Part shown: one piece after another, positions 1 through 64,000 of the stretch
Position numbering within the stretch: position 1 is the first letter of the stretch
How the letters are laid out: each line of letters begins with the position of its first letter
Assembly (NCBI GenBank): GCA_030681515.1
Contig: JAUXSE010000056.1
Location: forward strand, 248,001-312,000
Source: Geothrix sp.
Lineage (GTDB): Bacteria > Acidobacteriota > Holophagae > Holophagales > Holophagaceae
Direction: 5' to 3'
Length of the DNA stretch: 64,000 nt
Position numbers and translations under genes: made by a program
Notes under the pieces: generated by a model
Database searches by the model: none
The model's input: only the letters and a program-made list of their open reading frames with translations
What the model was told of the DNA's origin: nothing

Positions 1-2
1 AG

Positions 3-764
3 TCGGCCACGTCCCTTCCCCGCCCCCCCCTCGCGGCCCTGCCCGGATCTCCCGTCCTCCTGCCGGCGCCCATGCCCCACCTGGAGCGGCTGCTGCCCTA
101 CCAGGTGCGCGCCACCGTTCCCGTCAGCGGCGCCACGACTTCCGCCCACCAGGACACCCATCAGGCCCCGGGCACGCTCTCCCAGTTGCTGGCCCGCATC
201 CAGCCGGTGATGCCACCGGTGTCCGAAGCCGAGCTGAACGCCCTGCTGCCGACCTATGCCCCCGCGGACCCCGACCGCCTCGATCTGCTCTGGCCCGTGG
301 AGACCCGCACCATCAGCTCCGCATGGGGGCCGCGGATGCGCACCAAGACCGTCCGGGTCAAGAACCAGCGGAAGAAGCGGATCCGCTACAAGGGCCGCCA
401 CCGGGGCATTGACCTGACGGCGCCCTCGGGAACCGCGGTCTTCGCCGCCCTCGATGGCCATGTGGCCATGGCCGCCAGGCACAAGCAATACGGCAACTAC
501 GTGGTCATCGACCACGGCAACGGCGTGGTCACGCTCTACGCCCACCACCGGCTGAACCTCGTCCGGGAGGGCGATATCGTCCGCCGCGGGCAGAAGATCG
601 CCGAAGTGGGCCGCACGGGCAATTCCACCGGGCCTCACCTCCACTTCGAACTCAAGATTGACGGAATCCAGCGCAATCCCCTGCCGGTGCTCAACGACGA
701 AGAGGAGATCCCGGCCGAAATCGCGGCCCAGAACGCCCTGCTGGGATCCGGCGCGCCGCGCTGA
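3..764 (+). CDS. M23-family metallopeptidase, 5' end cut by window edge
   Basis: LytM/M23 zinc endopeptidase that would cut peptidoglycan cross-bridges in the periplasm. The catalytic domain lies in the second half: the HRGID motif gives the first His and Asp zinc ligands, followed by YGNYVVIDHGNG and the HLHFE motif near GNSTGPHLHFE. The first ATG is at 72, but the frame stays open to the window edge with the same strong G/C third-position bias, and the ATG-72 version has no signal peptide. I therefore treat it as a partial gene whose export signal lies upstream. A basic stretch (KNQRKKRIRYKGR) precedes the catalytic core. Confidence 0.8.
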   Translation, partial: SATSLPRPPLAALPGSPVLLPAPMPHLERLLPYQVRATVPVSGATTSAHQDTHQAPGTLSQLLARIQPVMPPVSEAELNALLPTYAPADPDRLDLLWPVETRTISSAWGPRMRTKTVRVKNQRKKRIRYKGRHRGIDLTAPSGTAVFAALDGHVAMAARHKQYGNYVVIDHGNGVVTLYAHHRLNLVREGDIVRRGQKIAEVGRTGNSTGPHLHFELKIDGIQRNPLPVLNDEEEIPAEIAAQNALLGSGAPR

Positions 765-874
765 ACCTCCGCGCCCTCCGCGGCATTGGATGAGGAGCGT
801 GCCGTCCGTTCTCACCCGGAGATCGGTCCAGGACGCCGTGTTAGACTTGATGCTTTCGCCGTTTCGAGGTGGTC

Positions 875-2797
875 ATGCCGCTGTACCGAGCTTCCCTCCA
901 GACCCTGGGGGCCATCGCGCTTCTGGCCGTGACCTTGGCCTGCGGTGGGAGCACCACCACCACCCCCGCGGTCTCCACGGCCGCCAACATCTACGGAACG
1001 GTGACCTACCAGCGGGTGCCCCTGGCCAAGGACGCGAACGGTGTGCCCACGGGGCTGGCCGATGCCAGCGTGGCCACCAACCTCCAGAGCCTTCCGGCCC
1101 GGGGCGTCTTTGTCCGTGCCTATCAGAAGGTGGAGCAGATCCAGCCGGATGGCACCAAGATCCTCGTCTGGATCCTGATGCAGTCGAGCCAGACCGACAG
1201 CCTGGGCGTCTATTCCCTCACGGTCGCGAAGGATCGGCCCACCATGGTGGAGGTCCTGAGCTCCTTCCTGGGCGGATTCGGCACCATCCATGTGATCGCA
1301 GAACCTGCGGGGATCAACAGCCCCACGGAGGCCCTCAACCGGCTGCAATACGGCCTGCGGAAGGCCGCCGATGGTTCCGCCCCGGTGAACGTCAATGCGC
1401 CAAGTTCGATGCTCAGCGCCGACGCCACCGTGAACTTCTCCGTGGGCCTGAACGATGCCTGGTGGGTGACCAACCCCTCCTACCGGATCAGCAGTCAGGA
1501 GGCCCCCCTGGTGGACCAGGCTGTCCTGGAGACGAGCCTTCCGGGCCGCACCCCCGGATTCGGTAGCGGCAGTCGCATCCTGGGCATCGGAGACACCATT
1601 GCGACCTTCGTGACCACCTACGGATCCGCCACTCCCGGCACCACCCTGGACCTCCACTACTGGCCCGGCCGGTCGGAACCCCGGGGATCCTACGTCGAGT
1701 ACGACCGGTCCCTCTTTCCCCAGGCCTTCGATTCTTCCCTGGGGACCTTCCGCTACTTCGGATCGCTGCGCGGCGGTCCCACCAACGACGACGCCTGGGA
1801 CGAGGGGGTGATTCTGCCCTTGTTGGCCCGGAATCTGTTGTTCGCCGGGAATGCCAATCGCACCTACTCCGTCCCCTTGAGTCCCCTCTTCCCCCCCGGC
1901 GCGGCCCTCACGGATTTCAGCCCGGACATGGCCCGCATCGAGGGACTGGCCGACGCCATGGCCGCGAACGTCCTCGAGTCCCCCTACCTGGCGGACACCC
2001 AGGGTACCGCCCTCGCGGCGCCCCTCCTGGACATCCGGGACATCTCGGGGCTGACGGCCCCCCAGCTCACACCGCACTCGGCCCCGGCCCTGCGGGCGCT
2101 CTCCTGGGAGATCATCCTCAAGGCGAACAGCCTGCCCACCCCCGGGGCCGCCACGGATTGGGCCAACATCAATCCGGCGGCCACGGTGCGCTACTTCTTC
2201 CCCCCCGCTCCGGTGGTCGTGGGCACCGAGCTGATCGCCCGCGATATCGAGCCCTTCAACATCTACAACCAGCTCAACCGCCTCAAGGAGGTCAAGGGCC
2301 TGCTCGAACCCGTGGACCTGGCAGCCGTGTTCACGGACGCCGTTTTGACGCCCCTGACCCTCCCCTTCGACATCCCCTGGCCCCGCCCCACGGCGGGTAC
2401 CTATGCTTCCTTCGTCGCGGACTGGGGCACGGATCCCACGGGCGCCCTGCCCCCGGCCCCCTTCAGCATGGCCAAGGCCAGCCTGGTGAACGGATCGTAC
2501 CCCAATGTATCCCAGGGGGAAGTGTTCTACGCCGGCTTCAGCCTGAACGCGGACAAGCGGTGCGTCCTCAATCTCACGATCAGTCCCGCTCTCGCGGCCG
2601 GTGGCCAGGTTGACGTGGACCTGTCCGGGATGGCCCGCACCTTCACCTTCACCGGTTCCGGCGGATCCACGGAAACCATCGTCATCCCCGTGTATACCAC
2701 CGCGCCGATCTACCATCCGGTGCGCCTCCGGCTGAAGAGCCCCTCCGTCCTGCAACCGGACGTGTTGGTGACGCTGACCCTTGTTCCCGCCCCCTGA
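875..2797 (+). CDS. large hypothetical lipoprotein
   Basis: About 640 residues, no family recognised. The N-terminus has a type II signal peptide: short basic start, hydrophobic ALLAVTLAC, then Cys23 followed by GGSTTTT, so the protein is probably lipid-anchored. The mature part is rich in beta-favouring and Pro/Gly segments, with no catalytic motif I can name. A GTG at 869 is possible, but it lies inside the GAGGT ribosome site, so ATG 875 (spacing 5) is preferred. The next gene begins 18 bases downstream on the same strand. Confidence 0.7.
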   Translation: MPLYRASLQTLGAIALLAVTLACGGSTTTTPAVSTAANIYGTVTYQRVPLAKDANGVPTGLADASVATNLQSLPARGVFVRAYQKVEQIQPDGTKILVWILMQSSQTDSLGVYSLTVAKDRPTMVEVLSSFLGGFGTIHVIAEPAGINSPTEALNRLQYGLRKAADGSAPVNVNAPSSMLSADATVNFSVGLNDAWWVTNPSYRISSQEAPLVDQAVLETSLPGRTPGFGSGSRILGIGDTIATFVTTYGSATPGTTLDLHYWPGRSEPRGSYVEYDRSLFPQAFDSSLGTFRYFGSLRGGPTNDDAWDEGVILPLLARNLLFAGNANRTYSVPLSPLFPPGAALTDFSPDMARIEGLADAMAANVLESPYLADTQGTALAAPLLDIRDISGLTAPQLTPHSAPALRALSWEIILKANSLPTPGAATDWANINPAATVRYFFPPAPVVVGTELIARDIEPFNIYNQLNRLKEVKGLLEPVDLAAVFTDAVLTPLTLPFDIPWPRPTAGTYASFVADWGTDPTGALPPAPFSMAKASLVNGSYPNVSQGEVFYAGFSLNADKRCVLNLTISPALAAGGQVDVDLSGMARTFTFTGSGGSTETIVIPVYTTAPIYHPVRLRLKSPSVLQPDVLVTLTLVPAP

Positions 2798-2815
2798 ACC
2801 GGCCCGGAGCCTTCG

Positions 2816-3631
2816 ATGACCCCGTCTGACCTGCTTCTGGCCCTCAGGGCCAAGGCGCCCTTCGTCCCCGAACTCGCCATCGTCCTGGGATCCGGTCTCG
2901 GCGCCCTGGCTGACAGTCCCGAGGCCCAGGCCGGCGTATCCATCCCCTTCACGGACCTGCCGGGATTCCCGGCCCCCACCGTGGCCGGCCATGGCGGGAA
3001 ACTGGTCTTCTGCGCCTTCGAAGGCCGGAAGGTGGTCCTGCAGGCGGGCCGCTTCCACTTCTACGAGGGTCATCCCATGTCCCTCGTGGTCGCGCCCATG
3101 CGCCTCTACGGGGGCCTGGGCGTAAAGGCCGTGCTGCTCACCAACGCTGCGGGAGCCCTGAACCCGGCCTTTGGTGTGGGCGAGCTCATGGCCCTGACGG
3201 ATCACATCAATCTGTTCGGCACCCATCCGCTCATCGGACCGAACGTGGGGACCGGGCTCCGTTTCCCGGACATGACGGCCGTCTACGACCCGGCCTTCCG
3301 GAATCATCTACAGGCCTGTGCCAGGCAACTCGGCCAGACCCTCCGTGAGGGTGTCTACCTCGGTCTGACCGGCCCCAGCTACGAAACCCCGGCGGAGATC
3401 CGCGCCTTCCGCGGGATGGGCGCCGATGCCGTGGGCATGAGCACCGTGCCCGAAGCCATCGTCGCCCGCCACGAGGGCATGCGCGTGGCCGGGATCTCCT
3501 GCCTGTGCAACATGGCCGCCGGCATCCTGCCCCAGGCCCTCACCCATCAGGAAGTCCTGGCGGCGGGTGCCGCGTCCGCAGGCCGCTTCGAGGCGCTGGT
3601 CCGGGCCTTCGTCCGCGACCTACCCAACTAG
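2816..3631 (+). CDS. punA: purine nucleoside phosphorylase (trimeric, PNP/MTAP family)
   Basis: Phosphorolysis of purine (deoxy)nucleosides to base and (deoxy)ribose-1-phosphate in purine salvage. Family signatures in order: VLGSGLG phosphate loop, GHGG, GRFHFYEGH, LTNAAGALNP, the LTGPSYETPAEIR block, GMSTVPE, and SCLCNMAAG, where the Asn is the usual purine-contacting residue. 271 residues is normal for the trimeric class. The symbol is the common one for bacterial members; specificity (guanosine/inosine versus methylthioadenosine) cannot be fixed from sequence alone. The stop codon lies in the left arm of a hairpin shared with the convergent acs gene. Confidence 0.92.
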   Translation: MTPSDLLLALRAKAPFVPELAIVLGSGLGALADSPEAQAGVSIPFTDLPGFPAPTVAGHGGKLVFCAFEGRKVVLQAGRFHFYEGHPMSLVVAPMRLYGGLGVKAVLLTNAAGALNPAFGVGELMALTDHINLFGTHPLIGPNVGTGLRFPDMTAVYDPAFRNHLQACARQLGQTLREGVYLGLTGPSYETPAEIRAFRGMGADAVGMSTVPEAIVARHEGMRVAGISCLCNMAAGILPQALTHQEVLAAGAASAGRFEALVRAFVRDLPN

Positions 3632-3659
3632 GAAAGCGGCGCTCGCGCCACTTTCCTAG
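3628..3659. terminator. bidirectional hairpin between punA and acs
   Basis: Inverted repeat with 9-bp perfect outer arms (CTAGGAAAG / CTTTCCTAG) and a 4-bp inner stem (GGCG/CGCC) around a CTCG loop, with one C-A mismatch between them. It overlaps the punA stop codon and lies just past the acs stop, as expected for a shared terminator of convergent genes, though there is no long T tract. Confidence 0.7.
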
Positions 3660-3671
3660 CAGGTCTCCGGC

Positions 3672-5624
<1,953 letters not shown>

Positions 5625-5719
5625 GAGTCGGCTCCGGATCAGGGGTGATGGGAGAAGGGAGAAGAGGTGGATGAGGCCGGGCCATGGATCCCTCCACTCG
5701 CCCGGCCCCTTTCCACGCT

Positions 5720-5738
5720 CTGACGGCGCGGCCGTCAG
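5720..5738 (-). terminator. hairpin between transporter and acs
   Basis: Perfect 8-bp arms CTGACGGC / GCCGTCAG around a 3-base loop, 10 bases past the transporter stop on the minus strand. It may reduce or end read-through into acs. There is no T tract. Confidence 0.5.
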
Positions 5739-5747
5739 GGCTTCACA

Positions 5748-7409
5748 TCAATGCTCGTAGGTACTGATGTCCCGGTCCTTGGTTTCCTTCAGGAAGATCG
5801 CGCCGATCACCACCGTGAGGAGAGCCACGATGATCGGGTACCACAGGCCGTAGTAGATGTTGCCCTTCAAGGCCACGATGGCGGTGGCGATCAGGGGCAG
5901 CATGCCGCCGAACCAGCCGTTGCCGATGTGGTAGGGCAGCGACATGGATGTGTAGCGGATGTTCGTCGGGAACAGTTCCACCAGGAAGGCCGCGATGGGG
6001 CCGTAGACCATGGTCACGTAGATGAGCATGACGAACAGGATCAGGAGCGTCATCGGATAGTTGACCTTGGACTTGTCGGCTTCCTTGGGATAGCCCAGCT
6101 CCGTCAGGGCCTTCTTGAGGGCCGTTTCCGAGGCCGCGTTCCAGCCCTCCACGCGGGTGACTGTGACCTGGCCCGTTGTCGGATTCTTTCCCTCGATGGA
6201 GGCGACCACGTTCTTTCCAGGTTCCTGCGCGACCTTGTTGAAGTTGAGGCCCTGCTTGGCGAAGAAGTCGTTGACGCGATCCACCTCGCTGAACTTCGTG
6301 TTGGGCATCACGAAGAGGGTGAAAGATTCATCCTTGGGGTTGGCCGCCACATTGATGACGGTGCTGTTCTGGAAGGTCTCCAGGGCTGGGTTCACATAGT
6401 GCGTCAGGGCCTTGAACAAGGGGAAGTAGGTGAGCGCGGCGATGAGGCAGCCCAACAGGATGATCTTCAGGCGCCCGATGTGATCCGACAACCAACCGAA
6501 GAAGATGAAGAAGGGCGTGCCCAGCAGCAGCGAGGCGCCGATCAGCATGTAGGTGGTGAGGAAGTCCAGCTTCAGGGTGATCTGGAGGAAGAAGAGGGCG
6601 TAGAACTGGCCCGTGTACCACACCACGCCCTGACCCATCGTGGCGCCCAGGAGCGCCAGCAGCGCGTACTTGTTGTTGGGGTACTTCAGGAAGCTGTCCG
6701 TGAGGGGCGCCTTGGAAGTCTTGCCCTCGGACTTGATCTTCAGGAACACCGGGGATTCATGCAGCTTCAGGCGGATCCAGATGGACACGCCGAGCAGCAC
6801 GATGGACACCCAGAAGGGAATGCGCCAGCCCCAGGTCGAGAAGGCCTCCTTGGTCATGCCATACCGGCACCCGCCGATGATCGCCAGGGCCAGGAAGAAT
6901 CCCACGGTGGCCGTGGTCTGGATCCAGGCGGTGTTGTAGCCGCGGCGGTTGTGCGCCGAATGCTCGGCGACATAGGTCGCGGCCCCGCCGTACTCGCCCC
7001 CCAGGGCCAGGCCCTGGAAGAGGCGCAGGGTGACCATGATGATGGGAGCCCACCAGCCGATGGTCTGGAAGGTGGGCAGCAGGCCGACCGCGAAGGTCGA
7101 AAGGCCCATGACGACGATGGTCACCAGGAAGGTGTACTTCCGGCCGATCAGATCGCCGATGCGGCCGAACACCAGGGCCCCGAAGGGCCGCACGAGGAAT
7201 CCCGCCGCGTAGGCCGCGAAGGCCGAGAGGAGAGCCGCCGTCTCATTCCCCTTCGGGAAGAAAAGGGCCGCGAAGAACGGAGCCAGGGTCGCATACAGGT
7301 AGAAGTCGTACCATTCAAAGACGGTGCCGACGGATGAGGCGACGATCACCAATCGTTCTTCCTTGCTGATTGGGGTCTTGTCAGCGACTTGTGCGGTTGC
7401 GAGGGCCAT
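5748..7409 (-). CDS. MFS transporter, metabolite:H+ symporter (MHS) type
   Basis: Twelve-helix major facilitator. The N-terminal signature GTVFEWYDFYLYA, RPFGALVFGRIGDLIGRK and LALGGEYGGAA are typical of the MHS group (proton symporters of carboxylates, proline/betaine, shikimate). It is 553 residues, longer than the usual 430-450, because about 115 hydrophilic residues (about 333-449) are inserted before the last helices. The adjacent acs suggests a short-chain carboxylate substrate; this is inference. A strong AAGGAGG ribosome site precedes the ATG. Confidence 0.88.
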   Translation of the reverse strand: MALATAQVADKTPISKEERLVIVASSVGTVFEWYDFYLYATLAPFFAALFFPKGNETAALLSAFAAYAAGFLVRPFGALVFGRIGDLIGRKYTFLVTIVVMGLSTFAVGLLPTFQTIGWWAPIIMVTLRLFQGLALGGEYGGAATYVAEHSAHNRRGYNTAWIQTTATVGFFLALAIIGGCRYGMTKEAFSTWGWRIPFWVSIVLLGVSIWIRLKLHESPVFLKIKSEGKTSKAPLTDSFLKYPNNKYALLALLGATMGQGVVWYTGQFYALFFLQITLKLDFLTTYMLIGASLLLGTPFFIFFGWLSDHIGRLKIILLGCLIAALTYFPLFKALTHYVNPALETFQNSTVINVAANPKDESFTLFVMPNTKFSEVDRVNDFFAKQGLNFNKVAQEPGKNVVASIEGKNPTTGQVTVTRVEGWNAASETALKKALTELGYPKEADKSKVNYPMTLLILFVMLIYVTMVYGPIAAFLVELFPTNIRYTSMSLPYHIGNGWFGGMLPLIATAIVALKGNIYYGLWYPIIVALLTVVIGAIFLKETKDRDISTYEH

Positions 7410-7978
7410 GGTCGTCTTGCCTCCTTGGAAGTGCCTTGCGTTGAACCGGGGATGCTCAGGGATGTTTCCGCCATCGAGCCGGCCAGGCTCCAGGTATGGA
7501 CTGATCCTGTTCCTTTCGCGATGCCGGCGCGGCCAGGGCCGGAAGGGTTGCGTGACGCGCGTCTGGATTGCTCCGGATCGGGTGCGGCAGGGCTGAGGTG
7601 CTATGAGAACCGCGATGGGAAGTCCATCATGCGGAATACGATCGGTTGGGTAGGCTGAGCCCTAGCTAACGCCTTCCCCACCGCCGGGTCAAGCAAGATC
7701 AAGCGCGAGAGGCGCCTGTTCGTGACAGGAAGCACACCATGCAAATCGTGATTCCATATGACCTTTTGATCATCTTTCCCATCCGCGACAGGCGGTCACC
7801 AGCCCACGCTCCCCCAGGGGCCGGATGCGTGCTGGGATATTTCCGTTGTGTTTGGCCATGCTCACTTCACCCCGCACCCGCACCCGCATCAATCCCCTCC
7901 TGAGGTCCGGAGATCCCATCGGTCAGGAGCCCCCGAACTCCTATCATGATCAGGACCCGCCACCCGCCAGGACGCCCC
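7410..7978. other. divergent intergenic region, 569 bases
   Basis: Holds the 5' regions of the transporter (minus) and the metallophosphoesterase (plus). A weak candidate minus-strand promoter is TTGACC (7687-7692) with TTAGCT (7664-7669), spacing 17. A small inverted repeat CCTGT/ACAGG lies at 7715-7729. I see no convincing coding frame or structured RNA here. Confidence 0.4.
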
Positions 7979-8719
7979 ATGCGCATCGCCCTCATGGCCG
8001 ATATCCACGCCAACCGGCGCGCGATGGAGGCCTGCCTGGACCATGCCCATGCCCTCGGCGCGGACCGCTTCGTCTTCCTGGGCGACTATGTCGGTTACGG
8101 CCCGGAACCCAACGATGTGGTGGAGCGGATCATGGCGGAAACGGCCCGTGGGGCGATCGCCGTGGCCGGCAATCACGATCATGCGGTGGCCGAGGTTCAT
8201 GAATCCATGACTTCCGATGCCGAGATCGCCATGGCCTGGACCCGCGGGCAACTGGGCGCGGAGGCACGCGAGTTCCTGGCCAGCCTGCCCATGCGATTCG
8301 AGGACGGCCCCCGGCTCTATGTCCACGCCAGCCCCCAGACCTACCCCGCCTGGATCTATGTGCATGACGCCCCCGCCGCGAAGCGGGCGCTGGAGGCCAG
8401 CCGCGCCCAGACGGTCTTCTGCGGGCATACGCACCTTCCCGCCCTGCACGGCATCACCGCCACGGGGCAGCTGGTGTCCTTCCGGCCCGTTCCTTCGGTG
8501 TCCGTGCCCCTTCCCCGGCATCGCCGCTGGCTGACCGTGGTGGGCGCCGTGGGCCAGTCCCGCGATGGCAACCCTGCGGCCGCCTACGCCCTCCTGGATA
8601 CGGACCGGTCCGAGATCACCCACCTGCGTGTGCCCTACGATGTGGGTGCCACGGCCCTCGCGATCCTGCAAGCCGGGCTTCCCCCCGACCTCGCGTCGCG
8701 GCTCCAGAAGGGACGTTGA
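7979..8719 (+). CDS. metallophosphoesterase (calcineurin-like, YfcE/PPP-like)
   Basis: Binuclear-metal phosphoesterase. Motifs in order: MADIHAN (D-x-H), GDYVGYGP (GD), GNHDH (GNHD/E) and GHTH near residue 150. The ATG at 7979 begins directly with the first beta strand (MRIALMADIHAN) and has AGGA 8 bases upstream; a start 11 codons earlier adds a Pro/Arg-rich tail and is less likely. The Ser/Thr kinase gene follows after 3 bases, so the two are almost certainly co-transcribed and could form a kinase/phosphatase pair. The true substrate (phosphoprotein or nucleotide) cannot be read from sequence. Confidence 0.85.
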   Translation: MRIALMADIHANRRAMEACLDHAHALGADRFVFLGDYVGYGPEPNDVVERIMAETARGAIAVAGNHDHAVAEVHESMTSDAEIAMAWTRGQLGAEAREFLASLPMRFEDGPRLYVHASPQTYPAWIYVHDAPAAKRALEASRAQTVFCGHTHLPALHGITATGQLVSFRPVPSVSVPLPRHRRWLTVVGAVGQSRDGNPAAAYALLDTDRSEITHLRVPYDVGATALAILQAGLPPDLASRLQKGR

Positions 8720-8722
8720 TCC

Positions 8723-10180
8723 ATGAACCGCCCGCCCATCGCCACCGGCGACATCCTGGACGGCTTCGTCATCGGCGAAAGGATCCACCGAGGGGGCATG
8801 GCCACCATCTGGGCCGCCACCCACCCCGATGCCGGATTCCCGCTCCTGATGAAAGTGCCCGTCCTGTCTGAAGGGGTGGATCCCGCCGCCATCGTCGGAT
8901 TCGAGATGGAGCAGATGATCCTGCCCCGGCTGTCGGGGCCCCATGTGCCCCGGTACGTGGCACATGGAGACTTCGGGACCCAACCCTACCTCGTCATGGA
9001 GCGGATCCCCGGGCCGTCCCTGCTTCCCGCCCTGACCCGGCTCCCGCTTCCTTCGGGTGAGGTGGCCGCGCTCGGCGCGCGCATCGCCTCGGCCCTGGAC
9101 GATCTCCACCGGCAGCATGTCGTGCATCTCGACGTGAAGCCTTCCAACCTGCTGATGCGGCCCACGGGCGAGTCGGTGCTCATTGATTTCGGCCTGTCCC
9201 ACCACGACGAGCTGCCGGATCTCATGGGCGAGGAGTTCCGGCTTCCCTACGGCACCGCCCCCTACATGGCGCCCGAGCAGGTGCTCGGCCACCGGAGGGA
9301 CCCGCGCAGCGACCAGTTCGCGCTCGGGGTGCTGATGTACTTCTTCCTGACCGGCCGGCGGCCCTTCGGGGATCCCCAGCGCCTCTCCGGCCTCAAGCGG
9401 CGCCTCTGGCGCGATCCGGTGCCACCGCGCCGTCTGCGGCCGGACTGCCCGCCCTGGCTTCAAGAAATCATCCTGCGCTGCCTTGAAGTCCACCCGGCCT
9501 GGCGCTACCCCACCGCCGCCCACCTGGCTCTGGCCCTGCAGCATCCCGCCCAGGTCAACCTGACCGCCCGTTCGGAGAAGCTGCGGCAGGACCCCTTCAC
9601 CACAGTCCTCCGGCGGCGCTTTGCCGATCAGGAGTTCGCCATCCCCAGGGCCAAGACTCCCACCCGGCACGATGGCGATGCTCCGATCCTCGCCGTCGCC
9701 ATTGACCTCTCGCCCGAGGCCGCCCCCATCGCCGACACCCTCCGCACCATGGTCGCGCGCATGTTCATCACCCTGCCAGGGGCCCGGGTCGCCTGCCTGA
9801 ACGTGCTCAAGCAGGGCCGCATCACGCTGGACCAGACCCTCGACGCGCAGGGCCGGAACATCCACCATCAGCGCCTGGTCGAGCTCCGGAACTGGGCCAT
9901 TCCTCTGGAACTGGAGGAGGGCCGCATCAGCTTCCACGTGCTGGAATCGCCGGATCCGGCCTCGGCCATCCTTCAGTACCTGAATGCCAATCATGTGGAT
10001 CACGTGGTGATCGGTGCCCGGGCAAGCTCCCTCCGCCGTTCCCTGCTGGGCAGCGTATCCAGCCAGGTGGCGGCCCAGGCCCCATGCACCGTGACGGTGG
10101 CCCGGTCCCGGCGGCTGCGGAAGGCGAGTCTCGGAGAGGATGGCGGCGAGGATTCCAGTGGATCCTGGACCGTCGGGTGA
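8723..10180 (+). CDS. Ser/Thr protein kinase fused to a universal stress protein domain
   Basis: 485 residues, no membrane helix. Residues about 12-275 form a Hanks-type kinase: GERIHRGGMATIW glycine loop, LMKVP (catalytic Lys), HLDVKPSNLL (catalytic loop, HLD in place of HRD), IDFGLS and APYMAPEQ. Residues about 325-465 form a UspA domain ending in VIGARASSLRRSLLGSVSSQ, which keeps the G-2x-G-9x-GS nucleotide-binding pattern. It probably senses ATP or stress through the Usp half and phosphorylates unknown proteins. It shares an operon with the metallophosphoesterase and ends at a strong terminator. The fusion architecture is known in bacteria; targets here are unknown. Confidence 0.88.
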   Translation: MNRPPIATGDILDGFVIGERIHRGGMATIWAATHPDAGFPLLMKVPVLSEGVDPAAIVGFEMEQMILPRLSGPHVPRYVAHGDFGTQPYLVMERIPGPSLLPALTRLPLPSGEVAALGARIASALDDLHRQHVVHLDVKPSNLLMRPTGESVLIDFGLSHHDELPDLMGEEFRLPYGTAPYMAPEQVLGHRRDPRSDQFALGVLMYFFLTGRRPFGDPQRLSGLKRRLWRDPVPPRRLRPDCPPWLQEIILRCLEVHPAWRYPTAAHLALALQHPAQVNLTARSEKLRQDPFTTVLRRRFADQEFAIPRAKTPTRHDGDAPILAVAIDLSPEAAPIADTLRTMVARMFITLPGARVACLNVLKQGRITLDQTLDAQGRNIHHQRLVELRNWAIPLELEEGRISFHVLESPDPASAILQYLNANHVDHVVIGARASSLRRSLLGSVSSQVAAQAPCTVTVARSRRLRKASLGEDGGEDSSGSWTVG

Positions 10181-10186
10181 CACCGT

Positions 10187-10226
10187 CCAACGAAAACGCC
10201 CCGGCTTGCCGGGGCGTTTTCGTTGG
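10187..10226. terminator. 19-bp perfect palindromic bidirectional terminator
   Basis: Arms CCAACGAAAACGCCCCGGC and its exact complement with a TT loop. Because A-rich and T-rich tracts lie inside the arms, the hairpin gives a TTTTCGTTGG tail on both strands. It serves the kinase gene (+) and the ribosomal superoperon (-), whose last gene rplQ ends 14 bases further on. Confidence 0.93.
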
Positions 10227-10239
10227 TGATAGCGGAAAG

Positions 10240-10632
10240 CTACTCGGCGTCCCCGCCCTTCGGCTCGGGAAGGGTGTAGTCCACGAACTCGATGAGGGCC
10301 ATGTCGGCCGCGTCGCCGAGGCGGTGGCCCACCTTCAGGATGCGGGTGTAGCCGCCGGGGCGGCTTTCGAAGCGCTTGCGGAAGTCGGCGCCGAAGAGCT
10401 TCTGAACGGCGGCCTTGCTTCCGAGCCGGGCCATCGCCAGACGGCGGTTGGCTATGGTGTCCTCCTTCGCGAGGGTAACGAAGGGCTCCACGTAGCCGCG
10501 CAGCTCCTTCGCCTTCACGAGGGTGGTCTCGATGCGCTCGCACTCGATGAGGGCGGTCGCGAGGTTCTTCATGAGGGCCTTGCGCTGGTTGGTGGTGCGG
10601 CCCAGGCGCTTGCCGGAAACGTTGTGACGCAT
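10240..10632 (-). CDS. rplQ: 50S ribosomal protein L17
   Basis: 130 residues, starting [20 protein letters not shown] as in all L17 proteins. Large-subunit protein near the exit tunnel and the last gene of the alpha operon, 9 bases after rpoA. Terminated by the palindrome at 10187. Confidence 0.98.
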
Positions 10633-10641
10633 GGGGGACTC

Positions 10642-11613
10642 CTACACTTCCTGCTCGAGCCGCATGCCAAGGGAGAGTCCGATACGAGCGAGCTCGTCCT
10701 TGATCTCCTGGAGCGACTTCTTGCCGAAATTCTTGGTTTTCATCAGCTCAGCCTCGGTCCGCTGGACCAGCTCGCCGATGGTGGTGATGTTCGCGTTGCG
10801 GAGGCAGTTGTTGGCCCGCACGGAGAGCTCGAGCTCCTCGACGGATTTGCCCAGCCAGGTATTGGCGGCTTCGGCGCCCAGGGTGGCGGCACCCATCTCC
10901 ATCTCGGTGAAATCCTCGTCCTGACGGGCGAACACGAGGAAGTGGTCGCGCAGGATGAGGGCCGCGTCAGAAACGGCTTCCTTGGGGCTGACGGCGCCGT
11001 TGGTCCAGACCTGGAGCGTGAGCTTCTCGTAGTCCGTGCTCTGCCCGACCCGGGCGGGTTCGACGATGTAGTTCACACGGGAGATGGGGCTGTGGTTGGA
11101 GTCCATGGGGATGAACCCCAGGCCCAGGCTTTCATTGTGGTTGCGGTCCGCGGTGACGAAACCGCGGCCCAGACAGACCACCATCTCGATCTCGAGTTCG
11201 CCTTCCTCGCCCAGGGTGGCGATGTGGATGTTGGGATTCACGATCTCCACGTTCTGGTTGCAGCGGATGGCGGCGGAAGTCACCGTGCCCTCGCCCTTGG
11301 CGGAGATGGTCACCGTCTGGGGCTCGCTGCTGTGCAGCTTGAAGGACACTTCCTTGAGGTTCAGGAGGACGTGGGTGATGTCCTCCCAGACCCCGGGAAG
11401 GGTGGTGAACTCGTGCATGACGCCCTTGATGCGGATGTTGGTGACAGCGGCGCCCTGGATGCTGCTGAGCAGCACCCGGCGGACGCTGTGCCCCACGGTC
11501 GTGGCGAAGCCACGCTCGAAGGGATAGGCCACGAATTCGCCGTAGGTGTCCGTGAGGGACCCGGGGGTCACCTCCGCGAAGCGCGGCCTCTGGAAATCGC
11601 TGAGATTCAGCAT
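10642..11613 (-). CDS. rpoA: RNA polymerase alpha subunit
   Basis: 323 residues, the normal length. The N-terminal assembly domain is recognisable from [16 protein letters not shown]. The C-terminal domain ([32 protein letters not shown]) binds UP elements and activators. It sits in the standard place between rpsD and rplQ. Confidence 0.98.
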
Positions 11614-11622
11614 CCTGCCCCC

Positions 11623-12255
11623 TTACTTGGAATACAGTTCAACGATCAGCTGCTCGTTGATGTCGAGGGTGATGTCCTCGCGGGTCGGTGCGGCGAGCAC
11701 CTGGCCCTTGAAGGCGGGAGCGTCCAGGGTAAGCCACTTGGGAATGCCGCGGCCGGCGGAGGTCTCGACGGAGGACTTGACGCCGTCATTCTCGCGAGCG
11801 CGGGTGCCCAGCTCCACCGCCTGGCCAGGCTTCACCTGGAAGGAGGGGATGTCCACCCGGCTGCCGTTGACCCGCACGTGGCCGTGCATGACCATCTGGC
11901 GCGCGGCGGAGCGGCTGGGGGCGAAGCCCAGCCGGAAGATCACGTTGTCCAGGCGGCACTCGAGGAATCCGAGCAGGTTGTGGCCGGTGACGCCCTTCTT
12001 GGCGTCGGCCTTTTCGAAGTAGTGGCGGAACTGCTTTTCGAGCACACCGTAGATGCGCTTCACCTTCTGCTTCTCGCGAAGCTGCAGGGCGTAGCCAGTG
12101 GGTTTCTTGATCTTCCCCGCGCCGTGCTGGCCGGGGAGCTTGCCCTTGCGGGTCTCGAAGGAGCACTTCTCCTTGAAGCAGCGCTCGCCCTTGAGATAAA
12201 GCTTCATGCCCTCTCGACGGCAGAGGCGGCAAACGGCGTCTGTGTAACGTGCCAT
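11623..12255 (-). CDS. rpsD: 30S ribosomal protein S4
   Basis: 210 residues. Primary 16S rRNA binder with an S4 domain (RLDNVIFRLGFAPSRSAARQMV). Residues 9-31 (CRLCRREG ... C) keep a zinc-type Cys set in the N-terminus. Classical S4 proteins autoregulate the alpha operon; no such element was verified here. Confidence 0.98.
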   Translation of the reverse strand: MARYTDAVCRLCRREGMKLYLKGERCFKEKCSFETRKGKLPGQHGAGKIKKPTGYALQLREKQKVKRIYGVLEKQFRHYFEKADAKKGVTGHNLLGFLECRLDNVIFRLGFAPSRSAARQMVMHGHVRVNGSRVDIPSFQVKPGQAVELGTRARENDGVKSSVETSAGRGIPKWLTLDAPAFKGQVLAAPTREDITLDINEQLIVELYSK

Positions 12256-12270
12256 GTCTCTCCTCCTCTC

Positions 12271-12678
12271 TTAAACCCGGCGCCGCTTGGGCGGCCGGCA
12301 GCCGTTGTGGGGGATGGGGGTGACGTCGCGGATGCTGGTCACCTGGATGCCTGCGGCGTTGAGGGCGCGGATCGCGCTCTCACGGCCCGCGCCGGGGCCC
12401 TTGACGCGGACGTCCACCGAACGGACGCCCTGCTCCTTGGCGGCCTCGGCGGCCACGCCGGCAGCTACCTGGGCCGCGAACGGCGTGCCCTTGCGGGTGC
12501 CGCGGAAGCTCTGGTTGCCGCTGGAAGCCCAGCAAAGCATGTTCCCCATCGGATCTGAGATGGAGATGATCGTGTTGTTGAAGGACGCCTGGACGTGAGC
12601 CACGCCGTGGGGAACGTTCTTCTTTTCTTTCTTCTTGACCACCTTCTTACCGGCGGTCCTGGTTTGGGTCTTGGCCAT
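12271..12678 (-). CDS. rpsK: 30S ribosomal protein S11
   Basis: 135 residues with the conserved core [18 protein letters not shown] and the C-terminal [13 protein letters not shown] lysine-rich extension precedes the core. It lies 12 bases from rpsM upstream and 15 from rpsD downstream. Confidence 0.98.
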
Positions 12679-12690
12679 GTGCTCCTCGCC

Positions 12691-13056
12691 TTACTTCTTC
12701 TTGCCGGCCATGCGCCGCTTGCCCTTGCGGGTGCGGGCGTTGGTATGCGTGCGCTGTCCACGGACGGGGAGGCCCTTCCGGTGGCGCAGTCCGCGGTAGC
12801 AGCCGATGTCCATGAGCCGCTTGATGTCGAGGCCGACGTTCCTGCGGAGGTCACCCTCCACGGTCTCTTCGGCGGTGATGACGCGGCGGATGCGGCCGAC
12901 CTCGTCCTCGGTCAGATCCCGGACCTTCGTGCCGAAACCGACCTTCGCGCGCGTCAGGATGCTATGGGCCTTGGCGCGGCCAATGCCATAGATGTAGGTG
13001 AGCGCGATCTCGATGCGCTTGCCGATGGGCAGATCAATGCCTGAGATGCGTGCCAT
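12691..13056 (-). CDS. rpsM: 30S ribosomal protein S13
   Basis: 121 residues, [20 protein letters not shown] start, [24 protein letters not shown] signature and a basic C-tail. It contacts the A and P site tRNAs at the subunit interface. Confidence 0.98.
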
Positions 13057-13065
13057 CGTGTCTCC

Positions 13066-13182
13066 TTAACCCTGGCGCTGCTTGTGCTTGGGATTCTTCT
13101 TGCAGATGATCCGGTTGATGCCTTCGCGCCGGACAACCTTGCAGTGCTCGCACAGCTTCTTGATGGAGGGCCGTACTTTCAT
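13066..13182 (-). CDS. rpmJ: 50S ribosomal protein L36, zinc-binding form
   Basis: 38-residue gene. Translation begins [20 protein letters not shown] and ends KHKQRQG. The zinc ligands Cys11, Cys14, Cys27 and His33 are all present, so this is the zinc-dependent (C+) form. It lies between infA (13 bases upstream) and rpsM (9 bases downstream), its usual position. Confidence 0.97.
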
Positions 13183-13195
13183 GGTGTCCTCTCGT

Positions 13196-13414
13196 TCACT
13201 TGAATCGGTAGATGATGCGGCCACGGGTGAGGTCGTAGGGGGTTACCTCCACGAGCACCCGGTCGCCGGGAAGGATGCGGATGAAGTTCTTGCGCATCTT
13301 TCCACTGATGTGCGCCAGCACCTGGTGTTTGTTCTCCAGTTCGACCCGGAATACCGCGTTCGGCAAGGCCTCGACCACTGTGGCTTCGAGCTCAATGGCT
13401 TCTTCTTTGCTCAA
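13196..13414 (-). CDS. infA: translation initiation factor IF-1
   Basis: 72 residues, single OB-fold S1-like domain ([44 protein letters not shown]). Its ATG overlaps the adk stop codon by four bases. The map gene that often sits between adk and infA is absent. Confidence 0.98.
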
Positions 13415-14070
13415 GCGCGTTCTCCGAAGACGTGACGCAGCGACTCGAACACCAGCTCCGGGGGGCGATTGCCATCCACGCTCCGGAAGTTCGGCCGATG
13501 TTCGTAGAAGCCCAGAAGGGGCTGGAAGGTCGAGTGGAACTCGGCCATCCGGCTCTGGAAGGCTTCCGTGGTGTCATCGGAACGGTGCTTCAGGGGACTT
13601 CCGCACAGATCGCAGACACCGGCCTGCCTGGAGGGCTTGGCTTCCAGGTGGTAGATGGCGCCGCAAGCGTTGTTGCTGCAGACGCGCCGGCCCACCACAC
13701 GGGCTTCCAGCACCTCCTGGGGGACATCAACCAGCGCCACGAAGCCTAGCGCCATGCCCTTGGAGGAGAGGAAGTCTTCCAGGGCCTGGGCTTGTTGCAG
13801 AGTCCGTGGGTAGCCGTCGAACAACACGTCAGAGGTCTCGTCCAGCAGCCGCGCGAAGACAAGGCCGTTGACGGTGTCGTCGTCCACCAGTTTTCCTTCG
13901 GCCATGATGGCTTTCGCCCTCAGGCCGATCTCCGTCCCTTTCGAAACGGCGTCTCTCAGAATGTCACCGGTGGACAGGTGAGTCAAAGAGAATGTTTCCA
14001 CCAGGCGCTTCGCCTGGGTGCCCTTCCCGGAGCCCGGGGCCCCGAGCAGGATGTTCGCGGTGAGGGTCAT
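13411..14070 (-). CDS. adk: adenylate kinase
   Basis: 219 residues; ATP + AMP to 2 ADP. P-loop [12 protein letters not shown], the AMP-site segment [17 protein letters not shown], and a long-form LID with a four-Cys zinc knuckle (CSNNACG ... CDLCG), so the LID is zinc-bound rather than of the short or Cys-free type. Overlaps secY upstream and infA downstream by four bases each, implying translational coupling. Confidence 0.97.
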
Positions 14071-15425
14071 GCCCCCCCTCCGCGGGTGGATCGTCCGCGG
14101 ATGCGGCCCTTTTCGAGGAATCCGTCATAGCGGCGCATGACCAGCAGGCTTTCCAGCTGTGCCCCGCTGTCCATGGCCACGCCCACCACGATCAGCAGGC
14201 TGGTGCCGCCGAAGTAGAAGTTGAGGCCCTGGATGTTGTTCGTGATGAGCAGGGGCACCAGCGAAACCAGGGCGAGGTAGATGGCGCCCACGAAGGTCAG
14301 CTTGGACAGGATGCTGTCCATGAAGATGCTCGTTTCCTTGCCCGGCCGGATGCCCGGGATGTAGCCCCCGGACCGCTTCATGTTCTCGGCGGTCTCGTCG
14401 GGATTGAACACGATGCTGGTGTAGAAGAAGGCGAAGAAGATCACCACGCCCACGAAGACCGGGGTGTAGATCCAGAAGTGCGTCTGGGGGCTGAGGTAGG
14501 AAGCCGCCTTCGCCAGCCATTCCCAACGGGTGAACTGGGCGATGGTGGCCGGGAAGAAGATCACCGAGCTGGCGAAGATGACGGGCATCACGCCGGCAGT
14601 GTTCACCTTCAGTGGCATGTAGGAACTGCGCTGGCTGGACATGCCGGCGGAATCCGCGCGGCGGGCGTAGTGGATGGGGATGCGCCGGTAGGCGTTCTCC
14701 ACCAGCACCACGGCGAGCAGCACCACGATCATCGCCGCGATGAGCAGGATGAAGATGCCCGGGGGCGGAACGTTCGGGGCGTTCTTCAGGGACTGGGTGA
14801 TCATGACCGTCAGGGTGGAGAGGGCCTGGGGGAGGCCCGCCACGATGCCCGCGAAGATCAGCAGGCTGATGCCATTGCCGATGCCCCGCTCGGTGATCTG
14901 CTCACCGATCCACATGACGAAAAGGGTGCCCACGGAGAGCGTGAAGGCCGCCAGGAGGCGGAACGCCGTCGGAGACAGGGTGGAGGTCACCACTTCCAGG
15001 CCGGGGGTATTCTGGCTCTGGGCCAGGGAGGCGATGCCCATCCCCTGGACGAAGGCCAGGAGCACGGTGAGGTACCGGGTCCACTGGTTGATCTTCTGCC
15101 GCCCGGCGTCGCCTTCCTTCTTCTGGAGGTTCTCCAGGTAGGGCACCACGGCCCCCATCAGCTGCAGCACGATGCTGGCGGTGATGTAGGGCGCGATGCC
15201 GAGGGCGAAGACGGAGAACTTCTTGAAGGCGCCGCCGGAGAAGAGATCAATGACGTCGAAGAGCCCGCCGCCGCCCTGGCGGAGCGCGGCCGCCAGGTTC
15301 TCGGCATTCACCCCGGGCACGCTGACGTGCACCCCCAGGCGGTAGATCGCCAGGAGGGTCAGGGTGAACAGGAGCCGCTTGCGCAGCTCCGGGATCGCGA
15401 AGAGATTCCTGATGCGGTTCATCAT
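14067..15425 (-). CDS. secY: preprotein translocase subunit SecY
   Basis: Ten-helix channel subunit of the Sec translocon. Begins MMNRIRNLFAIPELRKRLLFT. A 33-codon upstream extension would overlap rplO and is not coding-like, so the start is the ATG at 15425 or the adjacent one at 15422. Conserved segments include the plug region near GGGGLFDVIDLFSGGAF and the cytoplasmic loop before GGYIPGIRPGKET. It follows rplO by 4 bases. Confidence 0.97.
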   Translation of the reverse strand: MMNRIRNLFAIPELRKRLLFTLTLLAIYRLGVHVSVPGVNAENLAAALRQGGGGLFDVIDLFSGGAFKKFSVFALGIAPYITASIVLQLMGAVVPYLENLQKKEGDAGRQKINQWTRYLTVLLAFVQGMGIASLAQSQNTPGLEVVTSTLSPTAFRLLAAFTLSVGTLFVMWIGEQITERGIGNGISLLIFAGIVAGLPQALSTLTVMITQSLKNAPNVPPPGIFILLIAAMIVVLLAVVLVENAYRRIPIHYARRADSAGMSSQRSSYMPLKVNTAGVMPVIFASSVIFFPATIAQFTRWEWLAKAASYLSPQTHFWIYTPVFVGVVIFFAFFYTSIVFNPDETAENMKRSGGYIPGIRPGKETSIFMDSILSKLTFVGAIYLALVSLVPLLITNNIQGLNFYFGGTSLLIVVGVAMDSGAQLESLLVMRRYDGFLEKGRIRGRSTRGGGA

Positions 15426-15429
15426 GCAG

Positions 15430-15891
15430 CTACTCGGCGGACTTCGCGGAGGGCTCCTGAATGGTGCCGCCCTTGGCCAGGATGGCTTCCCGGGCGCCCT
15501 TGGTGATGCGGTCGGCGACGACATTCACCTTGGCGGTGAGCTCTCCACTGGCCAGCACCACGATCTTCTCCACGCGGGAGTTGACGAGCTTCTTGTCCCG
15601 GAGGGCTTCGAGCGTGACCGTCTCGCCATCCTTGAAGTGGATGGAGATGAGACCGAGGCCGATCTCCTTCGTCTCCGCCGCGAAGATGTTGGTGAAGCCG
15701 CGCTTGGGCAGGCGGCGGACCAGGGGCATCTGGCCGCCCTCGAAACCACGCTTGCTGCGATAGCCGGAGCGGGATTTCTGGCCCTTTTCGCCGCGACCGG
15801 AGGTCTTGCCCAGGCCGGAGCCTTTGCCGCGGCCCACCCGCTTGCGGGTCTTGGTGGCGCCCTCAGCGGGCCTGAGTTCGTTGAGCTTCAT
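15430..15891 (-). CDS. rplO: 50S ribosomal protein L15
   Basis: 153 residues; MKLNELRPAEGATKTRKRVGRG followed by a Gly/Lys/Arg-rich extended arm (GKTSGRGEKGQKSRSGY) and the C-terminal globular domain. Standard spc-operon position between rpmD and secY. Confidence 0.98.
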   Translation of the reverse strand: MKLNELRPAEGATKTRKRVGRGKGSGLGKTSGRGEKGQKSRSGYRSKRGFEGGQMPLVRRLPKRGFTNIFAAETKEIGLGLISIHFKDGETVTLEALRDKKLVNSRVEKIVVLASGELTAKVNVVADRITKGAREAILAKGGTIQEPSAKSAE

Positions 15892-15894
15892 GAT

Positions 15895-16092
15895 CTACCC
15901 CTTCACCTGGACGTCGATGAGATGAGGGACGAGCTTGACCATCCCGTGGATATTGGGGGTGTACTCGCATTCACGGGTGTCGCCGGGCCGCTTCAGGCAG
16001 AGGGTCTGCATGAAGGCGCGGTGCTTGGGAGTGGTGCAGATGATGGAGCGCTTGAGGGTCAGCACCACCTGCTTGCCTAGGAATCGCGACAT
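15895..16092 (-). CDS. rpmD: 50S ribosomal protein L30
   Basis: 65 residues with the L30 core: VVLTLKRSIICTTPKHRA, LCLKRPGD, GMVKLVPHLIDVQ. Usual position between rpsE and rplO, with 2-3 base spacers. Confidence 0.96.
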   Translation of the reverse strand: MSRFLGKQVVLTLKRSIICTTPKHRAFMQTLCLKRPGDTRECEYTPNIHGMVKLVPHLIDVQVKG

Positions 16093-16093
16093 G

Positions 16094-16624
16094 TTAAGCC
16101 TCCACCTGGTCCAGGCCCCTGTTGGTCAGGACCGTGTAGGGATCCATGAGCTCCTTCAGACCCTCGAACGTGGCGCGGACCACGTTGTGGGGGTTGGAGG
16201 AACCCAGACTCTTCGTCATCACGTTATGGACGCCGGCGGCCTCCATGATGGCGCGGACCGCGGCGCCGGCGATGATGCCGGTGCCCTCGGGGGCGGGCTT
16301 CAGCAGCACGCTGCCGGCGCCGAAGACGCCCGTCACCGGATGCGGCAGGCCGCCGTTCGGGGTGAGGGGAACCTTGATCATGTTGCGCTTGGCGCTCTCG
16401 ATGCCCTTCTTGATGGCGGAGGGCACTTCGAGGGCCTTGCCGAGACCGAAGCCGACCTTGCCGTTGCCGTCGCCCACGACCACCAGCGCGGAGAAGGAGA
16501 AGTTCTTGCCCCCCTTCACCACCTTGGTGACGCGGCCCACGTAGATGACCTGGTCCTTGAATTCCCCGGCTTCGGGGTTGCGGGATTCCTTGTGGTCTTT
16601 GTGATCTGTGGTCGCCATGGTCAT
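16094..16624 (-). CDS. rpsE: 30S ribosomal protein S5
   Basis: 176 residues; double-stranded RNA-binding-like N-domain ([22 protein letters not shown]) and [14 protein letters not shown]. It starts [20 protein letters not shown], a hydrophilic leader somewhat longer than in E. coli. Confidence 0.98.
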
Positions 16625-16627
16625 CCC

Positions 16628-16990
16628 CTAGAACTGGAGCCCGGCTTCGCGGGCGCTGTCAGCCAGCGCCTTGACGCGGCCGTGGTAAACGTAGCCGTTC
16701 CGGTCGAACACCACGGTGGTGATGCCCTTCTCTTTCAGGCGGGCAGCGATGCTGGCACCAACGGCCTTGGCGGCCTCGATGTTGGCGCCGTTCTTCAGAG
16801 AACCCCGGAGATCCTTTTCCAGGCTGCTGGCGGCGGCCAGGGTGATGCCCTGGGTGTCGTCCACCGCCTGCACATAGATGCGCTTCAGGCTCTTGTAGAT
16901 CGTGAGGCGGGGCCGCTCCGGGGTCCCGCTCAAGCGGCCGCGGATGCGCGCCTTGGTCTTTTCGCGTCGAATGTTGAGATCGTTCGCCAT
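16628..16990 (-). CDS. rplR: 50S ribosomal protein L18
   Basis: 120 residues; 5S rRNA binder. Motifs [28 protein letters not shown] and the C-terminal [23 protein letters not shown]. Confidence 0.98.
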
Positions 16991-16999
16991 GGGTTCCCC

Positions 17000-17536
17000 T
17001 TACTTCCCGGTCTTGCCGGCCTTGCGGCGGATGACTTCGCCGGTGTACTTGACGCCTTTTCCCTTGTAGGGCTCGGGCTTCCGGAACTTCCGGATGTCGG
17101 CGGCGACCTGGCCCACCAGCTGCCGGTCAATGCCGGTCACGACGATGTGGGTGGCCTTCTCGACGGCCATCTGAATGCCTGCGGGCGCTTCATAATTGAT
17201 GGGGTGGCTGTAGCCCAGTTCCAGTCGGAGCTTGGCGCCGTCCATGGTGGCCTTGTAGCCCACGCCGACGATGTCGAGATCCTTCTTCCAGCCCTCGGTC
17301 ACGCCGATGACGGCATTGCCCAGGAGGGCGCGGGCCAGGCCGTGGTAGGCCCGGGTCTGGGCTTCGTCATTGGCCCGGGCGAGGTTCACGGAGTCGGCCT
17401 GGATGTCGAGCGTGATCCCGGAGGGGATCGGGCAGTTGAGCCTGCCCTTGGCGCCCTCGACGACGGCCTCGGACCCGTTGACTGTGACCTTCACGCCCTG
17501 GGGCAGCGTCACGGGCTTCTTTCCGATTCGAGACAT
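17000..17536 (-). CDS. rplF: 50S ribosomal protein L6
   Basis: 178 residues; MSRIGKKPVTLPQGVKVTV start and the C-terminal signature PEPYKGKGVKYTGEVIRRKAGK. It has the two-fold repeated L6 domain and sits near the GTPase-associated centre. Confidence 0.98.
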   Translation of the reverse strand: MSRIGKKPVTLPQGVKVTVNGSEAVVEGAKGRLNCPIPSGITLDIQADSVNLARANDEAQTRAYHGLARALLGNAVIGVTEGWKKDLDIVGVGYKATMDGAKLRLELGYSHPINYEAPAGIQMAVEKATHIVVTGIDRQLVGQVAADIRKFRKPEPYKGKGVKYTGEVIRRKAGKTGK

Positions 17537-17584
17537 GGTGGATTCCTTAGATGAGGGCGGGGAGACCGCCCATTTCAGGATGGG

Positions 17585-17980
17585 TTACCAGACGTGGGCG
17601 AGGACTTCGCCGCCGACGTTCTGCTTCTTGGCGTCCTTGCCCGTCAGGAGTCCCTTCGGGGTGGACAGGATGGCGATGCCGAGGCCGCCGTGGACGTCCG
17701 AAATGTCCTGCGCGCCCGTGTAGATGCGCAGGCCGGGACGGGACACGCGGCGCAGGCCGTGGATCACGTTCTGCTTATCCTTCACGTATTTCAGGTTGAG
17801 GATGAGGAACGTGCGGCCCTCGTGCTCCACCTGCTTGAAGGAGTGGATGTAGCCCTCCTGCTTCAAGATGCCGCAGAGGCCGGCCTTGATCTTGGAGGCA
17901 GGCACCACCACGGCATCGTGACCGGCCATGATGCCGTTGCGGATGCGGGTGAGATAGTCAGCGATGGGATCGGTATTCAT
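17585..17980 (-). CDS. rpsH: 30S ribosomal protein S8
   Basis: 131 residues; MNTDPIADYLTRIRNGIMA start and C-terminal GLGIAILSTPKGLLTGKDAKKQNVGGE. Binds 16S rRNA helix 21. In E. coli S8 represses the spc operon at rplE; whether the rplX-rplE spacer serves that here is untested. Confidence 0.98.
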   Translation of the reverse strand: MNTDPIADYLTRIRNGIMAGHDAVVVPASKIKAGLCGILKQEGYIHSFKQVEHEGRTFLILNLKYVKDKQNVIHGLRRVSRPGLRIYTGAQDISDVHGGLGIAILSTPKGLLTGKDAKKQNVGGEVLAHVW

Positions 17981-17992
17981 GGTCCCCTCTCC

Positions 17993-18178
17993 TTACCAGC
18001 TGCTCTTCTGGACGCCCGGAAGGTCGCCCTGGAGGGCGAACTTGCGGAAGCACAGACGGCAGAGTTCAAACTTGCGCATGTAGCCTCGGGGCCGTCCGCA
18101 GCACTTGCAACGATTGCGGTGCTGGGTCGAGAACTTCGGCTTGCGCGAATCCTTGACGATTTTGGAAATCTTGGCCAT
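17993..18178 (-). CDS. rpsN: 30S ribosomal protein S14, short zinc-binding type
   Basis: 61 residues beginning [20 protein letters not shown]. Cys24, Cys27, Cys40 and Cys43 form the CxxC...CxxC zinc site of the type Z protein. The short length and zinc site distinguish it from the 101-residue zinc-free form. ATG at 18178, 17 bases after rplE. Confidence 0.97.
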
Positions 18179-18195
18179 CGGTATGATCTCCTTGG

Positions 18196-18759
18196 CTACT
18201 TGCGGAAGGGCATACCGAGGTGGGCCAGCAGGGCCCGCGCTTCGGCGTCGTTCTTGGCGGTGGTCACGAACGTCACGTTCATGCCCTTCATCTTGTCCAC
18301 CTTGGAGTAGTCGATCTCCTGGAAGATCAGCTGGTCCTTGAGGCCAAGGGTGTAGTTGCCGCGGCCGTCGAAGGACTTGGTGGGCACGCCCCGGAAGTCG
18401 CGGACGCGGGGAAGGGACAAGGTCACCAGGCGGTCGAAGAACTCCCACATGCGGGGGCCGCGCAGGGTCACCATGCAGGCGATGGGCATGCCGGCGCGCA
18501 GCTTGAACTGGGCGACGCTCTTCTTGGCCTTGCGGACAATGGCCTTCTGGCCGACGATGGCGCTGATCTCTTCGACGGCCACATCCAGCACCTTGATGTT
18601 CTGGATGGCTTCGCCGACGCCCATGTTGATGACGATTTTCTGCAGGCGAGGCACCTGCATGGCAGAAGTGAAGGCGAATTCCTCTTTGAGCTTCGGCACC
18701 ACCTCCTGGTGGTAGCGAGCCTTGATGCGGGGCTCCGCATGGCCTTGCGTGGCAGTCAT
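18196..18759 (-). CDS. rplE: 50S ribosomal protein L5
   Basis: 187 residues from [20 protein letters not shown]. The ATG at 18759 has a clear GGAGG 5 bases upstream; the frame is open further upstream but lacks L5 similarity. Core motifs are [11 protein letters not shown] and RPRDFRG-like [19 protein letters not shown]. Binds 5S rRNA and P-site tRNA. Preceded by an unusually long spacer after rplX. Confidence 0.97.
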
Positions 18760-18946
18760 GGATTCCTCCATTTCCGAGGGGCGGCGATGCCCCAGGGGTT
18801 CGGGAGAGCGGGGGGGCTTGGGACGGCGGTCCGGCCCGTTTCCCCCCAACCTCAGTTGTCATTGACGCGGATGCGCCGTGAAACTCCATCCCGCGCACGG
18901 GACAGAACGACCATCCTCCCATGAAAGGCGGAGGATGGAAAGCGAA
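18760..18946 (-). promoter_or_regulatory. 187-base spacer with tandem hairpins between rplX and rplE
   Basis: Most gaps in this operon are under 30 bases. This one holds a 9-bp perfect hairpin right after the rplX stop (18911-18919 / 18930-18938, CCATCCTCC/GGAGGATGG, 10-base loop) and a second stem TCCCG/CGGGA at 18891-18904. It may be an attenuator, RNA-processing site or r-protein binding site, possibly for S8 as in the E. coli spc operon; the structure is seen but the function is inferred. Confidence 0.45.
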
Positions 18947-19222
18947 TTACTGAGGACGTTTGCGCGTACCCTTGCCGGTCTTGGGATCGAGGAACATGAC
19001 GTTGGAGGCATGGATGGGCGCCTCCTTCTCCAGGATCCCGCCGCCCTCGCTGGTCTGGGGATTCGGCTTGGTGGCCTTCTTGATCATGTTGAGGCCGGCC
19101 ACGATCACGCGGTTGGTGGTGGGGCTGACCTTCGTGATGGTCCCGGTCTTGCCTTTTTCCTTGCCGGCGATGATGACGACCTGATCACCCTTCTTCAGCT
19201 TCATCTTGGTCGTGGTTTCCAT
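18947..19222 (-). CDS. rplX: 50S ribosomal protein L24
   Basis: 91 residues from [20 protein letters not shown], with a KOW motif ([20 protein letters not shown]) and the NMIKKATKP segment. The ATG overlaps the rplN stop (TGATG) and GAGGTG precedes it; a GTG one codon earlier is the alternative. Confidence 0.97.
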
Positions 19223-19590
19223 CACAGCACCTCAGGGGCCAGGGAGACGATCTTCATGTACTTCCGCTCGCGCAGTTCCCGGGCCACGGGACCGAAGACA
19301 CGGGTGCCGACGGGCTCGCCATCCTTCTTGATGATGACGGCGGCGTTCTCGTCGAAGCGGATGTAGGAGCCGTCCTTGCGGCGGAAGGCCTTGCGTTGGC
19401 GGACGATCACGGCCTGCACGACGGCCTTCTTCTTGACGGTGCCGCCGGGGATCGCTTCCTTGACGGAGGCGGTGATCACGTCGCCGAGCTGGGCGATCTT
19501 GCCCACACCACCGCCCAGGGGCAGGATGCAGCAGATCTTCTTGGCGCCGGAATTATCGGCGACGATGAGCATGGTTCCCATCTGGATCAT
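19222..19590 (-). CDS. rplN: 50S ribosomal protein L14
   Basis: 122 residues; [34 protein letters not shown] and [20 protein letters not shown]. Subunit-interface protein, overlapping rplX by the stop codon. Confidence 0.98.
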
Positions 19591-19599
19591 CTAAGCTCC

Positions 19600-19857
19600 T
19601 TACTCGCCGGCTTTCTGGACGATCTCAAGGACCATCCAGCGCTTGCGCTTGGAAAGGGGGCGGGTCTCCACGATCTTGACCAGGTCGCCGATGCCGCAGG
19701 CGTTGGTCTCATCGTGGGCCATGAACTTGGCGGTCTGCTTGACCGTGCGGTGGTAGAGCGGGTGCTGGAACTTGCGCTCCACCTTCACCACCACCGTCTT
19801 GTCGGCCTTGTTGGAGACCACCACGCCGTTACGAGTCATCTTGGTTTCGAGGCTCAT
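19600..19857 (-). CDS. rpsQ: 30S ribosomal protein S17
   Basis: 85 residues, OB-fold; [39 protein letters not shown] and [18 protein letters not shown]. Standard position between rpmC and rplN. Confidence 0.98.
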
Positions 19858-19865
19858 GGGATCTC

Positions 19866-20078
19866 CTAGGCCAGCTTCATGGCCAGCTTCGTGGCCAGGG
19901 CGGACTTGACGCGGGCGAGCTCACGGCGAGTCTTGCGGATCTCGGCGGTGTTCTCGACCTGCCCCACGGCGTGCTGGAAGCGAAGCGTGAACCGCTTGGC
20001 GGCCAGTTCGGCCTCCAGCTGCGCCAGCTCCTCCACGTTCTTGCCGGTCAATCCGGAAAAGGGATTCTTCTTGGTCAT
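19866..20078 (-). CDS. rpmC: 50S ribosomal protein L29
   Basis: 70 residues from [20 protein letters not shown], ending [20 protein letters not shown] plus a short tail. The ATG at 20078 has GGAGGAG 8 bases upstream; a GTG at 20087 would sit on top of that site and overlap rplP. Confidence 0.96.
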
Positions 20079-20083
20079 GTCTC

Positions 20084-20503
20084 TCACTCCTCCGGCGGCG
20101 TGCGGCTGACGAACAGGGACGCCACCGACAGCTTCATCTGGGCCAGGCGCAGGGCCTCGCGCGCGACTTCCTCGGTCACACCTTCCATCTCGAAGAGGAT
20201 GCGTCCGGGGCGGATCACCGCCACCCAGCCGTCCGGAGCCCCCTTCCCGGAACCCATGCGGGTTTCCGCGGGCTTCGAGGTGGTGGGACGGTCGGGGAAG
20301 ATGCGGATCCAGATCTTGCCGCCGCGCTTGACGTGGCGGGTCATGGCGATACGGGCGGCTTCGATCTCACGGTTGGTGAGCCAGCAGTGCTCCAGCGCCT
20401 TGAGGCCGTAATCGCCGAAGGCGAGATCGTTGCCCCGAGTGGCGACGCCGCGGGTGCGGCCCTTCATGACTTTACGGTGCTTGACTTTCTTGGGCATCAG
20501 CAT
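20084..20503 (-). CDS. rplP: 50S ribosomal protein L16
   Basis: 139 residues; [14 protein letters not shown] start (preceded by ML), [38 protein letters not shown] and [24 protein letters not shown] lies 3 bases before the ATG at 20503. Confidence 0.98.
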
Positions 20504-20512
20504 GGGATCACC

Positions 20513-21160
20513 TCAGCGCTTCACGGTCTCGGCGACCTGGTCGCCCAGGTTCACCCAAACCTTGATGCCGATGATCCCGTAGGTCGTATGGGCCTCGGCA
20601 AAACCGTAGTCAACCCCCACGCGGATGGTCTGCAGGGGCATCTGGCCGGAGAGGTAGTCCTCGGTCCGGGCGATCTCCGCGCCATTCAGGCGGCCGGCGA
20701 CCTTGATCTTGAAACCCTTGGCGCCGAACCGGATGGCGGCCTCTTCCGCCTTGCGCATGGCGCGGCGGAAGGCGATGCGGCGCTCAAGCTGCTGGGCGAC
20801 GCCCTCGGCCACGAGCTGGGCATCCACCTCGGGCTTCTTGATCTCCTGGATGTCCACGGAAACCGGGCGGTTCAGGCGCTTCTGGAGGTCTTCGCGCAGC
20901 TTGTCGATCTCGGCGCCCTTGCGACCGATGACGATGCCGGGCCGGGCGGTGTAGATCCGCACGGTGACCTTGTCCGCGGCGCGCTCGATGTCAATCTTCG
21001 AGATCATCGCGTTGAGGCTGTGCAGCTGCTTCTTCAGTTCGCGGCGGAGCTTGATGTCCTCGTGGAGCAGCTTGGCGTAGTCGCGCTTGGAGAACCACTT
21101 GCTGTGCCAGTTCTTCTGGTAGATGAGGCGGAACCCGTACGGGTGGACTTTCTGACCCAT
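20513..21160 (-). CDS. rpsC: 30S ribosomal protein S3
   Basis: 215 residues; [22 protein letters not shown] start, KH domain with [20 protein letters not shown], and the C-terminal [19 protein letters not shown]. mRNA entry-channel protein. Confidence 0.98.
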
Positions 21161-21162
21161 GA

Positions 21163-21519
21163 CTACTCCTCCCCGGCCGCGGACGCGAGCTGGATGGTGA
21201 TATGGCAGGTGCGCTTCTGGACCCGGTAGGCGCGGCCCATGGGGGCGGGGCGGACGCGCTTCATGCGGAAGCCCTCGTCCACGAAGGCAGTCTTCACCAG
21301 CAGCTGGTCCGGATTGACCGAGGGATTCTTGTCAATGGCGTTGGCCACGGCGGAATCGAGGAGCTTGCGGATGGGGGCGGCGGCGTACTTCTTGGCCTGG
21401 GTGAGCACCCACTGGGCCTCGCCGACGTGCTTGCCGCGGATCAGGTCCACCACGAGGCGGGCCTTCTGGGCCGAACCGCGCAGGTGGCGAACGGTGGCGG
21501 TGGAAACGATATCAGCCAT
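21163..21519 (-). CDS. rplV: 50S ribosomal protein L22
   Basis: 118 residues; [29 protein letters not shown] and the exit-tunnel loop region [20 protein letters not shown]. Two bases separate it from rpsC. Confidence 0.98.
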
Positions 21520-21521
21520 CG

Positions 21522-21806
21522 CTATTTCCCCTTCGCCTTGGAATCGGATTTGCCGGTGTGACCCTTGAAAGTGCGGGTCAGTGAGAATTCACCCAGCTTG
21601 TGGCCGACCATGTTCTCGGTGACGTATACGGGAATGAACTTGTTGCCGTTGTGGACGGCGAGGGTCAGTCCGATCATCTGCGGAACGACGGTCGAACGGC
21701 GGGACCAGGTCTTGATCACGCGCTTGTCGTTGGCCGCCTGGGCGACTTCCACCTTCTTCTGGAGGTGGGCGTCAATGAACGGGCCTTTTTTTAGGGATCG
21801 TGCCAT
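21522..21806 (-). CDS. rpsS: 30S ribosomal protein S19
   Basis: 94 residues; [40 protein letters not shown] and [17 protein letters not shown]. Two bases before rplV. Confidence 0.98.
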
Positions 21807-21817
21807 TGTCGTGCCTC

Positions 21818-22639
21818 CTAGTTGATCCGCTTGACGATGAACTTGTCCGTGCGCCGGTTGCCACGGGTTTTGTAGCCGCGGGTCGGCTGGCCCCAGGGCG
21901 TCACGGGGTGACGGCCGCCGGAAGTGCGCCCCTCGCCGCCACCGTGCGGGTGGTCAACGGGGTTCATGACCACGCCGCGGACGGTCGGGCGGATGCCCTT
22001 CCAGCGGTTGCGGCCGGCCTTTCCGATCTGGATGTTCTCGTGCTGCAGGTTGCCGACGATGCCGATGGTCGCGAAGCAGTCGAGGTGGATCTTGCGGATC
22101 TCGCCCGAGGGCATCCGGAGCTGGGCGTAGTCGTCTTCCTTGGCCACGAGCTGGGCGAAGGTGCCGGCCGCCCGGGCGATCTGGCCGCCCTTGCCGGGCT
22201 TCATCTCGATGTTGTGCACCGTGTTGCCCACCGGGATGTTCCGGAGGGGAAGCGCGTTGCCCACCAGGATGTCGGCGTCCTTGCCGGCCACCACGGTGCG
22301 GCCCACTTCCAGGCCGTCGGGGGCCAGGATGTAGCGCTTCTCGCCGTCCGAGTAGACCAGCAGGGCGATGCGGGCGGTGCGGTTGGGGTCGTACTCGATG
22401 GTCGCGACCTTGGCGGGGACTTCGAGCTTGTTGCGCTTGAAGTCGATGATCCGGTATTGGCGCTTGTGGCCGCCGCCGATGTGGCGGGTGGTGATCCGGC
22501 CGGTGTTGGAGCGGCCTCCAGTGCGGTTCCTCTTGGCCATCAACGAACGCTCAGGCGTGTCCGTGGTGATTTCCTCGAAGCCGAACTTGGACATGCCGCG
22601 CTGACCGGGGGTCGTGGGCTTGAGCTGTTTGATGCTCAT
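21818..22639 (-). CDS. rplB: 50S ribosomal protein L2
   Basis: 273 residues from [20 protein letters not shown]. The open frame extends 40 codons upstream, but the ATG at 22639 begins the conserved protein. Peptidyl-transferase-centre signatures include [20 protein letters not shown] near the C-terminus. Confidence 0.98.
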
Positions 22640-22721
22640 GATTGTCCTCTTGCCTAGGGTTGAAAGGGGCGGGCGATAGTGGGCAAAGCTTTTCCGTCCG
22701 CCATGAATCGTGCGTGGCCGC

Positions 22722-22997
22722 CTACTCGGCCGAGGAAATGGCCTCGACGAGCTCGACATAGGCCTTCTTGCGGGGGCTGGAGGTGCCCACGAAGCGGCCC
22801 AGGCGTTTGGTCCGGCTGGGGATCCGCACGGTGCGGACGCTCTTCACCTTGGACTGGAGCAGCAGCTCCACCGCCTCGCGGATCTGGTGCTTGGAGGCCC
22901 AGGTGGCCACTTCGAACACCTGGATGTTCTTCTCCCGCAGGATCTGGCCCTTCTCCGTGAGGAGGGGCTTGCGGATCACTTCAAAGATCTTGGTCAT
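22722..22997 (-). CDS. rplW: 50S ribosomal protein L23
   Basis: 91 residues; [40 protein letters not shown] and [11 protein letters not shown]. Docking site for trigger factor and SRP at the tunnel exit. Overlaps the end of rplD by four bases; an 82-base gap without an obvious gene follows before rplB. Confidence 0.97.
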
Positions 22998-23629
22998 GGC
23001 TTCACCACCTCCTGGAGGGCCAGGACGGCTTCCTTGGAGAAGATCACCTGGTCGTACTTGAGGAGCTCATAGACGTTGACGCCCAGGCTCTCGATGGTCT
23101 GCAGCCTCGGGTTGTTGCCGGCGGCCAGGGTCAGCTTCCCGCTGGTCTCGACGCCCACCAGAAGGGCGGAACCGGTGACGCCGAGCTTGCCGAGGGTCTG
23201 GATCAGGGACTTGGTCTTGTGGGAGGTCACATCCCAGTTCTCGACCACCATGATCTGGCCGCTGGCCAGCTTGGCCGACAGCGCGTTGCGCAGGGCGGCG
23301 CGCCGGGCCTTCTTGGGGAAGGCGTAATCATAGGAGCGGGGGTGGGGACCGTGTGTGGTTCCTCCGCCCTTCCACAGCGGGCTGCGGATGGAGCCCACGC
23401 GGGCGCGGCCGGTGCCCTTCTGCTTCCAGAGCTTGCGGCCGGAGCCGCTGACTTCCCACTTGTCCTTGGTCTTGGCGGTGCCGGCGCGACGCTTCGCCAG
23501 ATAGTGGCGGACCGCCTCCCAGATCAGGTGCTGGTTGAGGTCTTCGAGCTTGAAGACCTCGGCGAGCAGATCAACGGTGCCCGCGGGCTGGTTCTCGAGG
23601 TTGACGACGGGGTGCTGGAACGCTGCCAT
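22994..23629 (-). CDS. rplD: 50S ribosomal protein L4
   Basis: 211 residues from MAAFQHPVVNLENQPAGTVD; KQKGTGRARVGSIRSPLWKG is the conserved tunnel-loop signature. In E. coli L4 also represses the S10 operon through the leader. The 11-codon upstream extension overlaps rplC and is not part of the family. Confidence 0.97.
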   Translation of the reverse strand: MAAFQHPVVNLENQPAGTVDLLAEVFKLEDLNQHLIWEAVRHYLAKRRAGTAKTKDKWEVSGSGRKLWKQKGTGRARVGSIRSPLWKGGGTTHGPHPRSYDYAFPKKARRAALRNALSAKLASGQIMVVENWDVTSHKTKSLIQTLGKLGVTGSALLVGVETSGKLTLAAGNNPRLQTIESLGVNVYELLKYDQVIFSKEAVLALQEVVKP

Positions 23630-23630
23630 C

Positions 23631-24257
23631 TCAGGCCTCCTGCTTGATGACGATGTACCCACCCTTGGGGCCGGGGACGGCGCCCTTGATGAGCAGCAGG
23701 TTGTTCTCGACGTCCACCTTGGCGATTTCCAGGTTGCGGACGGTCACCTGGGCATCACCCATGTGGCCGGGCATGCGCACGCCCGGGAACACGCGGCTCG
23801 GGTAGCTGGACTGGCCGATGGAACCGGGAGCGCGGTGGAACATGGAGCCGTGGGTCGCGCGGCCGCCGGAGAAGTGGTGCCGCTTGATCACGCCGGCGAA
23901 CCCCTTGCCCTTGCTGATGCCGGTGACGTTCACCTTGGACTTCGCCTCGAAGGCGCTGGCCAGGACGCTGTCGCCGGGCTTGGAGACGTCAGCCGCGTCC
24001 ACCTTGATCTCGCGGAGCACGCGGACCGGGGCGACACCGAGCTTTTCGCAGTGGCCCTTCTCCGCCTTGGAGGCGCGCTTGCCGCCGTTGGGGTCCACGA
24101 AGCCGATCTGCACGGCCTCGTAGCCGTCCTTGGCGACGGTCTTGCGCTGGACGATCACGCAGGGGCCCGCCTGGATGACGGTCACAGGAACGACCTGTCC
24201 CTGTTCATTGAAGATCTGGGTCATCCCCAGCTTCTTGCCGATGATTCCTTTGGACAT
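23631..24257 (-). CDS. rplC: 50S ribosomal protein L3
   Basis: 208 residues from MSKGIIGKKLGMTQIFNEQG; the loop FAGVIKRHHFSGGRATHGSM near the peptidyl-transferase centre is intact, including the Gln-less GSIGQSSYPSRVFPG segment. Start at 24257 has a GGGGGGAGAGAC ribosome site. Confidence 0.97.
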   Translation of the reverse strand: MSKGIIGKKLGMTQIFNEQGQVVPVTVIQAGPCVIVQRKTVAKDGYEAVQIGFVDPNGGKRASKAEKGHCEKLGVAPVRVLREIKVDAADVSKPGDSVLASAFEAKSKVNVTGISKGKGFAGVIKRHHFSGGRATHGSMFHRAPGSIGQSSYPSRVFPGVRMPGHMGDAQVTVRNLEIAKVDVENNLLLIKGAVPGPKGGYIVIKQEA

Positions 24258-24270
24258 GTCTCTCCCCCCT

Positions 24271-24597
24271 CTACCGGTTGCCCTGACGGCTGAAGACCTT
24301 GATCTCCACGTCAACGCCAGCGGGCAGGTCGAGGCGCATGAGAGTGTCCACGGTGTTCTGAGTCGGGTTCAGGATGTCCAGCAGCCGCTTGTGCGTGCGG
24401 ATCTCGAACTGGTCCCGGCTCTTCTTGTCCACGTGGGGGGAACGGTTGACGGTGTACTTGTTCGTCCGGGTGGGGAGGGGAATGGGTCCTGCCACCTGGG
24501 CGCCCGTGCGCTTGGCGGTGTCCACGATCTCGCGGGTGCTCTGGTCGAGCAGACGGTGGTCGAAGGCACGCAAACGGATGCGGATGTTGTCTTTCAT
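24271..24597 (-). CDS. rpsJ: 30S ribosomal protein S10
   Basis: 108 residues from [20 protein letters not shown], a few longer than E. coli S10. Conserved [20 protein letters not shown] and the C-terminal [14 protein letters not shown]. First gene of the S10 operon here; tuf is not upstream, and the gene has its own promoter and structured leader. Confidence 0.97.
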
Positions 24598-24687
24598 GAT
24601 CACTCCATTGGGACGGCTGACCGTCCATAGACGTGGGGCGCTGACCGCCCGTATGGATCCGTCCCGCAGACGGGGACAGGGCTGATC
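24598..24687 (-). promoter_or_regulatory. S10 operon leader with nested hairpins
   Basis: The roughly 85-base untranslated leader between the promoter and rpsJ can fold into three stems, read on the minus strand: GTCCC/GGGAC, then TCCATA/TATGGA enclosing GGGCG-GTCAG-CGCCC, then GGACGG-TCAG-CCGTCC just before the ribosome site. The motif CGGTCAGC occurs in two of the loops. It could be the target of L4-type autogenous control; structure is seen, function inferred. Confidence 0.5.
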
Positions 24688-24715
24688 AGCATAGCAAAAG
24701 CCGCTGGAAATTCAA
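24688..24715 (-). promoter_or_regulatory. sigma70-type promoter for the S10 operon
   Basis: Minus-strand -35 TTGAAT (24710-24715) and -10 TATGCT (24688-24693) with 16-base spacing, about 90 bases before rpsJ and after the fusA terminator. Confidence 0.65.
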
Positions 24716-24846
24716 CGGCTATTTGTGAGAACGCACGACCTCCCGAAGGAGGAAGCGGTGGATCAAGAAGCCCGGCAACCCGAAGGTTCGAAGGATGGCC
24801 TCACCCCCGAGAGGGGCTAAAACAACAGGTAGTAGCTTTTACCTAT

Positions 24847-24877
24847 CTCCAAAAGCGGGCAAAGCCCGCTTTTGGAG
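24847..24877 (-). terminator. 14-bp perfect hairpin after fusA
   Basis: Arms CTCCAAAAGCGGGC / GCCCGCTTTTGGAG with a 3-base loop, 5 bases past the fusA stop. It ends the str operon before the S10 promoter. A near-identical hairpin with a compensatory base-pair loss follows purH at 52672-52700. Confidence 0.85.
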
Positions 24878-24881
24878 CAGA

Positions 24882-26990
24882 TTACTTGGCGCCCTTCACC
24901 TTGGCCACGATCTCCTCGGCCACGTTGCGGGGCGCTTCTTCGTAGTGCGAGAACTGCATGGTGTAGTTGCCGCGGCCCTGGGTCATGCCCCGCAGGGTGG
25001 TGGAGTAGGCGAACATCTCGGCCAGGGGCACCTTGGAGGTGACCACCTTGACGCCAGCCCGGTCTTCCATGTTCTCGATGCGCCCGCGGCGGCTGTTCAG
25101 GTTGCCGATGACGTCGCCCATGTAGTCCTCGGGGACCACGACCTCGACGGCCATGATGGGCTCAAGAATCACGGGAGACGCCTTTTCGCACCCGGCCTTG
25201 AAACCCATGGAGCCGGCAATCTTGAACGCCATTTCGTTGGAGTCCACGTCGTGGTAGCTGCCGTCGTAGATGGTGATCTTGATGTCCACGCAGGGATAGC
25301 CGGCGAGAACGCCGGACTGCATGGCTTCCTGGATGCCCTGGTCAATGGGCTTGATGTATTCCTTGGGGATCACGCCGCCCTTGATGTCGTTGATGAACTC
25401 ATAGCCCTTGCCGGCCTCGTTGGGCTCGACATACATGCGCACATGGCCGTACTGGCCGCGGCCGCCGGACTGGCGCACGAACTTGCCTTCGGATTCCACG
25501 CGCTTCCGGATGGTTTCGCGGTAGGCCACCATGGGCTTGCCCACGTTGGCCTCGACCTTGAACTCGCGCATCATGCGATCAACGATGATCTCGAGGTGCA
25601 GTTCGCCCATGCCGGCGATGATCGTCTGGTTGGTCTCGGGATCCGACTTCACCTTGAAGGTGGGGTCTTCCTGGGCCAGGCGGCTCAGGGCCACGCCCAT
25701 CTTCTCCTGATCGGCCTTGGTCTTGGGCTCGATGGCCACCTGGATCACGGGATCCGGGAAGTCCATGCTTTCGAGGATCACCGGGTGGTTCTCGTCGCAG
25801 ATGGTCTGGCCGGTGAGCACATCCTTGAGCCCCACGGCGGCACCGATGTCGCCCGTGCGGACCTCGTCAATGTCCTCGCGCTTGTTGGCATGCATCTGGA
25901 GGAGGCGGCCTATGCGCTCGCGGCGGCCCTTGGCGGCGTTCAGGACGCCGGAACCCGCGGCCAGCACGCCGGAGTAGACCCGGATGAAGGCGAGAGAGCC
26001 CACGAAGGGATCCGCCATGATCTTGAAGATCAACGCAGCGAAGGGTTCCTTGTCGTCGGCCCTGCGGATCACCTCGTTGCCGTCGGTGTCCACGCCCTTG
26101 ATGGCGGCGATATCCAGGGGCGAGGGCATGTAGCTCACCACCGCGTCGAGCATGGGCTGGACGCCCTTGTTCTTGAAGGCTGAGCCGCACATCATCGGCG
26201 TGAAGGTCAGCGCGATGCAGCCCTTGCGGATGCCGCCGCGGAGCTCCTCCTCGGTCAGCTCCTCGCCCTTCAGATACTTCTCCATGAGCGCATCGTCGGT
26301 CTCGGCGACCATCTCGATCATCTTCTCGCGCCACTCCTTGGCGGTATCCAGCAATTCCGCGGGGATCTCGCCGTAGAGCACCTTGAAGCCCTTGTCGCCT
26401 TCATCGAAGGTGAGGGCCTCCATCATCACGAGATCCACCACGCCCCTGAAATGCTCCTCGGCGCCGATGGGGATCTGGATCGGCATGGGGCGCGCCTTCA
26501 GGCGGGTCTTCATCATCTCGACCACGCGGAAGAAGTCCGCGCCGGGGCGGTCCATCTTGTTCACGAAAGCCATGCGGGGCACGCCGTACTTGTCGGCCTG
26601 GCGCCACACGGTCTCGGATTGGGGCTCGACGCCGCCCACGGCGCAGAACACGGCACAGGCGCCGTCCAGCACGCGCAGCGAGCGTTCCACCTCGGCCGTG
26701 AAATCCACGTGGCCCGGGGTGTCAATGATGTTGATGCGATGCTCCACGCCCTTCAACTGGCCGGTCTGGGGAACCCAGGCGGCGGTGATGGCGGCGGAGG
26801 TGATGGTGATGCCCCGCTCCTGCTCCTGCACCATCCAGTCGGTGGTGGCGGCGCCCTCGTGCACTTCGCCGATCTTGTGGATCTTGCCGGTGTAGTAGAG
26901 GATGCGCTCCGTGGTGGTGGTCTTGCCGGCATCGATATGCGCCATGATGCCGATGTTCCGGTAGCGCTCGAGGGGGGTCTGGCGGGCCAC
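24882..26990 (-). CDS. fusA: translation elongation factor G
   Basis: 702 residues; ribosomal translocase GTPase. G1 [15 protein letters not shown], switch [11 protein letters not shown]3 DTPGHVDF, G4 NKMDR; domain IV carries [19 protein letters not shown]. The GTG start at 26990 is preceded by TAGGAGG. tuf does not follow it; a terminator does. Confidence 0.98.
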
Positions 26991-27036
26991 GGCGGCCTCC
27001 TAGGGGCATTGAGGATTCAAAGAAGCGGTTGAGCAT

Positions 27037-27075
27037 CTCTGGAAATGGGGCGCCCGCGGCGCCCCATTTCCAGAG
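27037..27075 (-). terminator. 18-bp perfect hairpin between rpsG and fusA
   Basis: Arms CTCTGGAAATGGGGCGCC and its exact complement, loop CGC, placed 6 bases past the rpsG stop and 47 bases before the fusA start. Such a strong stem inside the str operon suggests partial termination, attenuation or an mRNA-stabilising end. No T tract follows. Confidence 0.6.
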
Positions 27076-27081
27076 GAGGAA

Positions 27082-27552
27082 CTACCAGCGGAAGTGAGCA
27101 AACGCCTTGTTGGCCTCGGCCATCTTGTGGACGTCGTCCTTCTTCTTGATGGCGGCGCCGCGGAAGTTCATGGCGTCCAGGATCTCGCCGGCCAGCTTGT
27201 CGCGCATGGTGCGCTCGCCGCGGGAAGCGGAGTAGGTCTTCAACCAGCGCATGGCCAAGGACACGCGGCGGTTCTGGGGAACCTCCACGGGCACCTGGTA
27301 GGTGGCGCCGCCCACGCGGCGGGACTTCACTTCCACCGAGGGCTTGATGTTGTTCAGGGCCTTCTGGAAGGCTTCGAGGGCCTCTTCTCCAGACTTCTTG
27401 GCCACGATCTCGAGGGCTCCGTAGAGGATCCTCTCGGCGGTGGCCTTCTTGCCGCGCTCCATGAGGATGTTCACGAACTTGGAGACGACGAGGCTGTTGT
27501 AGATGGGATCCGGAAGGATCTCGCGCTTGGCGGGTGCGGAACGACGGGCCAT
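27082..27552 (-). CDS. rpsG: 30S ribosomal protein S7
   Basis: 156 residues; [20 protein letters not shown] start, [35 protein letters not shown] and the C-terminal [20 protein letters not shown]. Nucleates the 30S head. 11 bases after rpsL. Confidence 0.98.
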
Positions 27553-27563
27553 GGGCTACCCCC

Positions 27564-27962
27564 CTACTTTTTCTTGGCCGGCGCGGCGCCGGCCTTGGGG
27601 CGCTTGGCGCCGTACTTGGAGCGGGACTGGTTGCGGCCGGCCACGCCGGTGGCGTCCAGGGAACCGCGCACCACGTGGTAGCGCACGCCCGGCAGATCCT
27701 TCACGCGGCCGCCGCGGATGAGCACAATGCTGTGCTCCTGCAGATTGTGGCCGACGCCCGGGATGTAGGTGGTGCACTCGATGCCGTTGGTGAGGCGCAC
27801 GCGGGCCACCTTGCGGAGGGCCGAGTTCGGCTTCTTCGGCGTGGTGGTGAACACGCGGGTGCATACGCCGCGCTTCTGGGGGCAGGCGTCGAGCGCGGGG
27901 CTCTTCGTCTTGTTCTGGAACGTCTTCCGCCCGAGGCGGATCAACTGATTGATGGTAGGCAC
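27564..27962 (-). CDS. rpsL: 30S ribosomal protein S12
   Basis: 132 residues from a GTG start (27962) giving [25 protein letters not shown] lies 5 bases upstream, and the longer reading adds 23 non-family residues. Decoding-site loop [19 protein letters not shown] carries the Lys residues tied to streptomycin response, and [13 protein letters not shown] carries the Asp methylthiolated by RimO in other bacteria. First gene of the str operon. Confidence 0.97.
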
Positions 27963-28060
27963 ACCATCCTCCAAGGAAGGCACCGGTGGGTCCGGGCCTG
28001 GGCCCGAGAGGTTCGCCGACCATGAGGACATCGGGAACGTCGGACGGATGAAATCTTGCG

Positions 28061-28077
28061 CCGGCCCACAGGGCCGG
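28061..28077 (-). promoter_or_regulatory. leader hairpin upstream of rpsL
   Basis: Perfect 7-bp stem CCGGCCC/GGGCCGG with a 3-base loop, at the expected 5' end of the str mRNA. It may stabilise or regulate the transcript. Confidence 0.4.
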
Positions 28078-28085
28078 AACCATCT

Positions 28086-28113
28086 AGGCTATCGGGAAAG
28101 CCATGGAAGTCAA
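28086..28113 (-). promoter_or_regulatory. candidate promoter of the str operon
   Basis: Minus-strand -35 TTGACT (28108-28113) and -10 TAGCCT (28086-28091), spacing 16. This leaves a leader of about 115 bases before the rpsL GTG. Confidence 0.55.
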
Positions 28114-28152
28114 CGCATCAACTGTGAATGGCGCGAAGGCATCAGCGGGACC

Positions 28153-28416
28153 TCACCCGGCCAGGGGACAGCCGCAGCCCCCAGCCCCGCAGCCGGGGCT
28201 GCTCTTGGGGGCCTCGGGCGCCGGGCCTGCGGGTTCGGAGGCCGAACCCTTGTACCAGCCGCCGCCCGCGAGGGCGAAGGCCCCCACGGACATCTGGCGC
28301 TTCATGCCAAGGGTGGCCCCGCAGGCTGGGCAGGCGTGGGCTTCGGGCGCGGACAGATTCTCCAGCTTTTCTTCGGGCTGGCCACAAGCTTCACAGCGGT
28401 ATTCGTAGAGCGGCAT
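28153..28416 (-). CDS. FmdB-type zinc ribbon protein
   Basis: 87 residues. N-terminus [12 protein letters not shown] ... ACPACG is the FmdB/CxxC_CxxC_SSSS putative regulatory domain: Cys8, Cys11, Cys29 and Cys32 form a zinc ribbon. The C-terminal third is low-complexity and Cys/Gly-rich ([10 protein letters not shown]), possibly a second metal site. Function of the family is uncertain. Divergent from the adenylyltransferase gene 55 bases away. Confidence 0.85.
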
Positions 28417-28471
28417 GGCAGACTTCTCCTGGGAATCCTTCCCGAACCCATCATTTTATCCTGATCCTGAG

Positions 28472-28960
28472 ATGCCGTCACTGATCCGTTTCTTCCAGAC
28501 GCCTGAAGCCTTTCTCGCGGCCACCCCCCGCCGCGGAATCCTGTGCTTCACCAACGGCTGCTTCGACCTGCTTCATCCGGGCCATGTGCAGTATCTGGCC
28601 GATGCCCGGGCCCTCGGGGATTTTCTGGTGGTGGGCCTCAACAGCGACGCCTCCGTGGCACGCCTGAAGGGGCCCGGACGCCCCCTCCAGGACGAGGCCG
28701 CCCGCGCGGCCGTCCTGCTGGGCCTGCGCAGCGTGGACGCGGTGGTCCGCTTCGACGAGGACACGCCCCTGGATCTCATCCGCGCCCTCCGGCCCGATGT
28801 GCTCGTGAAGGGCGGCGACTACAGGCCGGAGACCGTGGTGGGACGCGACCTCGTGGAGGACCGCGGGGGAAGGCTTGTGCTCGTCCCCTTCCTGCCCGGC
28901 CACAGCACGTCGCGCATCGAGCAGCGGATCCTTAGCGGGCGCGGCGTCACGCTGGAATAG
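28472..28960 (+). CDS. rfaE2: D-glycero-beta-D-manno-heptose 1-phosphate adenylyltransferase-like
   Basis: Cytidylyltransferase-fold nucleotidyltransferase matching the C-terminal half of Hld[18 protein letters not shown] holds the HxGH motif, with [26 protein letters not shown] and the C-terminal STSRIEQRI (I/TSxxI) motif. It would make ADP-heptose for LPS inner core. The kinase half is absent, so it is the stand-alone form. Start ATG 28472 gives 162 residues; an upstream ATG (28415) overlaps the divergent fmdB start and is less likely. Confidence 0.88.
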
Positions 28961-29057
28961 CGGGGCACCACTAGTCCGATCGGATGACGCCGCGATGACG
29001 GATCTCCGCTAGGCTGACTCCGGCCCCCAGACCGGGCCCGTATCCATCGGAGGTTCC

Positions 29058-29636
29058 ATGCGCAATACCCTCGCCATCGTTTTTCTTCTTGTGGGCACCA
29101 CCCTCTCCGCCCAGGACTTCACCGGCGGACTGCAGACGGGGCTCTCCCTGCCCGTGGGCGATCTGAAGGATAAGTCCGGTTTCGGCACCAACCAGTTCTT
29201 CGGCGCCCATGTGGGGGGCCACCTGGACTTCAACCTCACGTCCCACCACCAGGTCCGCGCCCAGCTGACCTACCACAACCTCCCGGGTTCGGGCTGGGGC
29301 AGTGGCTACGGCGACATCCAGAACGACTACAAGATCCTGCAGGCCGGCGCGGACTGGGTCTACCACTTCCAGAACCCCAGCCAGGGCTGGTACACCATCG
29401 CCGGCGCCTCCCTCAACAGCATCAAGGACGATTACAGCGGGATCGGCTTCAGCGGCAGCGCCAGCCAGAGCGGCAAGATCGGCGTCCGCGGCGGCGGGGG
29501 CTACACCTTCAATTCATTCTTCTCCCTCGAAGGCACCCTCAACCAGGTCTTCGTGGACAAGAACGGCAGCGATGGCTTCGGCTTCGACACGGCCACCTGG
29601 GTCCAGGCCAGCGCGGTCTTCCGGTTCGGACGATAG
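29058..29636 (+). CDS. outer-membrane beta-barrel protein
   Basis: 192 residues. Cleavable signal peptide (MRNTLAIVFLLVGTTLSAQD), then alternating polar/hydrophobic beta strands with Gly/aromatic turns and a C-terminal ASAVFRFGR strand ending in an aromatic as in OMP barrels. Probably an 8-stranded OmpA/OmpW-like barrel; specific role unknown. A GGAGG ribosome site precedes the ATG. Confidence 0.75.
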   Translation: MRNTLAIVFLLVGTTLSAQDFTGGLQTGLSLPVGDLKDKSGFGTNQFFGAHVGGHLDFNLTSHHQVRAQLTYHNLPGSGWGSGYGDIQNDYKILQAGADWVYHFQNPSQGWYTIAGASLNSIKDDYSGIGFSGSASQSGKIGVRGGGGYTFNSFFSLEGTLNQVFVDKNGSDGFGFDTATWVQASAVFRFGR

Positions 29637-29656
29637 ACCTTTCCTCCGCAAGAAAA

Positions 29657-29676
29657 CGGGCCGCGTTCGCGGCCCG
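29657..29676. terminator. hairpin between barrel gene and glnA
   Basis: 9-bp perfect arms CGGGCCGCG / CGCGGCCCG with a TT loop, between convergent genes; AGAAAA lies on its left side and could give a short U run for the minus-strand gene. Confidence 0.75.
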
Positions 29677-29696
29677 CTTGCTTGCGCTCAAAAAGA

Positions 29697-31856
29697 TCAA
29701 AGCAGCGGGGACAACAGCTGCCAGTACTTCGGCAGGGGCCACCGATCGGCGTCGCAGGCCTCTTCCAGGCGATCGAGCGCCTCGCGGAGGGCGTGCTTGG
29801 CCTGGTTCACCTGATTGCCGAAGGCCTCGGTGCGGGCATGGTTGTCCTCGATGGCTTCGGCGGTGGCCAGGGCCGCCTTCATGGCGGACAGCAGGCCCTG
29901 GGCCTCGCCGGCCAGGGTGGCCTGGTCCTGAAGGGCGGCCTTCAGTGTCTCGGGCACGGTGATGCCGGCGGCCGCCAGCTTCCCGAGGCTTCCGGCACGG
30001 GCGCCAAGGTCGGCGGTGATGGAGGGCAGGATCTGGGTTTCGGCCATCTCCCGCAGGACCTGCGTCTCGATGGCGATGGCTTTCTGGTACTGCTCGTGGC
30101 GGATATGGAGGCGGGATTCCAGTTCGCCCTCGGACAGGATGCCGGATCGGGAGAACACGGCCTTCGAGGCGGGATCCTTCCAGATGCGCAGGGCGGCCAC
30201 GGTGTCCTTGGCGTGGGGCAAACCCCGGCGCTCGGCCTCGACCTTCCATGCATCCGAGTACCCGTTGCCCTCGAACCGGATGGCCTTCGTCTCGATGATG
30301 GCCTGGCGCACCACCACCATGATCGCAGCCTTGGGCTCCTTGCCCGCCTCGATCTCGGCTTCCAGCCTGGCGTTCAGCCCCTCCAGCGCCTCGGCCACGG
30401 CAGCATTGATCACCGTGAGCGGCAGGGCGATGGGCTGGCTGGAGCCCACGGCGCGGAACTCGAACTTGTTGCCCGTGAAGGCGAAGGGGCTGGTGCGGTT
30501 GCGGTCCGTGGCGTCCTTCTCGATGCGGGGCAGGTTGCCGATGCCAAGGTCGAGGATGCGCTGGATGGAGGCGTCCGCCGCATCGCCCTTTTCGATGGCT
30601 TCGAGGATGTGGCTCAGCTGGGCCCCGAGGAAGGCGGACATGATGGCGGGCGGCGCCTCGTTCGCGCCCAGGCGGTGGTCGTTCCCGGCGCTGGCGATGG
30701 CCGCGCGCAGCAGGCCGCCGTGGGTGTGGATGGCCTTCAGCGTGGCGCTGAGGAAGTAGAGGAACTGCAGGTTCTCCTCGGGCGTCTTTCCGGGCTCCAG
30801 CAGGTTTTGGCCCTCGTCCGTGGCCAGGCTCCAGTTCACGTGCTTGCCGCTGCCATTGACGCCGGCGAAGGGCTTTTCGTGCAGCAGGATGGCCAAGCCG
30901 TGCCGCTCGCCGACGGATTTGAGGAGCTCCATCAGCAGCTGGTTGTGATCGCTGGCGAGGTTGGCGGCTTCGTAGATGGGCGCGATCTCGAACTGGTTGG
31001 GGGCCACCTCGTTGTGGCGGGTCTTGGCGGGAATGCCCAGCTTGAAGCACTCCAGCTCCACCGCCTGCATGAAGCCGAGCACGCGCTCCTTGATGCTGCC
31101 AAAATAGTGGTCCTCCAGTTCCTGGCCCTTGGGGGGCTTGGCGCCCTGGAGCGTGCGGTTGGCGAACATCAGATCCGGCCGCTGCTGGGCCAGCTCGAGA
31201 TCCACGGCGAAGTACTCCTGCTCGGGGCCGCACTGGGCCACCACGGCTTCCGCGTTCACGCCGAAGTGGCGGAGCGCCTCGACGGAGCGGCGGGATAGCG
31301 CCTCCATGGACCGCAGCAGGGGCACTTTGTGGTCCAGGGCCTCCCCGTGGTACCCGACGAAGGCGGTGGGGATGCAAAGCGTCTTGCCCAGCGGCCCCTC
31401 CATGATGAAGGCGGGGCTGGCGGGATCCCAGGCGGTGTAGCCCCGGGCCTCGAACGTGGCGCGCAGGCCGCCGCTGGGGAAGGAGCTGGCATCGGGCTCG
31501 CCCTGGATGAGCTGGCCGCCGCTGAACCGCTCGACGACCTGGCCTGGCTCGTCCCAGGTGATGAAGGCATCGTGCTTCTCGGCGGTGGCGCCAGTCATGG
31601 GCAGGAACCAGTGGGTGAAGTGGGTGCAGCCCCGCTCCAGGGCCCACTCCTTCATGGCCAGCGCCACGCTCTTGGCCACCTCGGGCGACAGGGCCTCGCC
31701 GCGCTTCAGCGCCTGGCGGTAGGCCTTGTGAACGTCCTTCTGCAGCCGTTCGCGCATGGTGCGCTCGCTGAACGTGTTGCAACCGAAGTACTGGCTGATC
31801 CGGGTCTGGTCCAGCCGTGAGATGCTGGATGTGTCGAGCGCCTGTGTCTTGGCCAC
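29697..31856 (-). CDS. glnN: glutamine synthetase, type III
   Basis: ATP-dependent amidation of glutamate, central to nitrogen assimilation. About 719 residues, the length of the GSIII class (double that of GlnA type I). Visible features: an N-terminal GSIII domain (FGCNTFSERTMRERL), CGPEQEYFAVD (metal-binding Glu pair), the NEVAPNQFEIAPIYE block, NGSGKHVNWSL and NRTSPFAFTGNKFEFRAVGS. I chose the GTG at 31856 because AGGGGGG lies 3 bases upstream; a GTG at 31889 would add 11 residues. Confidence 0.94.
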   Translation of the reverse strand: MAKTQALDTSSISRLDQTRISQYFGCNTFSERTMRERLQKDVHKAYRQALKRGEALSPEVAKSVALAMKEWALERGCTHFTHWFLPMTGATAEKHDAFITWDEPGQVVERFSGGQLIQGEPDASSFPSGGLRATFEARGYTAWDPASPAFIMEGPLGKTLCIPTAFVGYHGEALDHKVPLLRSMEALSRRSVEALRHFGVNAEAVVAQCGPEQEYFAVDLELAQQRPDLMFANRTLQGAKPPKGQELEDHYFGSIKERVLGFMQAVELECFKLGIPAKTRHNEVAPNQFEIAPIYEAANLASDHNQLLMELLKSVGERHGLAILLHEKPFAGVNGSGKHVNWSLATDEGQNLLEPGKTPEENLQFLYFLSATLKAIHTHGGLLRAAIASAGNDHRLGANEAPPAIMSAFLGAQLSHILEAIEKGDAADASIQRILDLGIGNLPRIEKDATDRNRTSPFAFTGNKFEFRAVGSSQPIALPLTVINAAVAEALEGLNARLEAEIEAGKEPKAAIMVVVRQAIIETKAIRFEGNGYSDAWKVEAERRGLPHAKDTVAALRIWKDPASKAVFSRSGILSEGELESRLHIRHEQYQKAIAIETQVLREMAETQILPSITADLGARAGSLGKLAAAGITVPETLKAALQDQATLAGEAQGLLSAMKAALATAEAIEDNHARTEAFGNQVNQAKHALREALDRLEEACDADRWPLPKYWQLLSPLL

Positions 31857-31903
31857 GTTCCCCCCTAGGACGATGAGGCATGAATCCACCTAGACCTGGA
31901 CCG

Positions 31904-32164
31904 ATGTCCATCCCCGGGGGGCGGCCATCGGATTCCCACATCCACCTGGACCCTGCGATCCGCCCCCAGGATAGCGGAAACCCGCCTGTGGAGACAGGCT
32001 TTGATGCCTGTGAACGGGCGGTGTCCCTGCTCGGAAACCTCCAACGCCACCAGGAGGGCCTGCCCCGTTCCGCCGCCCTCGCCTGGGAGCGCGCGGCCTT
32101 CGCCGAAGTGTTCGACCACCCGGAGCCAGGGTGGCGCATCCGCCGGTTCCTTCAGAAGGCCTAG
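31904..32164 (+). CDS. small hypothetical protein upstream of nadA
   Basis: About 86 residues, family not recognised. The second half (from about 31988) shows strong native codon bias and a helical, charged composition (RAVSLLGNLQRHQEGLPRSA, ending WRIRRFLQKA), so it is probably a real gene. The start is uncertain: ATG 31904 or GTG 31988. It ends 9 bases before nadA and so is likely co-transcribed with it. Confidence 0.5.
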   Translation: MSIPGGRPSDSHIHLDPAIRPQDSGNPPVETGFDACERAVSLLGNLQRHQEGLPRSAALAWERAAFAEVFDHPEPGWRIRRFLQKA

Positions 32165-32173
32165 AATGGGGTC

Positions 32174-33142
32174 ATGGACCTGACCGCCCCCTACGCCCCC
32201 GACCTCGAAAGCATCCCCGCCGGCCTCGACCTGCCGGCGGAGATCCGGCGACTGAAGGCCGAGCGCCGGGCCGTCATCCTGGCCCACTACTACCAGGAGC
32301 CCGAGATCCAGGATCTGGCCGACTTCGTGGGCGACAGCCTCCAGCTCAGCCAGCAGGCCGCCAAGGCCGATGCGGATGTCATCGCCTTCTGCGGCGTCCA
32401 CTTCATGGCCGAGACCGCCAAGATCCTCAATCCCGCGAAGACCGTGGTGATCCCCGACATGGACGCGGGGTGCAGCCTGGCGGACCGCTGTCCGGCGGAC
32501 TACTTCGCCGAATGGCTGAAGCAGTACCCGGATCACGACGTGGTGAGCTACATCAACTGCTCCGCGGGCGTGAAGGCGCTCAGCACCATCATCTGCACCA
32601 GCAGCAACGCCGTGCGCGTGGTGGAGAGCCTGCCGAAGGACCGGAAGCTCGTCTTCGCCCCGGACCGGCATCTGGGCAAGTGGGTGATGAAACAGACGGG
32701 CCGGGACATGGCGCTGTTCCCGGGCTTCTGCATCGTGCATGAGCAGTTCACGGCCAAGCGCCTGGCGGCGCTGAAGGCGCAGCATCCCGAGGCCAAACTC
32801 ATCGCCCATCCCGAATGCGATGCCACCGTGAGCCAGCTGGCGGATTTCGTGGGCTCCACCGCCGCCCTGCTGAACTTCGTGGTCAAGGACAGCGCCAGGG
32901 CCTTCATCGTGGCCACCGAGGCCGGCATCCTCCACCAGATGCGCCTGCGCCGGCCCGGGGCCGAGTTGATCCCGGCCCCGGCCGACAGCGGGTGCAATTG
33001 CAGCCTCTGCCCCTACATGAAGCTCAACAGCCTCGAAAAGCTCTACCTCTGTCTGCGCGACCTCCAGCCCGAGATCCGCCTGGACGAGGCCCTGCGGGTG
33101 AAGGCCCTGAAGCCCCTGGAACGGATGCTCGCCCTGGGGTGA
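32174..33142 (+). CDS. nadA: quinolinate synthase A
   Basis: 322 residues. [4Fe-4S] enzyme condensing iminoaspartate with dihydroxyacetone phosphate to quinolinate in NAD synthesis. Conserved segments: [52 protein letters not shown] and [12 protein letters not shown]. The three-Cys set for the cluster is covered by the NC, EC and C-terminal CxxC Cys residues. No nadB or nadC lies nearby. Confidence 0.96.
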
Positions 33143-33201
33143 TCGCGGAGCCCCTTGTCGGCCGTTAAGCTGACAGACAGACCCCTTTCCGCCGAGAGCC
33201 C

Positions 33202-34773
33202 ATGTACCGCCATCGCACCTCCCGCTACCGCGCCCTGCATCCCGGCACGGGAACCTCCCGCTGGCAGCGGGTCCAGCAGCACAGCGGGATCGTACTGCTG
33301 ATCCTGGCGGGGCTGGCCACCGCCGCCCTGCTCATCGCGGCACCCCGGTTCTACCTGCTGGAGCAGTGGAACATCGGCCGCCAGGCCTACATGGAGGCCC
33401 ACTGGGTGGACTTCGAGGCGGTGGAGCGCCACTGGAAGACCCTGCCCATCCTGCAGACCGTCCAGCGGGGCGACGAGGCCGACGTGCGGCGCTTCCTGGC
33501 GGACCAGCCCCTCGTGGTGGCCCTCCTGGATCGCTTCGAGGGGCGCCATTTCTGGATCCGCGAAGGCGACCGCCTGGTGGAGCCCCGGGATCCGGCCCTG
33601 ATCCAGCAGTACCTGGGCTGGTTCGCCCACGCGGAAATGGCCCAGCGGTTCGAATGGAATCCACCCATGGCGCAGGATCCCGATTTCGGCCAGATCGCCA
33701 CCATCGTGCTCCTGTCCGATCGCTGGCTGGTGATCAAGCGATGGCGCCCCGGCTCGCCGGACGTGGAACGGGAACTCGCGGCGGCCCTGGCGCCGAACCG
33801 GGCCCTGCGCATGGGCCTGATCCGGGAGGCGGACCTGGAGCGGAGCGATCTGAAACGGGAACCCTGGGGCGCCGAGCCCAACCTCCAGGTCGACCCGGCG
33901 CGCCTCACCAGCCTCCCCCTCGGCACGGCGACCAAGACCAATGCGTTCGGCGACGGGTGGAACCTGGCCGGGGTGGGCTTCGACACCCAGCAGGCCACCT
34001 TCCGCACATCCCTCAAGCGCCAGTACTGGACGGCCTCCGGGGTCGCGGCCCTGATCGGTGCCGCCATTCTGCTCGGCCTATGGCTCCGCCACCACAGCCG
34101 GCGCAAGGCGGTGCTGGACGCGGACCGCCTCGCCTCCATGACCCATAGCCTCAAGACCCCCCTCGCCCTCCTCAAGTTCCGCTGCGACTCCCTGCGCCTG
34201 GGCCGCCTCAGCCCGGAGCGCGCGGACGAGGAACTGCTGAAGATCGGTGAGGAAGTGGACCACCTGACCACCATCATCGAAAACGGTCTTCGCGTGATCC
34301 GCGGAGGCGGCCCCTCCGGCCCCCGGGGGCAGGCGACCCGGGCCTGGTTCCAGGAGGTCGCCGAGGACATCCGGCCGGGCTTCGATCTGGAGCACCGCGA
34401 ACTGGAGCTCCGGCTCACTCAGGAAGCCGGACACGCGCCGCTCCCTTCGCTGCGGGCCGCCATTCTCACGCTCGTGGAGAACGCCCTGGGCCACGGCAAA
34501 GGCCGCGTCCGGCTTGAAACCTGGCGGGCCCGGCGCCGGTTCTGCATCCAGGTGAGCGACGAGGGCGAGGGACTCGATGCCCATCAGCTCAAAGTCCTCG
34601 GCAAACCCTTCCAGCGGTTGCGCGAACAGGGCAAAGAAGGCTTCCTGCGGGAAGGCCAGGGCCTCGGCCTGAGTCTGCTCATCCAGGTGGCGGAGCAGGA
34701 AGGCTGGGGCCTCACCTTCTCTTCAGCCCCCGGGGAGGGTTTCTCCGCCCTGCTGGAGGTGCCTGCCGCATGA
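33202..34773 (+). CDS. sensor histidine kinase
   Basis: 523 residues. TM1 about 32-53 and TM2 about 275-292 flank a roughly 220-residue periplasmic sensor domain with no family I recognise. Then a HisKA region with the phosphoacceptor His in SMTHSLKTPLALLKF, and an HATPase domain: N box LVENALGHG, SDEGEG, and GQGLGLSLL. Partner is the OmpR-type regulator 288 bases downstream. The last 23 codons and about 55 bases of flank are repeated 185 bases downstream. Confidence 0.9.
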   Translation: MYRHRTSRYRALHPGTGTSRWQRVQQHSGIVLLILAGLATAALLIAAPRFYLLEQWNIGRQAYMEAHWVDFEAVERHWKTLPILQTVQRGDEADVRRFLADQPLVVALLDRFEGRHFWIREGDRLVEPRDPALIQQYLGWFAHAEMAQRFEWNPPMAQDPDFGQIATIVLLSDRWLVIKRWRPGSPDVERELAAALAPNRALRMGLIREADLERSDLKREPWGAEPNLQVDPARLTSLPLGTATKTNAFGDGWNLAGVGFDTQQATFRTSLKRQYWTASGVAALIGAAILLGLWLRHHSRRKAVLDADRLASMTHSLKTPLALLKFRCDSLRLGRLSPERADEELLKIGEEVDHLTTIIENGLRVIRGGGPSGPRGQATRAWFQEVAEDIRPGFDLEHRELELRLTQEAGHAPLPSLRAAILTLVENALGHGKGRVRLETWRARRRFCIQVSDEGEGLDAHQLKVLGKPFQRLREQGKEGFLREGQGLGLSLLIQVAEQEGWGLTFSSAPGEGFSALLEVPAA

Positions 34774-34825
34774 TCGTCCTGCCCCTTCCCCCGGTGAGGC
34801 CACGCTTCCCACCACCCCCCGATCG
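34702..34825 (+). repeat. direct repeat copy 1 (kinase 3' end plus flank)
   Basis: 124-base unit covering the last 23 codons, the stop and the following flank of the histidine kinase gene. It matches 34887-35010 at 116 of 124 positions with no gaps. Confidence 0.93.
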
Positions 34826-34886
34826 CACGCGGCGCCCGCCGCCTGCTCCCGCTCCTCGCTCCGCTCGATCGCGGAGGGGGCCCCGT

Positions 34887-35010
34887 GGCTGGGGCCTCAC
34901 CTTCTCGTCGGCCCCCGGGGAGGGCTTCTCCGCCCTCCTTGAGGTGCCCGCCGCATGATCGTCCTGCCCCCTGCCCCGGTGAGGCCACGCTTCCCACCAC
35001 CCCCCGATCG
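34887..35010 (+). repeat. direct repeat copy 2, containing a kinase 3' fragment
   Basis: Second copy of the 124-base unit; 34887-34958 still encodes the same 23-residue kinase C-terminus (GWGLTFSSAPGEG ... EVPAA) followed by TGA. All six differences within codons are synonymous. It has no kinase body in front, so it is a gene fragment. Confidence 0.92.
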
Positions 35011-35060
35011 GCTAGGAAATTCGTCGCAGATTTCAATTGTATTTCCCAGTGAAGGCCGCC

Positions 35061-35789
35061 ATGGTGAACCAACCTATCTTTGAGCGGGAATCCGTGACCC
35101 ATATCCTCGTGGTGGAGGACGAGCCGTCCCTCTGCCAGCTCCTCGTGAACAATCTGAGTTTTGAAGGCTACTCCGTGGAGGCGGCGGGTGACGGCGTGCC
35201 CGCCCTGGTGGCCCACGCGGCCCGGCGCGCGGATCTGATCGTGCTGGACCTCATGCTTCCCCACATGGATGGATTCGCCGTCCTCAAGGCCCTGAGGGAC
35301 CGCCAGGATGAGGTGCCGGTGCTCATGCTCACGGCCCGGGGCGAGGAGACCGATCGCGTGCAGGGCCTGAGCCTGGGCGCGGATGACTACCTGGTGAAGC
35401 CCTTTTCGGTGCTCGAGCTGATGGCCCGGGTGAAGGCCATCCTCCGCCGGACGCGCCCCACGGAACGCCCCCCGATGCTGCGCTCGGGCCCCTTCCGGTT
35501 CGACCTCCCGCGCCTCGAAGCGAAGCGCGATGGCCGGATGCTGGATCTCACCCCCCGGGAATTCCGCCTGCTGGAGATCCTCATCACCCATTCGGGCCGC
35601 ACCCACAGCCGCAAGGAACTGCTGCAACTGGCCTGGGAGCGGGACGCCCGGCCCACGGCCCGGACGGTGGATGTGCACATCGCCAATCTGCGCCGCAAGC
35701 TGGGCGAGGAACAGGGTGCCCCGTGGATCGCCACCGTGGGGGGCGAGGGCTACCGGTGGGTCACGCCCGTCGAGACGGAAACCGCCTAG
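35061..35789 (+). CDS. OmpR/PhoB-family response regulator
   Basis: 242 residues. Receiver domain: ILVVEDEP (acidic pair), DLIVLDLMLPHMDGF (phospho-Asp), MLTARGEE, DYLVKPFS (Lys). C-terminal winged helix: LDLTPREFRLLEILITH and TVDVHIANLRRKLGE ... GYRWV. Probably the partner of the upstream histidine kinase. ATG 35061 is chosen over 35037 because only the latter part aligns with the family; AAGG lies just before it. Confidence 0.9.
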   Translation: MVNQPIFERESVTHILVVEDEPSLCQLLVNNLSFEGYSVEAAGDGVPALVAHAARRADLIVLDLMLPHMDGFAVLKALRDRQDEVPVLMLTARGEETDRVQGLSLGADDYLVKPFSVLELMARVKAILRRTRPTERPPMLRSGPFRFDLPRLEAKRDGRMLDLTPREFRLLEILITHSGRTHSRKELLQLAWERDARPTARTVDVHIANLRRKLGEEQGAPWIATVGGEGYRWVTPVETETA

Positions 35790-35827
35790 GGCGTAGCTCC
35801 GCGGGCGGTTCCGGTCCAGAATGGGAC

Positions 35828-37156
35828 ATGACGTCCTGGAATCCCCACAGCTGGCAGCGCTTCCCGGCCCAACAGCAGCCGGCCTATGACGACCCCTCCG
35901 AACTCGAAGGCAGCCTCGCGCGCCTGCGCCGGCTGCCCCCTCTGGTGGTGCCCGAGGAGGTCATCCGCCTGCGCGGCCTCCTCGCGGAAGCCGCCGCCGG
36001 CCGGCGCTTCCTGCTCCAGGGCGGCGACTGCGCCGAGCAGTTCAAGGACTGCACCCCCGAATCCATCGAAGGCAAGCTCCGGGTGCTGCTCCAGATGTCC
36101 GTGGCCCTCACCCACGGCGGGCGCAAGCCCGTGGTCCGCGTGGGCCGCATCGCCGGGCAGTTCGCCAAGCCCCGCAGCAGGCCCACCGAGATGGTGCGCG
36201 GCCGCGAGCTGCCCAGCTACCGGGGCGACCTCATCAATGGCCTGGAAGCGGAAGAGGCCGCCCGCCGGCCCGACCCGGGCCGCATGTTGGAGGCCTACTT
36301 CCACGCCACGGCCACGCTGAACCACCTGCGGGCCCTCACCGCCGGCGGCTTCGCGGACCTGCATCATCCCGAGCGCTGGGAACTGCCGGGGGGGACCGGC
36401 GATGTCCCCGAGTACCGCCGCACCCTCGATCAGGTGAAGGAATCCCTCGATTTCCTGGAGGCCCTGGGCGGCGTCCAGCGGGACGTGCTGGAGCGCATTG
36501 ACTTCTTCACCAGCCACGAAGCCCTGCTGCTGCCCTACGAAGAGGCGCTCACCCGCTGGATCGGCGAGGATGCCAGCTACTACAACCTGGGGGCCCACAC
36601 CCTCTGGGTGGGCGAGCGCACCCGCCAGCTGGACGGCGCCCATGTCGAGTACCTGCGCGGCATCCGCAACCCCATCGGCGTGAAAGTGGGCCCCAGCGCC
36701 ACGCCGGACCATCTGGTGGACCTGCTCAACCGGCTCGACCCCGAGCGCGAACCCGGCCGCATCACGCTCATTTCGCGCTTCGGCGCCACGAAGATCCAGC
36801 AGGCCCTGCCGCCCCTGCTGAAGGCCGTCCAGGCCACGGACCACCCGGTGCTCTGGAGCTGCGATCCCATGCACGGGAACGGCACCGAAAGCGCCACCGG
36901 ACTGAAAACGCGCGACTTCGGCGCCATCCTGTCCGAGCTGAAGCAGGCCTTCGAGCTCCACCGGACCCACGCCTCCCACCTGGGCGGCGTCCACATCGAG
37001 CTCACGGGGGAGGCCGTCACCGAATGCACCGGCGGCACCGAAGGCCTAGCCGAGGCCGACCTCGCCAAGGCCTACGAAACCGGCTGCGACCCCCGCCTCA
37101 ACGGCACCCAAAGCCTGGAAATGGCCTTCCTCATCGCGGAGATGATGCGGGGGTGA
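35828..37156 (+). CDS. aroG: 3-deoxy-7-phosphoheptulonate synthase, class II
   Basis: First step of the shikimate pathway (PEP + erythrose-4-phosphate to DAHP). 442 residues, the plant-like class II form. Motifs: LQGGDCAEQF (metal Cys), GRIAGQFAKPRS, NLGAHTLWVGERT, GIRNPIGVKVGP, WSCDPMHGNG and HLGGVHIELTGEAVTECTGG. Start ATG 35828; the longer frame runs into the preceding regulator gene. Class II enzymes have no universal symbol; aroG/aroF are both used. Confidence 0.93.
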   Translation: MTSWNPHSWQRFPAQQQPAYDDPSELEGSLARLRRLPPLVVPEEVIRLRGLLAEAAAGRRFLLQGGDCAEQFKDCTPESIEGKLRVLLQMSVALTHGGRKPVVRVGRIAGQFAKPRSRPTEMVRGRELPSYRGDLINGLEAEEAARRPDPGRMLEAYFHATATLNHLRALTAGGFADLHHPERWELPGGTGDVPEYRRTLDQVKESLDFLEALGGVQRDVLERIDFFTSHEALLLPYEEALTRWIGEDASYYNLGAHTLWVGERTRQLDGAHVEYLRGIRNPIGVKVGPSATPDHLVDLLNRLDPEREPGRITLISRFGATKIQQALPPLLKAVQATDHPVLWSCDPMHGNGTESATGLKTRDFGAILSELKQAFELHRTHASHLGGVHIELTGEAVTECTGGTEGLAEADLAKAYETGCDPRLNGTQSLEMAFLIAEMMRG

Positions 37157-37193
37157 GGGCGGCGCATGCTCCGCGGTCTCCGCGCCCCCGCGC

Positions 37194-37231
37194 CTCCGCG
37201 TGAAAGAACCGGAAGGAGAGGTCACGCGGAG
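37194..37231. repeat. CTCCGCGTGA inverted repeat after DAHP synthase
   Basis: 10-bp perfect arms CTCCGCGTGA (37194-37203) and TCACGCGGAG (37222-37231), with further imperfect CCGCG pairing outside to about 37170-37246. Likely a terminator or dispersed palindromic repeat at the edge of the cassette block. Confidence 0.6.
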
Positions 37232-37273
37232 ACGCGGAGGCTGCGGAGATGGAAGCGCATGAATCCTAACGAC

Positions 37274-37381
37274 TCATTGAAAGCAGAAAAACGCACGAGC
37301 TTGGGCCGGTGCTTGGTAGGGATAGGGCAGCAGCAGAGGGTCCAGCCTCGCTTTGATGAGGAAGAACATCGGAAGCCGCAT
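37274..37381 (-). CDS. 35-residue ORF in terminal cassette
   Basis: ATG at 37381 with an AAGGAG ribosome site 8 bases upstream; product starts MRLPMFFLIKARLDPLL and ends FFCFQ, with TGA 3 bases before the terminal GTTAGGA core. No family recognised. It may be a genuine micro-cassette or the remnant of a longer gene whose attC has been lost. Confidence 0.35.
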   Translation of the reverse strand: MRLPMFFLIKARLDPLLLPYPYQAPAQARAFFCFQ

Positions 37382-37406
37382 GGAGGAACTCCTTCGAAAC
37401 TGTGAG

Positions 37407-37529
37407 GCCTAGCGAATGAAGCGAACCGGCCCCGCCTGCACCGAGACGATGAACGGAGCCGAGATTGCAAGATGTTGAGAGAGCGCGGAAGGCAATGCAA
37501 GGGGTCCGGCTTGAGCGGATGGCTAGGGC
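37407..37529 (-). other. attC3-like site after the toxin-antitoxin cassette
   Basis: About 123 bases between GCCTAGC (37407-37413) and GCTAGGGC (37522-37529), complementary ends with the inner GCTCAAGCCGGACCCC / GGGGCCGGTTCGCTTC arms typical of long attC sites. The core reads GCT instead of the canonical GTT, so it may be inactive. Arms closely match attC2. Confidence 0.6.
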
Positions 37530-37543
37530 TCACAGGCGGAATC

Positions 37544-37816
37544 TCACCTCTTTGCCCATTCAAGCAAGGCAAGCTGTGCGGCTTGATTCACGGACAGACC
37601 GGCTATTTGTGCTTTGCAGGAGAGCGCCTGCCAGATGCTGTCTTGGACTCGAAGAGAATGAGGGCGAGTGGGTTCTATGACCGTACCTTTAACCGGGCGA
37701 CCAGGTTTGGTGAGGCGGCCAGTGACGTGAGGGCCGAAATTCTTCTCAGCCCACGATGCTTCCTGCTCGATGTTGGCTTCGAGTTCGGCGAGGGATGGAC
37801 GCTTGCGAGCTGTCAT
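37544..37816 (-). CDS. BrnA-like antitoxin
   Basis: 90 residues. The C-terminal half (PHSLRVQDSIWQALSCKAQI, then LSVNQAAQLALLEWAK) looks like a ribbon-helix-helix DNA-binding domain; the N-terminal half is a flexible, charged toxin-binding arm. Its ATG overlaps the toxin stop by four bases, the usual brnT-brnA arrangement. Probably neutralises the toxin and represses the operon through the palindrome at 38078. Confidence 0.65.
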   Translation of the reverse strand: MTARKRPSLAELEANIEQEASWAEKNFGPHVTGRLTKPGRPVKGTVIEPTRPHSLRVQDSIWQALSCKAQIAGLSVNQAAQLALLEWAKR

Positions 37817-38061
37817 GGCGTTCTCCTTTGGCGAGATCGGATTGGAAATGCCGTGATGGGGTAAAATCCATCGTCGGTTTCTGCGAAGACCACACGGATG
37901 AGGCGACCCGTGTGGTTGGTGCCTTCACCTACGAATCGGAATGGAACCTCACTGGGGATTGAAGCCCAGTCTTCAGCGTCAAAAGCAGATTCGATATCCT
38001 CTGGCTCAAGGCCATGGTCTCGGATCTTTTCCAGGTTTCGAAGGCCCCAGAGGAGATGCAT
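37813..38061 (-). CDS. BrnT-like toxin (putative RNase)
   Basis: 82 residues. NLEKIRDHGLEPEDIESAFD followed by RLIRVVFAETDDGFYPITAF and a basic RSRQRR tail is the BrnT fold pattern (N-K-x-x-H-G, central V-hydrophobic strand, terminal Arg cluster). The family consists of ribonuclease toxins that stop translation. GGAG lies 8 bases upstream of the ATG. Similarity is judged by eye, so a related RelE-superfamily toxin is possible. Confidence 0.65.
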   Translation of the reverse strand: MHLLWGLRNLEKIRDHGLEPEDIESAFDAEDWASIPSEVPFRFVGEGTNHTGRLIRVVFAETDDGFYPITAFPIRSRQRRTP

Positions 38062-38077
38062 TTGCAGGTCTCCAGAA

Positions 38078-38094
38078 CAAATGTATCACATTTG
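38078..38094 (-). promoter_or_regulatory. palindromic operator of the toxin-antitoxin pair
   Basis: Perfect 7-bp arms CAAATGT/ACATTTG around 3 bases, 17 bases before the toxin ATG, overlapping a candidate -10 (TACATT, 38080-38085) with -35 TTGCAC at 38102-38107 (spacing 16). This is well placed for autorepression by a ribbon-helix-helix antitoxin. Confidence 0.65.
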
Positions 38095-38129
38095 ATTAGC
38101 GGTGCAAGTCCTGACCCGGGGAGTGGGGA

Positions 38130-38254
38130 ACCCAAACGAAAGCAGCCAACCGGCGCCGCCTGCACCGAGGCGCTGAGCGAAGCCGAGGGAGCGAGAAGAG
38201 GAGAGAAGGCGAAAGGCAATGCAGGCGGGGTCCGACTTGAGCGAGAGGTTAGGC
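38130..38254 (-). other. attC2-like site after the PIN-like cassette
   Basis: Minus-strand R'' GCCTAAC at 38248-38254, containing the TAA stop of the upstream gene, then CTCTCGCTCAAGTCGGACCC; the far arm GCAGGCGGCGCCGGTTGGCT ends in a degenerate R' (GTTTGGGT, 38130-38137). Inner arms CCGCCTGCA/TGCAGGCGG pair perfectly. About 125 bases, a long attC. Confidence 0.7.
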
Positions 38255-39472
38255 ATTGGCGGTGCGATCAGTGTGTAGGAGCATTTGAACTGTCTGCACC
38301 AGTAATTCAAGTTTAGAAACGACGATGGTTCCATTTTGTCGAACCTGATCTGCAATGAATGGTGCCATAAAGGAATCTGCCCGGAAAACATCGACGTATG
38401 GTGCGTACAATGCGTGAAGTGCGTCTACAACATCACTATCTTTAGGCATGCGGGACGCTTGCCCTACTGAACTCCAAATTGAAGAATGAAGCGCCCTGAG
38501 GCAGGTAGAAAAGCCCGGGCAATTTTGATCAAATTGGTTAAGGTCGATCTGTCCTCGAAAATCCGGATCGAGCTTTGTGACCACACTTGATGAAACCTTG
38601 ACCACCATTTCATCTTGGTGTTGATTCCATACTTTTTTGGTCAGTGTCCTTTGGCCTTTGGGTATGCCCAATGTTTCTTCGAATAGGACTATTTGGCTGG
38701 CTTGTTCAGTCATCCTTTTTGTGTCAGCCATAAGGGCTTTGGATGGCCCTCGTAACCAGTCAATTAATGGTGACATCTGATCGTGGTGTTGAGCGAACCA
38801 TCGCATCATCCATTTGGGATCGCGCAAACTCTCTTTAAACGCCCTGTCTGCCTCCGCTGTCGTCGTCAATCCCAACACATATTTCCATAGGACCTCAGCA
38901 TCGGAAGGTCGCATTGGGTACAAGCCCAGAAACTCATCAAGTTGTTTAGTTAGGTCATCACCGAGTATTGCTCTGACGGCTTCCTTGGTTGGTTTATTCT
39001 TTTTGAATATTTTACGCTTCAGTGTGCGGCGATGTTGCCGGTTGAGACTGTGCTTCTTCCCTGCGCTATCGACATCTTGAATGGCCTCAGCCCAATTCAC
39101 AGGAGAAATAATGTTTCCAAGATCAGGGAACCAGTCTGCATCTGATGATCGTACCGACTCTCCACCTGGCCTTTGAGTATTGATTGAAGCAAATTCAAGC
39201 GTTAGCAATCTATCAAATGATATTAGTGCATTGCGCCCACATAAATCAACGAGTAGATCTGCACGTAGACTCGCTAACGGTGTATGAACCGCTTCCATCG
39301 GTGCCATCTCTAGGAGAAGGATTCCTGAATATAGAAACTTCACTTGACCAGATTTAGACCATTCCAATAACTGATTTCGAATTTCAATGGTGCTCTCTGT
39401 CTGACAACTGGGATTAGACAGGCGAGAATAATCGCTGCTATCGAGGTAAACATGGATTGGTTGATTCGACAT
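38249..39472 (-). CDS. PIN-like domain protein, cassette-borne
   Basis: 407 residues, no named family. The start VYLDSSDYSRLS and the C-terminal DSDVVDALHALYAPYVD plus FRADSFMA give acidic residues (Asp11, Asp347, Asp350, Asp361, Asp366) in the strand-loop-helix pattern of PIN-like nucleases, separated by a long helical insert with basic patches (RQHRRTLKRKIFKKNK). Could be an RNase effector; this is inference. Codon use is far more A/T-rich than in the neighbours. Its ATG lies 12 bases from the attC1 core, with no clear ribosome site. Confidence 0.65.
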   Translation of the reverse strand: MSNQPIHVYLDSSDYSRLSNPSCQTESTIEIRNQLLEWSKSGQVKFLYSGILLLEMAPMEAVHTPLASLRADLLVDLCGRNALISFDRLLTLEFASINTQRPGGESVRSSDADWFPDLGNIISPVNWAEAIQDVDSAGKKHSLNRQHRRTLKRKIFKKNKPTKEAVRAILGDDLTKQLDEFLGLYPMRPSDAEVLWKYVLGLTTTAEADRAFKESLRDPKWMMRWFAQHHDQMSPLIDWLRGPSKALMADTKRMTEQASQIVLFEETLGIPKGQRTLTKKVWNQHQDEMVVKVSSSVVTKLDPDFRGQIDLNQFDQNCPGFSTCLRALHSSIWSSVGQASRMPKDSDVVDALHALYAPYVDVFRADSFMAPFIADQVRQNGTIVVSKLELLVQTVQMLLHTDRTANA

Positions 39473-39484
39473 TCTGGACCCAAT

Positions 39485-39547
39485 GCCTAACGTGGAGCTA
39501 AGGGGCTGCGCGCTTTTGCGCAGTCCCGCTTGAGCGCCGGGTTAGAT
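39485..39547 (-). other. attC1 site, canonical 63-base form
   Basis: Minus strand begins ATCTAAC (R'', 39541-39547) and ends GTTAGGC (R', 39485-39491), both fitting the RYYYAAC/GTTRRRY rule. Inner arms CGCTCAAGCGGGACTGCGC and GCGCAGCCCCTTAGC pair with the small asymmetry usual for attC. It starts 4 bases after the GIY-YIG stop codon and the next gene begins 12 bases after R'. Confidence 0.85.
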
Positions 39548-39551
39548 TTTT

Positions 39552-40364
39552 TCACGAGCCACCCCGCATTTTTTGCTCAATCGATCGAAGCGTATTTTGA
39601 ATTTCTCTTTCCTTCAGTTCGGGGTCAATGTCCTGAATGTATTCGATAGCAGAAAAATCATCGCCGCGCTTTCTGTTTTGCGGCGGTTCAAGCGCCTCGA
39701 TAAGCAGGGCTTCAAGTGTTGCGACAAGGCTGGCAAGTGATGTGTTGAGAGCTGTTTCTCGAAGATTGCCATCTTGAGTTACGTCGAGCAAGCCAAACCA
39801 AGAAAACCGGTTCCAGCGACTGCCCAAGCGATCAACTGTGTGTTCGAAAAGGCGCTTACCAAGCGGGCGGTCAATAGAGCGCCCGACATACACCACGGTG
39901 TGGTGGTCGTAAAGAATGTAAATACCTTTCTGTTTGCCAAAATCTACTGGCTTGGAAAGTGCCTGTTGTTTTCCATACATCTTAGGGTCGTTGCGCCACA
40001 CGACAAGATCACGTTGCCAGTACATGCCGAAGGAGTGAATGATTGAATCAGACAGCTCCACGTCCAGCTTGGCAAGAGACGCAGGTTTATTTTGATCGGC
40101 AACCGGAACTGTTGCCGGAATGATAGCTGCTGCCAGTGATCTCTTGAGTGTGAATATGCCTTTGCCAACGCGCATAAATGGCGTTTTCTCACCATCATGT
40201 TTTATCGATGCCGAAATTTGTGCGTTCACTGTTGCCGCAGGAGTTGCGCCGTCAGTCTCGTAGTAACCGCGAGATAATATTTGCTCTGATATTTCTGCGT
40301 AGTGCAGCGGGGTGTCCGACTCCCCAAGCACTTTCTTTATCGCTTCTTTCCAGGACTTCTCCAT
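39552..40364 (-). CDS. HARE-HTH / GIY-YIG nuclease-like protein, cassette-borne
   Basis: 270 residues. Residues about 4-78 match a HARE-HTH domain (WKEAIKKVLGES, HYAEISEQILSRGY, MRVGKGIFTLK), a winged module linked to restriction and modified-DNA recognition. Residues about 144-230 form a GIY-YIG nuclease: GIYIL (147-151), YVGRS (159-163), Arg171, His175, Glu218/Glu223 and PPQN (227-230). The pairing suggests a DNA endonuclease that recognises modified or chromatin-marked DNA, plausibly anti-phage. No methyltransferase neighbours it. Confidence 0.78.
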   Translation of the reverse strand: MEKSWKEAIKKVLGESDTPLHYAEISEQILSRGYYETDGATPAATVNAQISASIKHDGEKTPFMRVGKGIFTLKRSLAAAIIPATVPVADQNKPASLAKLDVELSDSIIHSFGMYWQRDLVVWRNDPKMYGKQQALSKPVDFGKQKGIYILYDHHTVVYVGRSIDRPLGKRLFEHTVDRLGSRWNRFSWFGLLDVTQDGNLRETALNTSLASLVATLEALLIEALEPPQNRKRGDDFSAIEYIQDIDPELKEREIQNTLRSIEQKMRGGS

Positions 40365-40540
40365 AATCTCTCCGAAAACCCTAACTTTGGATTAGACGGC
40401 CTGAATTCGATTTTGATAAGCCCATCATAGCGGGCAAATCAGCAAAGGGATGGACGCGGAGAGTCTACCTCCGTCCCGCCCGGCCATCGCGGTTCATTTG
40501 GGGCCGGAGGAACAGCGGCGGCGGTGGGCGGGTCCGGCGC

Positions 40541-41290
40541 CTACTGCACGGTGGGATGCACGCCTTCGGGCCCGCAGCGCAGGGCCAGGACCTCGAAGGG
40601 GACGCTGATCTGGATGGGCGTGCCCGCGGTCAGGTGCGGCAGCGGTTTCAGCCTCGGCGGGGGCAGCAGCAGGACTTCGCCTGGGCGCAGGGGTGGCAGC
40701 TCCAGGCCCTCCCAGGCCTTCAGGGGCAGGCTGCGCCGGGCGGCACCGGCCTTCAGCTCCAGGCTGCCCGTGGGCCACGCGTCCGTCATCCAGGCGCCCA
40801 GGATGGCACTCCCGGCATCTTCAAATGCCAGGCAGAACCCGGCGATGCCGCCCCCGGCCAGGCCCAGGGCCGCCAGGCCGGGCTGGGGCGGGCCCGACAG
40901 TTCCGCCCCGGGCCCCTTGACGCCAAAGCGGTCCAGATCCCCCCCGCCCAGCCGGCGCAGGGCCGCGGGCCGGGACAGGCAGGGCAGGAGATCCACCCGT
41001 TCCAGGCGCGGGGCCAGGGCCTCGGGCAGGGTGCCGCGGCGATCCCACTTTTCGGCGTAGGCCACCGTCTGCCCCGCGCGGGCCAGGGCGCGCGGCCCCC
41101 CTTCCAGCACGCGACGGAGGCTCGGGGGCACCAGCGCGTCCGCCAGCCGTTCGGGGTCGCCCTCCCCCAGCCTGCGCAGGCGGATGGCCTCGATGCGGTT
41201 CAGATCCGCCAAGCGCCCCGAGGCCAGCCGCGCCACGAGAACCCGGCGTTCAGCGGGCCCTTCGGCCCAGGCGGCGGTACCGAGCAACAT
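40541..41290 (-). CDS. hypothetical protein, possibly exported
   Basis: 249 residues from MLLGTAAWAEGPAERRVLVA; the short hydrophobic start ending AWA could be a clipped signal peptide, and a GTG eight codons upstream would lengthen it slightly. Leu/Arg/Gly/Pro-rich, no recognised domain. ATG overlaps the thioesterase stop (TGATG), so the two are translationally coupled. The frame is open far upstream through other genes on the opposite strand, which is a composition artefact. Confidence 0.6.
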   Translation of the reverse strand: MLLGTAAWAEGPAERRVLVARLASGRLADLNRIEAIRLRRLGEGDPERLADALVPPSLRRVLEGGPRALARAGQTVAYAEKWDRRGTLPEALAPRLERVDLLPCLSRPAALRRLGGGDLDRFGVKGPGAELSGPPQPGLAALGLAGGGIAGFCLAFEDAGSAILGAWMTDAWPTGSLELKAGAARRSLPLKAWEGLELPPLRPGEVLLLPPPRLKPLPHLTAGTPIQISVPFEVLALRCGPEGVHPTVQ

Positions 41291-41685
41291 CAGTCCTGGG
41301 CTTCCAGCCACTCGCGCGTGGCGGGCGCCAGGGGTTTGGGCCGATTGGTGGCGAAATCGAGCATCACCTGGACGGTCTTCCCTTCGGCGAACAGTTCGCC
41401 CCCCAGGCCCTTCGTGAGGCGGTAGCTCAGCTCGAAGGAGCTGTTGCCGACCTTGGTGCAGTGCAGTTCCACGCGGACATCGTCGCCCAGCAGGATCGGC
41501 AGGCGGTAGTCCACCTCGGCCCGGGCGATGAGGAAGCCCTCCTCCTGGAACTTCCGCCCCCCCAGGAAGCTGCGCCACCACTGGAACCGTGCCTGCTCCA
41601 TGTAGCTCACCACCACGGCGTTGTTGACGTGGCTCATGGCATCCAGATCGCTGAAGCGCACCTCGATGGGATGGGAAAAGGGCAT
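41290..41685 (-). CDS. acyl-CoA thioesterase, 4HBT hotdog family
   Basis: 131 residues from MPFSHPIEVRFSDLDAMSHV. The segment FSDLDAMSHVNNAVVVSYME is the hotdog active-site helix with the Asp and His-Val-Asn-Asn signature of 4-hydroxybenzoyl-CoA/YbgC-like thioesterases. ATG 41685 has GGAGG 4 bases upstream. Substrate unknown. Confidence 0.88.
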   Translation of the reverse strand: MPFSHPIEVRFSDLDAMSHVNNAVVVSYMEQARFQWWRSFLGGRKFQEEGFLIARAEVDYRLPILLGDDVRVELHCTKVGNSSFELSYRLTKGLGGELFAEGKTVQVMLDFATNRPKPLAPATREWLEAQD

Positions 41686-41734
41686 GGGGCCTCCGGACAC
41701 CCAACATACCCGGATCCCGTGGCATCATGCGCCG

Positions 41735-42103
41735 ATGCCCGCGCCCCTGCTCCTCGCCTACGATCCCGCCTGCACCCTCTGCTGCCGCATGGCCCTGTGG
41801 CTGGCCCGGCGGGACCGCCAGGGCAGGCTGCTCATCGTGTCCGTGCGCGATCCCGAGCTGCTCGCCCTGGCCCCGGAGTTGGCGGGAAGGCCCGTGGAGA
41901 AGGAGATCCACGGCCTGGACCTGGGCACCCGGGATATCCGCGCCGGCGCGGATCTGCTGCGCCCCATCGCCCGCCGGCTGCCGGGATGGCGGTGGCTGTC
42001 CCCGCTCCTGGGGCTGCCGGGTTTCCCCGCCTTGCTGAACCGCCTCTACCTGCGCTGGGCGACCGGCCGGTTCCGGCGCACGGGCCGCCAGCCCTTCGCG
42101 TAG
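41735..42103 (+). CDS. DCC family thiol-disulfide-like protein (DUF393)
   Basis: 122 residues. N-terminal AYDPACTLCCRMALWLARRD carries the D-x-x-C-x-x-C signature of the DCC (DUF393) thioredoxin-like family; later PIARRLPGWRWLSPLLGLPG matches the family C-terminal region. Likely a redox-active cytosolic or membrane-associated protein; partner unknown. Ends 9 bases before the CPBP protease gene. Confidence 0.8.
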   Translation: MPAPLLLAYDPACTLCCRMALWLARRDRQGRLLIVSVRDPELLALAPELAGRPVEKEIHGLDLGTRDIRAGADLLRPIARRLPGWRWLSPLLGLPGFPALLNRLYLRWATGRFRRTGRQPFA

Positions 42104-42112
42104 CCTGGATCC

Positions 42113-43453
42113 ATGACCTCTGAACCCCGGACAGCCTGGCACCCCGACCGCCGCTGGGCCGATCCCCTCATCGCCCTGCTGGCGCTGCTGGCCCTGCTGG
42201 CGGTGGGCTTCACCCTGCGCGCCCGCCAGCAGGGCGCCCGGCGCCCCTCCGAACGCGCCAGCCTCCAGGGCCGGATGACCGAGGTGGCCCTGGCGGGCCC
42301 CAGGCTGCTCAGGGGCCGGGGCGTGACGGACCAGGCGTGGGTGAAGGCCGAGGCCGAGTTGAGGGAGCCCTGGGACCGGGCCCTGCTGGCCGTGCTGAAG
42401 GCGGAACGGGACGGCCAGGCGGAGGGGCCCGCCACCTGGGTGGATGGGGCGGCCCCGACAGGGCCCGGGGGCCAGGCTTTCCGGCGCGTCTCCCTCGCAG
42501 CCTATGCCGGGGCGCCGCTGCCGGACCGCGCCACCCGCGACGAGGTCCACCGCCGCCTGGGGGATGGATACGCCGCGGACCTGCTCGAAGCCCGGCTCCG
42601 GGACCGGGAGGGCGGGGGAAATGCCCTCCGCGCCCAGGCGCGAGGGGCCCTGATGATCCGCCTGGCGGGACTCGGCCTCCTGGGCCTGGGGGTGCTGGGC
42701 CTGGCTGTGGGCGGACTCGCCGTGGGCATCTATCTGTGGGCGACCCGCGGAAGGGATCTTCCGCCCCCCCTGCCCCAGTGGTCCCTGTCCGGGCGCGCCG
42801 CCGCGCTGGTCCTGCTCGCCTGGTTCCTCGCCTTCTTCGTGGCCGGCAACCTGGCGGGCCTGCTCCTCCTTCCATGGCCCGGCCTGCGCTGGCTGGCCGT
42901 GCCCCTGGGCTACCTGCTCCACGCCACCTTCGGGCTCCGCCTCCTCTGCTGGGCGGAAGGGCTCCGTCCGGGCGCCCTTTGGCGCCGCGTGGCCCCGGGG
43001 CGGATGGGCCGGGACCTCGCCTGGGGGGCGGGTTTCCTCGCCCTGGCGGTGCTGCTGGTCATCGCCGTGGCCCTGGCCTCGAACCTGATCCTGAAACCCG
43101 ACCAGAGCCCCCAGCGCGATCTGCAGGAGCTGCTGCGCGGCCTGTCTGGCTGGGGTCCGAGCCTGATCCTGTTCCTGACCGTGGCGGGGTTGGCCCCCGC
43201 CTTCGAAGAACTGCTCTTCCGCGGCTTCCTGCTGCCGGTTCTGGCGCGGGGGCAGCGGATGACCCTGGCCCTGGTGGTTTCGGCCCTGCTCTTCGGGGCC
43301 ATCCACCTCCAGCCCGTGGGCCTGCCCACCCTGAGCACGCTCGGCTTCGTCATGGGTCTGGCCATGCGCCACACCGGCAGCCTGCGGACGCCCATCCTCG
43401 TCCATGCCTGCTGGAACGGTGGCCTCTTCCTGCTGATGCGGGCCTTCGCCTGA
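42113..43453 (+). CDS. CPBP family intramembrane metalloprotease
   Basis: 446 residues with about eight membrane segments. The C-terminal Abi/CPBP (CAAX prenyl protease-like) domain has FEELLFRGFLLPVL (EExxxR), FGAIHLQPV and HACWNGGLF (HxxxN). The N-terminal 150 residues are a soluble, charged extension following a first helix. Substrate unknown; family members process peptides or act in bacteriocin immunity. Confidence 0.87.
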   Translation: MTSEPRTAWHPDRRWADPLIALLALLALLAVGFTLRARQQGARRPSERASLQGRMTEVALAGPRLLRGRGVTDQAWVKAEAELREPWDRALLAVLKAERDGQAEGPATWVDGAAPTGPGGQAFRRVSLAAYAGAPLPDRATRDEVHRRLGDGYAADLLEARLRDREGGGNALRAQARGALMIRLAGLGLLGLGVLGLAVGGLAVGIYLWATRGRDLPPPLPQWSLSGRAAALVLLAWFLAFFVAGNLAGLLLLPWPGLRWLAVPLGYLLHATFGLRLLCWAEGLRPGALWRRVAPGRMGRDLAWGAGFLALAVLLVIAVALASNLILKPDQSPQRDLQELLRGLSGWGPSLILFLTVAGLAPAFEELLFRGFLLPVLARGQRMTLALVVSALLFGAIHLQPVGLPTLSTLGFVMGLAMRHTGSLRTPILVHACWNGGLFLLMRAFA

Positions 43454-43459
43454 GCCCCG

Positions 43460-44692
43460 CTAGGGCTTCATCTCGACCCGCGACAGCACGGGCGCCAGCC
43501 ACCAGAAGAGCTGGAGCACCAGGAACGTGAAGGCCACCCATTTGAGAATCCACACCCAGTCCGTGCCGTCGGGCTTGGCGCCCGCCAGGGTCTTTCGAGA
43601 CGCCAGGTAGGTTTCGACGGGATCCTCCGCCAGGCTGATCTTCACGGGCTGGCTCTGACGCAGCCGCGGGTCCGTCAGGTTCGGGCCGCTTTCCTCGGAA
43701 CCGGGGCCGGATAGCAACCCCGGAAGCCGGAACCGCGCCGTGGAGACGCTGCTGCCGTCGTCATCCTGGCCCAGGGCCGCGAAGAGACGGGCCCTCATGC
43801 TGGCCGGGCCGGGCAGGGCATCTATCAGCTCCTCCATGAACTCCGGGAGGGTGGTGTAGCGGTCATCCGGATCCGCGGCCAGGGCCCGCTGGAACACCGC
43901 GCCGAGGCGGGGCGGCAGGTCCACTGGGACGGCGACCGGCTCCTGGAGGATATGGATGATGATCTCCGTGAGGCCGCTCCCGGGATGGGGCAGCTGGCCC
44001 ATCAGCAGCTCGAAGGCGGTGGCGGCGAAGCTGTAGCGGTCCGAGGCGGGCGTCCCCTCGCCGCCCTTGAGCACTTCCGGCGGCGCGTAGGCGGGCGACC
44101 CGAGGAAATCGCCGGTGACCGTCAGGCGCAGGGCCAGGGTCTGGGCATAGCTGCCGGGAGCGCCCTCATCCAGCATCGGCGCGTCCAGTGGACGCTCGGG
44201 GTTCAGGCTCATGTGGCCCAGGCTGCGGGCGATGCCGAAATCCATGAGCTTGGCCCGGCCCTCCTCGCTGAGCAGGATGTTTTCCGGCTTCACGTCGCGA
44301 TGGACGATGGCGCGCCGGTGCGCCGCCCGCAGGGCCCGCATGGCCTGGATCAGCACCCGCGTGGCGGTCTCCGTATCGAGGCTCTTCTCCTTGATGTGCT
44401 TGCCGAGGCTCTTCCCCTCGACATACTCCATGGCCAGGAAGGGCCCCAGGTCCTCCTCCACGCCCACGTCGAAGATGGTCACCAGGTTCGGATGATTCAG
44501 CTGGGCGCTGATTTCGGCCTCGCGGCGGAACCGCAGCATGGCCTGGTGGCGGGCGGCGCCGGTGACCCGGACCACCTTGATGGCCACGCGCCGCTTGAGG
44601 AACGGATCCTCCGCGAGATAGACGGTCCCCATGCCGCCCTGTCCGATGGGCCGCAGGACTTGGTACCTGCCGATGGTTTTCGGGTCCGCCAT
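43460..44692 (-). CDS. membrane-anchored Ser/Thr protein kinase
   Basis: 410 residues. Cytoplasmic Hanks kinase (about 8-270): GQGGMGTVYLAED, VAIKVVR, HRDVKPENILL, MDFGIARS, GSPAYAPPEVL. The activation segment carries an insert of about 40 residues between DFG and APPE. A linker then leads to one C-terminal membrane helix (WILKWVAFTFLVLQLFWWL), with only about 10 residues outside, so no sensor domain is exposed. Confidence 0.92.
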   Translation of the reverse strand: MADPKTIGRYQVLRPIGQGGMGTVYLAEDPFLKRRVAIKVVRVTGAARHQAMLRFRREAEISAQLNHPNLVTIFDVGVEEDLGPFLAMEYVEGKSLGKHIKEKSLDTETATRVLIQAMRALRAAHRRAIVHRDVKPENILLSEEGRAKLMDFGIARSLGHMSLNPERPLDAPMLDEGAPGSYAQTLALRLTVTGDFLGSPAYAPPEVLKGGEGTPASDRYSFAATAFELLMGQLPHPGSGLTEIIIHILQEPVAVPVDLPPRLGAVFQRALAADPDDRYTTLPEFMEELIDALPGPASMRARLFAALGQDDDGSSVSTARFRLPGLLSGPGSEESGPNLTDPRLRQSQPVKISLAEDPVETYLASRKTLAGAKPDGTDWVWILKWVAFTFLVLQLFWWLAPVLSRVEMKP

Positions 44693-44767
44693 GGAACGTT
44701 CATTCTAACCTCGGGATCCCTTCCGAAAGCCCGGCTAGAATGGAAGATTCGACATTCTGGAGTCCCC

Positions 44768-45343
44768 ATGGCCGCCCTTCTCGAAGCCATCGCGATCAAA
44801 CGCAAAATGTACTTCGAGCTCGAGGACACGCCCTTCCATTGCCTGGACGTGGAGATCTCCACGCCCACGGCCCGCGGCGGCCAGACTCTGGTGCGCATCA
44901 AGATGCGGAACCTGCTCACCCGGGCGGTCTTCGACAAGACCTTCAAGGCGGGCGACAGGTTCAAGGAACCCGACCTCGCCCTGGCCCCCGCCAGCTACCT
45001 CTACAGCGATGGGAACGGGACCCATTTCATGGACCAGGAGACCTACGAAACCCACACCCTGGGCGCTGGCCTCATGGGCGATGCCCTCGACTACCTCACC
45101 GAGGGCCTCATGGTGCAGATCCAGAAGTTCAACGGAAATCCCATCGGCCTCCAGATGCCCACCCACGTGGAACTCGCCGTCACCTACACGGAACCCGGCG
45201 CCCGCGGCGACACGGCCAGCGGCAACGTCACCAAGCCCGCCAAGCTGGAGACCGGCATCGAGATCAAGGTGCCCCTCTTCATCAAGGAGGGCGAGAAGGT
45301 GAAGGTCAGCACCGAGACCGGCGAATTCGCGGGCCGCGCATGA
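44768..45343 (+). CDS. elongation factor P-like protein
   Basis: 191 residues. Three EF-P domains: N-terminal KOW-like (KRKMYFELEDTPFHCLDVEI), OB (LYSDGNGTHFMDQETYETHTL) and a C-terminal OB ending LETGIEIKVPLFIKEGEKVK. Family members relieve ribosome stalling at polyproline. The loop that normally reads PGKGGA reads TARGGQ: Arg36 replaces the modified Lys34. This could be an Arg-type (EarP-like) EF-P or a divergent paralogue. rsgA follows after 16 bases. Confidence 0.85.
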   Translation: MAALLEAIAIKRKMYFELEDTPFHCLDVEISTPTARGGQTLVRIKMRNLLTRAVFDKTFKAGDRFKEPDLALAPASYLYSDGNGTHFMDQETYETHTLGAGLMGDALDYLTEGLMVQIQKFNGNPIGLQMPTHVELAVTYTEPGARGDTASGNVTKPAKLETGIEIKVPLFIKEGEKVKVSTETGEFAGRA

Positions 45344-45359
45344 CGGCGTCGAGCGCCGG

Positions 45360-46499
45360 ATGACCCGCAAGTTCCGCCTCGGCCAGAGCCGCGAGGCCCA
45401 GGATCTGGACCACCGGGAGGCCTACTCGCATGAGCGGGGAGGGGAGAGCAAGCGGCGGCAGCGCCATGCCGAGCGGCTGGAAACCGGCATCGAGGCCCAC
45501 GACGCCGAGACCCTGCTCCGGCTCCCGGATGCCGGCCCCTGGTTGCACCTCCCGGAAGCCACCCTCATCCAGCGCCACAGCCAGTGGGTGGATCTGGAGC
45601 TGGCGGACCGCAGCATCCTGCGGGCCACCCTGGGGGGCAAGCTCAAGGGCGTGCGCCTCGTCTGCGGGGACCGGGTCCGCTACTCGGCCGTGCCCGTGGA
45701 GCCGCTGGACCCCACGCTCCCGGCGCCGCTGCCTGTCCGCGGCGATGGGGGCTCCCCCGAAGCCCAGGTGGTGGCCGTGACGCCGCGCAGGACCCTGCTC
45801 AAGCGGGGCGGCGGGGATGATCGCGAACCCTGGCAGCTCATCTGCGCCAATGCCGATGAGCTTTGGATCTGCGCCGCCGTGGTGGATCCGCCCCTGCGCC
45901 CCGGCCTGCTGGAACGGGCCCAGGTGCTCGCCCTGGATGCCGGACTCACCTTCCGGGTACTCGTCACCAAGCGGGACCGGGCTTCCGGAAAAGACACGCT
46001 CCCCGAACTGGATCCCCTCCGCGGGCAGGGCGTGGCCATCCACGAAACCTCGGCCCTGAAGGGCGAAGGCATCGAGCCCCTGCGCGGGCTGCTCCAAGGC
46101 AAGGTGGTGGTGCTGCTGGGTCACAGCGGCGTGGGCAAGAGCACCCTGGTGAACGCCCTCCATCCCGAGCTGGCCCTCCGGACCGGCGGCCTCACGAAGT
46201 TCGGCACCGGCAAGCAGACCACCACAGCGGCCCGCTGGTTGCCGCTCGCCTCCGGCGGCACCCTGGTGGACACGCCCGGCATCCGCAGTCTCAGCGTGCG
46301 CGGCTTCGACAGGGCCCTGCTGGGCCAGGTCTTCCCCGAGTTCCCCGCCGAGGTGATGGAGAACCCCATCGCCTTCGACGCCGAGGACGAGGGGACGCTG
46401 AATCGCCTCGAACTGGACTACCCCGAGCGCCTGCAGAGCCTCCAGCGGCTCTGGCTGGAGATGGACGATCGGAACCCGAACCAGAATGTGTGGCGGTAG
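45360..46499 (+). CDS. rsgA: ribosome small subunit-dependent GTPase A, zinc knuckle missing
   Basis: 379 residues. Late 30S maturation GTPase with circularly permuted G motifs: VTKRD (G4), SAL (G5), GHSGVGKSTLVNAL (G1, about 256-270), DTPG (G3). The first 50 residues are unusually basic. The C-terminal domain, which normally carries Cys-x4-Cys-x-His-x5-Cys, has no Cys or His at all here (FPEFPAEVMENPIAFDAEDE onward), so zinc binding is lost. Sits with the EF-P-like gene as a translation pair. Confidence 0.9.
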   Translation: MTRKFRLGQSREAQDLDHREAYSHERGGESKRRQRHAERLETGIEAHDAETLLRLPDAGPWLHLPEATLIQRHSQWVDLELADRSILRATLGGKLKGVRLVCGDRVRYSAVPVEPLDPTLPAPLPVRGDGGSPEAQVVAVTPRRTLLKRGGGDDREPWQLICANADELWICAAVVDPPLRPGLLERAQVLALDAGLTFRVLVTKRDRASGKDTLPELDPLRGQGVAIHETSALKGEGIEPLRGLLQGKVVVLLGHSGVGKSTLVNALHPELALRTGGLTKFGTGKQTTTAARWLPLASGGTLVDTPGIRSLSVRGFDRALLGQVFPEFPAEVMENPIAFDAEDEGTLNRLELDYPERLQSLQRLWLEMDDRNPNQNVWR

Positions 46500-46502
46500 C
46501 CC

Positions 46503-47447
46503 GTGCAGGATCGCATGCAGTCCGATTCCAAGCTCCTTGGCCTCGCTTACGGCGCGGTCTTCGGATCCCTGTTCCCCTTGTTCCATTTCGCGGCGCGTTC
46601 CTTCGCCCGCCGCGAGAGAGGGCACGATATCGCGGATCAGGTCGCCAATGCCTTCATGGCGCTGCGACCCAAGTACCTCGAGGCCATCCTGGGCAACACC
46701 GCGCGCGTGATGGCACTGAAGCCCGCCCACCCCCTGGTGGACCGCACCGCCCGGGAGATGGTGCGCCAGCACGCCCGGGCCTGGGTGGACTTCTTCTACT
46801 TCGGCCAACGGCCCGTAGAGGAGGCGCTGGCCCAGTTTGCCAGCGTCGAGGGAATGGAGCGCCTCGATGCGGCCATGGCGGAAGGCCGCGGGGTCATCCT
46901 GCTCACCGCCCACGCGGGCAACTACGAGTTGGGGGGGATGCTGCTGCGGACGCGGAACCTGAAGGTCCATGCGGTCTACAAGCCCGACCGCTTCGAGGCC
47001 GTGGAACGCCTCCGGGAGCAGATGCGCGCCCAGGGCGGCGTGGTGGGCATCCCCGTGGACGGGGTGGGATTCTCCACCCTGCCCCTGGTGAAGCTGCTGC
47101 GGGAAGGGGCCCTGGTCGGCATGCAGGGGGATCGCGACTTCAGCCAGAATGGCCTGCCCATGCCCTTCTTTGGACGGGAAGTGGCCTTCCCCCGGGGGCC
47201 CTGGGAACTGGCGGCCATGACCGGTGCGTCCATCGTCACGAGCTTTTTCTACACCGATGAGGCGCGGCACTTCCACGCCCGGTTGGGAGAACCCATCCGG
47301 ATCCAGGGGGGCCGGGGCGACCGCAGGGCCGCCATCGAGGCCGGGATGCGGTCCTATGTCATGGATCTGGAAGCCCTGGTCCGCCACCATCCCAGCCAGT
47401 GGTACTGCTTCTACCCCTTCTGGGACGACCCGGCGCGGAAGGCTTGA
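46503..47447 (+). CDS. lysophospholipid/lipid A acyltransferase family protein
   Basis: 314 residues, LpxL/HtrB-like (LPLAT). HAGNYE in VILLTAHAGNYELGG is the HxxxxE/D catalytic motif; GDRDFSQNGLPMPFFGREVA and PRGPWELAAMTGA are the later conserved blocks. N-terminal hydrophobic segment for membrane binding. Likely adds an acyl chain to lipid A or a related lipid. GTG 46503 or ATG 46515 may be the start; it follows rsgA by 3 bases. Confidence 0.87.
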   Translation: MQDRMQSDSKLLGLAYGAVFGSLFPLFHFAARSFARRERGHDIADQVANAFMALRPKYLEAILGNTARVMALKPAHPLVDRTAREMVRQHARAWVDFFYFGQRPVEEALAQFASVEGMERLDAAMAEGRGVILLTAHAGNYELGGMLLRTRNLKVHAVYKPDRFEAVERLREQMRAQGGVVGIPVDGVGFSTLPLVKLLREGALVGMQGDRDFSQNGLPMPFFGREVAFPRGPWELAAMTGASIVTSFFYTDEARHFHARLGEPIRIQGGRGDRRAAIEAGMRSYVMDLEALVRHHPSQWYCFYPFWDDPARKA

Positions 47448-47465
47448 AAAACGACACGCTTTCGT

Positions 47466-47494
47466 GACAAAGCCCATCCAGAACAGGCTTTGTC
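47466..47494 (+). terminator. hairpin after the acyltransferase gene
   Basis: 9-bp perfect arms GACAAAGCC / GGCTTTGTC, 11-base loop, with a TTTTTT run about 12 bases further on. Separates the rsgA/acyltransferase genes from the following lipoprotein. Confidence 0.6.
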
Positions 47495-47568
47495 GCCGGT
47501 CATGGGTTTTTTGCCTTAAGCTCAGGATTCCGTGGTCCAGTCCCGGTTCCTACAAGGAGATCCGATCC

Positions 47569-48342
47569 ATGCGTGGCGCCCTCCCCCTTCTCCTCCTGGC
47601 CTCGGCCACCATCGGCTGCAATTCCAACAAGACCCAGACCGCCGCCCCCATCGTGGCCGCCCCCACCCAGCCGATGACCGGCGGGGCCCAGGCTGCCATG
47701 GGCGCCCCGGCCCCCGTCGAGGGCATCAGCGGCAAGGTGCTGGAGCGGCTTGAAGCCTCTCCCTACTGCTACCTGCGCCTCAAGACCGCCAAGGGCGAAG
47801 TCTGGGCCGCGATCCCCGAGGCCAAGGTCGAGAAGGGCACGGAGGTCACCATCGTGAACCCCATGCTGATGTCCAATTTCGAATCCAAGACCCTGAACCG
47901 CACCTTCTCCGAGGTCTACTTCGGAACCCTGGCGACCCCCGGCACCACCGCGGCCCCCGCCCCCACCGGCAATCCCCACGCCGGCGTCACCATGGCTGCC
48001 TCGCCCGTCGAGGTGGGCAAGGTGGACAAGGCCACCGGCGGGGATGCCCGCACCATCGCCGAAGTCTGGGCCCAGAAGGGTGGCCTGAAGGAGAAGACCG
48101 TCACCATCCGCGGCAAGGTGGTGAAGTACAACCCCGGCGTCATGGGCAAGAACTGGATCCACCTGCAGGATGGCAGCGGAGAGACCGGGAAGGGCACCCA
48201 CGACATCACCGTCACCAGCCAGGATCCCGCCGCCAAGGGGGATGTCGTGACCATCAAGGGGACCGTGCGCCTGGACAAGGATTTCGGCGCCGGGTACACC
48301 TACGCGCTCATCGTCGAGGATGCCAAGGTGATGAAGAAGTAG
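47569..48342 (+). CDS. lipoprotein with C-terminal OB-fold-like domain
   Basis: 257 residues. Lipoprotein signal MRGALPLLLLASATIGC (Cys17), Ala/Pro linker, then two similar beta domains: residues about 50-115 (GKVLERLEASPYCYLRLKTA) and about 165-255 (KTVTIRGKVVKYNPGVMGKN, WIHLQDGSG), the latter an OB-fold-like pattern seen in periplasmic proteins of metal-reducing bacteria. AAGGAG 8 bases before the ATG. Role unknown. Confidence 0.75.
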   Translation: MRGALPLLLLASATIGCNSNKTQTAAPIVAAPTQPMTGGAQAAMGAPAPVEGISGKVLERLEASPYCYLRLKTAKGEVWAAIPEAKVEKGTEVTIVNPMLMSNFESKTLNRTFSEVYFGTLATPGTTAAPAPTGNPHAGVTMAASPVEVGKVDKATGGDARTIAEVWAQKGGLKEKTVTIRGKVVKYNPGVMGKNWIHLQDGSGETGKGTHDITVTSQDPAAKGDVVTIKGTVRLDKDFGAGYTYALIVEDAKVMKK

Positions 48343-48377
48343 GCTTCAGGCTTTAGGCTTTAGGCTTCAGGCTTCAG
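48340..48377. repeat. AGGCTTY heptamer tandem repeat
   Basis: Five consecutive heptamers AGGCTT(C/T) overlapping the stop codon of the lipoprotein gene and the last codons of the convergent YiiX-like gene (its KPEA-stop). A simple repeat that supplies both gene ends. Confidence 0.85.
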
Positions 48378-49142
48378 GGTGCGGGCGTCTTTGGGCGCCC
48401 GCATCCTGGCTGGGGCCAGGTTGATCTTCAGGATCTGGAAGTTGGCGCTGAGGTCGAAGTCTCTCGGCATGATGTAGCTGGGATGGCGGGCGATCACCGT
48501 TCCGCGCGCGGCGCCATGGGCCACCCCCACGATGGGCTGCACGGGATATCCCACATGGTAGAAGGCCTTGGCGATGAGGGCCGAACAGATCACTTCCCGG
48601 CTGCTGGAACTGCCCAGGTACATGGGCCGGCGCCGCCAGCGGGCCGGGAGGAGCTGGAGGGGGGTGAGATAGCGGCCCAGGTCGAAGACGTTGCGGCGGT
48701 CGTAGCGCATCCCGAGATGGCGCAGCATCTCCGCCACCACCTGCTCCAGATGCTCCGCGGACAGCCCCTGGGGGCGGCATACGCGCAGGTTGTGATCGGC
48801 GTACCAGGCCACGGGTTTCACGCGGACCCCTTCGGCCATGTCGCTCTCCAGCACCAGGTGGGCCGACTCCGGACCGAACCGCTCCAGAGCGCCCTCCGCA
48901 TGGGGGCCGCCCCACCGCAGCAGGGCGTCGCCGATGTACATGCCCGCGTGGCTCCAGGAGCTCTGCGTGAGCGTCATGATCACGCGGCTGACGCGGGACT
49001 TGCCCTCCACCAGCACCACGTCCCCAGGCCGCAACTCCGCCCGCAGCCGATCCACGTCATTGGGCACCCGCCGCTGGTAGCTGGGCAACTCGGCCATGAG
49101 ATAGCGCACCAGCCCGCGGGTCAGGGCATCGTGGAGGAACAT
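48360..49142 (-). CDS. YiiX-like permuted papain-fold hydrolase
   Basis: 260 residues. Permuted NlpC/P60-type peptidase/amidase: LRPGDVVLVEGKSRVSRVIM, the His motif SSWSHAGMYIG, and the nucleophile Cys in SSREVICSALIAKAF. The order His before Cys is the circular permutation of the YiiX/YebB group. No signal peptide, so cytosolic or membrane-associated. Substrate unknown (amide, acyl or peptide bonds). Confidence 0.82.
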   Translation of the reverse strand: MFLHDALTRGLVRYLMAELPSYQRRVPNDVDRLRAELRPGDVVLVEGKSRVSRVIMTLTQSSWSHAGMYIGDALLRWGGPHAEGALERFGPESAHLVLESDMAEGVRVKPVAWYADHNLRVCRPQGLSAEHLEQVVAEMLRHLGMRYDRRNVFDLGRYLTPLQLLPARWRRRPMYLGSSSSREVICSALIAKAFYHVGYPVQPIVGVAHGAARGTVIARHPSYIMPRDFDLSANFQILKINLAPARMRAPKDARTLKPEA

Positions 49143-49159
49143 GGTCCCTCCTTTCGCCG

Positions 49160-50608
49160 CTAGACGGCCGCGGGAACGGCGACCAGATCCTTCACCCAGC
49201 CGGGCAAGGTGCGGACGCCCCTGGGCGGCTGAAGCGCCTTCTGGTAGCGCCGCAGCTCGCCATCGTGATTGACGATGAAGTCGCTTTCCTCGGCGAAGCT
49301 GGTGATGGGCAGCCAGGCCTGGGCGGCGCGGCCCAGGCCGGAAGCTTCCACTTCGAGGGCCAGACTGAAGGCCGCGGCCTGGAGGATCTGTCCCAGCAGC
49401 TCGGCCTCCTTGGCGCTGGTGAAGGCGGCATCGTGCAGGAGCACCACGGCCTTGACCTGGCCTTTCTGCACCTGGCCCAGCAGTTCCTCCAGGGCGCCGA
49501 AGCGGAAGCCCCGTTCCGTGAAGCCGCGGCGATTCAGGATGCCATCGGCGCTGGTCTGGTACTTGGGCAGCACTACGGCGATGGTCCTGTCGCCGCTGCC
49601 ATAGCGCAGGCTGGCGGAGGTGGCCAGCTCACCCAGGCGCTGGGCGGCATCGCAGCCAAAGGTGCCCTGGCCAATGACCGCCACGGGGCCGGCGGCCTGG
49701 AAGGCCTCGCGAATGGCGTCGAGGGCGGCCGGCGCGCCCTTCAGCATGGGAGAAGGCGCCGGGTCCGTCCGGTTGTAGCGCGTGTAGGCCTGGCGTTCCT
49801 CGTCGCTGATGAAGTGCGTGGTCTCCTTGCCTTCCAGTGGCCGCGGGCGGAACCGGTGGATCTGGTTGCCCTCGTGGTCTATCCATATGGGGCTGCCCAG
49901 GGCCGAGTGGCGGCTGATGGAGGGCACGCTTTTGAGGTGCCAGACCCGCTTCTGGAAGCGGAAATCGCGGCTGGTGAGGGCGCCGACAGGGCAGAGATCC
50001 ACCACGTTCCCGGCGAAGGGATTCTGGTCGAGGCTCTTGCCGGTGTAGGTCGTCACTTCCAGGTGGGAGCCGCGCTGCGCCACGATCAGTTCGCCGCCGC
50101 CCGTGATCTCGCGGGTGAAGCGCACGCAGCGGGTGCAATGGATGCAGCGGTTCTTGTCAATGACGATCTTGGCGCCCAGATCCTCGTAGCGGTAGCGCCG
50201 CTTCACTTCGGCCATGCGGGAATCGCCGCTGCCGTAGTGGTACGAGTAGTCCTGCAGCTTGCACTCGCCGGCCTGGTCGCAGATGGGGCAATCGAGCGGA
50301 TGGTTGATGAGCAGGAACTCCATCACGCCGGCCCGGGCATCCACCACGGCGGGGGTGTTGGTGAAGACCTCCATCACCACCGCGTCCGGGTTGTCCTTCG
50401 GCGCGGGGGGCACCGTGGTGGTGCAGCTGGTGGCGAGCTTGGGCTGGCCCTTGATCTCCACCAGGCACATGCGGCAGGTGGCCACCGGCGAGAGGGCCGG
50501 GTGGTAGCAGTAGTGGGGGATGTCTATGCCCACCGTGCGGCAGGCGTCCAGCACAAGGGTGCCGGGGGTCACGCTCATCTCAACGTCGTTGATCTTGATC
50601 GTCGCCAT
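49160..50608 (-). CDS. nuoG: orphan NADH dehydrogenase subunit G-like iron-sulfur protein
   Basis: 482 residues, shorter than full NuoG. N-terminal [2Fe-2S] ferredoxin (Cys34, 45, 48, 62), His-Cys [4Fe-4S] box (NHPLDCPICDQAGECKLQD), a second [4Fe-4S] (CIHCTRCVRF ... DLCPVGAL), then a shortened, degenerate molybdopterin-oxidoreductase-like part with no cofactor motif. No other nuo gene is nearby, so it is a detached complex I subunit or serves another NAD(P)H-linked enzyme. A 112-residue gene precedes it on the same strand. Confidence 0.85.
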   Translation of the reverse strand: MATIKINDVEMSVTPGTLVLDACRTVGIDIPHYCYHPALSPVATCRMCLVEIKGQPKLATSCTTTVPPAPKDNPDAVVMEVFTNTPAVVDARAGVMEFLLINHPLDCPICDQAGECKLQDYSYHYGSGDSRMAEVKRRYRYEDLGAKIVIDKNRCIHCTRCVRFTREITGGGELIVAQRGSHLEVTTYTGKSLDQNPFAGNVVDLCPVGALTSRDFRFQKRVWHLKSVPSISRHSALGSPIWIDHEGNQIHRFRPRPLEGKETTHFISDEERQAYTRYNRTDPAPSPMLKGAPAALDAIREAFQAAGPVAVIGQGTFGCDAAQRLGELATSASLRYGSGDRTIAVVLPKYQTSADGILNRRGFTERGFRFGALEELLGQVQKGQVKAVVLLHDAAFTSAKEAELLGQILQAAAFSLALEVEASGLGRAAQAWLPITSFAEESDFIVNHDGELRRYQKALQPPRGVRTLPGWVKDLVAVPAAV

Positions 50609-50667
50609 GGGCTTGCTCCAAGGCTTTCAGGATGGGGCCTGGGGCCTTGAAGGTAAAGGTGACCCTG

Positions 50668-51006
50668 TCAGCCCCTTCCAACGGCACCCACCATGCACCG
50701 GCGGCAGAAGTCCAGGAAATCCTCCAGATCCGGGATATCCACGTGCTCTGTGGCAGGGATCACATTCGGGATGACCACCCGATTCCGCAGTTCCCCGGTG
50801 GCTTCCAGGGAGAACACGAACCAGGCGAGCCGGTCCTTCTCCGACGACAGCGCGAGGCTCACCACCTTGGTCTCGAAGAACAGGTCCGGAGCCCCGCCGC
50901 CCTCCGGCGTCTTCCAGTCCGGGATGTGGCCACGGTGGACGAACTCCCCCTTCAATTGGTCCAGGGTGTGCTGGACGGTGAACTGGACTTCGACCTGGAC
51001 ATCCAT
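50668..51006 (-). CDS. hypothetical protein upstream of nuoG-like gene
   Basis: 112 residues starting MDVQVEVQFTVQHTLDQLKG. Mixed alpha/beta, acidic, no signal; ends DFLDFCRRCMVGAVGRG with a Cys pair. No family recognised. AGGAG 5 bases before the ATG; 59 bases to nuoG, so probably one transcript. Confidence 0.65.
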   Translation of the reverse strand: MDVQVEVQFTVQHTLDQLKGEFVHRGHIPDWKTPEGGGAPDLFFETKVVSLALSSEKDRLAWFVFSLEATGELRNRVVIPNVIPATEHVDIPDLEDFLDFCRRCMVGAVGRG

Positions 51007-51120
51007 GGGGGCTCCTGTCTCCTTTCTATTCGGCCGGATCCCGCCGAACCCAAACCTGGACATCCAATGCCTTCCGGATGGCCAGGAAGCATGGAAAAAT
51101 CGAGGGTTCAGGGGGAGCCC

Positions 51121-52665
51121 ATGCCGACGGCATTGATCTCGGTGTACGACAAGGCGGGGCTCATCCCCCTGGCGGAAGGCCTGCTGGCCCAGGGGTGGCG
51201 GATCCTGGCCACGGGCGGGACCCTGCGCACCCTCCAGGAGGCCCGGCTCGAAGCCCTGGAAGTGGCGGCCTACACGGGCGCCCCGGAGTGCTTCGATGGC
51301 CGCGTGAAAACCCTCCACCCCCGCATCCACGGGGGCCTGCTCTACCGGCGCGATCTGGCCGGCCATGTGGCCGACGCCAAGGCCCAGGGCATCGAGCCCA
51401 TTGATCTGGTGGTGATCAACCTCTACCCCTTCGAGGCCACCATCGCCCGGGAGGGCGCCACCCCCGCGGATGCCATCGAGCAGATTGACATCGGCGGCCC
51501 CAGCATGATCCGCAGCGCCTCGAAGAACCACGCTTCCGTCACGGTGCTGACGGATCCGGCCCAGTACGGCCCCTTCCTCGAAAAGCTCCAGGCCGGCGCC
51601 TGGAGCCTGGAGGACCGCCGCCGCTGCGCCCTGGAGGCCTTCCGCCGGACCGCCGCGTACGATGCTGCCATCTCCGGCTGGATGGAGCGCGAATTCAGCG
51701 GGGGCGACTCTCCGGACCTGCCGCAGCACCTCTGCCTGAACCTAGTCCAGCAGCAGGGGCTCCGCTACGGCGAGAATCCGCATCAGGCCGCGGCTTTCTA
51801 TGTGGAGCCCGGCCGCAAGGTCGAAGGCATGGCCGCCTGCCACCAGCACCAGGGCAAGGAGCTGAGTTTCAACAACCTGCTGGATGCCGATGCCTGCGCC
51901 CGCCTGGTCTGGCAGTTCCCGGCCCCGGCCTGCGTCATCGTCAAGCACAACAACCCCTGCGGCGTGGGCCAGGGACCGCACGCGCTGGAGGCCTTCATGC
52001 GCGCCCAGGCCGGCGATCCGGTCAGCGCCTTCGGCGGCATCGTGGCCTTCAACCGGACCGTGGGCGTCGAGGTGGCCCGCGTCATGGCCCAGAACTTCTG
52101 GGAGGTCATCCTGGCCCCCGCCTTCACGGGCGAGGCCCTGGAAGTGTTCGCCGCCAAGAAGCAGCTGCGCATCCTCCAGACGCCGGATCACTGGCCCCAG
52201 AGCGCCGAAGGCCTGGATACCCGTTCCATCGGCGGCGGCTACCTGGTGCAGCGCGCGGACGACGCCTTCGTGCCCTTCGAGGCCTGGGAAGTGAAGGCCA
52301 GCGGCCCCGGTGCCAAGCCCCGCACCGAGGATCTCGTGCTGGCCCAGCGGGTGGCCAAGGCCGTGAAGTCCAATGCCATCGTGCTGGTGAAGGAGGGCGC
52401 CACGGTGGGCATCGGCGCGGGCCAGATGAGCCGGGTGGATTCCGTGGAGATCGCCTGCCGCAAGGCGGGGGACCGGGCCCGCGGCGCCGTGCTGGGCAGC
52501 GACGCCTTCTTTCCCTTCGCGGATGGCCTCGAGCTGGCCGCGGGCCATGGCGTGTCGGCCTTCGTCGAACCGGGCGGCAGCCTCCGGGACAACGAAGTCA
52601 TCGCCGCCGCCCAGAAGCTGGGTGTATGGCTCTTCTTCACGGGCATGCGGCATTTCCGTCATTGA
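51121..52665 (+). CDS. purH: bifunctional AICAR formyltransferase / IMP cyclohydrolase
   Basis: 514 residues. Last two steps of IMP synthesis. N-terminal MGS-like cyclohydrolase (ALISVYDKAGLIPLAEGL, FDGRVKTLHPRIHGGLL, INLYPFE, IDIGGPSMIRSASKNH), C-terminal transformylase (LRYGENPHQAAAFY, KHNNPCG, SDAFFPFADGLE). Start ATG 51121 with GGGGGAG upstream; the frame is open further upstream but without family residues. Divergent from the 112-residue gene. Confidence 0.97.
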   Translation: MPTALISVYDKAGLIPLAEGLLAQGWRILATGGTLRTLQEARLEALEVAAYTGAPECFDGRVKTLHPRIHGGLLYRRDLAGHVADAKAQGIEPIDLVVINLYPFEATIAREGATPADAIEQIDIGGPSMIRSASKNHASVTVLTDPAQYGPFLEKLQAGAWSLEDRRRCALEAFRRTAAYDAAISGWMEREFSGGDSPDLPQHLCLNLVQQQGLRYGENPHQAAAFYVEPGRKVEGMAACHQHQGKELSFNNLLDADACARLVWQFPAPACVIVKHNNPCGVGQGPHALEAFMRAQAGDPVSAFGGIVAFNRTVGVEVARVMAQNFWEVILAPAFTGEALEVFAAKKQLRILQTPDHWPQSAEGLDTRSIGGGYLVQRADDAFVPFEAWEVKASGPGAKPRTEDLVLAQRVAKAVKSNAIVLVKEGATVGIGAGQMSRVDSVEIACRKAGDRARGAVLGSDAFFPFADGLELAAGHGVSAFVEPGGSLRDNEVIAAAQKLGVWLFFTGMRHFRH

Positions 52666-52671
52666 GCACAG

Positions 52672-52700
52672 CTCCAAAACGGGCTTTGCCTGTTTTGGAG
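52672..52700 (+). terminator. hairpin after purH, twin of the fusA terminator
   Basis: 13-bp arms CTCCAAAACGGGC / GCCTGTTTTGGAG (one G-T pair), TTT loop, 7 bases past the purH stop, followed by ATAGG. Same sequence family as the hairpin at 24847-24877. Confidence 0.75.
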
Positions 52701-52735
52701 ATAGGCAACGACCTCCATCTCAGTCTGGATCCTTC

Positions 52736-55381
52736 ATGAAAACTTCCGAACTCCGCCAGCGATTCCTTCAGTACTTCGAACGCCAGGGGCACCGCCGGGT
52801 GGCCTCCAGCGCGGTGATCGGCCCCGCCGACGACCCCACGGTGATGTGGACGAATTCCGGCATGATCCAGTTCAAGGACGTGTTCCTGGGCAAGGAGAAC
52901 CGCGACTACCGCCGCGCCACCAGCAGCCAGAAGTGCCTGCGGGCCGGCGGCAAGCACAACGATCTCGATCAGGTGGGGTTCACGGCCCGCCACCACACCT
53001 TCTTCGAGATGCTCGGCAACTTCAGCTTCGGCGACTACTTCAAGGCCGATGCCATCCGCTTCGCCTGGGACTTCGCCACGGGATCCATCGAGAACGGGTG
53101 TCTCGGCCTGGATCCTGCCCGTCTATGGATCACGGTCTTCGAGGGGGCCGATGGCCTGCCCGCGGATACCGAGGCCGAAGAACTGTGGAAGGCCGCCGGC
53201 GCGGCTCCGGAGCGCATCCTCCGCTTCGGCAAGAAGGACAACTTCTGGCAGATGGGCGATACCGGCCCCTGTGGGCCCTGCTCGGAGATGCACTACGATC
53301 GCGGCGAGCGCATTCCCGGCGATGCCCTGCCCAACGGCGACGGCGACCGCAACATGGAGATCTGGAACCTGGTCTTCATGCAGTACGAACGGGACGGAAA
53401 CGGCGTCCTGACCCCCCTGCCCAGGCCCAGCATTGATACGGGCATGGGCCTGGAACGCACGGCCAGCATCCTCCAGGGCGTGGACAGCAACTATGAGATA
53501 GATCTGTTCGCGCCGATCTTCGAGGCCATCTGGCGGGCGGCGAAGGTGAATCCCGAGGACCGGCGGGAGCACGCGAACCGCACCGCCTCCCAGGTCATCG
53601 CCGATCACATCCGGGCCGCCACCTTCATGTGCTTCGACGGCGTGGGGCCCAGCAACGAGGGCCGAGGCTACGTGCTGCGCAAGATCATCCGCCGGGCCCT
53701 GCGCTTCGGCCGGAAGCTGGGCATCGAAGGCCTCTTCTTCGCGGATCTGGCCCCGGCGGTCTTCCAGGCCATGGGTGATCAGTACCCCGAACTGCTGGGC
53801 GAGCTGGGCCGCATCCAGAAGTCCCTGCAGCGGGAGGAACAGCAGTTCAGCCATACCTTGTCCGCGGGTTTGAAACTCCTCGAAACCAGCGACGTTTCGA
53901 CGGGCACCCTGACGGGCTCCGATATCTTCCGGCTCTATGACACCTACGGATTCCCCGTGGACCTGGTGGAAGACTGGTGCCGGGAACGGGGCATCGCGGC
54001 GGATCTGGCCGGCTTCCAGCAGGAATTGAGTGCCCAGCGCACCCGGGCCCGGGCGGCCATGAAGACCCACGATCTGCGGCTCGCGGGGGATCTGGCCATC
54101 CTGGCGGACTTCCCTCCCACCCGGTTCACCGGCTACGACCAGCTCGAATGCCAGGCCCATGTGGTGGCGCTCTTCGACGCAGGGAACCGCCGGGTGAAGC
54201 GGCTCACGGGCGAAGGCTACGTGCTGCTGGATCGCACCCCCTTCTACGCCCAGTCCGGCGGCCAGGTGGGGGATACCGGCCAGCTGCGCTTCGAAGGCGG
54301 CCACGCCGATGTTCTCGACTGCGTCGCCCCGGCCCAGAGGCGCCACGTCCACAAGGTCATGGTCCAGGGCACCCTCATGGAAAACACCGCCGTGAACGCC
54401 CTGGTGCACCCCATCCGGCGCCGCCGGGTCCGCGCCCATCATACGGCCACGCACCTGCTGCACGCGGCCCTGCGCGAGGTGCTGGGCACCCATGTGAAGC
54501 AGGCCGGCAGCGTGGTGGACGCCGCGCGCCTGCGTTTCGACTTCACGCATTTCGCGCCCCTCGAACCCGGACAGATCGCCGAGATCGAACGCCTCGCCTC
54601 GCGCCAGGCCCTGAAGTCCGTGGACACCCGGGTGAACGAGATGGACATCGAGGAGGCGCTGGCCTCCGGTGCCATGGCCCTCTTCGGCGAGAAGTACGGC
54701 GATGTGGTGCGCGTGGTCCAGATCCCCGGATTCTCCACGGAGCTTTGCGGCGGAACCCACGTCCCCAACACCGGCGAGATCGGCGTGGTGAAAATCATCT
54801 CCGAAGGCGCGGTCAGCGCTGGCGTCCGCCGCATCGAGGCGGTGGCGGGCGAAATGGCCCTGGAGCTCCTCCAGGCCGATGAGGCCATGATCCAGGGGCT
54901 CTCCCGCCAGGCCAACACCGGGCGGGAGGCGCTACCGGACCTGCTGCTGGCCAAGGATCAACGCATCGCCCAGCTCGAACGCGATCTGAAGGACGCCAAG
55001 CTCAAGGCCGCCAGCGGCGGCGGAAGCGCCGATCTCACGTTGGGAAATGAGCGGAAAGTCAATGATACGTTCCTCCGCTATTACCGGATCGAAGGCCTCG
55101 CGGGTTCTGACTTGCGGGAATTGATGGATCAGAAAAGAACGTCGCTCCAGGACGAATTGATCTTCCTGTATTCAGTCCTTGCACCCGATCAGGTCGCTGC
55201 GGTGATCTCGGTTCCAAGACATCGGACCTCGGAATTCGACGCAAACAAGCTCATGAAGGCCATCCTCCCCCTCCTGGATGGCCGGGGCGGCGGGAAATCC
55301 GATCTCGCCCAGGGTGGCGGAAAACGGACAGACAACTTCGATGAGGTTTGGGAAACCTTGTGCAAAGCTGCCGGGGCCTGA
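52736..55381 (+). CDS. alaS: alanyl-tRNA synthetase with atypical C-terminus
   Basis: 881 residues. Class II catalytic core (VMWTNSGMIQFKDVFLGKEN, SQKCLRAGGKHNDLDQVG), tRNA-recognition domain, editing domain with HHTATHLLHAAL and CGGTHVPNTG, then the DHHA1-type tail. From about 55040 the codon use turns markedly A/T-richer and the sequence departs from its neighbours, while still encoding a plausible tail (LPLLDGRGGGKSDLAQGGG). A native-looking second tail fragment lies downstream, so the 3' end seems to have been replaced. Confidence 0.95.
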   Translation: MKTSELRQRFLQYFERQGHRRVASSAVIGPADDPTVMWTNSGMIQFKDVFLGKENRDYRRATSSQKCLRAGGKHNDLDQVGFTARHHTFFEMLGNFSFGDYFKADAIRFAWDFATGSIENGCLGLDPARLWITVFEGADGLPADTEAEELWKAAGAAPERILRFGKKDNFWQMGDTGPCGPCSEMHYDRGERIPGDALPNGDGDRNMEIWNLVFMQYERDGNGVLTPLPRPSIDTGMGLERTASILQGVDSNYEIDLFAPIFEAIWRAAKVNPEDRREHANRTASQVIADHIRAATFMCFDGVGPSNEGRGYVLRKIIRRALRFGRKLGIEGLFFADLAPAVFQAMGDQYPELLGELGRIQKSLQREEQQFSHTLSAGLKLLETSDVSTGTLTGSDIFRLYDTYGFPVDLVEDWCRERGIAADLAGFQQELSAQRTRARAAMKTHDLRLAGDLAILADFPPTRFTGYDQLECQAHVVALFDAGNRRVKRLTGEGYVLLDRTPFYAQSGGQVGDTGQLRFEGGHADVLDCVAPAQRRHVHKVMVQGTLMENTAVNALVHPIRRRRVRAHHTATHLLHAALREVLGTHVKQAGSVVDAARLRFDFTHFAPLEPGQIAEIERLASRQALKSVDTRVNEMDIEEALASGAMALFGEKYGDVVRVVQIPGFSTELCGGTHVPNTGEIGVVKIISEGAVSAGVRRIEAVAGEMALELLQADEAMIQGLSRQANTGREALPDLLLAKDQRIAQLERDLKDAKLKAASGGGSADLTLGNERKVNDTFLRYYRIEGLAGSDLRELMDQKRTSLQDELIFLYSVLAPDQVAAVISVPRHRTSEFDANKLMKAILPLLDGRGGGKSDLAQGGGKRTDNFDEVWETLCKAAGA

Positions 55382-55396
55382 ATGACTCCACCTATC

Positions 55397-55462
55397 GCAC
55401 AGGACATCGAGTCCTGTGCTCCTGAGTTACAGCCAAGCTGTAACTCAGAGGCGGAGCCTCTG
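55397..55462. repeat. three consecutive perfect hairpins after alaS
   Basis: Hairpin 1: GCACAGGAC-ATCGA-GTCCTGTGC (55397-55419). Hairpin 2: CTGAGTTACAGC-CAA-GCTGTAACTCAG (55422-55448). Hairpin 3: CAGAGGC-GGA-GCCTCTG (55446-55462), sharing 3 bases with hairpin 2. The cluster lies between the alaS stop and the displaced alaS fragment; it may terminate alaS or mark a rearrangement site. Confidence 0.85.
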
Positions 55463-55475
55463 GACCCGGCATCGA

Positions 55476-55694
55476 AGCGCCGTCATCGTGCTGGCTTCCA
55501 AGGTCGCCGAGGACAAGGTGGCGGCCCTGGTCTCCGTCTCTCCGGACCTCCCCTGCGACGCGGGCGCCCTCTTCAAGGCCATGCTCCCCGCCCTGAACGG
55601 CCGCGGCGGCGGCAAGAAGGATCTGGCCCAGGGCGGCGGCACCAACCCCGCCGGCCTGCCCGGGGCCTTCGCCGCGCTCCGCGCGGCCCTGTGA
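55476..55694 (+). pseudogene. displaced 3' fragment of alaS
   Basis: Encodes about 72 residues (AVIVLASKVAEDKVAALVSV ... LNGRGGGKKDLAQGGG ... AALRAAL) that match the C-terminal DHHA1 domain of alanyl-tRNA synthetase, in native G/C-rich codons, ending TGA at 55694. There is no start codon at the domain edge and no upstream body, so it reads as the original alaS end left behind. Confidence 0.8.
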
Positions 55695-55709
55695 TTCACT
55701 CCCAGCGGC

Positions 55710-56705
55710 CTACTTGGCGGCCTGCTTTGGGATCGGCCCGCCCTTTTCGTGGCAACCGAGGCAGGTGAAGAGCTTGGGATCGGGACTCCGCCAGTAGACG
55801 CTGTCCAGTCCACCCACCTCTTTGCGCAGCGCCTCGGGCACTCGCGGCCAGTAGAAGAGGAAGGCCGTGGATCCATCGGCCTTCGTCTCCTTCATGTAGA
55901 GTGGCCCAGGCTCGGTGCCTGGCTTGCCCTTCTCGTCGGTGAACGTGGACATCACGGCGTAGGCGCCGGAAGGCAGGGGCTGGCCGGCCTTGTAGGCGTC
56001 AATGCCCGAGGCCGTGACCCAGATCCTCCGCCAGCGGTCACCATGGGCCTTGCTGCGCACGGGCCTGTCCTCCGCCGGTTCGAGGCTGGCGTAGTCCAGG
56101 GCCCGGATGGGCAGGTCGGCCTCGACATCATTCCGCTTGGCGGCATCGGCCTCGGCGGCCGCCTTGTTGGTTTCCTCGTTGCCGAAGACCATGATGCCGC
56201 CCAGCTTGCCGCTGAACCCCCAGGAACCCAGCCAGATGAAGGCCACCAGCAGGGCCGGAATTCCCACGCCCCGCTCCCAGAACCGGCGGCCGGCATGGTG
56301 GCGGTGGTGCACGCCACCGGCGGCCGGGTCGGAATCCTGGCGCCAGATGCGCCACAGCAGGTAGACGCACACCCCGCCGATGAGGAAGCCGGCTACCGCG
56401 GCCAGGGCGTGGACCTGCAGGATCCGCTGGAGCACCTGTTTTTCGTTGGTCACCACCGGCAGGAATCCGGAGGGGGGGATCAGGTTGATCTGGCGCCCCC
56501 ACACCAGCCCGCTGAACAGGGCGATGGTGCTGGCGAGCCATCCGATGGCGGCCATGAAGAACGAGGTGCCCGTCAGGACCCTCCCGTGTTTGGGATAGAA
56601 CGAGGCCAGCATGGCCAGGGGAAGCACCGCGATCAACCCCAGAGGGATATGAACGAAGGCCGGATGTTCCCGGGCGATGAACTCGAGCAGGGGGGAGGCG
56701 GTCAT
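55710..56705 (-). CDS. membrane-anchored P460-like/monoheme cytochrome protein
   Basis: 331 residues. Four or five N-terminal membrane helices resembling DUF2231 (HPAFVHIPLGLIAVLPLAML; FFMAAIGWLASTIALFSGLV; QVHALAAVAGFLIGGVCVYL), His-rich loop (HHRHHAGRR), one more helix, then a periplasmic part (about 200-331) with a cytochrome P460-like pattern (GDRWRRIWVT, GAYAVMSTFTDEKG, FYWPRVPEA) and a C-terminal CLGCH heme site (315-319). Last gene of the cytochrome operon, 12 bases after the barrel gene. Probable quinol- or periplasm-linked electron carrier. Confidence 0.78.
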   Translation of the reverse strand: MTASPLLEFIAREHPAFVHIPLGLIAVLPLAMLASFYPKHGRVLTGTSFFMAAIGWLASTIALFSGLVWGRQINLIPPSGFLPVVTNEKQVLQRILQVHALAAVAGFLIGGVCVYLLWRIWRQDSDPAAGGVHHRHHAGRRFWERGVGIPALLVAFIWLGSWGFSGKLGGIMVFGNEETNKAAAEADAAKRNDVEADLPIRALDYASLEPAEDRPVRSKAHGDRWRRIWVTASGIDAYKAGQPLPSGAYAVMSTFTDEKGKPGTEPGPLYMKETKADGSTAFLFYWPRVPEALRKEVGGLDSVYWRSPDPKLFTCLGCHEKGGPIPKQAAK

Positions 56706-56717
56706 GGGTTCCCCGGA

Positions 56718-57587
56718 TCAGAAAGCGCGGACGACATTGAAGCCGATGGACCACTGGTCCGAGGGCCGGGGCCCTCCGCCGTAGTCCCCGCTCAGCACCT
56801 GGTTCGTGGTGGTGCCGCTGGCGTTGGAACCGACCACGGTGAACCGGTGCTTGAAGGTCTTGTAGGAGAACCCCGCCGCGAACCCGTTCTGGTAGGTGGT
56901 GCCATCGGTGATGCCACCGGGCGCCGCCTTGGAGAACTTCGAGGGCCGCGGGTAGTACTCGCCCACGAAGGAGAACTTCTCGGTGAATCCGATGCGCAGG
57001 CCCAGGCCCACATTGAACACGCCGCCCGTATTGGGCGTGGTGTTCGGCGTCGTCCCCGGCGGCACCGGCAGGATGGTGTCCGTGGTGGTGGTCTTGGTGA
57101 TGTAGGTCGGCACCAGCGAAAAAATGATGTCGTCGGTGATGAAGATCTCCGTGGGCACCTGGACGGCCACGCCGGAGACGCCCACCCGGCCGAGGGGCGT
57201 GACCGTTTCCTTCACGACCTCGTCAAACCGCTCGGCGCGCACGGCCAAGCGGACCCGCTGGCCGTTCAGGACCTGTTCCTGAAGCCCGAAGGTGAAGGTC
57301 TTGTTGTCCGCCGTGCGGTAGATGAAGGCGTTCAGGCCGGGAATGGGCTTGATGCCGAAGGTGAATCCCAGGCCCGCGTAGGTGTACCCGTCGAGTCCGT
57401 AGACATCCTTGCCATGGTCCTTCACGGGCTGGATGAACCGGTGGGTGAACGCCACACCGATATCCCAGTACTGCATCCGCTCCGCCGTGGGCAGGTTGAT
57501 CACCAGGGGATATTCGGAGGATTCGGCGTGGAGCGCTCCCCCGGCCAGAAGGGCACAGGCGAGCAGGGGAGCGGTCTTCCGTGTCAT
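56718..57587 (-). CDS. DUF5777-like outer-membrane beta-barrel protein
   Basis: 289 residues. Signal peptide (MTRKTAPLLACALLAGGALHA), then NLPTAERMQYWDIGVAFTHR and repeated amphipathic beta strands ending QWSIGFNVVRAF, a barrel-type C-terminus. The pattern fits the DUF5777 family often encoded beside cytochromes. Probably an outer-membrane barrel housing or docking the multiheme protein. A Thr/Pro-rich surface loop occurs at about 165-190. Confidence 0.72.
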   Translation of the reverse strand: MTRKTAPLLACALLAGGALHAESSEYPLVINLPTAERMQYWDIGVAFTHRFIQPVKDHGKDVYGLDGYTYAGLGFTFGIKPIPGLNAFIYRTADNKTFTFGLQEQVLNGQRVRLAVRAERFDEVVKETVTPLGRVGVSGVAVQVPTEIFITDDIIFSLVPTYITKTTTTDTILPVPPGTTPNTTPNTGGVFNVGLGLRIGFTEKFSFVGEYYPRPSKFSKAAPGGITDGTTYQNGFAAGFSYKTFKHRFTVVGSNASGTTTNQVLSGDYGGGPRPSDQWSIGFNVVRAF

Positions 57588-57603
57588 CAGATCTCCAGGA
57601 TCA

Positions 57604-57954
57604 CTACTTGGCGGCGAACTTGCGCATGATGGCGATCATCTTCTGGGCATCGTCGGCGGACATCTTGTCCTTGAAGGCCGGCATCTTCTCCTTGCCATCG
57701 AGGGTGACCTTCAGCCAGTCGCTGTCCTTCTTCTTGTTGGCCTTGCGGCTGTCGGTGAAGTCGAAGCCCGCGTCGGGCAGCTGCTTGCCGCCGTTATCGC
57801 GGCCATTGCCGTTCGCGCCGTGGCAGCGGGCGCAGGCGTCCATCCAGTACTTCTGGAGGTCGCCGCCCTGGAACTTGGGCAGGTCCTTGGCGGGATCGCC
57901 GGCGAACAGGGTCGCTCCGGCGAGCAGCAGGGCGGGCAGGATCGGGTGGCGCAT
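57604..57954 (-). CDS. periplasmic monoheme cytochrome c
   Basis: 116 residues. Signal peptide ending LFAGD, one CARCH heme site (41-45) and a later KMPAFKD Met (91) as probable distal ligand: class I cytochrome c. Lies 32 bases after the multiheme gene and 16 bases before the barrel gene; likely shuttles electrons across the periplasm. Confidence 0.92.
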   Translation of the reverse strand: MRHPILPALLLAGATLFAGDPAKDLPKFQGGDLQKYWMDACARCHGANGNGRDNGGKQLPDAGFDFTDSRKANKKKDSDWLKVTLDGKEKMPAFKDKMSADDAQKMIAIMRKFAAK

Positions 57955-57986
57955 GGGGCCTCCTTATTGAGAGGAAAGTGGGTGGA

Positions 57987-59873
57987 TTACCAGGTTTCCG
58001 GGGCGTGGTCCCTGGTGGTGTTATCGGGGAAGTGGCAGGTGAGGGTGCAATTCTTGTTGGACGCGGTGTAGGTCCTGGCCCCCGTGGCGGCCGCGGAGAA
58101 CTGGATGGTGGCGCTGGCGGGGCCCTCCATGGTGGAGGTCTGCAGATTGGCCCAGTGGCTGGTCTGCGTGGCTCCACTCAGGACGTTGTGGCAGTCCGCA
58201 CAGTAGGCGGGTGAATGCTTGGAGTGCTGGCCGCTGTTGTAGCTGTTGAACTGGGTGGTGCCGCTGGCGTGGCAGGAAGCGCAGTAGGTATTGGAGGTGG
58301 CCGCGGCGCTGGCGAGGGCCAGGGCCCCCGTCTGCCAGTTGGGCGTGGCCTGGCCCCCGTGGCAACTCGAAGTCGAGCAGGTGAGGGCGCTGGTGGAGAA
58401 CGTCGCGGCGCCGGTCTGGGCATTGAAGGTGGCCGCGATGGCGACAGGTGCCGGCGAGGCTGGCGGTGTGACGCGGGCGTTGGCGGCGTTGTAGTGGGTC
58501 AGGCTGCCCGCGCCGATGCCGCTGTGGCAGGAGGCACAGCTCACATTGGGCAGGGCCATGTGCTTGGCGTGGGCTCCGGCGATGCTGGGGAAGGCGGCCC
58601 CCGTGGGGCCCACGGGCAGGCCCGCAGGACCGGAGTGGCAGGAGAGGCAGGTTCCGGCGGCGGTCCCCGCGGCCAGCGGCGAGGCCACCTTGTGGCAGGT
58701 GGCGCAGAGGGGGGCGGCCGATACCGGTGATGTCCCGCTCACCGCGTGGCAGTTGATGCAGGCGGCGTTGAACTGGGCCTGGGTCACCGTGGTGTGGGTG
58801 GCGTCTATGTAGGGAATCGGATGGTTCGCGGCCGCGGGCCCGTTGGCGTGGCAGCTCAGCGCCGCGTGTTCCGAATTGCCGAAGCTGGCGGAATAGCAAC
58901 TGGGGGCCGCCGTCAGGGTGGAGGTCGAGGCGCTGGTCACGGCGTGGCAGATCACGCAGGATCCCGTGGTACTGAGGGGATTCGTCGCGTTGCGATGACC
59001 GGGGACATAGCCCGGGAAGGTCTGGACCGGATCGTTCCACCAGGTCGTGGAATGGGCACCGGCGCCGGTGGTCTTCGAGTGGCAGGAGGAGCAGGCCGTC
59101 GCGGCCGTTCCACCGTCGAACTTCGTGGTGCCGGGCGTGCCGTGGCAGCTCTGGCAGTACTTCAGATCCTTCTTCGCCTCGATGCCGTGGAAGGCCGCGC
59201 TGGTGGGATCCTTCCAGATGGCGCCCAGGGCGTGCGGCGCGCCGGAATTGGCATGGCAGAGGGTGGCGTTGTAGCAGCCCGGCTGGGTGCCGGCGGGCGC
59301 GGGAACGGCGGGATATCCGGCCGGATTGCTGGGCGAACCGGGGAAATGGCACTGGGCGCAGACAGCGGCGTTCGAGGGATCGGTCGAAACATGGGTCTGG
59401 AGGGAGCCGGCCGAGGTCCGCCAGGGCTTGGCGGGGTGCGGCGCCTTCACGCCATGGCAGGTGACACAGGCGTTGGCCGAGGCTCCACCGGAGAAATCCT
59501 TGGCGTGGCAGATCTGGCAGGATGCGAGGCTTCCTCCCGTCGTACCCGCCGCCAGCTTCGCCTTCATGCCGTGGATATCGGAGTTCGCCCAGCCCGGCAC
59601 CGACTGGTGATGGCAGCCGGTGGTCAGGCAGGTGGGAATGCCGCTGCCCACCCGGAGAAGGGAGATCTCATGACACTTGGTGCAGGCAGCCACGCCGGCC
59701 ACCGCCTGCCCGCCGTGGGCGCTGATCCACCCGGCCGGATGGTAGTTCCCGTAGTACTGGGCCGTGTCGGTGGCGCCCTTGCCCCCGCCACAGCCCAGCA
59801 AGACCAGGGTTGTCAGCAGGGCGCTGCCCACGAAACCCAGGAGGCTGGTCGCCCATTTCCAAGTCCTGTTCAT
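57987..59873 (-). CDS. multiheme c-type cytochrome lipoprotein, 13 CxxCH plus 5 expanded heme motifs
   Basis: 628 residues. Lipoprotein signal with Cys28 (LVLLGCGGG). Canonical CxxCH at 64, 119, 136, 172, 240, 261, 306, 372, 390, 409, 446, 531 and 558. Expanded sites: CX4CH at 82 and 499, CX5CH at 200, CX14CH at 326 and CX3CH at 609. The alternation of CX4CH and CxxCH resembles the Geobacter GSu_C4xC__C2xCH domain, and CX14CH is known from OmcZ. Probably an outer-surface electron conduit. First gene of a four-gene operon; ATG 59873 is chosen because it begins the signal peptide. Confidence 0.9.
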   Translation of the reverse strand: MNRTWKWATSLLGFVGSALLTTLVLLGCGGGKGATDTAQYYGNYHPAGWISAHGGQAVAGVAACTKCHEISLLRVGSGIPTCLTTGCHHQSVPGWANSDIHGMKAKLAAGTTGGSLASCQICHAKDFSGGASANACVTCHGVKAPHPAKPWRTSAGSLQTHVSTDPSNAAVCAQCHFPGSPSNPAGYPAVPAPAGTQPGCYNATLCHANSGAPHALGAIWKDPTSAAFHGIEAKKDLKYCQSCHGTPGTTKFDGGTAATACSSCHSKTTGAGAHSTTWWNDPVQTFPGYVPGHRNATNPLSTTGSCVICHAVTSASTSTLTAAPSCYSASFGNSEHAALSCHANGPAAANHPIPYIDATHTTVTQAQFNAACINCHAVSGTSPVSAAPLCATCHKVASPLAAGTAAGTCLSCHSGPAGLPVGPTGAAFPSIAGAHAKHMALPNVSCASCHSGIGAGSLTHYNAANARVTPPASPAPVAIAATFNAQTGAATFSTSALTCSTSSCHGGQATPNWQTGALALASAAATSNTYCASCHASGTTQFNSYNSGQHSKHSPAYCADCHNVLSGATQTSHWANLQTSTMEGPASATIQFSAAATGARTYTASNKNCTLTCHFPDNTTRDHAPETW

Positions 59874-60199
59874 GGGATACCCAAGGAAGGCAGAGGACCC
59901 GCGAAGGTGCGCACTGGCGATGGTTAGGACGGGAAAAAAATGCGATGGCCATAAGTATGCCATCTGTTTGTAACAGGATCATGCGGGCGGTTGGACGGTC
60001 ATGTTACGAAGGAACCGATGCATCTCCTCCGGAAAAACACAGTTCCATCCAACATTGGAACCATTCGGAGGTAGTTGAAACACTATCCCCCTGGACGTCC
60101 CTTGTGACCATATCCCGAATGGATCCTTATTTTTAGATCGTTTGATCTAGCCCTTTCCCCGTTGATCCCCCACCCCTGATGCCCTAATCTTCAGTTTCC
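59874..60199. other. divergent regulatory region of the cytochrome operon and sensor kinase
   Basis: 326 bases, A/T-richer than the surroundings, with no coding frame I trust. It must hold both promoters. A 16-base palindrome TAGATC-GTTT-GATCTA lies at 60134-60149, 50 bases before the kinase start, and is a candidate operator. I could not assign -35/-10 boxes with confidence. Confidence 0.5.
60134..60149. promoter_or_regulatory. palindromic candidate operator
   Basis: Perfect 6-bp arms TAGATC/GATCTA spaced by GTTT in the intergenic region between the cytochrome operon and the sensor kinase; possible site for the adjacent NarL-type regulator. Confidence 0.35.
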
Positions 60200-63172
60200 A
60201 TGTGCACACGGATTGCAGGAAATCGATGCTCCTCAAGGGGCACCTTTGGATGGATTGTCACCATCCTGGGATTTCTCTGGGCCGGCAGTCTTGGTTTCGC
60301 CCTGGATCCCGCCAAGCCGCTGTCGGCCCAGACCCATCGGATCTGGCGAAGCGAGGACGGCCTGCTTCAGGACACCGCCGCCGCCCTCCTCGAATCCCGG
60401 GAAGGATTCCTGTGGATTGGCACCAAGGAAGGTCTGGTCCGGTTCGATGGCGCGGCCTTCGAGCACTTCTCCCGGATGAACCTGCCCGGTTTCACGCACA
60501 ACGATATCCAGTGCCTGGCGGAGACCGCCGACGGCAGCCTCTGGATCGGCACCTCGGAACCCGGGCTCTACCGATTCCAGGGGGGCAGCCTCCAGGGCCT
60601 GGGCCCGGCCGAAGGCCTGCCGGACCACCCCATCCGCCGGCTCCTCTGCGACCGGAACGGCATGCTGTGGGCGGCGCCCGCGGAGGGCCCCCTGTACCGG
60701 CTGGAGGGGGCGCGGTTTCAGGCCCTCCCCGCGGATTCGACCCAATTGCGCATCCGGGCCATCGCCGAAGCCCCGGACGGCACCCTTTGGGTGGGCACCG
60801 CCGGATCCGGCCTGTGGCGCGTCCGCGAGGACCGCCTGGTGCTGATGGCCCTGACGGCCACCGAGATCACCGCCCTGGATGCCCGTGACGATGGCGTGGT
60901 CTGGGTGGGCACGCGCTCCCAGGGTCTGCTGTCCTTGACCGAGGGGCGGCTGGAGGCCCCAGGGTGGGCGCGGACCCTGCCTTCCAGGCCCATCACCGCG
61001 CTCCTGCAGGATCGCCAGGGCAGTCTATGGATCGGCACCGAGCAGGGTGGGCTTTTCCGCCGGAATCCCGAAGGACGCCTGGAGGCCTCGCCGGAACCTC
61101 CTGGAACCCGCTGGACCGTCCTGTCGCTGCTCGAAGACCGTTCCGGCGCCCTGTGGTCGGGCAGCGAGGCCGGGGGCCTGCATGTGCTCCATCCGGTCCC
61201 CTTCCAGGGGATTCCAGTGTCGGGGGGAAATCCCGAGGATCCCGCCTGGGCCGTATGCCAGGACACGCAGGGCACGGTCTGGTGCCTCACCGGAGACCAG
61301 ACTCTGGGCGTCATCCGCCAGGGGCGGATCGAGCGCGTGGCGATGAAGGGGGGGCTCGGCGGGTCCATCTCCTCCCTGTGGCCCCGCCGGGCGGGGGGGC
61401 TCTGGATCGGCACCCGGAATGGGGAGATCCACGCATGGGATCAACATCGGCTCCGACGGATCCGATGGCCGGACGGCCCCCAGCCCGACACCATCCTTTC
61501 GTTGTATGAAGATCCCCGGGGCACCCTGTGGGCGGCCACGCCGCGCCAGGGACTGCTCTCGTTCCCACGCGGCGCCGCTCCCCACCTCTTCCCCACGGTC
61601 AAGGGGGTGCTGGCCATGACCGGAGGCGAGCCGGGCCCCCTGTACCTGGCCAGCCGGACCCTGGGGCTGGGCATCCTCGAATCCGGTCAGATGCGCTGGC
61701 TGGGGCGCCGGGAGGGCCTGGGATCCAGTGGCGCCCAGTCCCTGCACCTGGATCAGGAGGGAGGGCTCTGGATCGGCACTCCGGATGGCCTGAGGCTCTT
61801 CCAGGATGGCGTCTTCCGGAGTTTCTCCGATCGCCCGGGCCCCCTCCTCCTGGCCATCCACGCCATCCTGGAGGATCCCGCCGGCCGGATGTGGCTGGGC
61901 ACGGGCCAAGGCGTGTTCAGGATCCCCCGCACGGCCCTGCTCAAGAGCCTCGATGAAACCGGTCCCCTTCCCGCCGTGGTCTTCGACCACCGCGACGGGA
62001 TGCCCTCCCGGGAGACCCAGGGCGGCGCGCAGCCCGTGGCCTGGCTCACACGCCAGGGAGATCTGTACTTCCCCACCAGCCGGGGGCTGGCCCGCCTGGA
62101 TGTCGGCGCCCCACCCCCATCGAGCCCTCCCATGCGCCTTCACAAGCTGAAGGCGGAAAGCGATGAGACGGTCCTTCCCGAAACGGATCCCATCGAGGTT
62201 CCGCCCGGAACCCACCGCTTCGAGATCTACTACACCGCCACCTCCCTGACGAGGGCGGACAAGGTGCGGTTCCGGTACCGCCTCGAAGGGCTGGAACAGG
62301 CCTGGAACGAGGTCGGAGACCGGCGATTCGCGGCGTACTCCAACCTTCCTCCGGGATCGTACCGGTTCGCGCTCCAGGCCTGGCGGCTGGACGAGGAGGG
62401 TCCGCCGCAGGAGGCGTTCCTCAGGGTGCGCGTCCATCCCTACTTCTATCAGCGGCCGGTCTTCTGGATCCTGGGTGCCCTGGGGGTGGCGGCCTTCGGG
62501 TGGTGGCTGCTGCGGCTGCGGCTTCAGCAGATGGAAGCCCGGTCCGCCGTGCTCGCCGAACGCAACCGCATGGCCCGGGAGATCCACGACCACCTGGCCC
62601 AGGGATTCACGGGTGTGATGCTCCAGCTGGAGGCCGCCGAGGCCAAGCTCAGCCGCATGCAGGGGGATCCGGCCCCCATCCTCACCCGTCTCGAACATGC
62701 CCGCAACCTGGCGGCCGCCAGCCTCCAGGAGGCGCGGCGATCCGTGATGACCCTGCGGCCGCGCCGGCCCGAGGGGACCGATCTCCTGGGCGCGTTGCAC
62801 GCCCTGTCCGACCGCCTGCTGGCCGGCACCGATATCCTGGTGGAGCTCGCCCAGACGGGCCAGCCCCGCCGCCTGAACAACCATCTGGAGGAGGAACTGC
62901 TCCGGATGGCCCAGGAGGCGCTCACCAACGCCCTTCGCCACGGAAAGGCCCGGTGGGTGCGCGTGGTGCTCCAATTCGAAAGCCGCCAGGTGCATCTCAG
63001 CATTGATGACGATGGCCAGGGATTTGACCCATCCGCCGAGGCCACGGGGTACGGCCTGCGCAGCATCCGGGAAAGCATCAAGCAGTTGCGGGGCCACCTC
63101 GATATAGACAGCAGCCAGGGCCTGGGCTCCCGCATCATCATCACCCTTCCCACTCGGAGGTGGCGTCCATGA
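60200..63172 (+). CDS. beta-propeller sensor histidine kinase (Reg_prop / Y_Y_Y / HisKA_3)
   Basis: 990 residues. Signal-like helix (WIVTILGFLWAGSLGFAL), then about 12-14 propeller repeats of the LWIGT type (GFLWIGTKEGL, SLWIGTSEPGL, TLWVGTAGSGL and others), a Y_Y_Y domain about 665-755, one membrane helix (WILGALGVAAFGWWLLRL), HisKA_3 dimerisation/phosphoacceptor helix (REIHDHLAQGFTGVMLQLE) and an HATPase (EALTNALRHGKARWV, DDDGQGF, GYGLRSI). An HTCS-like periplasmic sensor joined to a NarL-type kinase core. Stop overlaps the regulator start. Confidence 0.93.
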   Translation: MCTRIAGNRCSSRGTFGWIVTILGFLWAGSLGFALDPAKPLSAQTHRIWRSEDGLLQDTAAALLESREGFLWIGTKEGLVRFDGAAFEHFSRMNLPGFTHNDIQCLAETADGSLWIGTSEPGLYRFQGGSLQGLGPAEGLPDHPIRRLLCDRNGMLWAAPAEGPLYRLEGARFQALPADSTQLRIRAIAEAPDGTLWVGTAGSGLWRVREDRLVLMALTATEITALDARDDGVVWVGTRSQGLLSLTEGRLEAPGWARTLPSRPITALLQDRQGSLWIGTEQGGLFRRNPEGRLEASPEPPGTRWTVLSLLEDRSGALWSGSEAGGLHVLHPVPFQGIPVSGGNPEDPAWAVCQDTQGTVWCLTGDQTLGVIRQGRIERVAMKGGLGGSISSLWPRRAGGLWIGTRNGEIHAWDQHRLRRIRWPDGPQPDTILSLYEDPRGTLWAATPRQGLLSFPRGAAPHLFPTVKGVLAMTGGEPGPLYLASRTLGLGILESGQMRWLGRREGLGSSGAQSLHLDQEGGLWIGTPDGLRLFQDGVFRSFSDRPGPLLLAIHAILEDPAGRMWLGTGQGVFRIPRTALLKSLDETGPLPAVVFDHRDGMPSRETQGGAQPVAWLTRQGDLYFPTSRGLARLDVGAPPPSSPPMRLHKLKAESDETVLPETDPIEVPPGTHRFEIYYTATSLTRADKVRFRYRLEGLEQAWNEVGDRRFAAYSNLPPGSYRFALQAWRLDEEGPPQEAFLRVRVHPYFYQRPVFWILGALGVAAFGWWLLRLRLQQMEARSAVLAERNRMAREIHDHLAQGFTGVMLQLEAAEAKLSRMQGDPAPILTRLEHARNLAAASLQEARRSVMTLRPRRPEGTDLLGALHALSDRLLAGTDILVELAQTGQPRRLNNHLEEELLRMAQEALTNALRHGKARWVRVVLQFESRQVHLSIDDDGQGFDPSAEATGYGLRSIRESIKQLRGHLDIDSSQGLGSRIIITLPTRRWRP

Positions 63173-63813
63173 CCACGATCCCGTCCGCAAAGATCCGCCT
63201 GCTCATCGTGGACGACCACCCCGTCGTGCGGGACGGTCTGGTGGCCATCCTCCACGAAGGCGAGCCTGACCTGGAGGTCGTGGGGGAGGCCGGTGATGGC
63301 AAGGAGGCCGTCGCCACCTGGCGGAGCCTCCGCCCCACGGTGACGATCATGGATCTGCAGCTCCCCGGCCAGACCGGCGTGGAGGCCATCCAGGCCATCC
63401 GCCGCGAGGACCCCGAGGCCCGCATCCTCGTGCTCACCACCTTCGACGGGGACGCCGATATCCAGAGGGCCCTCGAAGCGGGCGCCCGCGGCTACCTGCT
63501 CAAAAGCGTCCGCCGGACCATCCTCATCGAGGCCGTGCGGGCCGTGGCCGCGGGGCAGCGGTACCTGCCTCCGACCACCGCCGCCAGGCTGGTGGAGGCC
63601 ATGGAATCCGAGCGGTTGACCGCGCGTGAACTCGACGTGCTCCGGCTCCTGGCCCAGGGGGAACGGAACCGCGAGATCGCGGATGCCCTGGGTCTCGCCG
63701 AGCCGACCGTGAAGATCCACGTGAACAACCTGCTCCGCAAGCTCCAGGCCAAGGACCGCACCGAGGCCACCGTGATCGCCCTGAAGCGCGGACTGATCCA
63801 TCTCGCGCCCTAA
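63169..63813 (+). CDS. NarL/FixJ-family response regulator
   Basis: 214 residues. Receiver: LLIVDDHPVVRDGL, TIMDLQLPGQTGVEA (phospho-Asp), LTTFDGD, GYLLKSV (Lys). C-terminal LuxR-type HTH: LTARELDVLRLLAQGERNRE, EPTVKIHVNNLLRKL. ATG overlaps the kinase TGA by four bases; GGAGGTG precedes it by 7. Probable regulator of the divergent cytochrome operon. Confidence 0.94.
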   Translation: MTTIPSAKIRLLIVDDHPVVRDGLVAILHEGEPDLEVVGEAGDGKEAVATWRSLRPTVTIMDLQLPGQTGVEAIQAIRREDPEARILVLTTFDGDADIQRALEAGARGYLLKSVRRTILIEAVRAVAAGQRYLPPTTAARLVEAMESERLTARELDVLRLLAQGERNREIADALGLAEPTVKIHVNNLLRKLQAKDRTEATVIALKRGLIHLAP

Positions 63814-63832
63814 GCGACCGCCGGGTGGCGCA

Positions 63833-63855
63833 GTGGAGGACTTGATGTCCTCCAC
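63833..63855 (+). terminator. hairpin after the response regulator
   Basis: 9-bp perfect arms GTGGAGGAC / GTCCTCCAC, loop TTGAT. Its core (AGGACATCAAGTCCT on the other strand) matches the first hairpin after alaS at 55397 except for one loop base. Confidence 0.6.
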
Positions 63856-63865
63856 GAAGCCGGGA

Positions 63866-63926
63866 CCCGGCGAGGAGCTTATGCCACGCGACCGCCAGGT
63901 CCCGGCTAGGAGCTTATGCCACGCGA
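63866..63926. repeat. 26-base direct repeat, two copies
   Basis: Units at 63866-63891 and 63901-63926, each CCCGGC(G/T)AGGAGCTTATG then CCACGCGA, one mismatch, 9-base spacer. No gene covers them; meaning unknown. Confidence 0.85.
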
Positions 63927-63934
63927 TCAGAAGA

Positions 63935-64000
63935 TCAGGCCTCCAGCACGCCCTGTATCTTGGCCAGCAGCTCGCGGGGCCCGTACGGCTTCTGGATGAA
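63935..64000 (-). CDS. receiver-domain protein, C-terminal end only
   Basis: The last 21 codons of a minus-strand gene run off the window edge and encode FIQKPYGPRELLAKIQGVLE plus Ala and TGA. The K-P-Y/F motif followed by the final helix is the end of a CheY-like receiver domain, so the gene is a response regulator or a hybrid kinase ending in a receiver. Confidence 0.7.
   Translation of the reverse strand, partial: FIQKPYGPRELLAKIQGVLEA

Follow-up and report, generated by a model that had tools for sequence, protein, structure and literature searches.

An integrase-less gene cassette array with an attI-type core at its head in a Geothrix genome

Loot et al. in 2024 reportedly described cassette insertions at non-classical genomic sites (attG). 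The stretch of Geothrix sp. DNA analyzed here, 64 kb in all and called the window below, holds a block of gene cassettes that resembles such insertions in that integration would have taken place outside the integron by the resident integrase (IntI), but it differs in having an attI-like head, the core of which was not seen in attC-free alleles at two loci, X and Y, that we traced through the genus.

The block is also like the CALINs of Cury et al. (IntegronFinder), with its three attC within 2.1 kb, the absence of a nearby intI and a complete integron elsewhere in the genome; unlike them, it has an attI-type core at its head, a feature not required of an off-target cassette cluster. According to an excerpt of PMC8618304, Cury et al. 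proposed three origins for CALINs, namely off-target insertion, intI loss and rearrangement, and an excerpt of PMC12444791 places CALINs of Xanthomonas at conserved positions away from the integron. IntegronFinder does not detect attI sites outside class 1 (as stated in a portion of PMC9024848), and attI heads like that of the window would therefore escape notice. Compared with the sedentary chromosomal integron (SCI) of the same genome, on contig C11, the block shares the attC family, the attI core family and one cassette, but it has no intI, is short, lacks the upstream attI box and has changed distal attC.

Structure and cargo of the array

The initial annotation read the block as an integrase-less cluster of four cassettes with nuclease and toxin-antitoxin cargo. 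That reading was partly supported, and the anatomy of the block is richer. Behind an attI-type core stand three gene cassettes, and the block itself encodes no integrase. The features, by position in the window, are as follows.

35723..37156, plus strand: left host gene, class II DAHP synthase (TIGR01358, 627 bits), left border of the empty site; open reading frame as listed, the real start possibly further in
37265..37406, minus strand: possible remnant of a distal cassette, CCTAAC at the GC step, without an attC of the resident type
37407..37528, minus strand: attC3, resident type (covariance model 107.5 bits, E 1.6e-29; alignment)
37544..37816, minus strand: cassette 3 gene b, BrnA-like antitoxin, 90 aa (HicB E 0.034, below cut-off; homologue at L009:2526-2798)
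37813..38061, minus strand: cassette 3 gene a, BrnT-like, 82 aa (Pfam BrnT E 2e-4, below cut-off)
38131..38254, minus strand: attC2, resident 124-bp type, R' box changed to GTTTGGG (covariance model 111.7 bits, E 9.7e-31; alignment)
38249..39472, minus strand: cassette 2 gene, 407 aa, an open reading frame with no assigned family
39485..39547, minus strand: attC1, 63 bp, foreign type, both R boxes intact (motif pair and folding)
39552..40364, minus strand: cassette 1 gene, 270 aa, HARE-HTH and GIY-YIG-like nuclease
40380..40398, minus strand: attI-type core, 19 bp, CGTCTAATCCAAAGTTAGG, the array head (exact match to the genus pattern)
40541..41290 (limits approximate), minus strand: right host gene, kept in relatives, where its tblastn orthologues directly adjoin the DAHP gene

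The composition of the block is indeed unlike that of the host genes, with a GC content of 0.505 versus 0.666 in the remaining window, and five of the six GTTAGG/CCTAAC motifs in the window fall in 37000-40600. By the usual definition the CALIN reading is correct: attC1, attC2 and attC3 lie close together across 37407-39547 (at least two are called for), and no integron integrase gene is nearby. Integrase-less is accurate locally but not for the genome, which has one full IntI, on C11. As a complete integron the block falls short, having no intI adjacent to attI and array; the attI at the array head is represented by the core alone, the upstream box being absent.

We found three cassettes, not four. 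A window-wide search with the covariance model of resident attC gave no match in 37265-37406, and this segment was dropped as a fourth cassette; with no attC detected it is a remnant at most. GTTAGG cores had been placed at both ends of the block. The right one (40380-40385) lies within the attI-type core, but the left one, CCTAAC at 37265-37270, sits at the composition step in neither an attC nor an attI context, and the distal (left) junction of the block at 37265 is unproven. Both edges miss the full GTTRRRY 7-mer (right GTTAGGG, left GTTAGGA, minus strand). No Rfam family was detected in the window at gathering thresholds.

The site on which the original reading hung, attC1, is present at 39485-39547 with both boxes, as motif uniqueness and hairpin folding confirmed. 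It is the sole RYYYAAC...GTTRRRY pair of 55-70 bp within the 64 kb. Strong pairs, for which the folding test used RNA energy parameters, numbered one in the window versus a mean of 0.05 per shuffled window (20 composition shuffles), and none arose across 50 shuffles of the block alone. Folded as single-stranded DNA on the strand opposite the genes, attC1 gave the stepped hairpin of an attC (z -4.2), and none of 200 shuffles folded as well. The covariance model that scored the other two sites (R2) was built from the 10 attC of the genome's other integron alone, with window sites excluded, and its 10 matches in L009 are by construction; a model that includes the window's own sites (R1) was not used as a test. 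On the whole window R2 found nothing beyond attC2 and attC3 at E<=10, missing attC1, which is of another type. Both R boxes of attC3 are altered in step (CTAGC/GCTAG), and cassettes 2 and 3, with their changed R boxes, are perhaps no longer excisable.

Of the proposed nuclease cargo, the HARE-HTH domain of the cassette 1 protein is strong (E 2.1e-15, 57.3 bits, cut-off 25.9), but GIY_YIG_2 is below threshold (E 0.11, 12.9 bits, cut-off 22.4). This protein has relatives in other phyla with up to 94% amino acid identity, and the proximal cassette with its putative nuclease is common to different phyla. In Acidithiobacillus sulfuriphilus (L247) the gene 1 relative is followed, 4 bp past its stop, by a 63-bp attC identical to attC1 at 55 of 63 positions; two plasmids carry 79-81% matches to attC1, and gene 1 itself had two distant plasmid matches. 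The cassette 2 protein had no family above cut-off in profile searches, and gene 2 had no plasmid match and no viral-contig relative. That this 407-aa protein might be PIN-like is a guess. Its single-sequence structure model (pLDDT 37) was discarded and no fold search was based on it, and a PDB sequence search with genes 1 and 2 returned chance-level matches only (E 0.33 or worse). The cargo of cassette 3 may plausibly be a toxin-antitoxin pair, but the case for it is weak: the BrnT score of gene a is 21.9 bits versus a cut-off of 34.5, so that no BrnT above its curated cut-off stands beside BrnA, and the antitoxin is weakly HicB/Arc-like, gene b matching an Arc-like repressor PHROG at E 0.019. 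A nuclease-like protein, a 407-aa protein and a BrnTA-like pair are ordinary cargo for cassettes.

The head of the block, its junction and the resident integron

Searching the genome for intI and more attC, as had been proposed, yielded a full IntI (458 bits) with an array of 10 attC of about 124 bp, on another contig (C11); the model's other matches in the genome were below cut-off. The attC2 and attC3 sites are of the type that fills this complete integron, and the C11 array has a copy of the BrnTA-like cassette, 84% identical in nucleotides along 855 bp, a span that takes in the attC on either side. At the DAHP synthase locus, which had been put forward as the place to look for an empty site, the junction was empty (2-32 bp) in 17 of 28 resolved relatives. 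Among 47 genomes of the genus, gene 2 occurred in its own alone, and so the block is not made of ordinary syntenic genes conserved in many relatives, the finding that would have counted against the initial annotation. The common attC type and the common cassette would also be expected if an inversion or translocation had moved a piece of the C11 array to C30, but we regard such a rearrangement as very improbable, since the host genes on either side adjoin each other in relatives with an empty junction, the block and the C11 array each have an attI-type core, and the two copies of the cassette are no closer than 84%.

Within the head, crossover is expected after the G of GTT in the core. The genus pattern CGTCYAATYYAAAGTTAGG was derived partly from the window and G031 sites, and the chance figure for the window was therefore taken from the SCI consensus instead: the 13 nt left of GTTAGG agree with it at 11 positions (P 1.1e-5, assuming a fixed place and equal base frequencies). 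At <=3 mismatches the genus pattern had two matches in the genome, and a reversed-pattern control had none. Fuzzy core matches lay near intI at 20 of the 28 other IntI loci scanned and were absent at 8 of 29 IntI loci. The core of the genome's own SCI is a variant missing one consensus base, and so the window head fits the genus better than its own integron. An upstream box, YTAGRCGAAC (<=2 mismatches), was present within 60 bp in 36 of 56 heads; the window head lacks it, as do those of G031 and C21, so the window head may be a weak target for the integrase.

We consider the block to be, probably, a satellite attI platform into which the resident IntI places cassettes in trans, a reading based on its three attC, its attI-type head, the one full IntI with the same attC type and the cassette common to both arrays. 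The C11 IntI would act on the block in trans, and excised cassettes would enter by recombination of attC with the attI core at 40380-40398. Insertion at the core would leave newer cassettes near it and older ones distal. Next to the core, as the newest, would be the foreign nuclease cassette with its intact attC1; at the far end, as the older ones, would be the cassettes of attC2 and attC3, whose R boxes are changed. Given those changes, most of the array may be fossil.

One relative, G031, has at the same junction a core one base different, followed by other cassettes and 2 attC. Upstream of the core, window and G031 are no more than 0.64 identical over 200 bp, a value above the 95th percentile (0.63) but below the maximum (0.66) of 76 unrelated upstream pairs. 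Direct alignment of the two flanks (roughly 140 bp) gave a weak similarity, about 3 sd over 500 shuffles, at least one of which outscored the real alignment. Because the upstream identity is within the unrelated range and a shuffle did better, common descent of the two heads is not secure. Searching with the 155-bp flank at 40386-40540 retrieved its own place alone; at E<=0.1 neither G031 nor G063 gave a match.

Integrase-less heads across the genus

Forty heads from 15 genomes were hand-picked from 97 pattern matches, with contiguous genomes favoured, and are not a random sample. Among the 44 heads inspected in the genus, a set that leaves out a further 3-mismatch match in the G024 integron array (L183), 39 had fetched stretches without a full IntI, and downstream of 37 of these 39 lay attC on the same strand. 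In 10 orthologous head pairs, identity was 0.72-0.89 upstream and 0.55-0.61 downstream, the latter like that of random downstream pairs (mean 0.589); on these alignments the similarity of orthologous heads stops at the crossover point. Integrase-less arrays with attI-type heads recur in the genus, as judged from these counts, two of them at the traced loci X and Y.

Deletion of a second intI beside an attI at the DAHP junction would leave an attI with its cassettes, a degraded complete integron. This is one of the three CALIN origins of Cury et al., and one satellite head, in G004 (L179), retains a 58-aa piece of IntI at a distance of 138 bp from the core. However, searches extending as far as 3 kb upstream from the window head and from the other integrase-less heads scanned gave no IntI trace at E<=0.05, L179 excepted; only about 140 bp separate the window's core from the next host gene, and many precise losses would be required for so many integrase-less heads at several loci. 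We find such a loss unlikely, although deletions that were old and complete may have occurred.

The resident IntI could instead have put the cassettes at a chance GTT site (attG), a process mentioned in excerpts of PMC12901181 and PMC12444791. Of the eight places in the genome with attC outside the SCI, six lack an attI core when up to 3 mismatches are allowed, which fits this account (one non-SCI place, C38, ends 0.3 kb past its attC on the head side). Against it stand the 11 of 13 agreement with the SCI consensus and the alleles at X and Y. Among attC-bearing alleles, 7 of 12 at X and 8 of 10 at Y had the core (<=3 substitutions), which was lacking in the other 5 and 2; these fractions are inflated by the choice of loci that have heads. 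Of the attC-free alleles fetched, 0 of 18 and 0 of 20 had it, zeros which that choice does not affect. At neither locus, then, did the core show up as a genomic site that was there before the cassettes. The empty DAHP alleles, at 2-32 bp too short to show the original site, do not contain the core sequence either. Off-target insertion seems to us quite unlikely.

One attC-free allele, L192 in G010, has a core-like sequence with an extra base; its contig ends 268 bp on, and an attC could lie beyond.

The satellite platform may be part of a larger scheme, which we put forward tentatively and at a little under an even chance: a distributed integron, in which one integrase gene would serve several integrase-free attI platforms at fixed loci of the genus, each with its own cassettes, and new platforms would be founded by an attI travelling as a small cassette. 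This attI-headed arrangement of multiple platforms looks like a new form of something already known, no description of it having been found in the open-licence literature searched. The attI heads on integrase-less arrays would provide a further, directly testable route to CALINs, with one integrase and many docking sites. If so, the cassette-capture capacity of a genome is undercounted when intI-linked arrays alone are scored as active. In known integrons the cassettes next to attI are best expressed, and under this scheme the attI-adjacent position may occur several times per chromosome.

Relatives carry a mobile 216-bp cassette, absent from the window's genome, that ends in attI instead of attC. 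It is of the same kind as the attI-bearing cassettes of class 1 and 2 integrons, the delta-attI-type gene cassettes treated in an excerpt of PMC12901181, but differs from those described there in that its longest ORF, of 58 aa, overlaps the attI and that it includes an upstream part of attI besides the core. It resembles the heads of some satellite arrays.

Setting, attachment sites and cargo of the cassette block

The block is an integrase-less cassette array lying between two host genes in a 3.2-Mb assembly (G000; 66 contigs, 99.5% complete), and the ORF list of the window (C30:248001-312000) places four genes in it, all on the minus strand. By gene content the genome probably belongs to Geothrix (Holophagae, Acidobacteriota).

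35723-37156, plus strand: class II DAHP synthase, the host gene bordering the block on one side
37407-37528: attC3
38131-38254: attC2
39485-39547: attC1
40380-40398, minus strand: attI-type core CGTCTAATCCAAAGTTAGG, preceding the first cassette
40541-41290, minus strand: conserved gene, the host gene bordering the block on the other side

The initial annotation had noted a base composition unlike that of the host genes, and the GC content of the block is indeed 0.505, against 0.666 in the rest of the window. The attC1 site described there was borne out as well: it fits both consensus boxes and folds into an attC hairpin (z -4.2), and 50 shuffles of the block gave no box pair of its span and strength. 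R2, a covariance model that takes in only the 10 attC sites of the integron on contig C11 of the same genome, identified attC2 (111.7 bits, E 9.7e-31) and attC3 (107.5 bits, E 1.6e-29), with no other match in the window at E<=10. By alignment, attC2 keeps R'' as GCCTAAC and has GTTTGGG as R', and attC3 carries AAC to AGC and GTT to GCT changes in both boxes with pairing retained (CTAGC/GCTAG), which may be chance or a tolerated variant. In the gap that separates the DAHP gene from the block, at 37190-37245, we read by eye a GC-rich inverted repeat, CCTCCGCGTG...CACGCGGAG, which resembles a terminator or an intergenic repeat.

The proposed nuclease and toxin-antitoxin cargo stood in part. Gene 1, a nuclease-like gene of 270 aa, has a strong HARE-HTH match, but its GIY-YIG match is below cut-off; the BrnTA-like pair of the third cassette is present, but its labels are sub-threshold. 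We kept 79 loci with relatives of gene 1 (up to 94% aa identity), many of them from MAGs, under record names including Nitrosomonadales, Thalassocella, Acidithiobacillus, Lentisphaeria and Nitrospirae. In Acidithiobacillus sulfuriphilus a 63-bp attC stands 4 bp past the stop of the relative and shares 55 of 63 positions with attC1. When the box rule was applied strictly, an attC-like pair lay within 210 bp past the stop in 6 of the 74 relatives that could be tested, and none of those with sequence that far had one in the following 220 bp; two of the six (L245, L304) look like chance because they lie farther from the stop and fold more poorly. With the rule relaxed, 9 of 76 were flagged, and several sites that we would take for attC by eye, such as those at L246 and L248, escaped it. 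On these comparisons cassette 1 seems to have travelled between phyla, although neither rule finds an attC behind most of its relatives.

We read the interval between both host genes in 28 relatives, a count that leaves out G033 (L042/L101, orthologue off the contig end), G030, G026, G035, G036 and G009. The empty site sought in relatives was found in 17 of the 28, with just 2-32 bp between tblastn match ends. Inserts of 534-571 bp (5/28) and of about 1,200 bp (4/28) form families of similar sequences, neither of which matches the window block, and the 1,697-bp junction of G006 is composed of both. The junction is variable generally, with homologous inserts at L049, L053, L054, L058, L059, L100, L109, L110, L112 and L113. 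In G031 the insert is 2,716 bp long and holds two attC of the resident type (the 124-bp type of the C11 integron), cassettes unlike those of the window (170-aa and 138-aa ORFs) and, on the DAHP side, an additional 334-aa ORF; its core, CGTCTAATTCAAAGTTAGG, is one base off the window core and stands at the same right edge. The DAHP synthase of G031 is 88% identical to that of the window and the closest relatives reach 92%, so that the DAHP site is either old, with losses, or was used twice.

The integrase and attI-type cores of the same genome

The block was described as integrase-less, and no intI adjoins it, but the genome is not integrase-free: C11:6476-7420 encodes its sole full IntI (TIGR02249, 458 bits, cut-off 265). 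Recombinase-like matches below the integron-integrase cut-off lie at C34:2996-3808, C8:33765-34319, C8:172544-172681 and C17:13309-13950. To the left of the C11 intI are cassettes with 10 attC, each about 124 bp, whose ORFs are mostly on the strand opposite to intI, the textbook integron layout. This array may extend further, since its first attC is only 132 bases from the contig end. A C11 copy of the BrnTA-like cassette is 84% identical to that of the window along 855 bp that take in the attC on either side. Outside C11, resident-type attC occur on C38, C5, C34 (two places), C1, C60, C21 and C30, the window contig. The following have no attI core at <=3 mismatches:

C38:77000: dispersed attC, with a contig end close by on the head side
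C5:11516: dispersed attC
C34:8511: dispersed attC
C34:30176: dispersed attC
C1:152459: dispersed attC
C60:3317: dispersed attC

We scanned 29 IntI loci (27 from the genus, our own included, and 2 from other families) for the core at <=4 edits. It was present at 21, all from the genus, commonly as CGTCCAATTCAAAGTTAGG and 184-236 bp from the IntI match where both were measured; it was absent at that threshold from L071, L074, L084, L090, L092, L094, L095 and L097, some of which are near contig ends. The core of the C11 integron, CGTCCAATTTAAGTTAGG, is a variant one base short. For the window head, the agreement of the 13 bases left of GTTAGG with the genus consensus has a chance probability of 1.1e-5, given a fixed place and equal base frequencies. 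A degenerate core pattern (<=3 mismatches) matched G000 twice, exactly at the window head and with 1 mismatch at C21:89782, and its reversed control not at all. The C21 core also heads an attC array, with no intI in the fetched stretch.

Heads without an adjoining integrase across the genus

Full IntI was found in 24 of 37 same-genus genomes (rows counted) and resident-type attC in 44 of 47. The core pattern gave 97 matches in 47 genomes at <=3 mismatches, versus 24 for the reversed control (summed table); 29 matches were exact, intI-linked heads included, where about 0.009 would be expected by chance in 150 Mb. The heads inspected number 44: three in G000 (the window, C21 and C11), one in G031, and 40 loci of 15 other genomes. 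A full IntI lies about 200 bp from five of them, and the stretches fetched for the other 39 contain none; 37 of these 39 are followed by same-strand attC, the exceptions being L171, a core at a contig end, and L169 (G024:C1:194762), a lone core with 1 mismatch and no attC downstream in its stretch, which may be an unfilled platform or an accidental match. An IntI fragment lies upstream of an integrase-less head at L179 alone.

Two single-contig genomes illustrate the arrangement. In G032 the sole IntI found, at 581571, belongs to one head, and the heads at 1546869, 2640104 and 3244361 have attC and no IntI. In G063 (L153-L156), three satellites, that is, heads with attC and no intI nearby (1970074, 2165220 and 2604811), share the core variant TTACTAG with the head linked to intI, a pattern that copying from that head or co-conversion would give; another two satellites are without it. 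We found no description of attI-headed integrase-less arrays in the open-licence integron literature, which is weak evidence with few subscription papers covered. Cassette insertion at genomic attG sites is reportedly the subject of Loot et al. 2024.

Two heads were traced genus-wide by flank searches, at locus X (39/47 genomes) and locus Y (45/47), the latter being the site of the C21 array. We fetched 30 alleles per locus and looked in each for a core within 1.5 kb, allowing up to 3 substitutions. Of the attC-bearing alleles, 7 of 12 at X and 8 of 10 at Y had one; none of the attC-free alleles did (18 at X, 20 at Y). Among the attC-free alleles, L192 and L203 (X) and L223 (Y) are shortened by contig ends and L238 is interrupted by Ns; L192 has a core-like sequence with one base extra. 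Ten orthologous head pairs were 0.72-0.89 identical upstream and only 0.55-0.61 over the 200 bp past the core, as unlike as random downstream pairs (mean 0.589); 76 unrelated upstream pairs averaged 0.594. The window and G031 heads, at 0.64 over the upstream 200 bp, are slightly above unrelated pairs, a weak flank similarity that fits either history of the DAHP site. In the ten orthologous pairs, the exchange of cassettes seems to fall precisely on the crossover point, at sites without an adjoining integrase, and this comparative observation is the main support for the proposed action in trans.

A mobile attI cassette in relatives

The sedentary chromosomal integrons of G006, G025 and G014 begin with a 216-bp cassette that is attI-terminated instead of attC-terminated, with a longest ORF of 58 aa overlapping attI.

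L073, L082, L093; L325-L331, L337-L339: 216-bp attI cassette

A search of 47 genomes returned 10 full copies in 7 of them, in intI-linked arrays and other places, and none in G000. Six copies lie directly behind an attC and four behind an attI, with a different sequence after each; the cassette is a mobile attI. It is of the same kind as the delta-attI-type cassettes described from integrons of classes 1 and 2 (PMC12901181). It may offer a way by which satellites could be founded. The 103-111 bp running into its core are 82-86% identical to the satellite heads L144, L148 and L149, and shorter matches stand at a few other heads.

Follow-up and report, generated by a model that had tools for sequence, protein, structure and literature searches.

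A HARE-HTH/GIY-YIG protein carried as an integron cassette in Geothrix sp.: a putative one-gene restriction-type endonuclease

The DNA considered here, a stretch of 64,000 nucleotides from Geothrix sp. (in the following, the window), harbors a short gene that was initially annotated as a HARE-HTH domain fused to a GIY-YIG nuclease, a single-gene cassette that might act as a modification-dependent restriction enzyme. The locus raises the question of whether such a reader and such a cutter are indeed combined in one chain, how the gene arrived at its present position, and which DNA, if any, its product would cut.

Gene and domain architecture

The gene and its constituent parts are as follows.

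39552-40364, minus strand: gene for the HARE-HTH/GIY-YIG protein (ORF, 270 aa; 79 homologous loci; dN/dS 0.03-0.12)
40370-40373, minus strand: ribosome-binding site GGAG (direct reading; similarly placed in many homologues)
40143-40355, minus strand: HARE-HTH winged-helix domain, a putative DNA reader (residues 4-74; PF05066, E 2.1e-15)
40053-40136, minus strand: variable linker (residues 77-104; disordered in the model; 23% mean identity among near homologues)
39624-40046, minus strand: GIY-YIG nuclease domain (residues 107-247; catalytic Y149, Y159, R171, H175, E218, N230)

The open reading frame starts with ATG, five bases downstream of the GGAG motif, and encodes an N-terminal HARE-HTH domain, a variable linker and a C-terminal GIY-YIG nuclease domain. 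The AlphaFold2 (AF2) model of the whole protein (pLDDT 80.9) shows the same layout, namely a winged helix, a disordered linker (pLDDT below 50 at residues 78-104) and a compact C-terminal domain. The NCBI label of a homologue reads 'HTH domain-containing protein' only, and searches of PADLOC, NCBIfam and PHROGs with the 270-aa protein gave no match. Searches of PDB sequences with phmmer and profiles returned a lectin only, a chance match at an RFSWFG motif that we reject as an identity.

The N-terminal assignment holds in the Pfam profile search, with 57.3 bits for residues 4-74 against a cut-off of 25.9, and PF05066 is likewise matched by all 50 homologues scanned. The AF2 model of this domain resembles winged helices, including those of the RNA polymerase (RNAP) delta subunit and of H1/H5; Foldseek alone found no significant match for it.

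For the C-terminal domain no one line of evidence is decisive, and the combined comparisons of sequences and models leave little doubt that it is a GIY-YIG nuclease. The protein itself matches GIY_YIG_2 weakly (12.9 bits, E 0.11), below the Pfam cut-off of 22.4. A full-length homologue of the same architecture (L028, 38% identical, located on the Solidesulfovibrio plasmid pDMC2) exceeds both Pfam cut-offs, with 28.1 bits for PF01541 (cut-off 22.6) at residues 136-218. In an alignment of 51 homologues, G147-I-Y149, Y159-x-G161, R171, H175, E218 and N230 are each kept in 50 or 51; checked by alignment, the misplacement of the catalytic Arg and Glu that would have refuted the initial annotation is not seen. 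Known GIY-YIG enzymes have the spacings Y-x9-Y, R-x3-H/Y and E-x11-N, as does the 270-aa protein, whose Tyr-Tyr, Arg-His and Glu-Asn distances of 10, 4 and 12 are those of UvrC. Modelled alone, the domain reaches a pLDDT of 88.1 (AF2). Foldseek alone gave no significant match for this model; a second structural aligner has UvrC, T4 EndoII, Hpy188I, I-TevI and Eco29kI among the 35 matches listed, with individually low scores for the five families (Z 2.0-4.0) and UvrC among the best GIY-YIG matches listed. Profile comparison with UvrC/YhbQ domains (hhalign) yields a probability of 80, covering the stretch from GIY to R/H only. The protein probably shares its fold class with the UvrC N-domain, T4 EndoII, Hpy188I, Eco29kI and I-TevI, but differs from them by low pairwise similarity and by an additional conserved signature, R-W-N-R-F-S-W-F-G. 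Since the homologue above cut-off, the conserved catalytic set and the structure and profile comparisons agree, the initial assignment of the C-terminus is upheld.

An integron cassette in a low-GC island

The gene lies within an inserted island that comprises the following further features.

37157-40540, no strand assigned: whole low-GC inserted island, 3.4 kb (GC about 46-57%, flanks about 70%)
40379-40410, minus strand: attI-like upstream junction with core G^TTAGGG (CGTCTAATYCAAAG^TTAGGG, found likewise ahead of the first cassette in G031)
39485-39547, minus strand: attC of the HARE-GIY-YIG cassette, 63 bp, of foreign type (cmsearch 69.6 bits, E 4.3e-14)
38249-39472, minus strand: second cassette gene, 407 aa (ORF)
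38132-38255, minus strand: attC 2, host chromosomal integron type with degenerate R' box (alignment with the C11 attCs)
37544-38061, minus strand: third cassette, BrnT-like toxin (37813-38061; PF04365) and BrnA/HicB-like partner (37544-37816)
37407-37528, minus strand: attC 3, host integron type (model search and alignment with the C11 attCs)

The attC sites were searched with a covariance model built from ten sites beside homologues; a simple palindrome scan, which gave no more matches than shuffled sequences, was discarded in its favor. The attC at 39485-39547 is one of the 10 seeds of the model, hence its own score is circular. The cassette status is supported independently, because attC arrays that are not among the seeds are found beside the homologues L032, L057, L075, L084 and L085 (cmsearch) and because the site is empty in sister genomes. 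Nearly all attC matches are oriented as the gene. As expected of an attC, the bottom strand of the site in the window folds better than the top strand (-19.7 versus -15.3 kcal/mol). The unit has a single ORF, an attC with R''/R' boxes and a bulged L''/L' hairpin, and the correct orientation. Judged from these sequence features, the gene is a genuine integron cassette whose mobility is predicted, in line with the delivery route initially proposed.

On one side of the island lies a DAHP synthase gene, on the other a small host gene. The same two flanks are 3-31 bp apart in seven sister genomes, where the site is empty; in G031, another species of the genus, the site is occupied by cassettes with host-type attCs, and the context of the G^TTAGGG core (CGTCTAATCCAAAG) recurs there before the first cassette. 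This interval between the two flanking genes (37157-40540 in the window; L175-L194) is a hotspot: some sister species have nothing there, the others cassettes or other genes, for example serine hydrolase-like and SRPBCC-like ones.

The HARE-GIY-YIG cassette is the first of three in a cluster that has no adjoining integrase and may be what is left of an old integron after loss of its integrase. A full-length IntI is encoded elsewhere in the genome (contig C11, 458 bits). A row of very uniform 124-bp attCs, at least ten in number, occupies the minus strand of the corresponding locus (G000:C11:1-7400, L110), a host chromosomal integron; the last one is about 130 bp from the contig end. While attC 2 and attC 3 are of this native type, the attC of the HARE-GIY-YIG cassette is of a different type that matches the attCs of the same gene in Acidithiobacillus (L032), a Cellvibrionaceae MAG (L031) and a Lentisphaeria MAG (L033). 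A foreign cassette was therefore added ahead of native ones.

The covariance model itself missed attC 2. Neither a family in Pfam, NCBIfam or PADLOC nor a homologue on plasmids was identified for the 407-aa protein of the second cassette; a 407-aa neighbour in L085 was considered as a relative and proved unrelated. The two-gene toxin/partner cassette has host-type attCs and belongs to a common kind of array stabiliser, with the BrnT-like protein below the cut-off of PF04365 (E 2e-4). A 954-aa ORF at 40541-43405 is probably a GC-rich artefact over genes for a small host protein, a thioesterase and a CPBP-like protease.

Distribution and selection

One genome scan yields 79 loci (109 candidate stretches) that are 40-94% identical to the 270-aa protein. 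They are assigned to Pseudomonadota, Nitrospirota, Lentisphaerota, Bacteroidota, Planctomycetota, Myxococcota, Cyanobacteriota, Chlorobiota, Verrucomicrobiota, Thermodesulfobacteriota and Rhodothermota; many loci are MAG contigs, such that some labels may be wrong. By these assignments relatives occur in at least ten phyla, and within the near clade the branching of the tree does not follow phylum. The search of 297 related genomes gave a full-length match in the window's own genome only, and no homologue was found in E. coli genomes.

Cassette boundaries recur among the near homologues. The 5' core GTTAGAY is kept in 18 of 63 (0.5 expected) and the 3' R'' box in 13 of 60 (0.4 expected); at least one significant boundary is present in 25 of 62 near homologues versus 1 of 17 far ones. 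This sole far homologue (L100, 47% identical) has its own matched cassette ends (L100:5001-5774, CGTTAGACGCTGTATAA...TTATACAGCGTCTAAC), which suggests an independent capture; there were therefore two captures or more, or an older one. One or both ends are missing from many near copies, which adjoin ordinary chromosomal genes. Many copies thus appear to have been fixed after loss of the attC, a route from mobile cassette to permanent gene.

The copies compared are under strong purifying selection, strongest on the nuclease domain, which indicates that the protein is functional. Against near homologues the dN/dS of the whole gene is 0.03-0.12 (dS from 0.4 upwards). The nuclease domain has a dN of 0.006-0.025 at a dS of 0.37-2.1, the HARE domain has a dN of 0.04-0.13, and the linker drifts; mean identities are 88% for the nuclease (residues 105-250), 77% for HARE and 23% for the linker. 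If specificity were set by the reader alone, a nuclease under tighter constraint than the reader would not be expected. Several copies (L085, L087, L088 and L089) are frameshifted, as in dispensable genes.

Genomic neighbours and host methyltransferases

Some copies have cassette neighbours related to defence, namely a TIR protein and AbiU (L032), a XamI restriction-modification system (L060) and a C5 methyltransferase (L047). Among the 130 nearest neighbours of the homologues, tallied by the commonest families listed, defence matches are a scattered minority, and the tally leads us to reject the notion of a family that always resides in defence islands. Methyltransferases occur only sporadically among the families listed, in addition to those in L047 and L060, and the island in the window encodes none; the gene is thus stand-alone in the window, as initially annotated.

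Dam-family methyltransferases above the curated cut-off are encoded in 5 of 17 carrier genomes, those of Acidithiobacillus (L032), Cyanaurora (L078), a Burkholderiales MAG (L040), Pseudoalteromonas (L105) and, marginally, the window's own genome. Methyltransferases of the 5mC (Dcm) type are encoded in 8 of the 17, with up to 11 matches in one. The coexistence of intact copies with both kinds of enzyme speaks against a trigger such as Gm6ATC or general 5mC. These are counts of methyltransferase genes, and on this basis either target appears unlikely. Should cleavage depend on a modification, the trigger would probably be something other than Gm6ATC or bulk 5mC, with hypermodified phage bases as the next guess.

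Putative function

The closest characterised enzymes, by analogy of architecture, are Ahi29725I and Apa233I of Acholeplasma, wH-GIY-YIG type IV endonucleases that cut modified DNA near Gm6ATC (PMC11037411). As in the protein described here, an N-terminal winged helix and a C-terminal GIY-YIG nuclease form one chain, and methyltransferase genes are rarely adjacent (PMC11037411). Unlike them, the present protein has a HARE-HTH reader, coexists with Dam-family enzymes and is cassette-borne; the comparison is one of descriptions and not of sequences. The winged helix of the Acholeplasma type reads 6mA in GATC, and HARE-HTH is set apart from it by an extra helix (PMC11037411). Fusions of HARE-HTH to a PD-(D/E)XK REase occur in Dnd and BREX neighbourhoods and are proposed to discriminate modified DNA (PMC10853773, PMC12839542). 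They share the HARE-HTH/nuclease fusion, but have another nuclease fold and reside within multi-gene systems, whereas the HARE-GIY-YIG gene stands alone. Integron cassettes, including those of CALINs and chromosomal integrons, are described as carriers of anti-phage genes (PMC12444791 and references there), with the same delivery of single genes by attC, some of them for defence; the HARE-GIY-YIG family is not named in the literature found on this subject. With it, the set of genes spread across phyla by integrons gains a nuclease.

We consider it probable, by a modest measure, that the gene encodes a one-gene, methyltransferase-less restriction-type DNA endonuclease disseminated in the form of an integron cassette. 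Its HARE-HTH domain would bind DNA bearing some feature that normal host DNA is without, the flexible linker would allow the GIY-YIG domain to cut nearby by its tyrosine/metal mechanism, and incoming phage or plasmid DNA would be destroyed. The two domains, the cassette evidence, the defence neighbours and the domain order shared with the wH-GIY-YIG type IV enzymes speak for this reading. Several observations speak against it: most immediate neighbours of the homologues are non-defence genes, the structural scores of the nuclease domain are individually low (Z 2-4), and the Dam-family and 5mC methyltransferases of many hosts make the simplest modification targets unlikely. The nuclease domain has also changed unusually little, whereas defence genes typically evolve fast, and a role akin to housekeeping might suit it. 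That the HARE-HTH domain of such a cassette-mobilised restriction enzyme family reads a hypermodified or otherwise unusual phage base, absent from Dam- or Dcm-type host DNA, is a tentative suggestion that may well prove wrong.

The constraint on the nuclease domain would equally suit a repair or structure-specific nuclease, in which HARE reads damaged or unusual DNA and GIY-YIG incises it, as in UvrC, Cho or Slx1, with a benefit under stress instead of phage defence. Many copies lie singly among ordinary chromosomal genes, with an Fpg glycosylase gene near one of them and topoisomerase genes near two, and the GIY-YIG structural matches listed have UvrC among the best; the patchy distribution, with the window's genome the only carrier of 297 related ones, the frequent carriage on cassettes and the frameshifted copies are typical of accessory genes, however, and we regard a repair function as unlikely. 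Coexistence with Dam and 5mC methyltransferases would pose no difficulty for a nuclease that attacks foreign DNA by sequence or topology irrespective of modification, with HARE for binding only and the host protected because it avoids the sequence, regulates the gene or expresses it at a low level. The nuclease surface is indeed better conserved than the reader, as if it had a sequence specificity of its own, but a sequence-specific cutter would harm many unrelated hosts, and neither a partner methyltransferase nor an immunity gene is consistently linked, such that this explanation seems distinctly unlikely. GIY-YIG homing enzymes such as I-TevI exist, I-TevI is among the structural matches listed, and the gene moves as a cassette; a selfish nuclease promoting insertion of its own cassette is nevertheless very improbable, given copies at unrelated sites with unrelated neighbours and insertion boundaries that are those of the integron integrase. 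It is just as hard to credit a DNA-binding regulator with a dead nuclease domain, suggested by the occurrence of HARE-HTH in the RNAP delta subunit (Pfam family and structural match), when 50 of 51 homologues retain the catalytic residues and purifying selection is strong.

In the literature found, the DNA feature recognised by bacterial HARE-HTH domains is predicted and not measured. The family described here joins reader and cutter in a single short chain encoded by one gene and comes in dozens of natural variants; it reduces the question of HARE recognition to a simple digest experiment; if HARE reads an unusual phage base, this would be the first direct test of bacterial HARE-HTH recognition.

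GIY-YIG relatives without a HARE domain also occur. The R-W-N-R-F-S-W-F-G signature is found in such relatives on IMG/VR contigs (L027), and a phage relative (L029) is annotated as 'endonuclease II'. A stand-alone relative on an IMG/VR contig (L026:4474-5055) has an attC-like site after it (E 0.035), perhaps a separate capture of the nuclease alone. Finally, a GIY-only paralogue (L074:4256-4705, 37% identical) is located just upstream of a full HARE-GIY-YIG gene.

Follow-up and report, generated by a model that had tools for sequence, protein, structure and literature searches.

The alaS gene of this Geothrix genome is followed by a second copy of its own 3' end, which raises the question of which end is the original and how the other came to take its place. 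Within the window (the whole 64,000-nucleotide stretch analysed here), alaS occupies a plus-strand reading frame of 881 amino acids (52736-55381) with the Pfam domains tRNA-synt_2c, tRNA_SAD and DHHA1, and encodes a full-length class II alanyl-tRNA synthetase (AlaRS). It appears to be the sole AlaRS of the genome, since the remaining DHHA1 matches, on other contigs, lie in frames (337 and 592 codons) too short for this enzyme. The features discussed below are collected in Table 1. The purH-alaS intergenic region (52665-52735) carries a separate hairpin, CTCCAAAACGGGCTTTGCCTGTTTTGGAG.

Table 1. Features of the alaS locus and of a second duplicated gene end in the window.
Feature	Position	Strand	Basis
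Histidine-kinase-type gene, 3' end (about 34703-34773) duplicated	33202..34773	+	Direct-repeat analysis (L291)
Palindromic unit, same family as the alaS spacer, right end GGAGGGGGCCCCGT	34809..34886	+	R1, E 6e-9
Displaced kinase 3' end including stop	34887..34958	+	Direct repeat
alaS, native part (catalytic, SAD and coiled-coil regions)	52736..55030	+	Congener DNA identity, GC3 ~0.88
Foreign functional alaS 3' end (DHHA1 tail), stop 55379-55381	55031..55381	+	Identity to G039, GC3, dN/dS
Palindromic unit, subfamily CCTATCGCAC, right end near 55461	55383..55461	+	Covariance model R1, unit alignment
Displaced native alaS 3' end, 5' side truncated, original stop 55692-55694	55462..55694	+	DHHA1 match, G013 identity

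An earlier note, made from the window alone, had claimed that alaS shifts to A/T-richer codons towards its end, and codon usage along the gene agrees. The GC3 of the final 112 codons is 0.66, versus ~0.88 for the body, in which every 112-codon window examined has a GC3 of at least 0.83. The switch is real; its position is ~55031 rather than 55040 as previously placed, and from there the last ~117 codons form a diverged, A/T-richer DHHA1 tail. DNA identity of the alaS body to congeners is mostly 75-95%. In native-tailed congeners GC3 drops from body to tail by at most 0.08, and the sole other strong dropper is G039 (CAIQPH01, uncultured Holophagaceae bacterium VK_bin-2000), in which GC3 falls from 0.87 to 0.55 (a drop of 0.31). 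The window tail shares about 78-79% amino acid identity with the G039 tail, versus about 50-52% with native congener tails.

The sequence downstream of the stop retains native codons, in a frame that is open up to the original stop. A second, native-codon copy of the same domain end had been proposed here, and its DHHA1 match and near-identity to the G013 tail bear this out, except that it starts at ~55462, ~80 bases past the alaS stop, and not at 55476 or 95 bases past it. Both the alaS tail (41.7 bits) and the downstream fragment (35.6 bits) exceed the cut-off of the DHHA1 profile, and the two share 75% identity over 84 nt (55237-55320 vs 55556-55639). The displaced tail is 88.5% identical in DNA to the native tail of G013, from which its protein differs at 2 of 74 residues, and its dN to the nearest natives is 0.02-0.05. 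G039 also retains a displaced native end, of 35 codons, the native tail being truncated at different points in the two genomes. In both, the displaced tails differ from functional natives mainly at silent sites and are free of premature stops. It is unlikely that the displaced tail is an active small protein, because the G039 copy is reduced to a small part of its length and lacks a start. Some silent-site features (GATCTCGCCCAGGGTGG) of the G039 displaced tail (L006 1949-2066) also occur in the foreign tails, which would fit partial recombination with one of them.

Among the 43 congeneric genomes (one genus of Holophagaceae) with an alaS tail, 41 carry the native form, and G039 is the only congener with a swapped tail and a displaced end. 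From four further assemblies (G031, G007, G024 and G025) alaS was not recovered, and these are uninformative on any element. The earlier note had allowed for the tail being common to relatives, with a fragment behind it that has no homology to AlaS; with 41 native-tailed congeners this is not the case. Its central claim, that foreign sequence has taken the place of the alaS 3' end, with the old end left downstream, holds in two separate lineages. In the tree of alaS bodies G039 is sister to native-tailed G034 (100/99), and the window genome lies elsewhere, its exact place being poorly resolved. Since G039 is not sister to the window genome and the displaced tails are undecayed, the swap occurred twice, or possibly once with later transfer between species by homologous recombination. 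Identity windows just upstream of the tail revealed no clear tract of interspecies homologous recombination. Displacement was recent in each lineage, long after the species split, because the displaced tails have low dN and an open frame even though the alaS bodies differ at a dS of 0.67; a fragment that had evolved neutrally since the split would be wrecked. Misassembly was rejected, since the layout recurs in a second, independent genome and lies within long contigs.

The foreign tail is under purifying selection: between the window genome and G039, dN/dS is 0.106 for the tails and 0.107 for the bodies. Tail dS (1.09) exceeds that of the body, as expected if the foreign tails had diverged before their arrival. 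Searches of phages, plasmids and viral contigs returned no close match to the tail, only AlaRS-like ones at 25-40% identity and one spurious match inside an integrase (IMG/VR), and an origin from a phage, plasmid or virus was rejected on this basis. Likewise, no close match except G039 was found in a sample of 396 genomes of the phylum and 77 of the family, and we rejected the view that the tail is native to another lineage of Acidobacteriota. The two foreign tails cluster in the tail phylogeny, and their place among Holophagaceae is unsettled because of a very long branch.

The two ends are separated by ~80 bp in the window genome, and by less in G039. Both foreign tails end in TGA, followed after a few bases by CTCCACCTATyGCACAGGACATykAGTCCTGTGCTCCTGAG, and the palindromes of the two spacers are 93% identical over 43 bp. 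In the window the main hairpin spans 55397-55419, with further palindromes at 55422-55448 and 55447-55461. A covariance model (R1), built on the hairpin of 27 units, none of them from alaS, matched the window spacer at 55383-55424 (E 5e-4; second in rank in the 64-kb window) and the G039 spacer (E 0.005), and gave zero matches at 27 native alaS loci. Unit and foreign tail thus occur together in 2 of 2 cases, and neither occurs alone among the 27 native loci. The alaS unit resembles the family mainly through its left hairpin, the part matched by R1; its right end (AGGCGGAG before 55461) resembles that of a related unit beside gpmI in G041, and the right half is absent from the G039 unit.

A second example lies in the same window, where R1 has its top match (34809-34857). 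The histidine-kinase-type gene upstream terminates in GWGLTFSSAPGEGFSALLEVPAA, and the same end is found again on the far side of the unit, starting directly at its right end (+0). This repeat extends as far as ~35008 and overlaps what may be a second, truncated unit (34994-35025, E 0.2).

Across the genus, the unit (~88 bp) is dispersed, with a few intergenic copies per genome; a DNA search with one unit returned 1-9 matches in 34 of 47 congeneric genomes, and a pattern search placed alaS-type palindromes beside other genes, with the gene end again duplicated on the far side. Host direct repeats flank 51 of the 52 units examined. In 47 of the 52 the displaced (right) copy begins no more than 6 bp from the unit's right end, which is typically GGAGGGGGCCCCGT. 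At these 47 loci, which are not all independent (about 14 distinct sites, several common to more than one species), the repeats are 28-218 bp long (median 69) with a median identity of 95%, and by a simple ORF rule the left copy at every locus (47/47) contains or adjoins a possible start or stop of a gene. When control sites after the stop codons of long ORFs were examined, 9/83 had any repeat and 2/83 a strong one (E<1e-6), as compared to 23/40 and 18/40, respectively, for palindromes tested the same way. A second unit lies downstream at only 4/47 loci, and the view that the direct repeats are mere tandem arrays of units was therefore rejected.

An ABC-ATPase gene, duplicated in this manner in 8 of 42 genomes, shows which copy is added. 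The right copy always begins at the same codon of the gene, and in three unit-free genomes (G000, which is the window genome, G013 and G019) the sequence after the stop resembles that following the right copy. Since the flank of the right copy resembles the unit-free state, it is the right copy that represents the original end in its native context, whereas the unit and the left copy have been added, matching the layout at alaS. At loci other than alaS the two copies tend to resemble each other more than the copies of other species.

Compensatory changes preserve the hairpin: in the R1 alignment 99.2% of cells are paired, 7 of 9 pairs show such changes, and G-U occurs in 2 of 243 cells. The scarcity of G-U pairs suggests that the palindrome matters as DNA and not as RNA; an Rfam scan of the window matched no known RNA family. 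In being short, non-coding, intergenic and palindromic, with a hairpin kept by compensatory changes, the units are like REP/REPIN and MITE-like repeats. They differ from these in the duplicated host gene ends of 28-218 bp that flank them and in their precise right boundary; the duplications of MITEs are of 2-15 bp, and the inverted ends of the present units are only partial. A RAYT/Y1 transposase (PF01797) had no match in G000, G041, G001, G034 or G013 and one in G039, and mobilisation of the unit as a REP by a Y1 transposase was rejected, the window genome having no such gene. We found no published description of such units in a literature that was covered in part. The palindromic unit with its long host duplications looks new, and gene-end replacement itself is a known outcome.

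How the foreign end arrived can be weighed against these observations. We give about even chances to the reading that it recombined into the chromosomal alaS together with the palindromic unit, as one segment, pushing the native end downstream. The incoming segment would have comprised a diverged alaS 3' end, its stop, a few bases and the unit. The left junction lies in a conserved linker, where the join would have formed within homologous Gly/Ser-rich codons (~55020-55031), probably by homologous recombination; the right junction coincides with the unit's right end. The incoming end would then have become the functional C-terminus of AlaRS and the native end a non-functional fragment. That the segment carried a foreign alaS end linked to the unit is argued by the left, functional copy being foreign and the right copy native; we infer that both arrived in a single step by this route, the donor being perhaps a relative of lower GC that has not been sampled, or else an element with a tail of this kind. 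Neither a donor nor an intact cassette was found in the genomes and the phage, plasmid and viral collections searched. Ordinary units fit an insertion at a gene end that duplicates a long stretch of host DNA and leaves the left copy as the functional one. Against a single segment stands the near-identity of the copies at loci other than alaS (median 95%), which fits local duplication, so that alaS needs an extra step; the resemblance of the alaS unit to its family mainly in the left hairpin also counts against it. Such a duplication followed by allelic exchange, in which unit insertion first yields two native tails and the functional copy is later exchanged with a divergent alaS, would have a first step seen exactly at other loci, with duplications of up to 218 bp; we nevertheless regard this sequence of events as very improbable, given that unit and foreign tail are found together in both cases and that the two genomes agree in the sequence of the unit and in its spacing from the stop.

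The earlier note had instead seen the scar of an inserted element that was later lost, and the final layout does equal that of the e14 prophage in Escherichia coli icd, which supplies a new 3' end and displaces a 163-bp icd fragment (PMC6379469). As in icd, the alaS body was given a new, diverged, in-frame 3' end and the old end was displaced downstream. Site-specific integration of a large element that brought along an alaS 3' end, followed by its deletion down to a short scar, would suit both the A/T-rich codons and a left boundary that is identical in two lineages. However, no cargo lies between the tails in either genome, where e14/icd has an integrase-bearing element, and the tail itself is absent from the phages, plasmids and viral contigs searched. 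Both scars keep the same small unit, whose dispersed palindromic family also stands between duplicated gene ends elsewhere. The two alaS junctions have no att core in common, and the displaced tail begins tens of codons beyond the left one; such a core may have been lost in a later deletion. We consider a lost e14-like element unlikely. Nor is it very likely that homology-facilitated illegitimate recombination with a donor chromosome, through a chance join past the donor stop, produced the locus, the unit being incidental or its hairpin having favoured breakage. This route has been proposed for displaced old ends elsewhere, such as the orphan immunity genes behind swapped T6SS effectors of Vibrio cholerae (PMC5361080), and the differing truncation points of the native tail speak for it. 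Orphan immunity genes and orphan 3' regions (T6SS, Rhs) share with alaS a probably homologous left join, a new 3' end and a displaced old one, but alaS encodes a housekeeping synthetase and its right join falls at a specific palindromic unit, coinciding with the unit's right end in the window as at other unit loci. Moreover, a homologous join was free to form anywhere across the 2.3-kb body, but the linker is the site in both genomes.

An essential tRNA synthetase has thus gained a foreign C-terminal domain while the old one is still visible, in two lineages, making this a roughly datable domain replacement. The strict succession of a gene end, the unit and then the displaced copy points to an undescribed insertion mechanism. 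More tentatively, and with considerable doubt, the units may be mobile DNA of a novel type: they would insert at the ends of genes, sharply bounded on the right, duplicate 30-220 bp of host sequence as they do so, and be able to ferry gene ends from one species to another, creating chimeric housekeeping genes such as alaS. If so, the long duplication would ensure that an intact gene end is never lost.

Related palindromes (GACATYNAGTC) adjoin tRNA genes (Met, Arg, Thr and Pro) and copies of tRNA 3' ends, sometimes in tandem (L119 1400-1870 on contig C21 of the window genome, L171, L174, L179 and L190). A palindrome of the GACATCAAGTC type, of a different subfamily, lies in a repeat-like intergenic stretch at 63820-63940 of the window.
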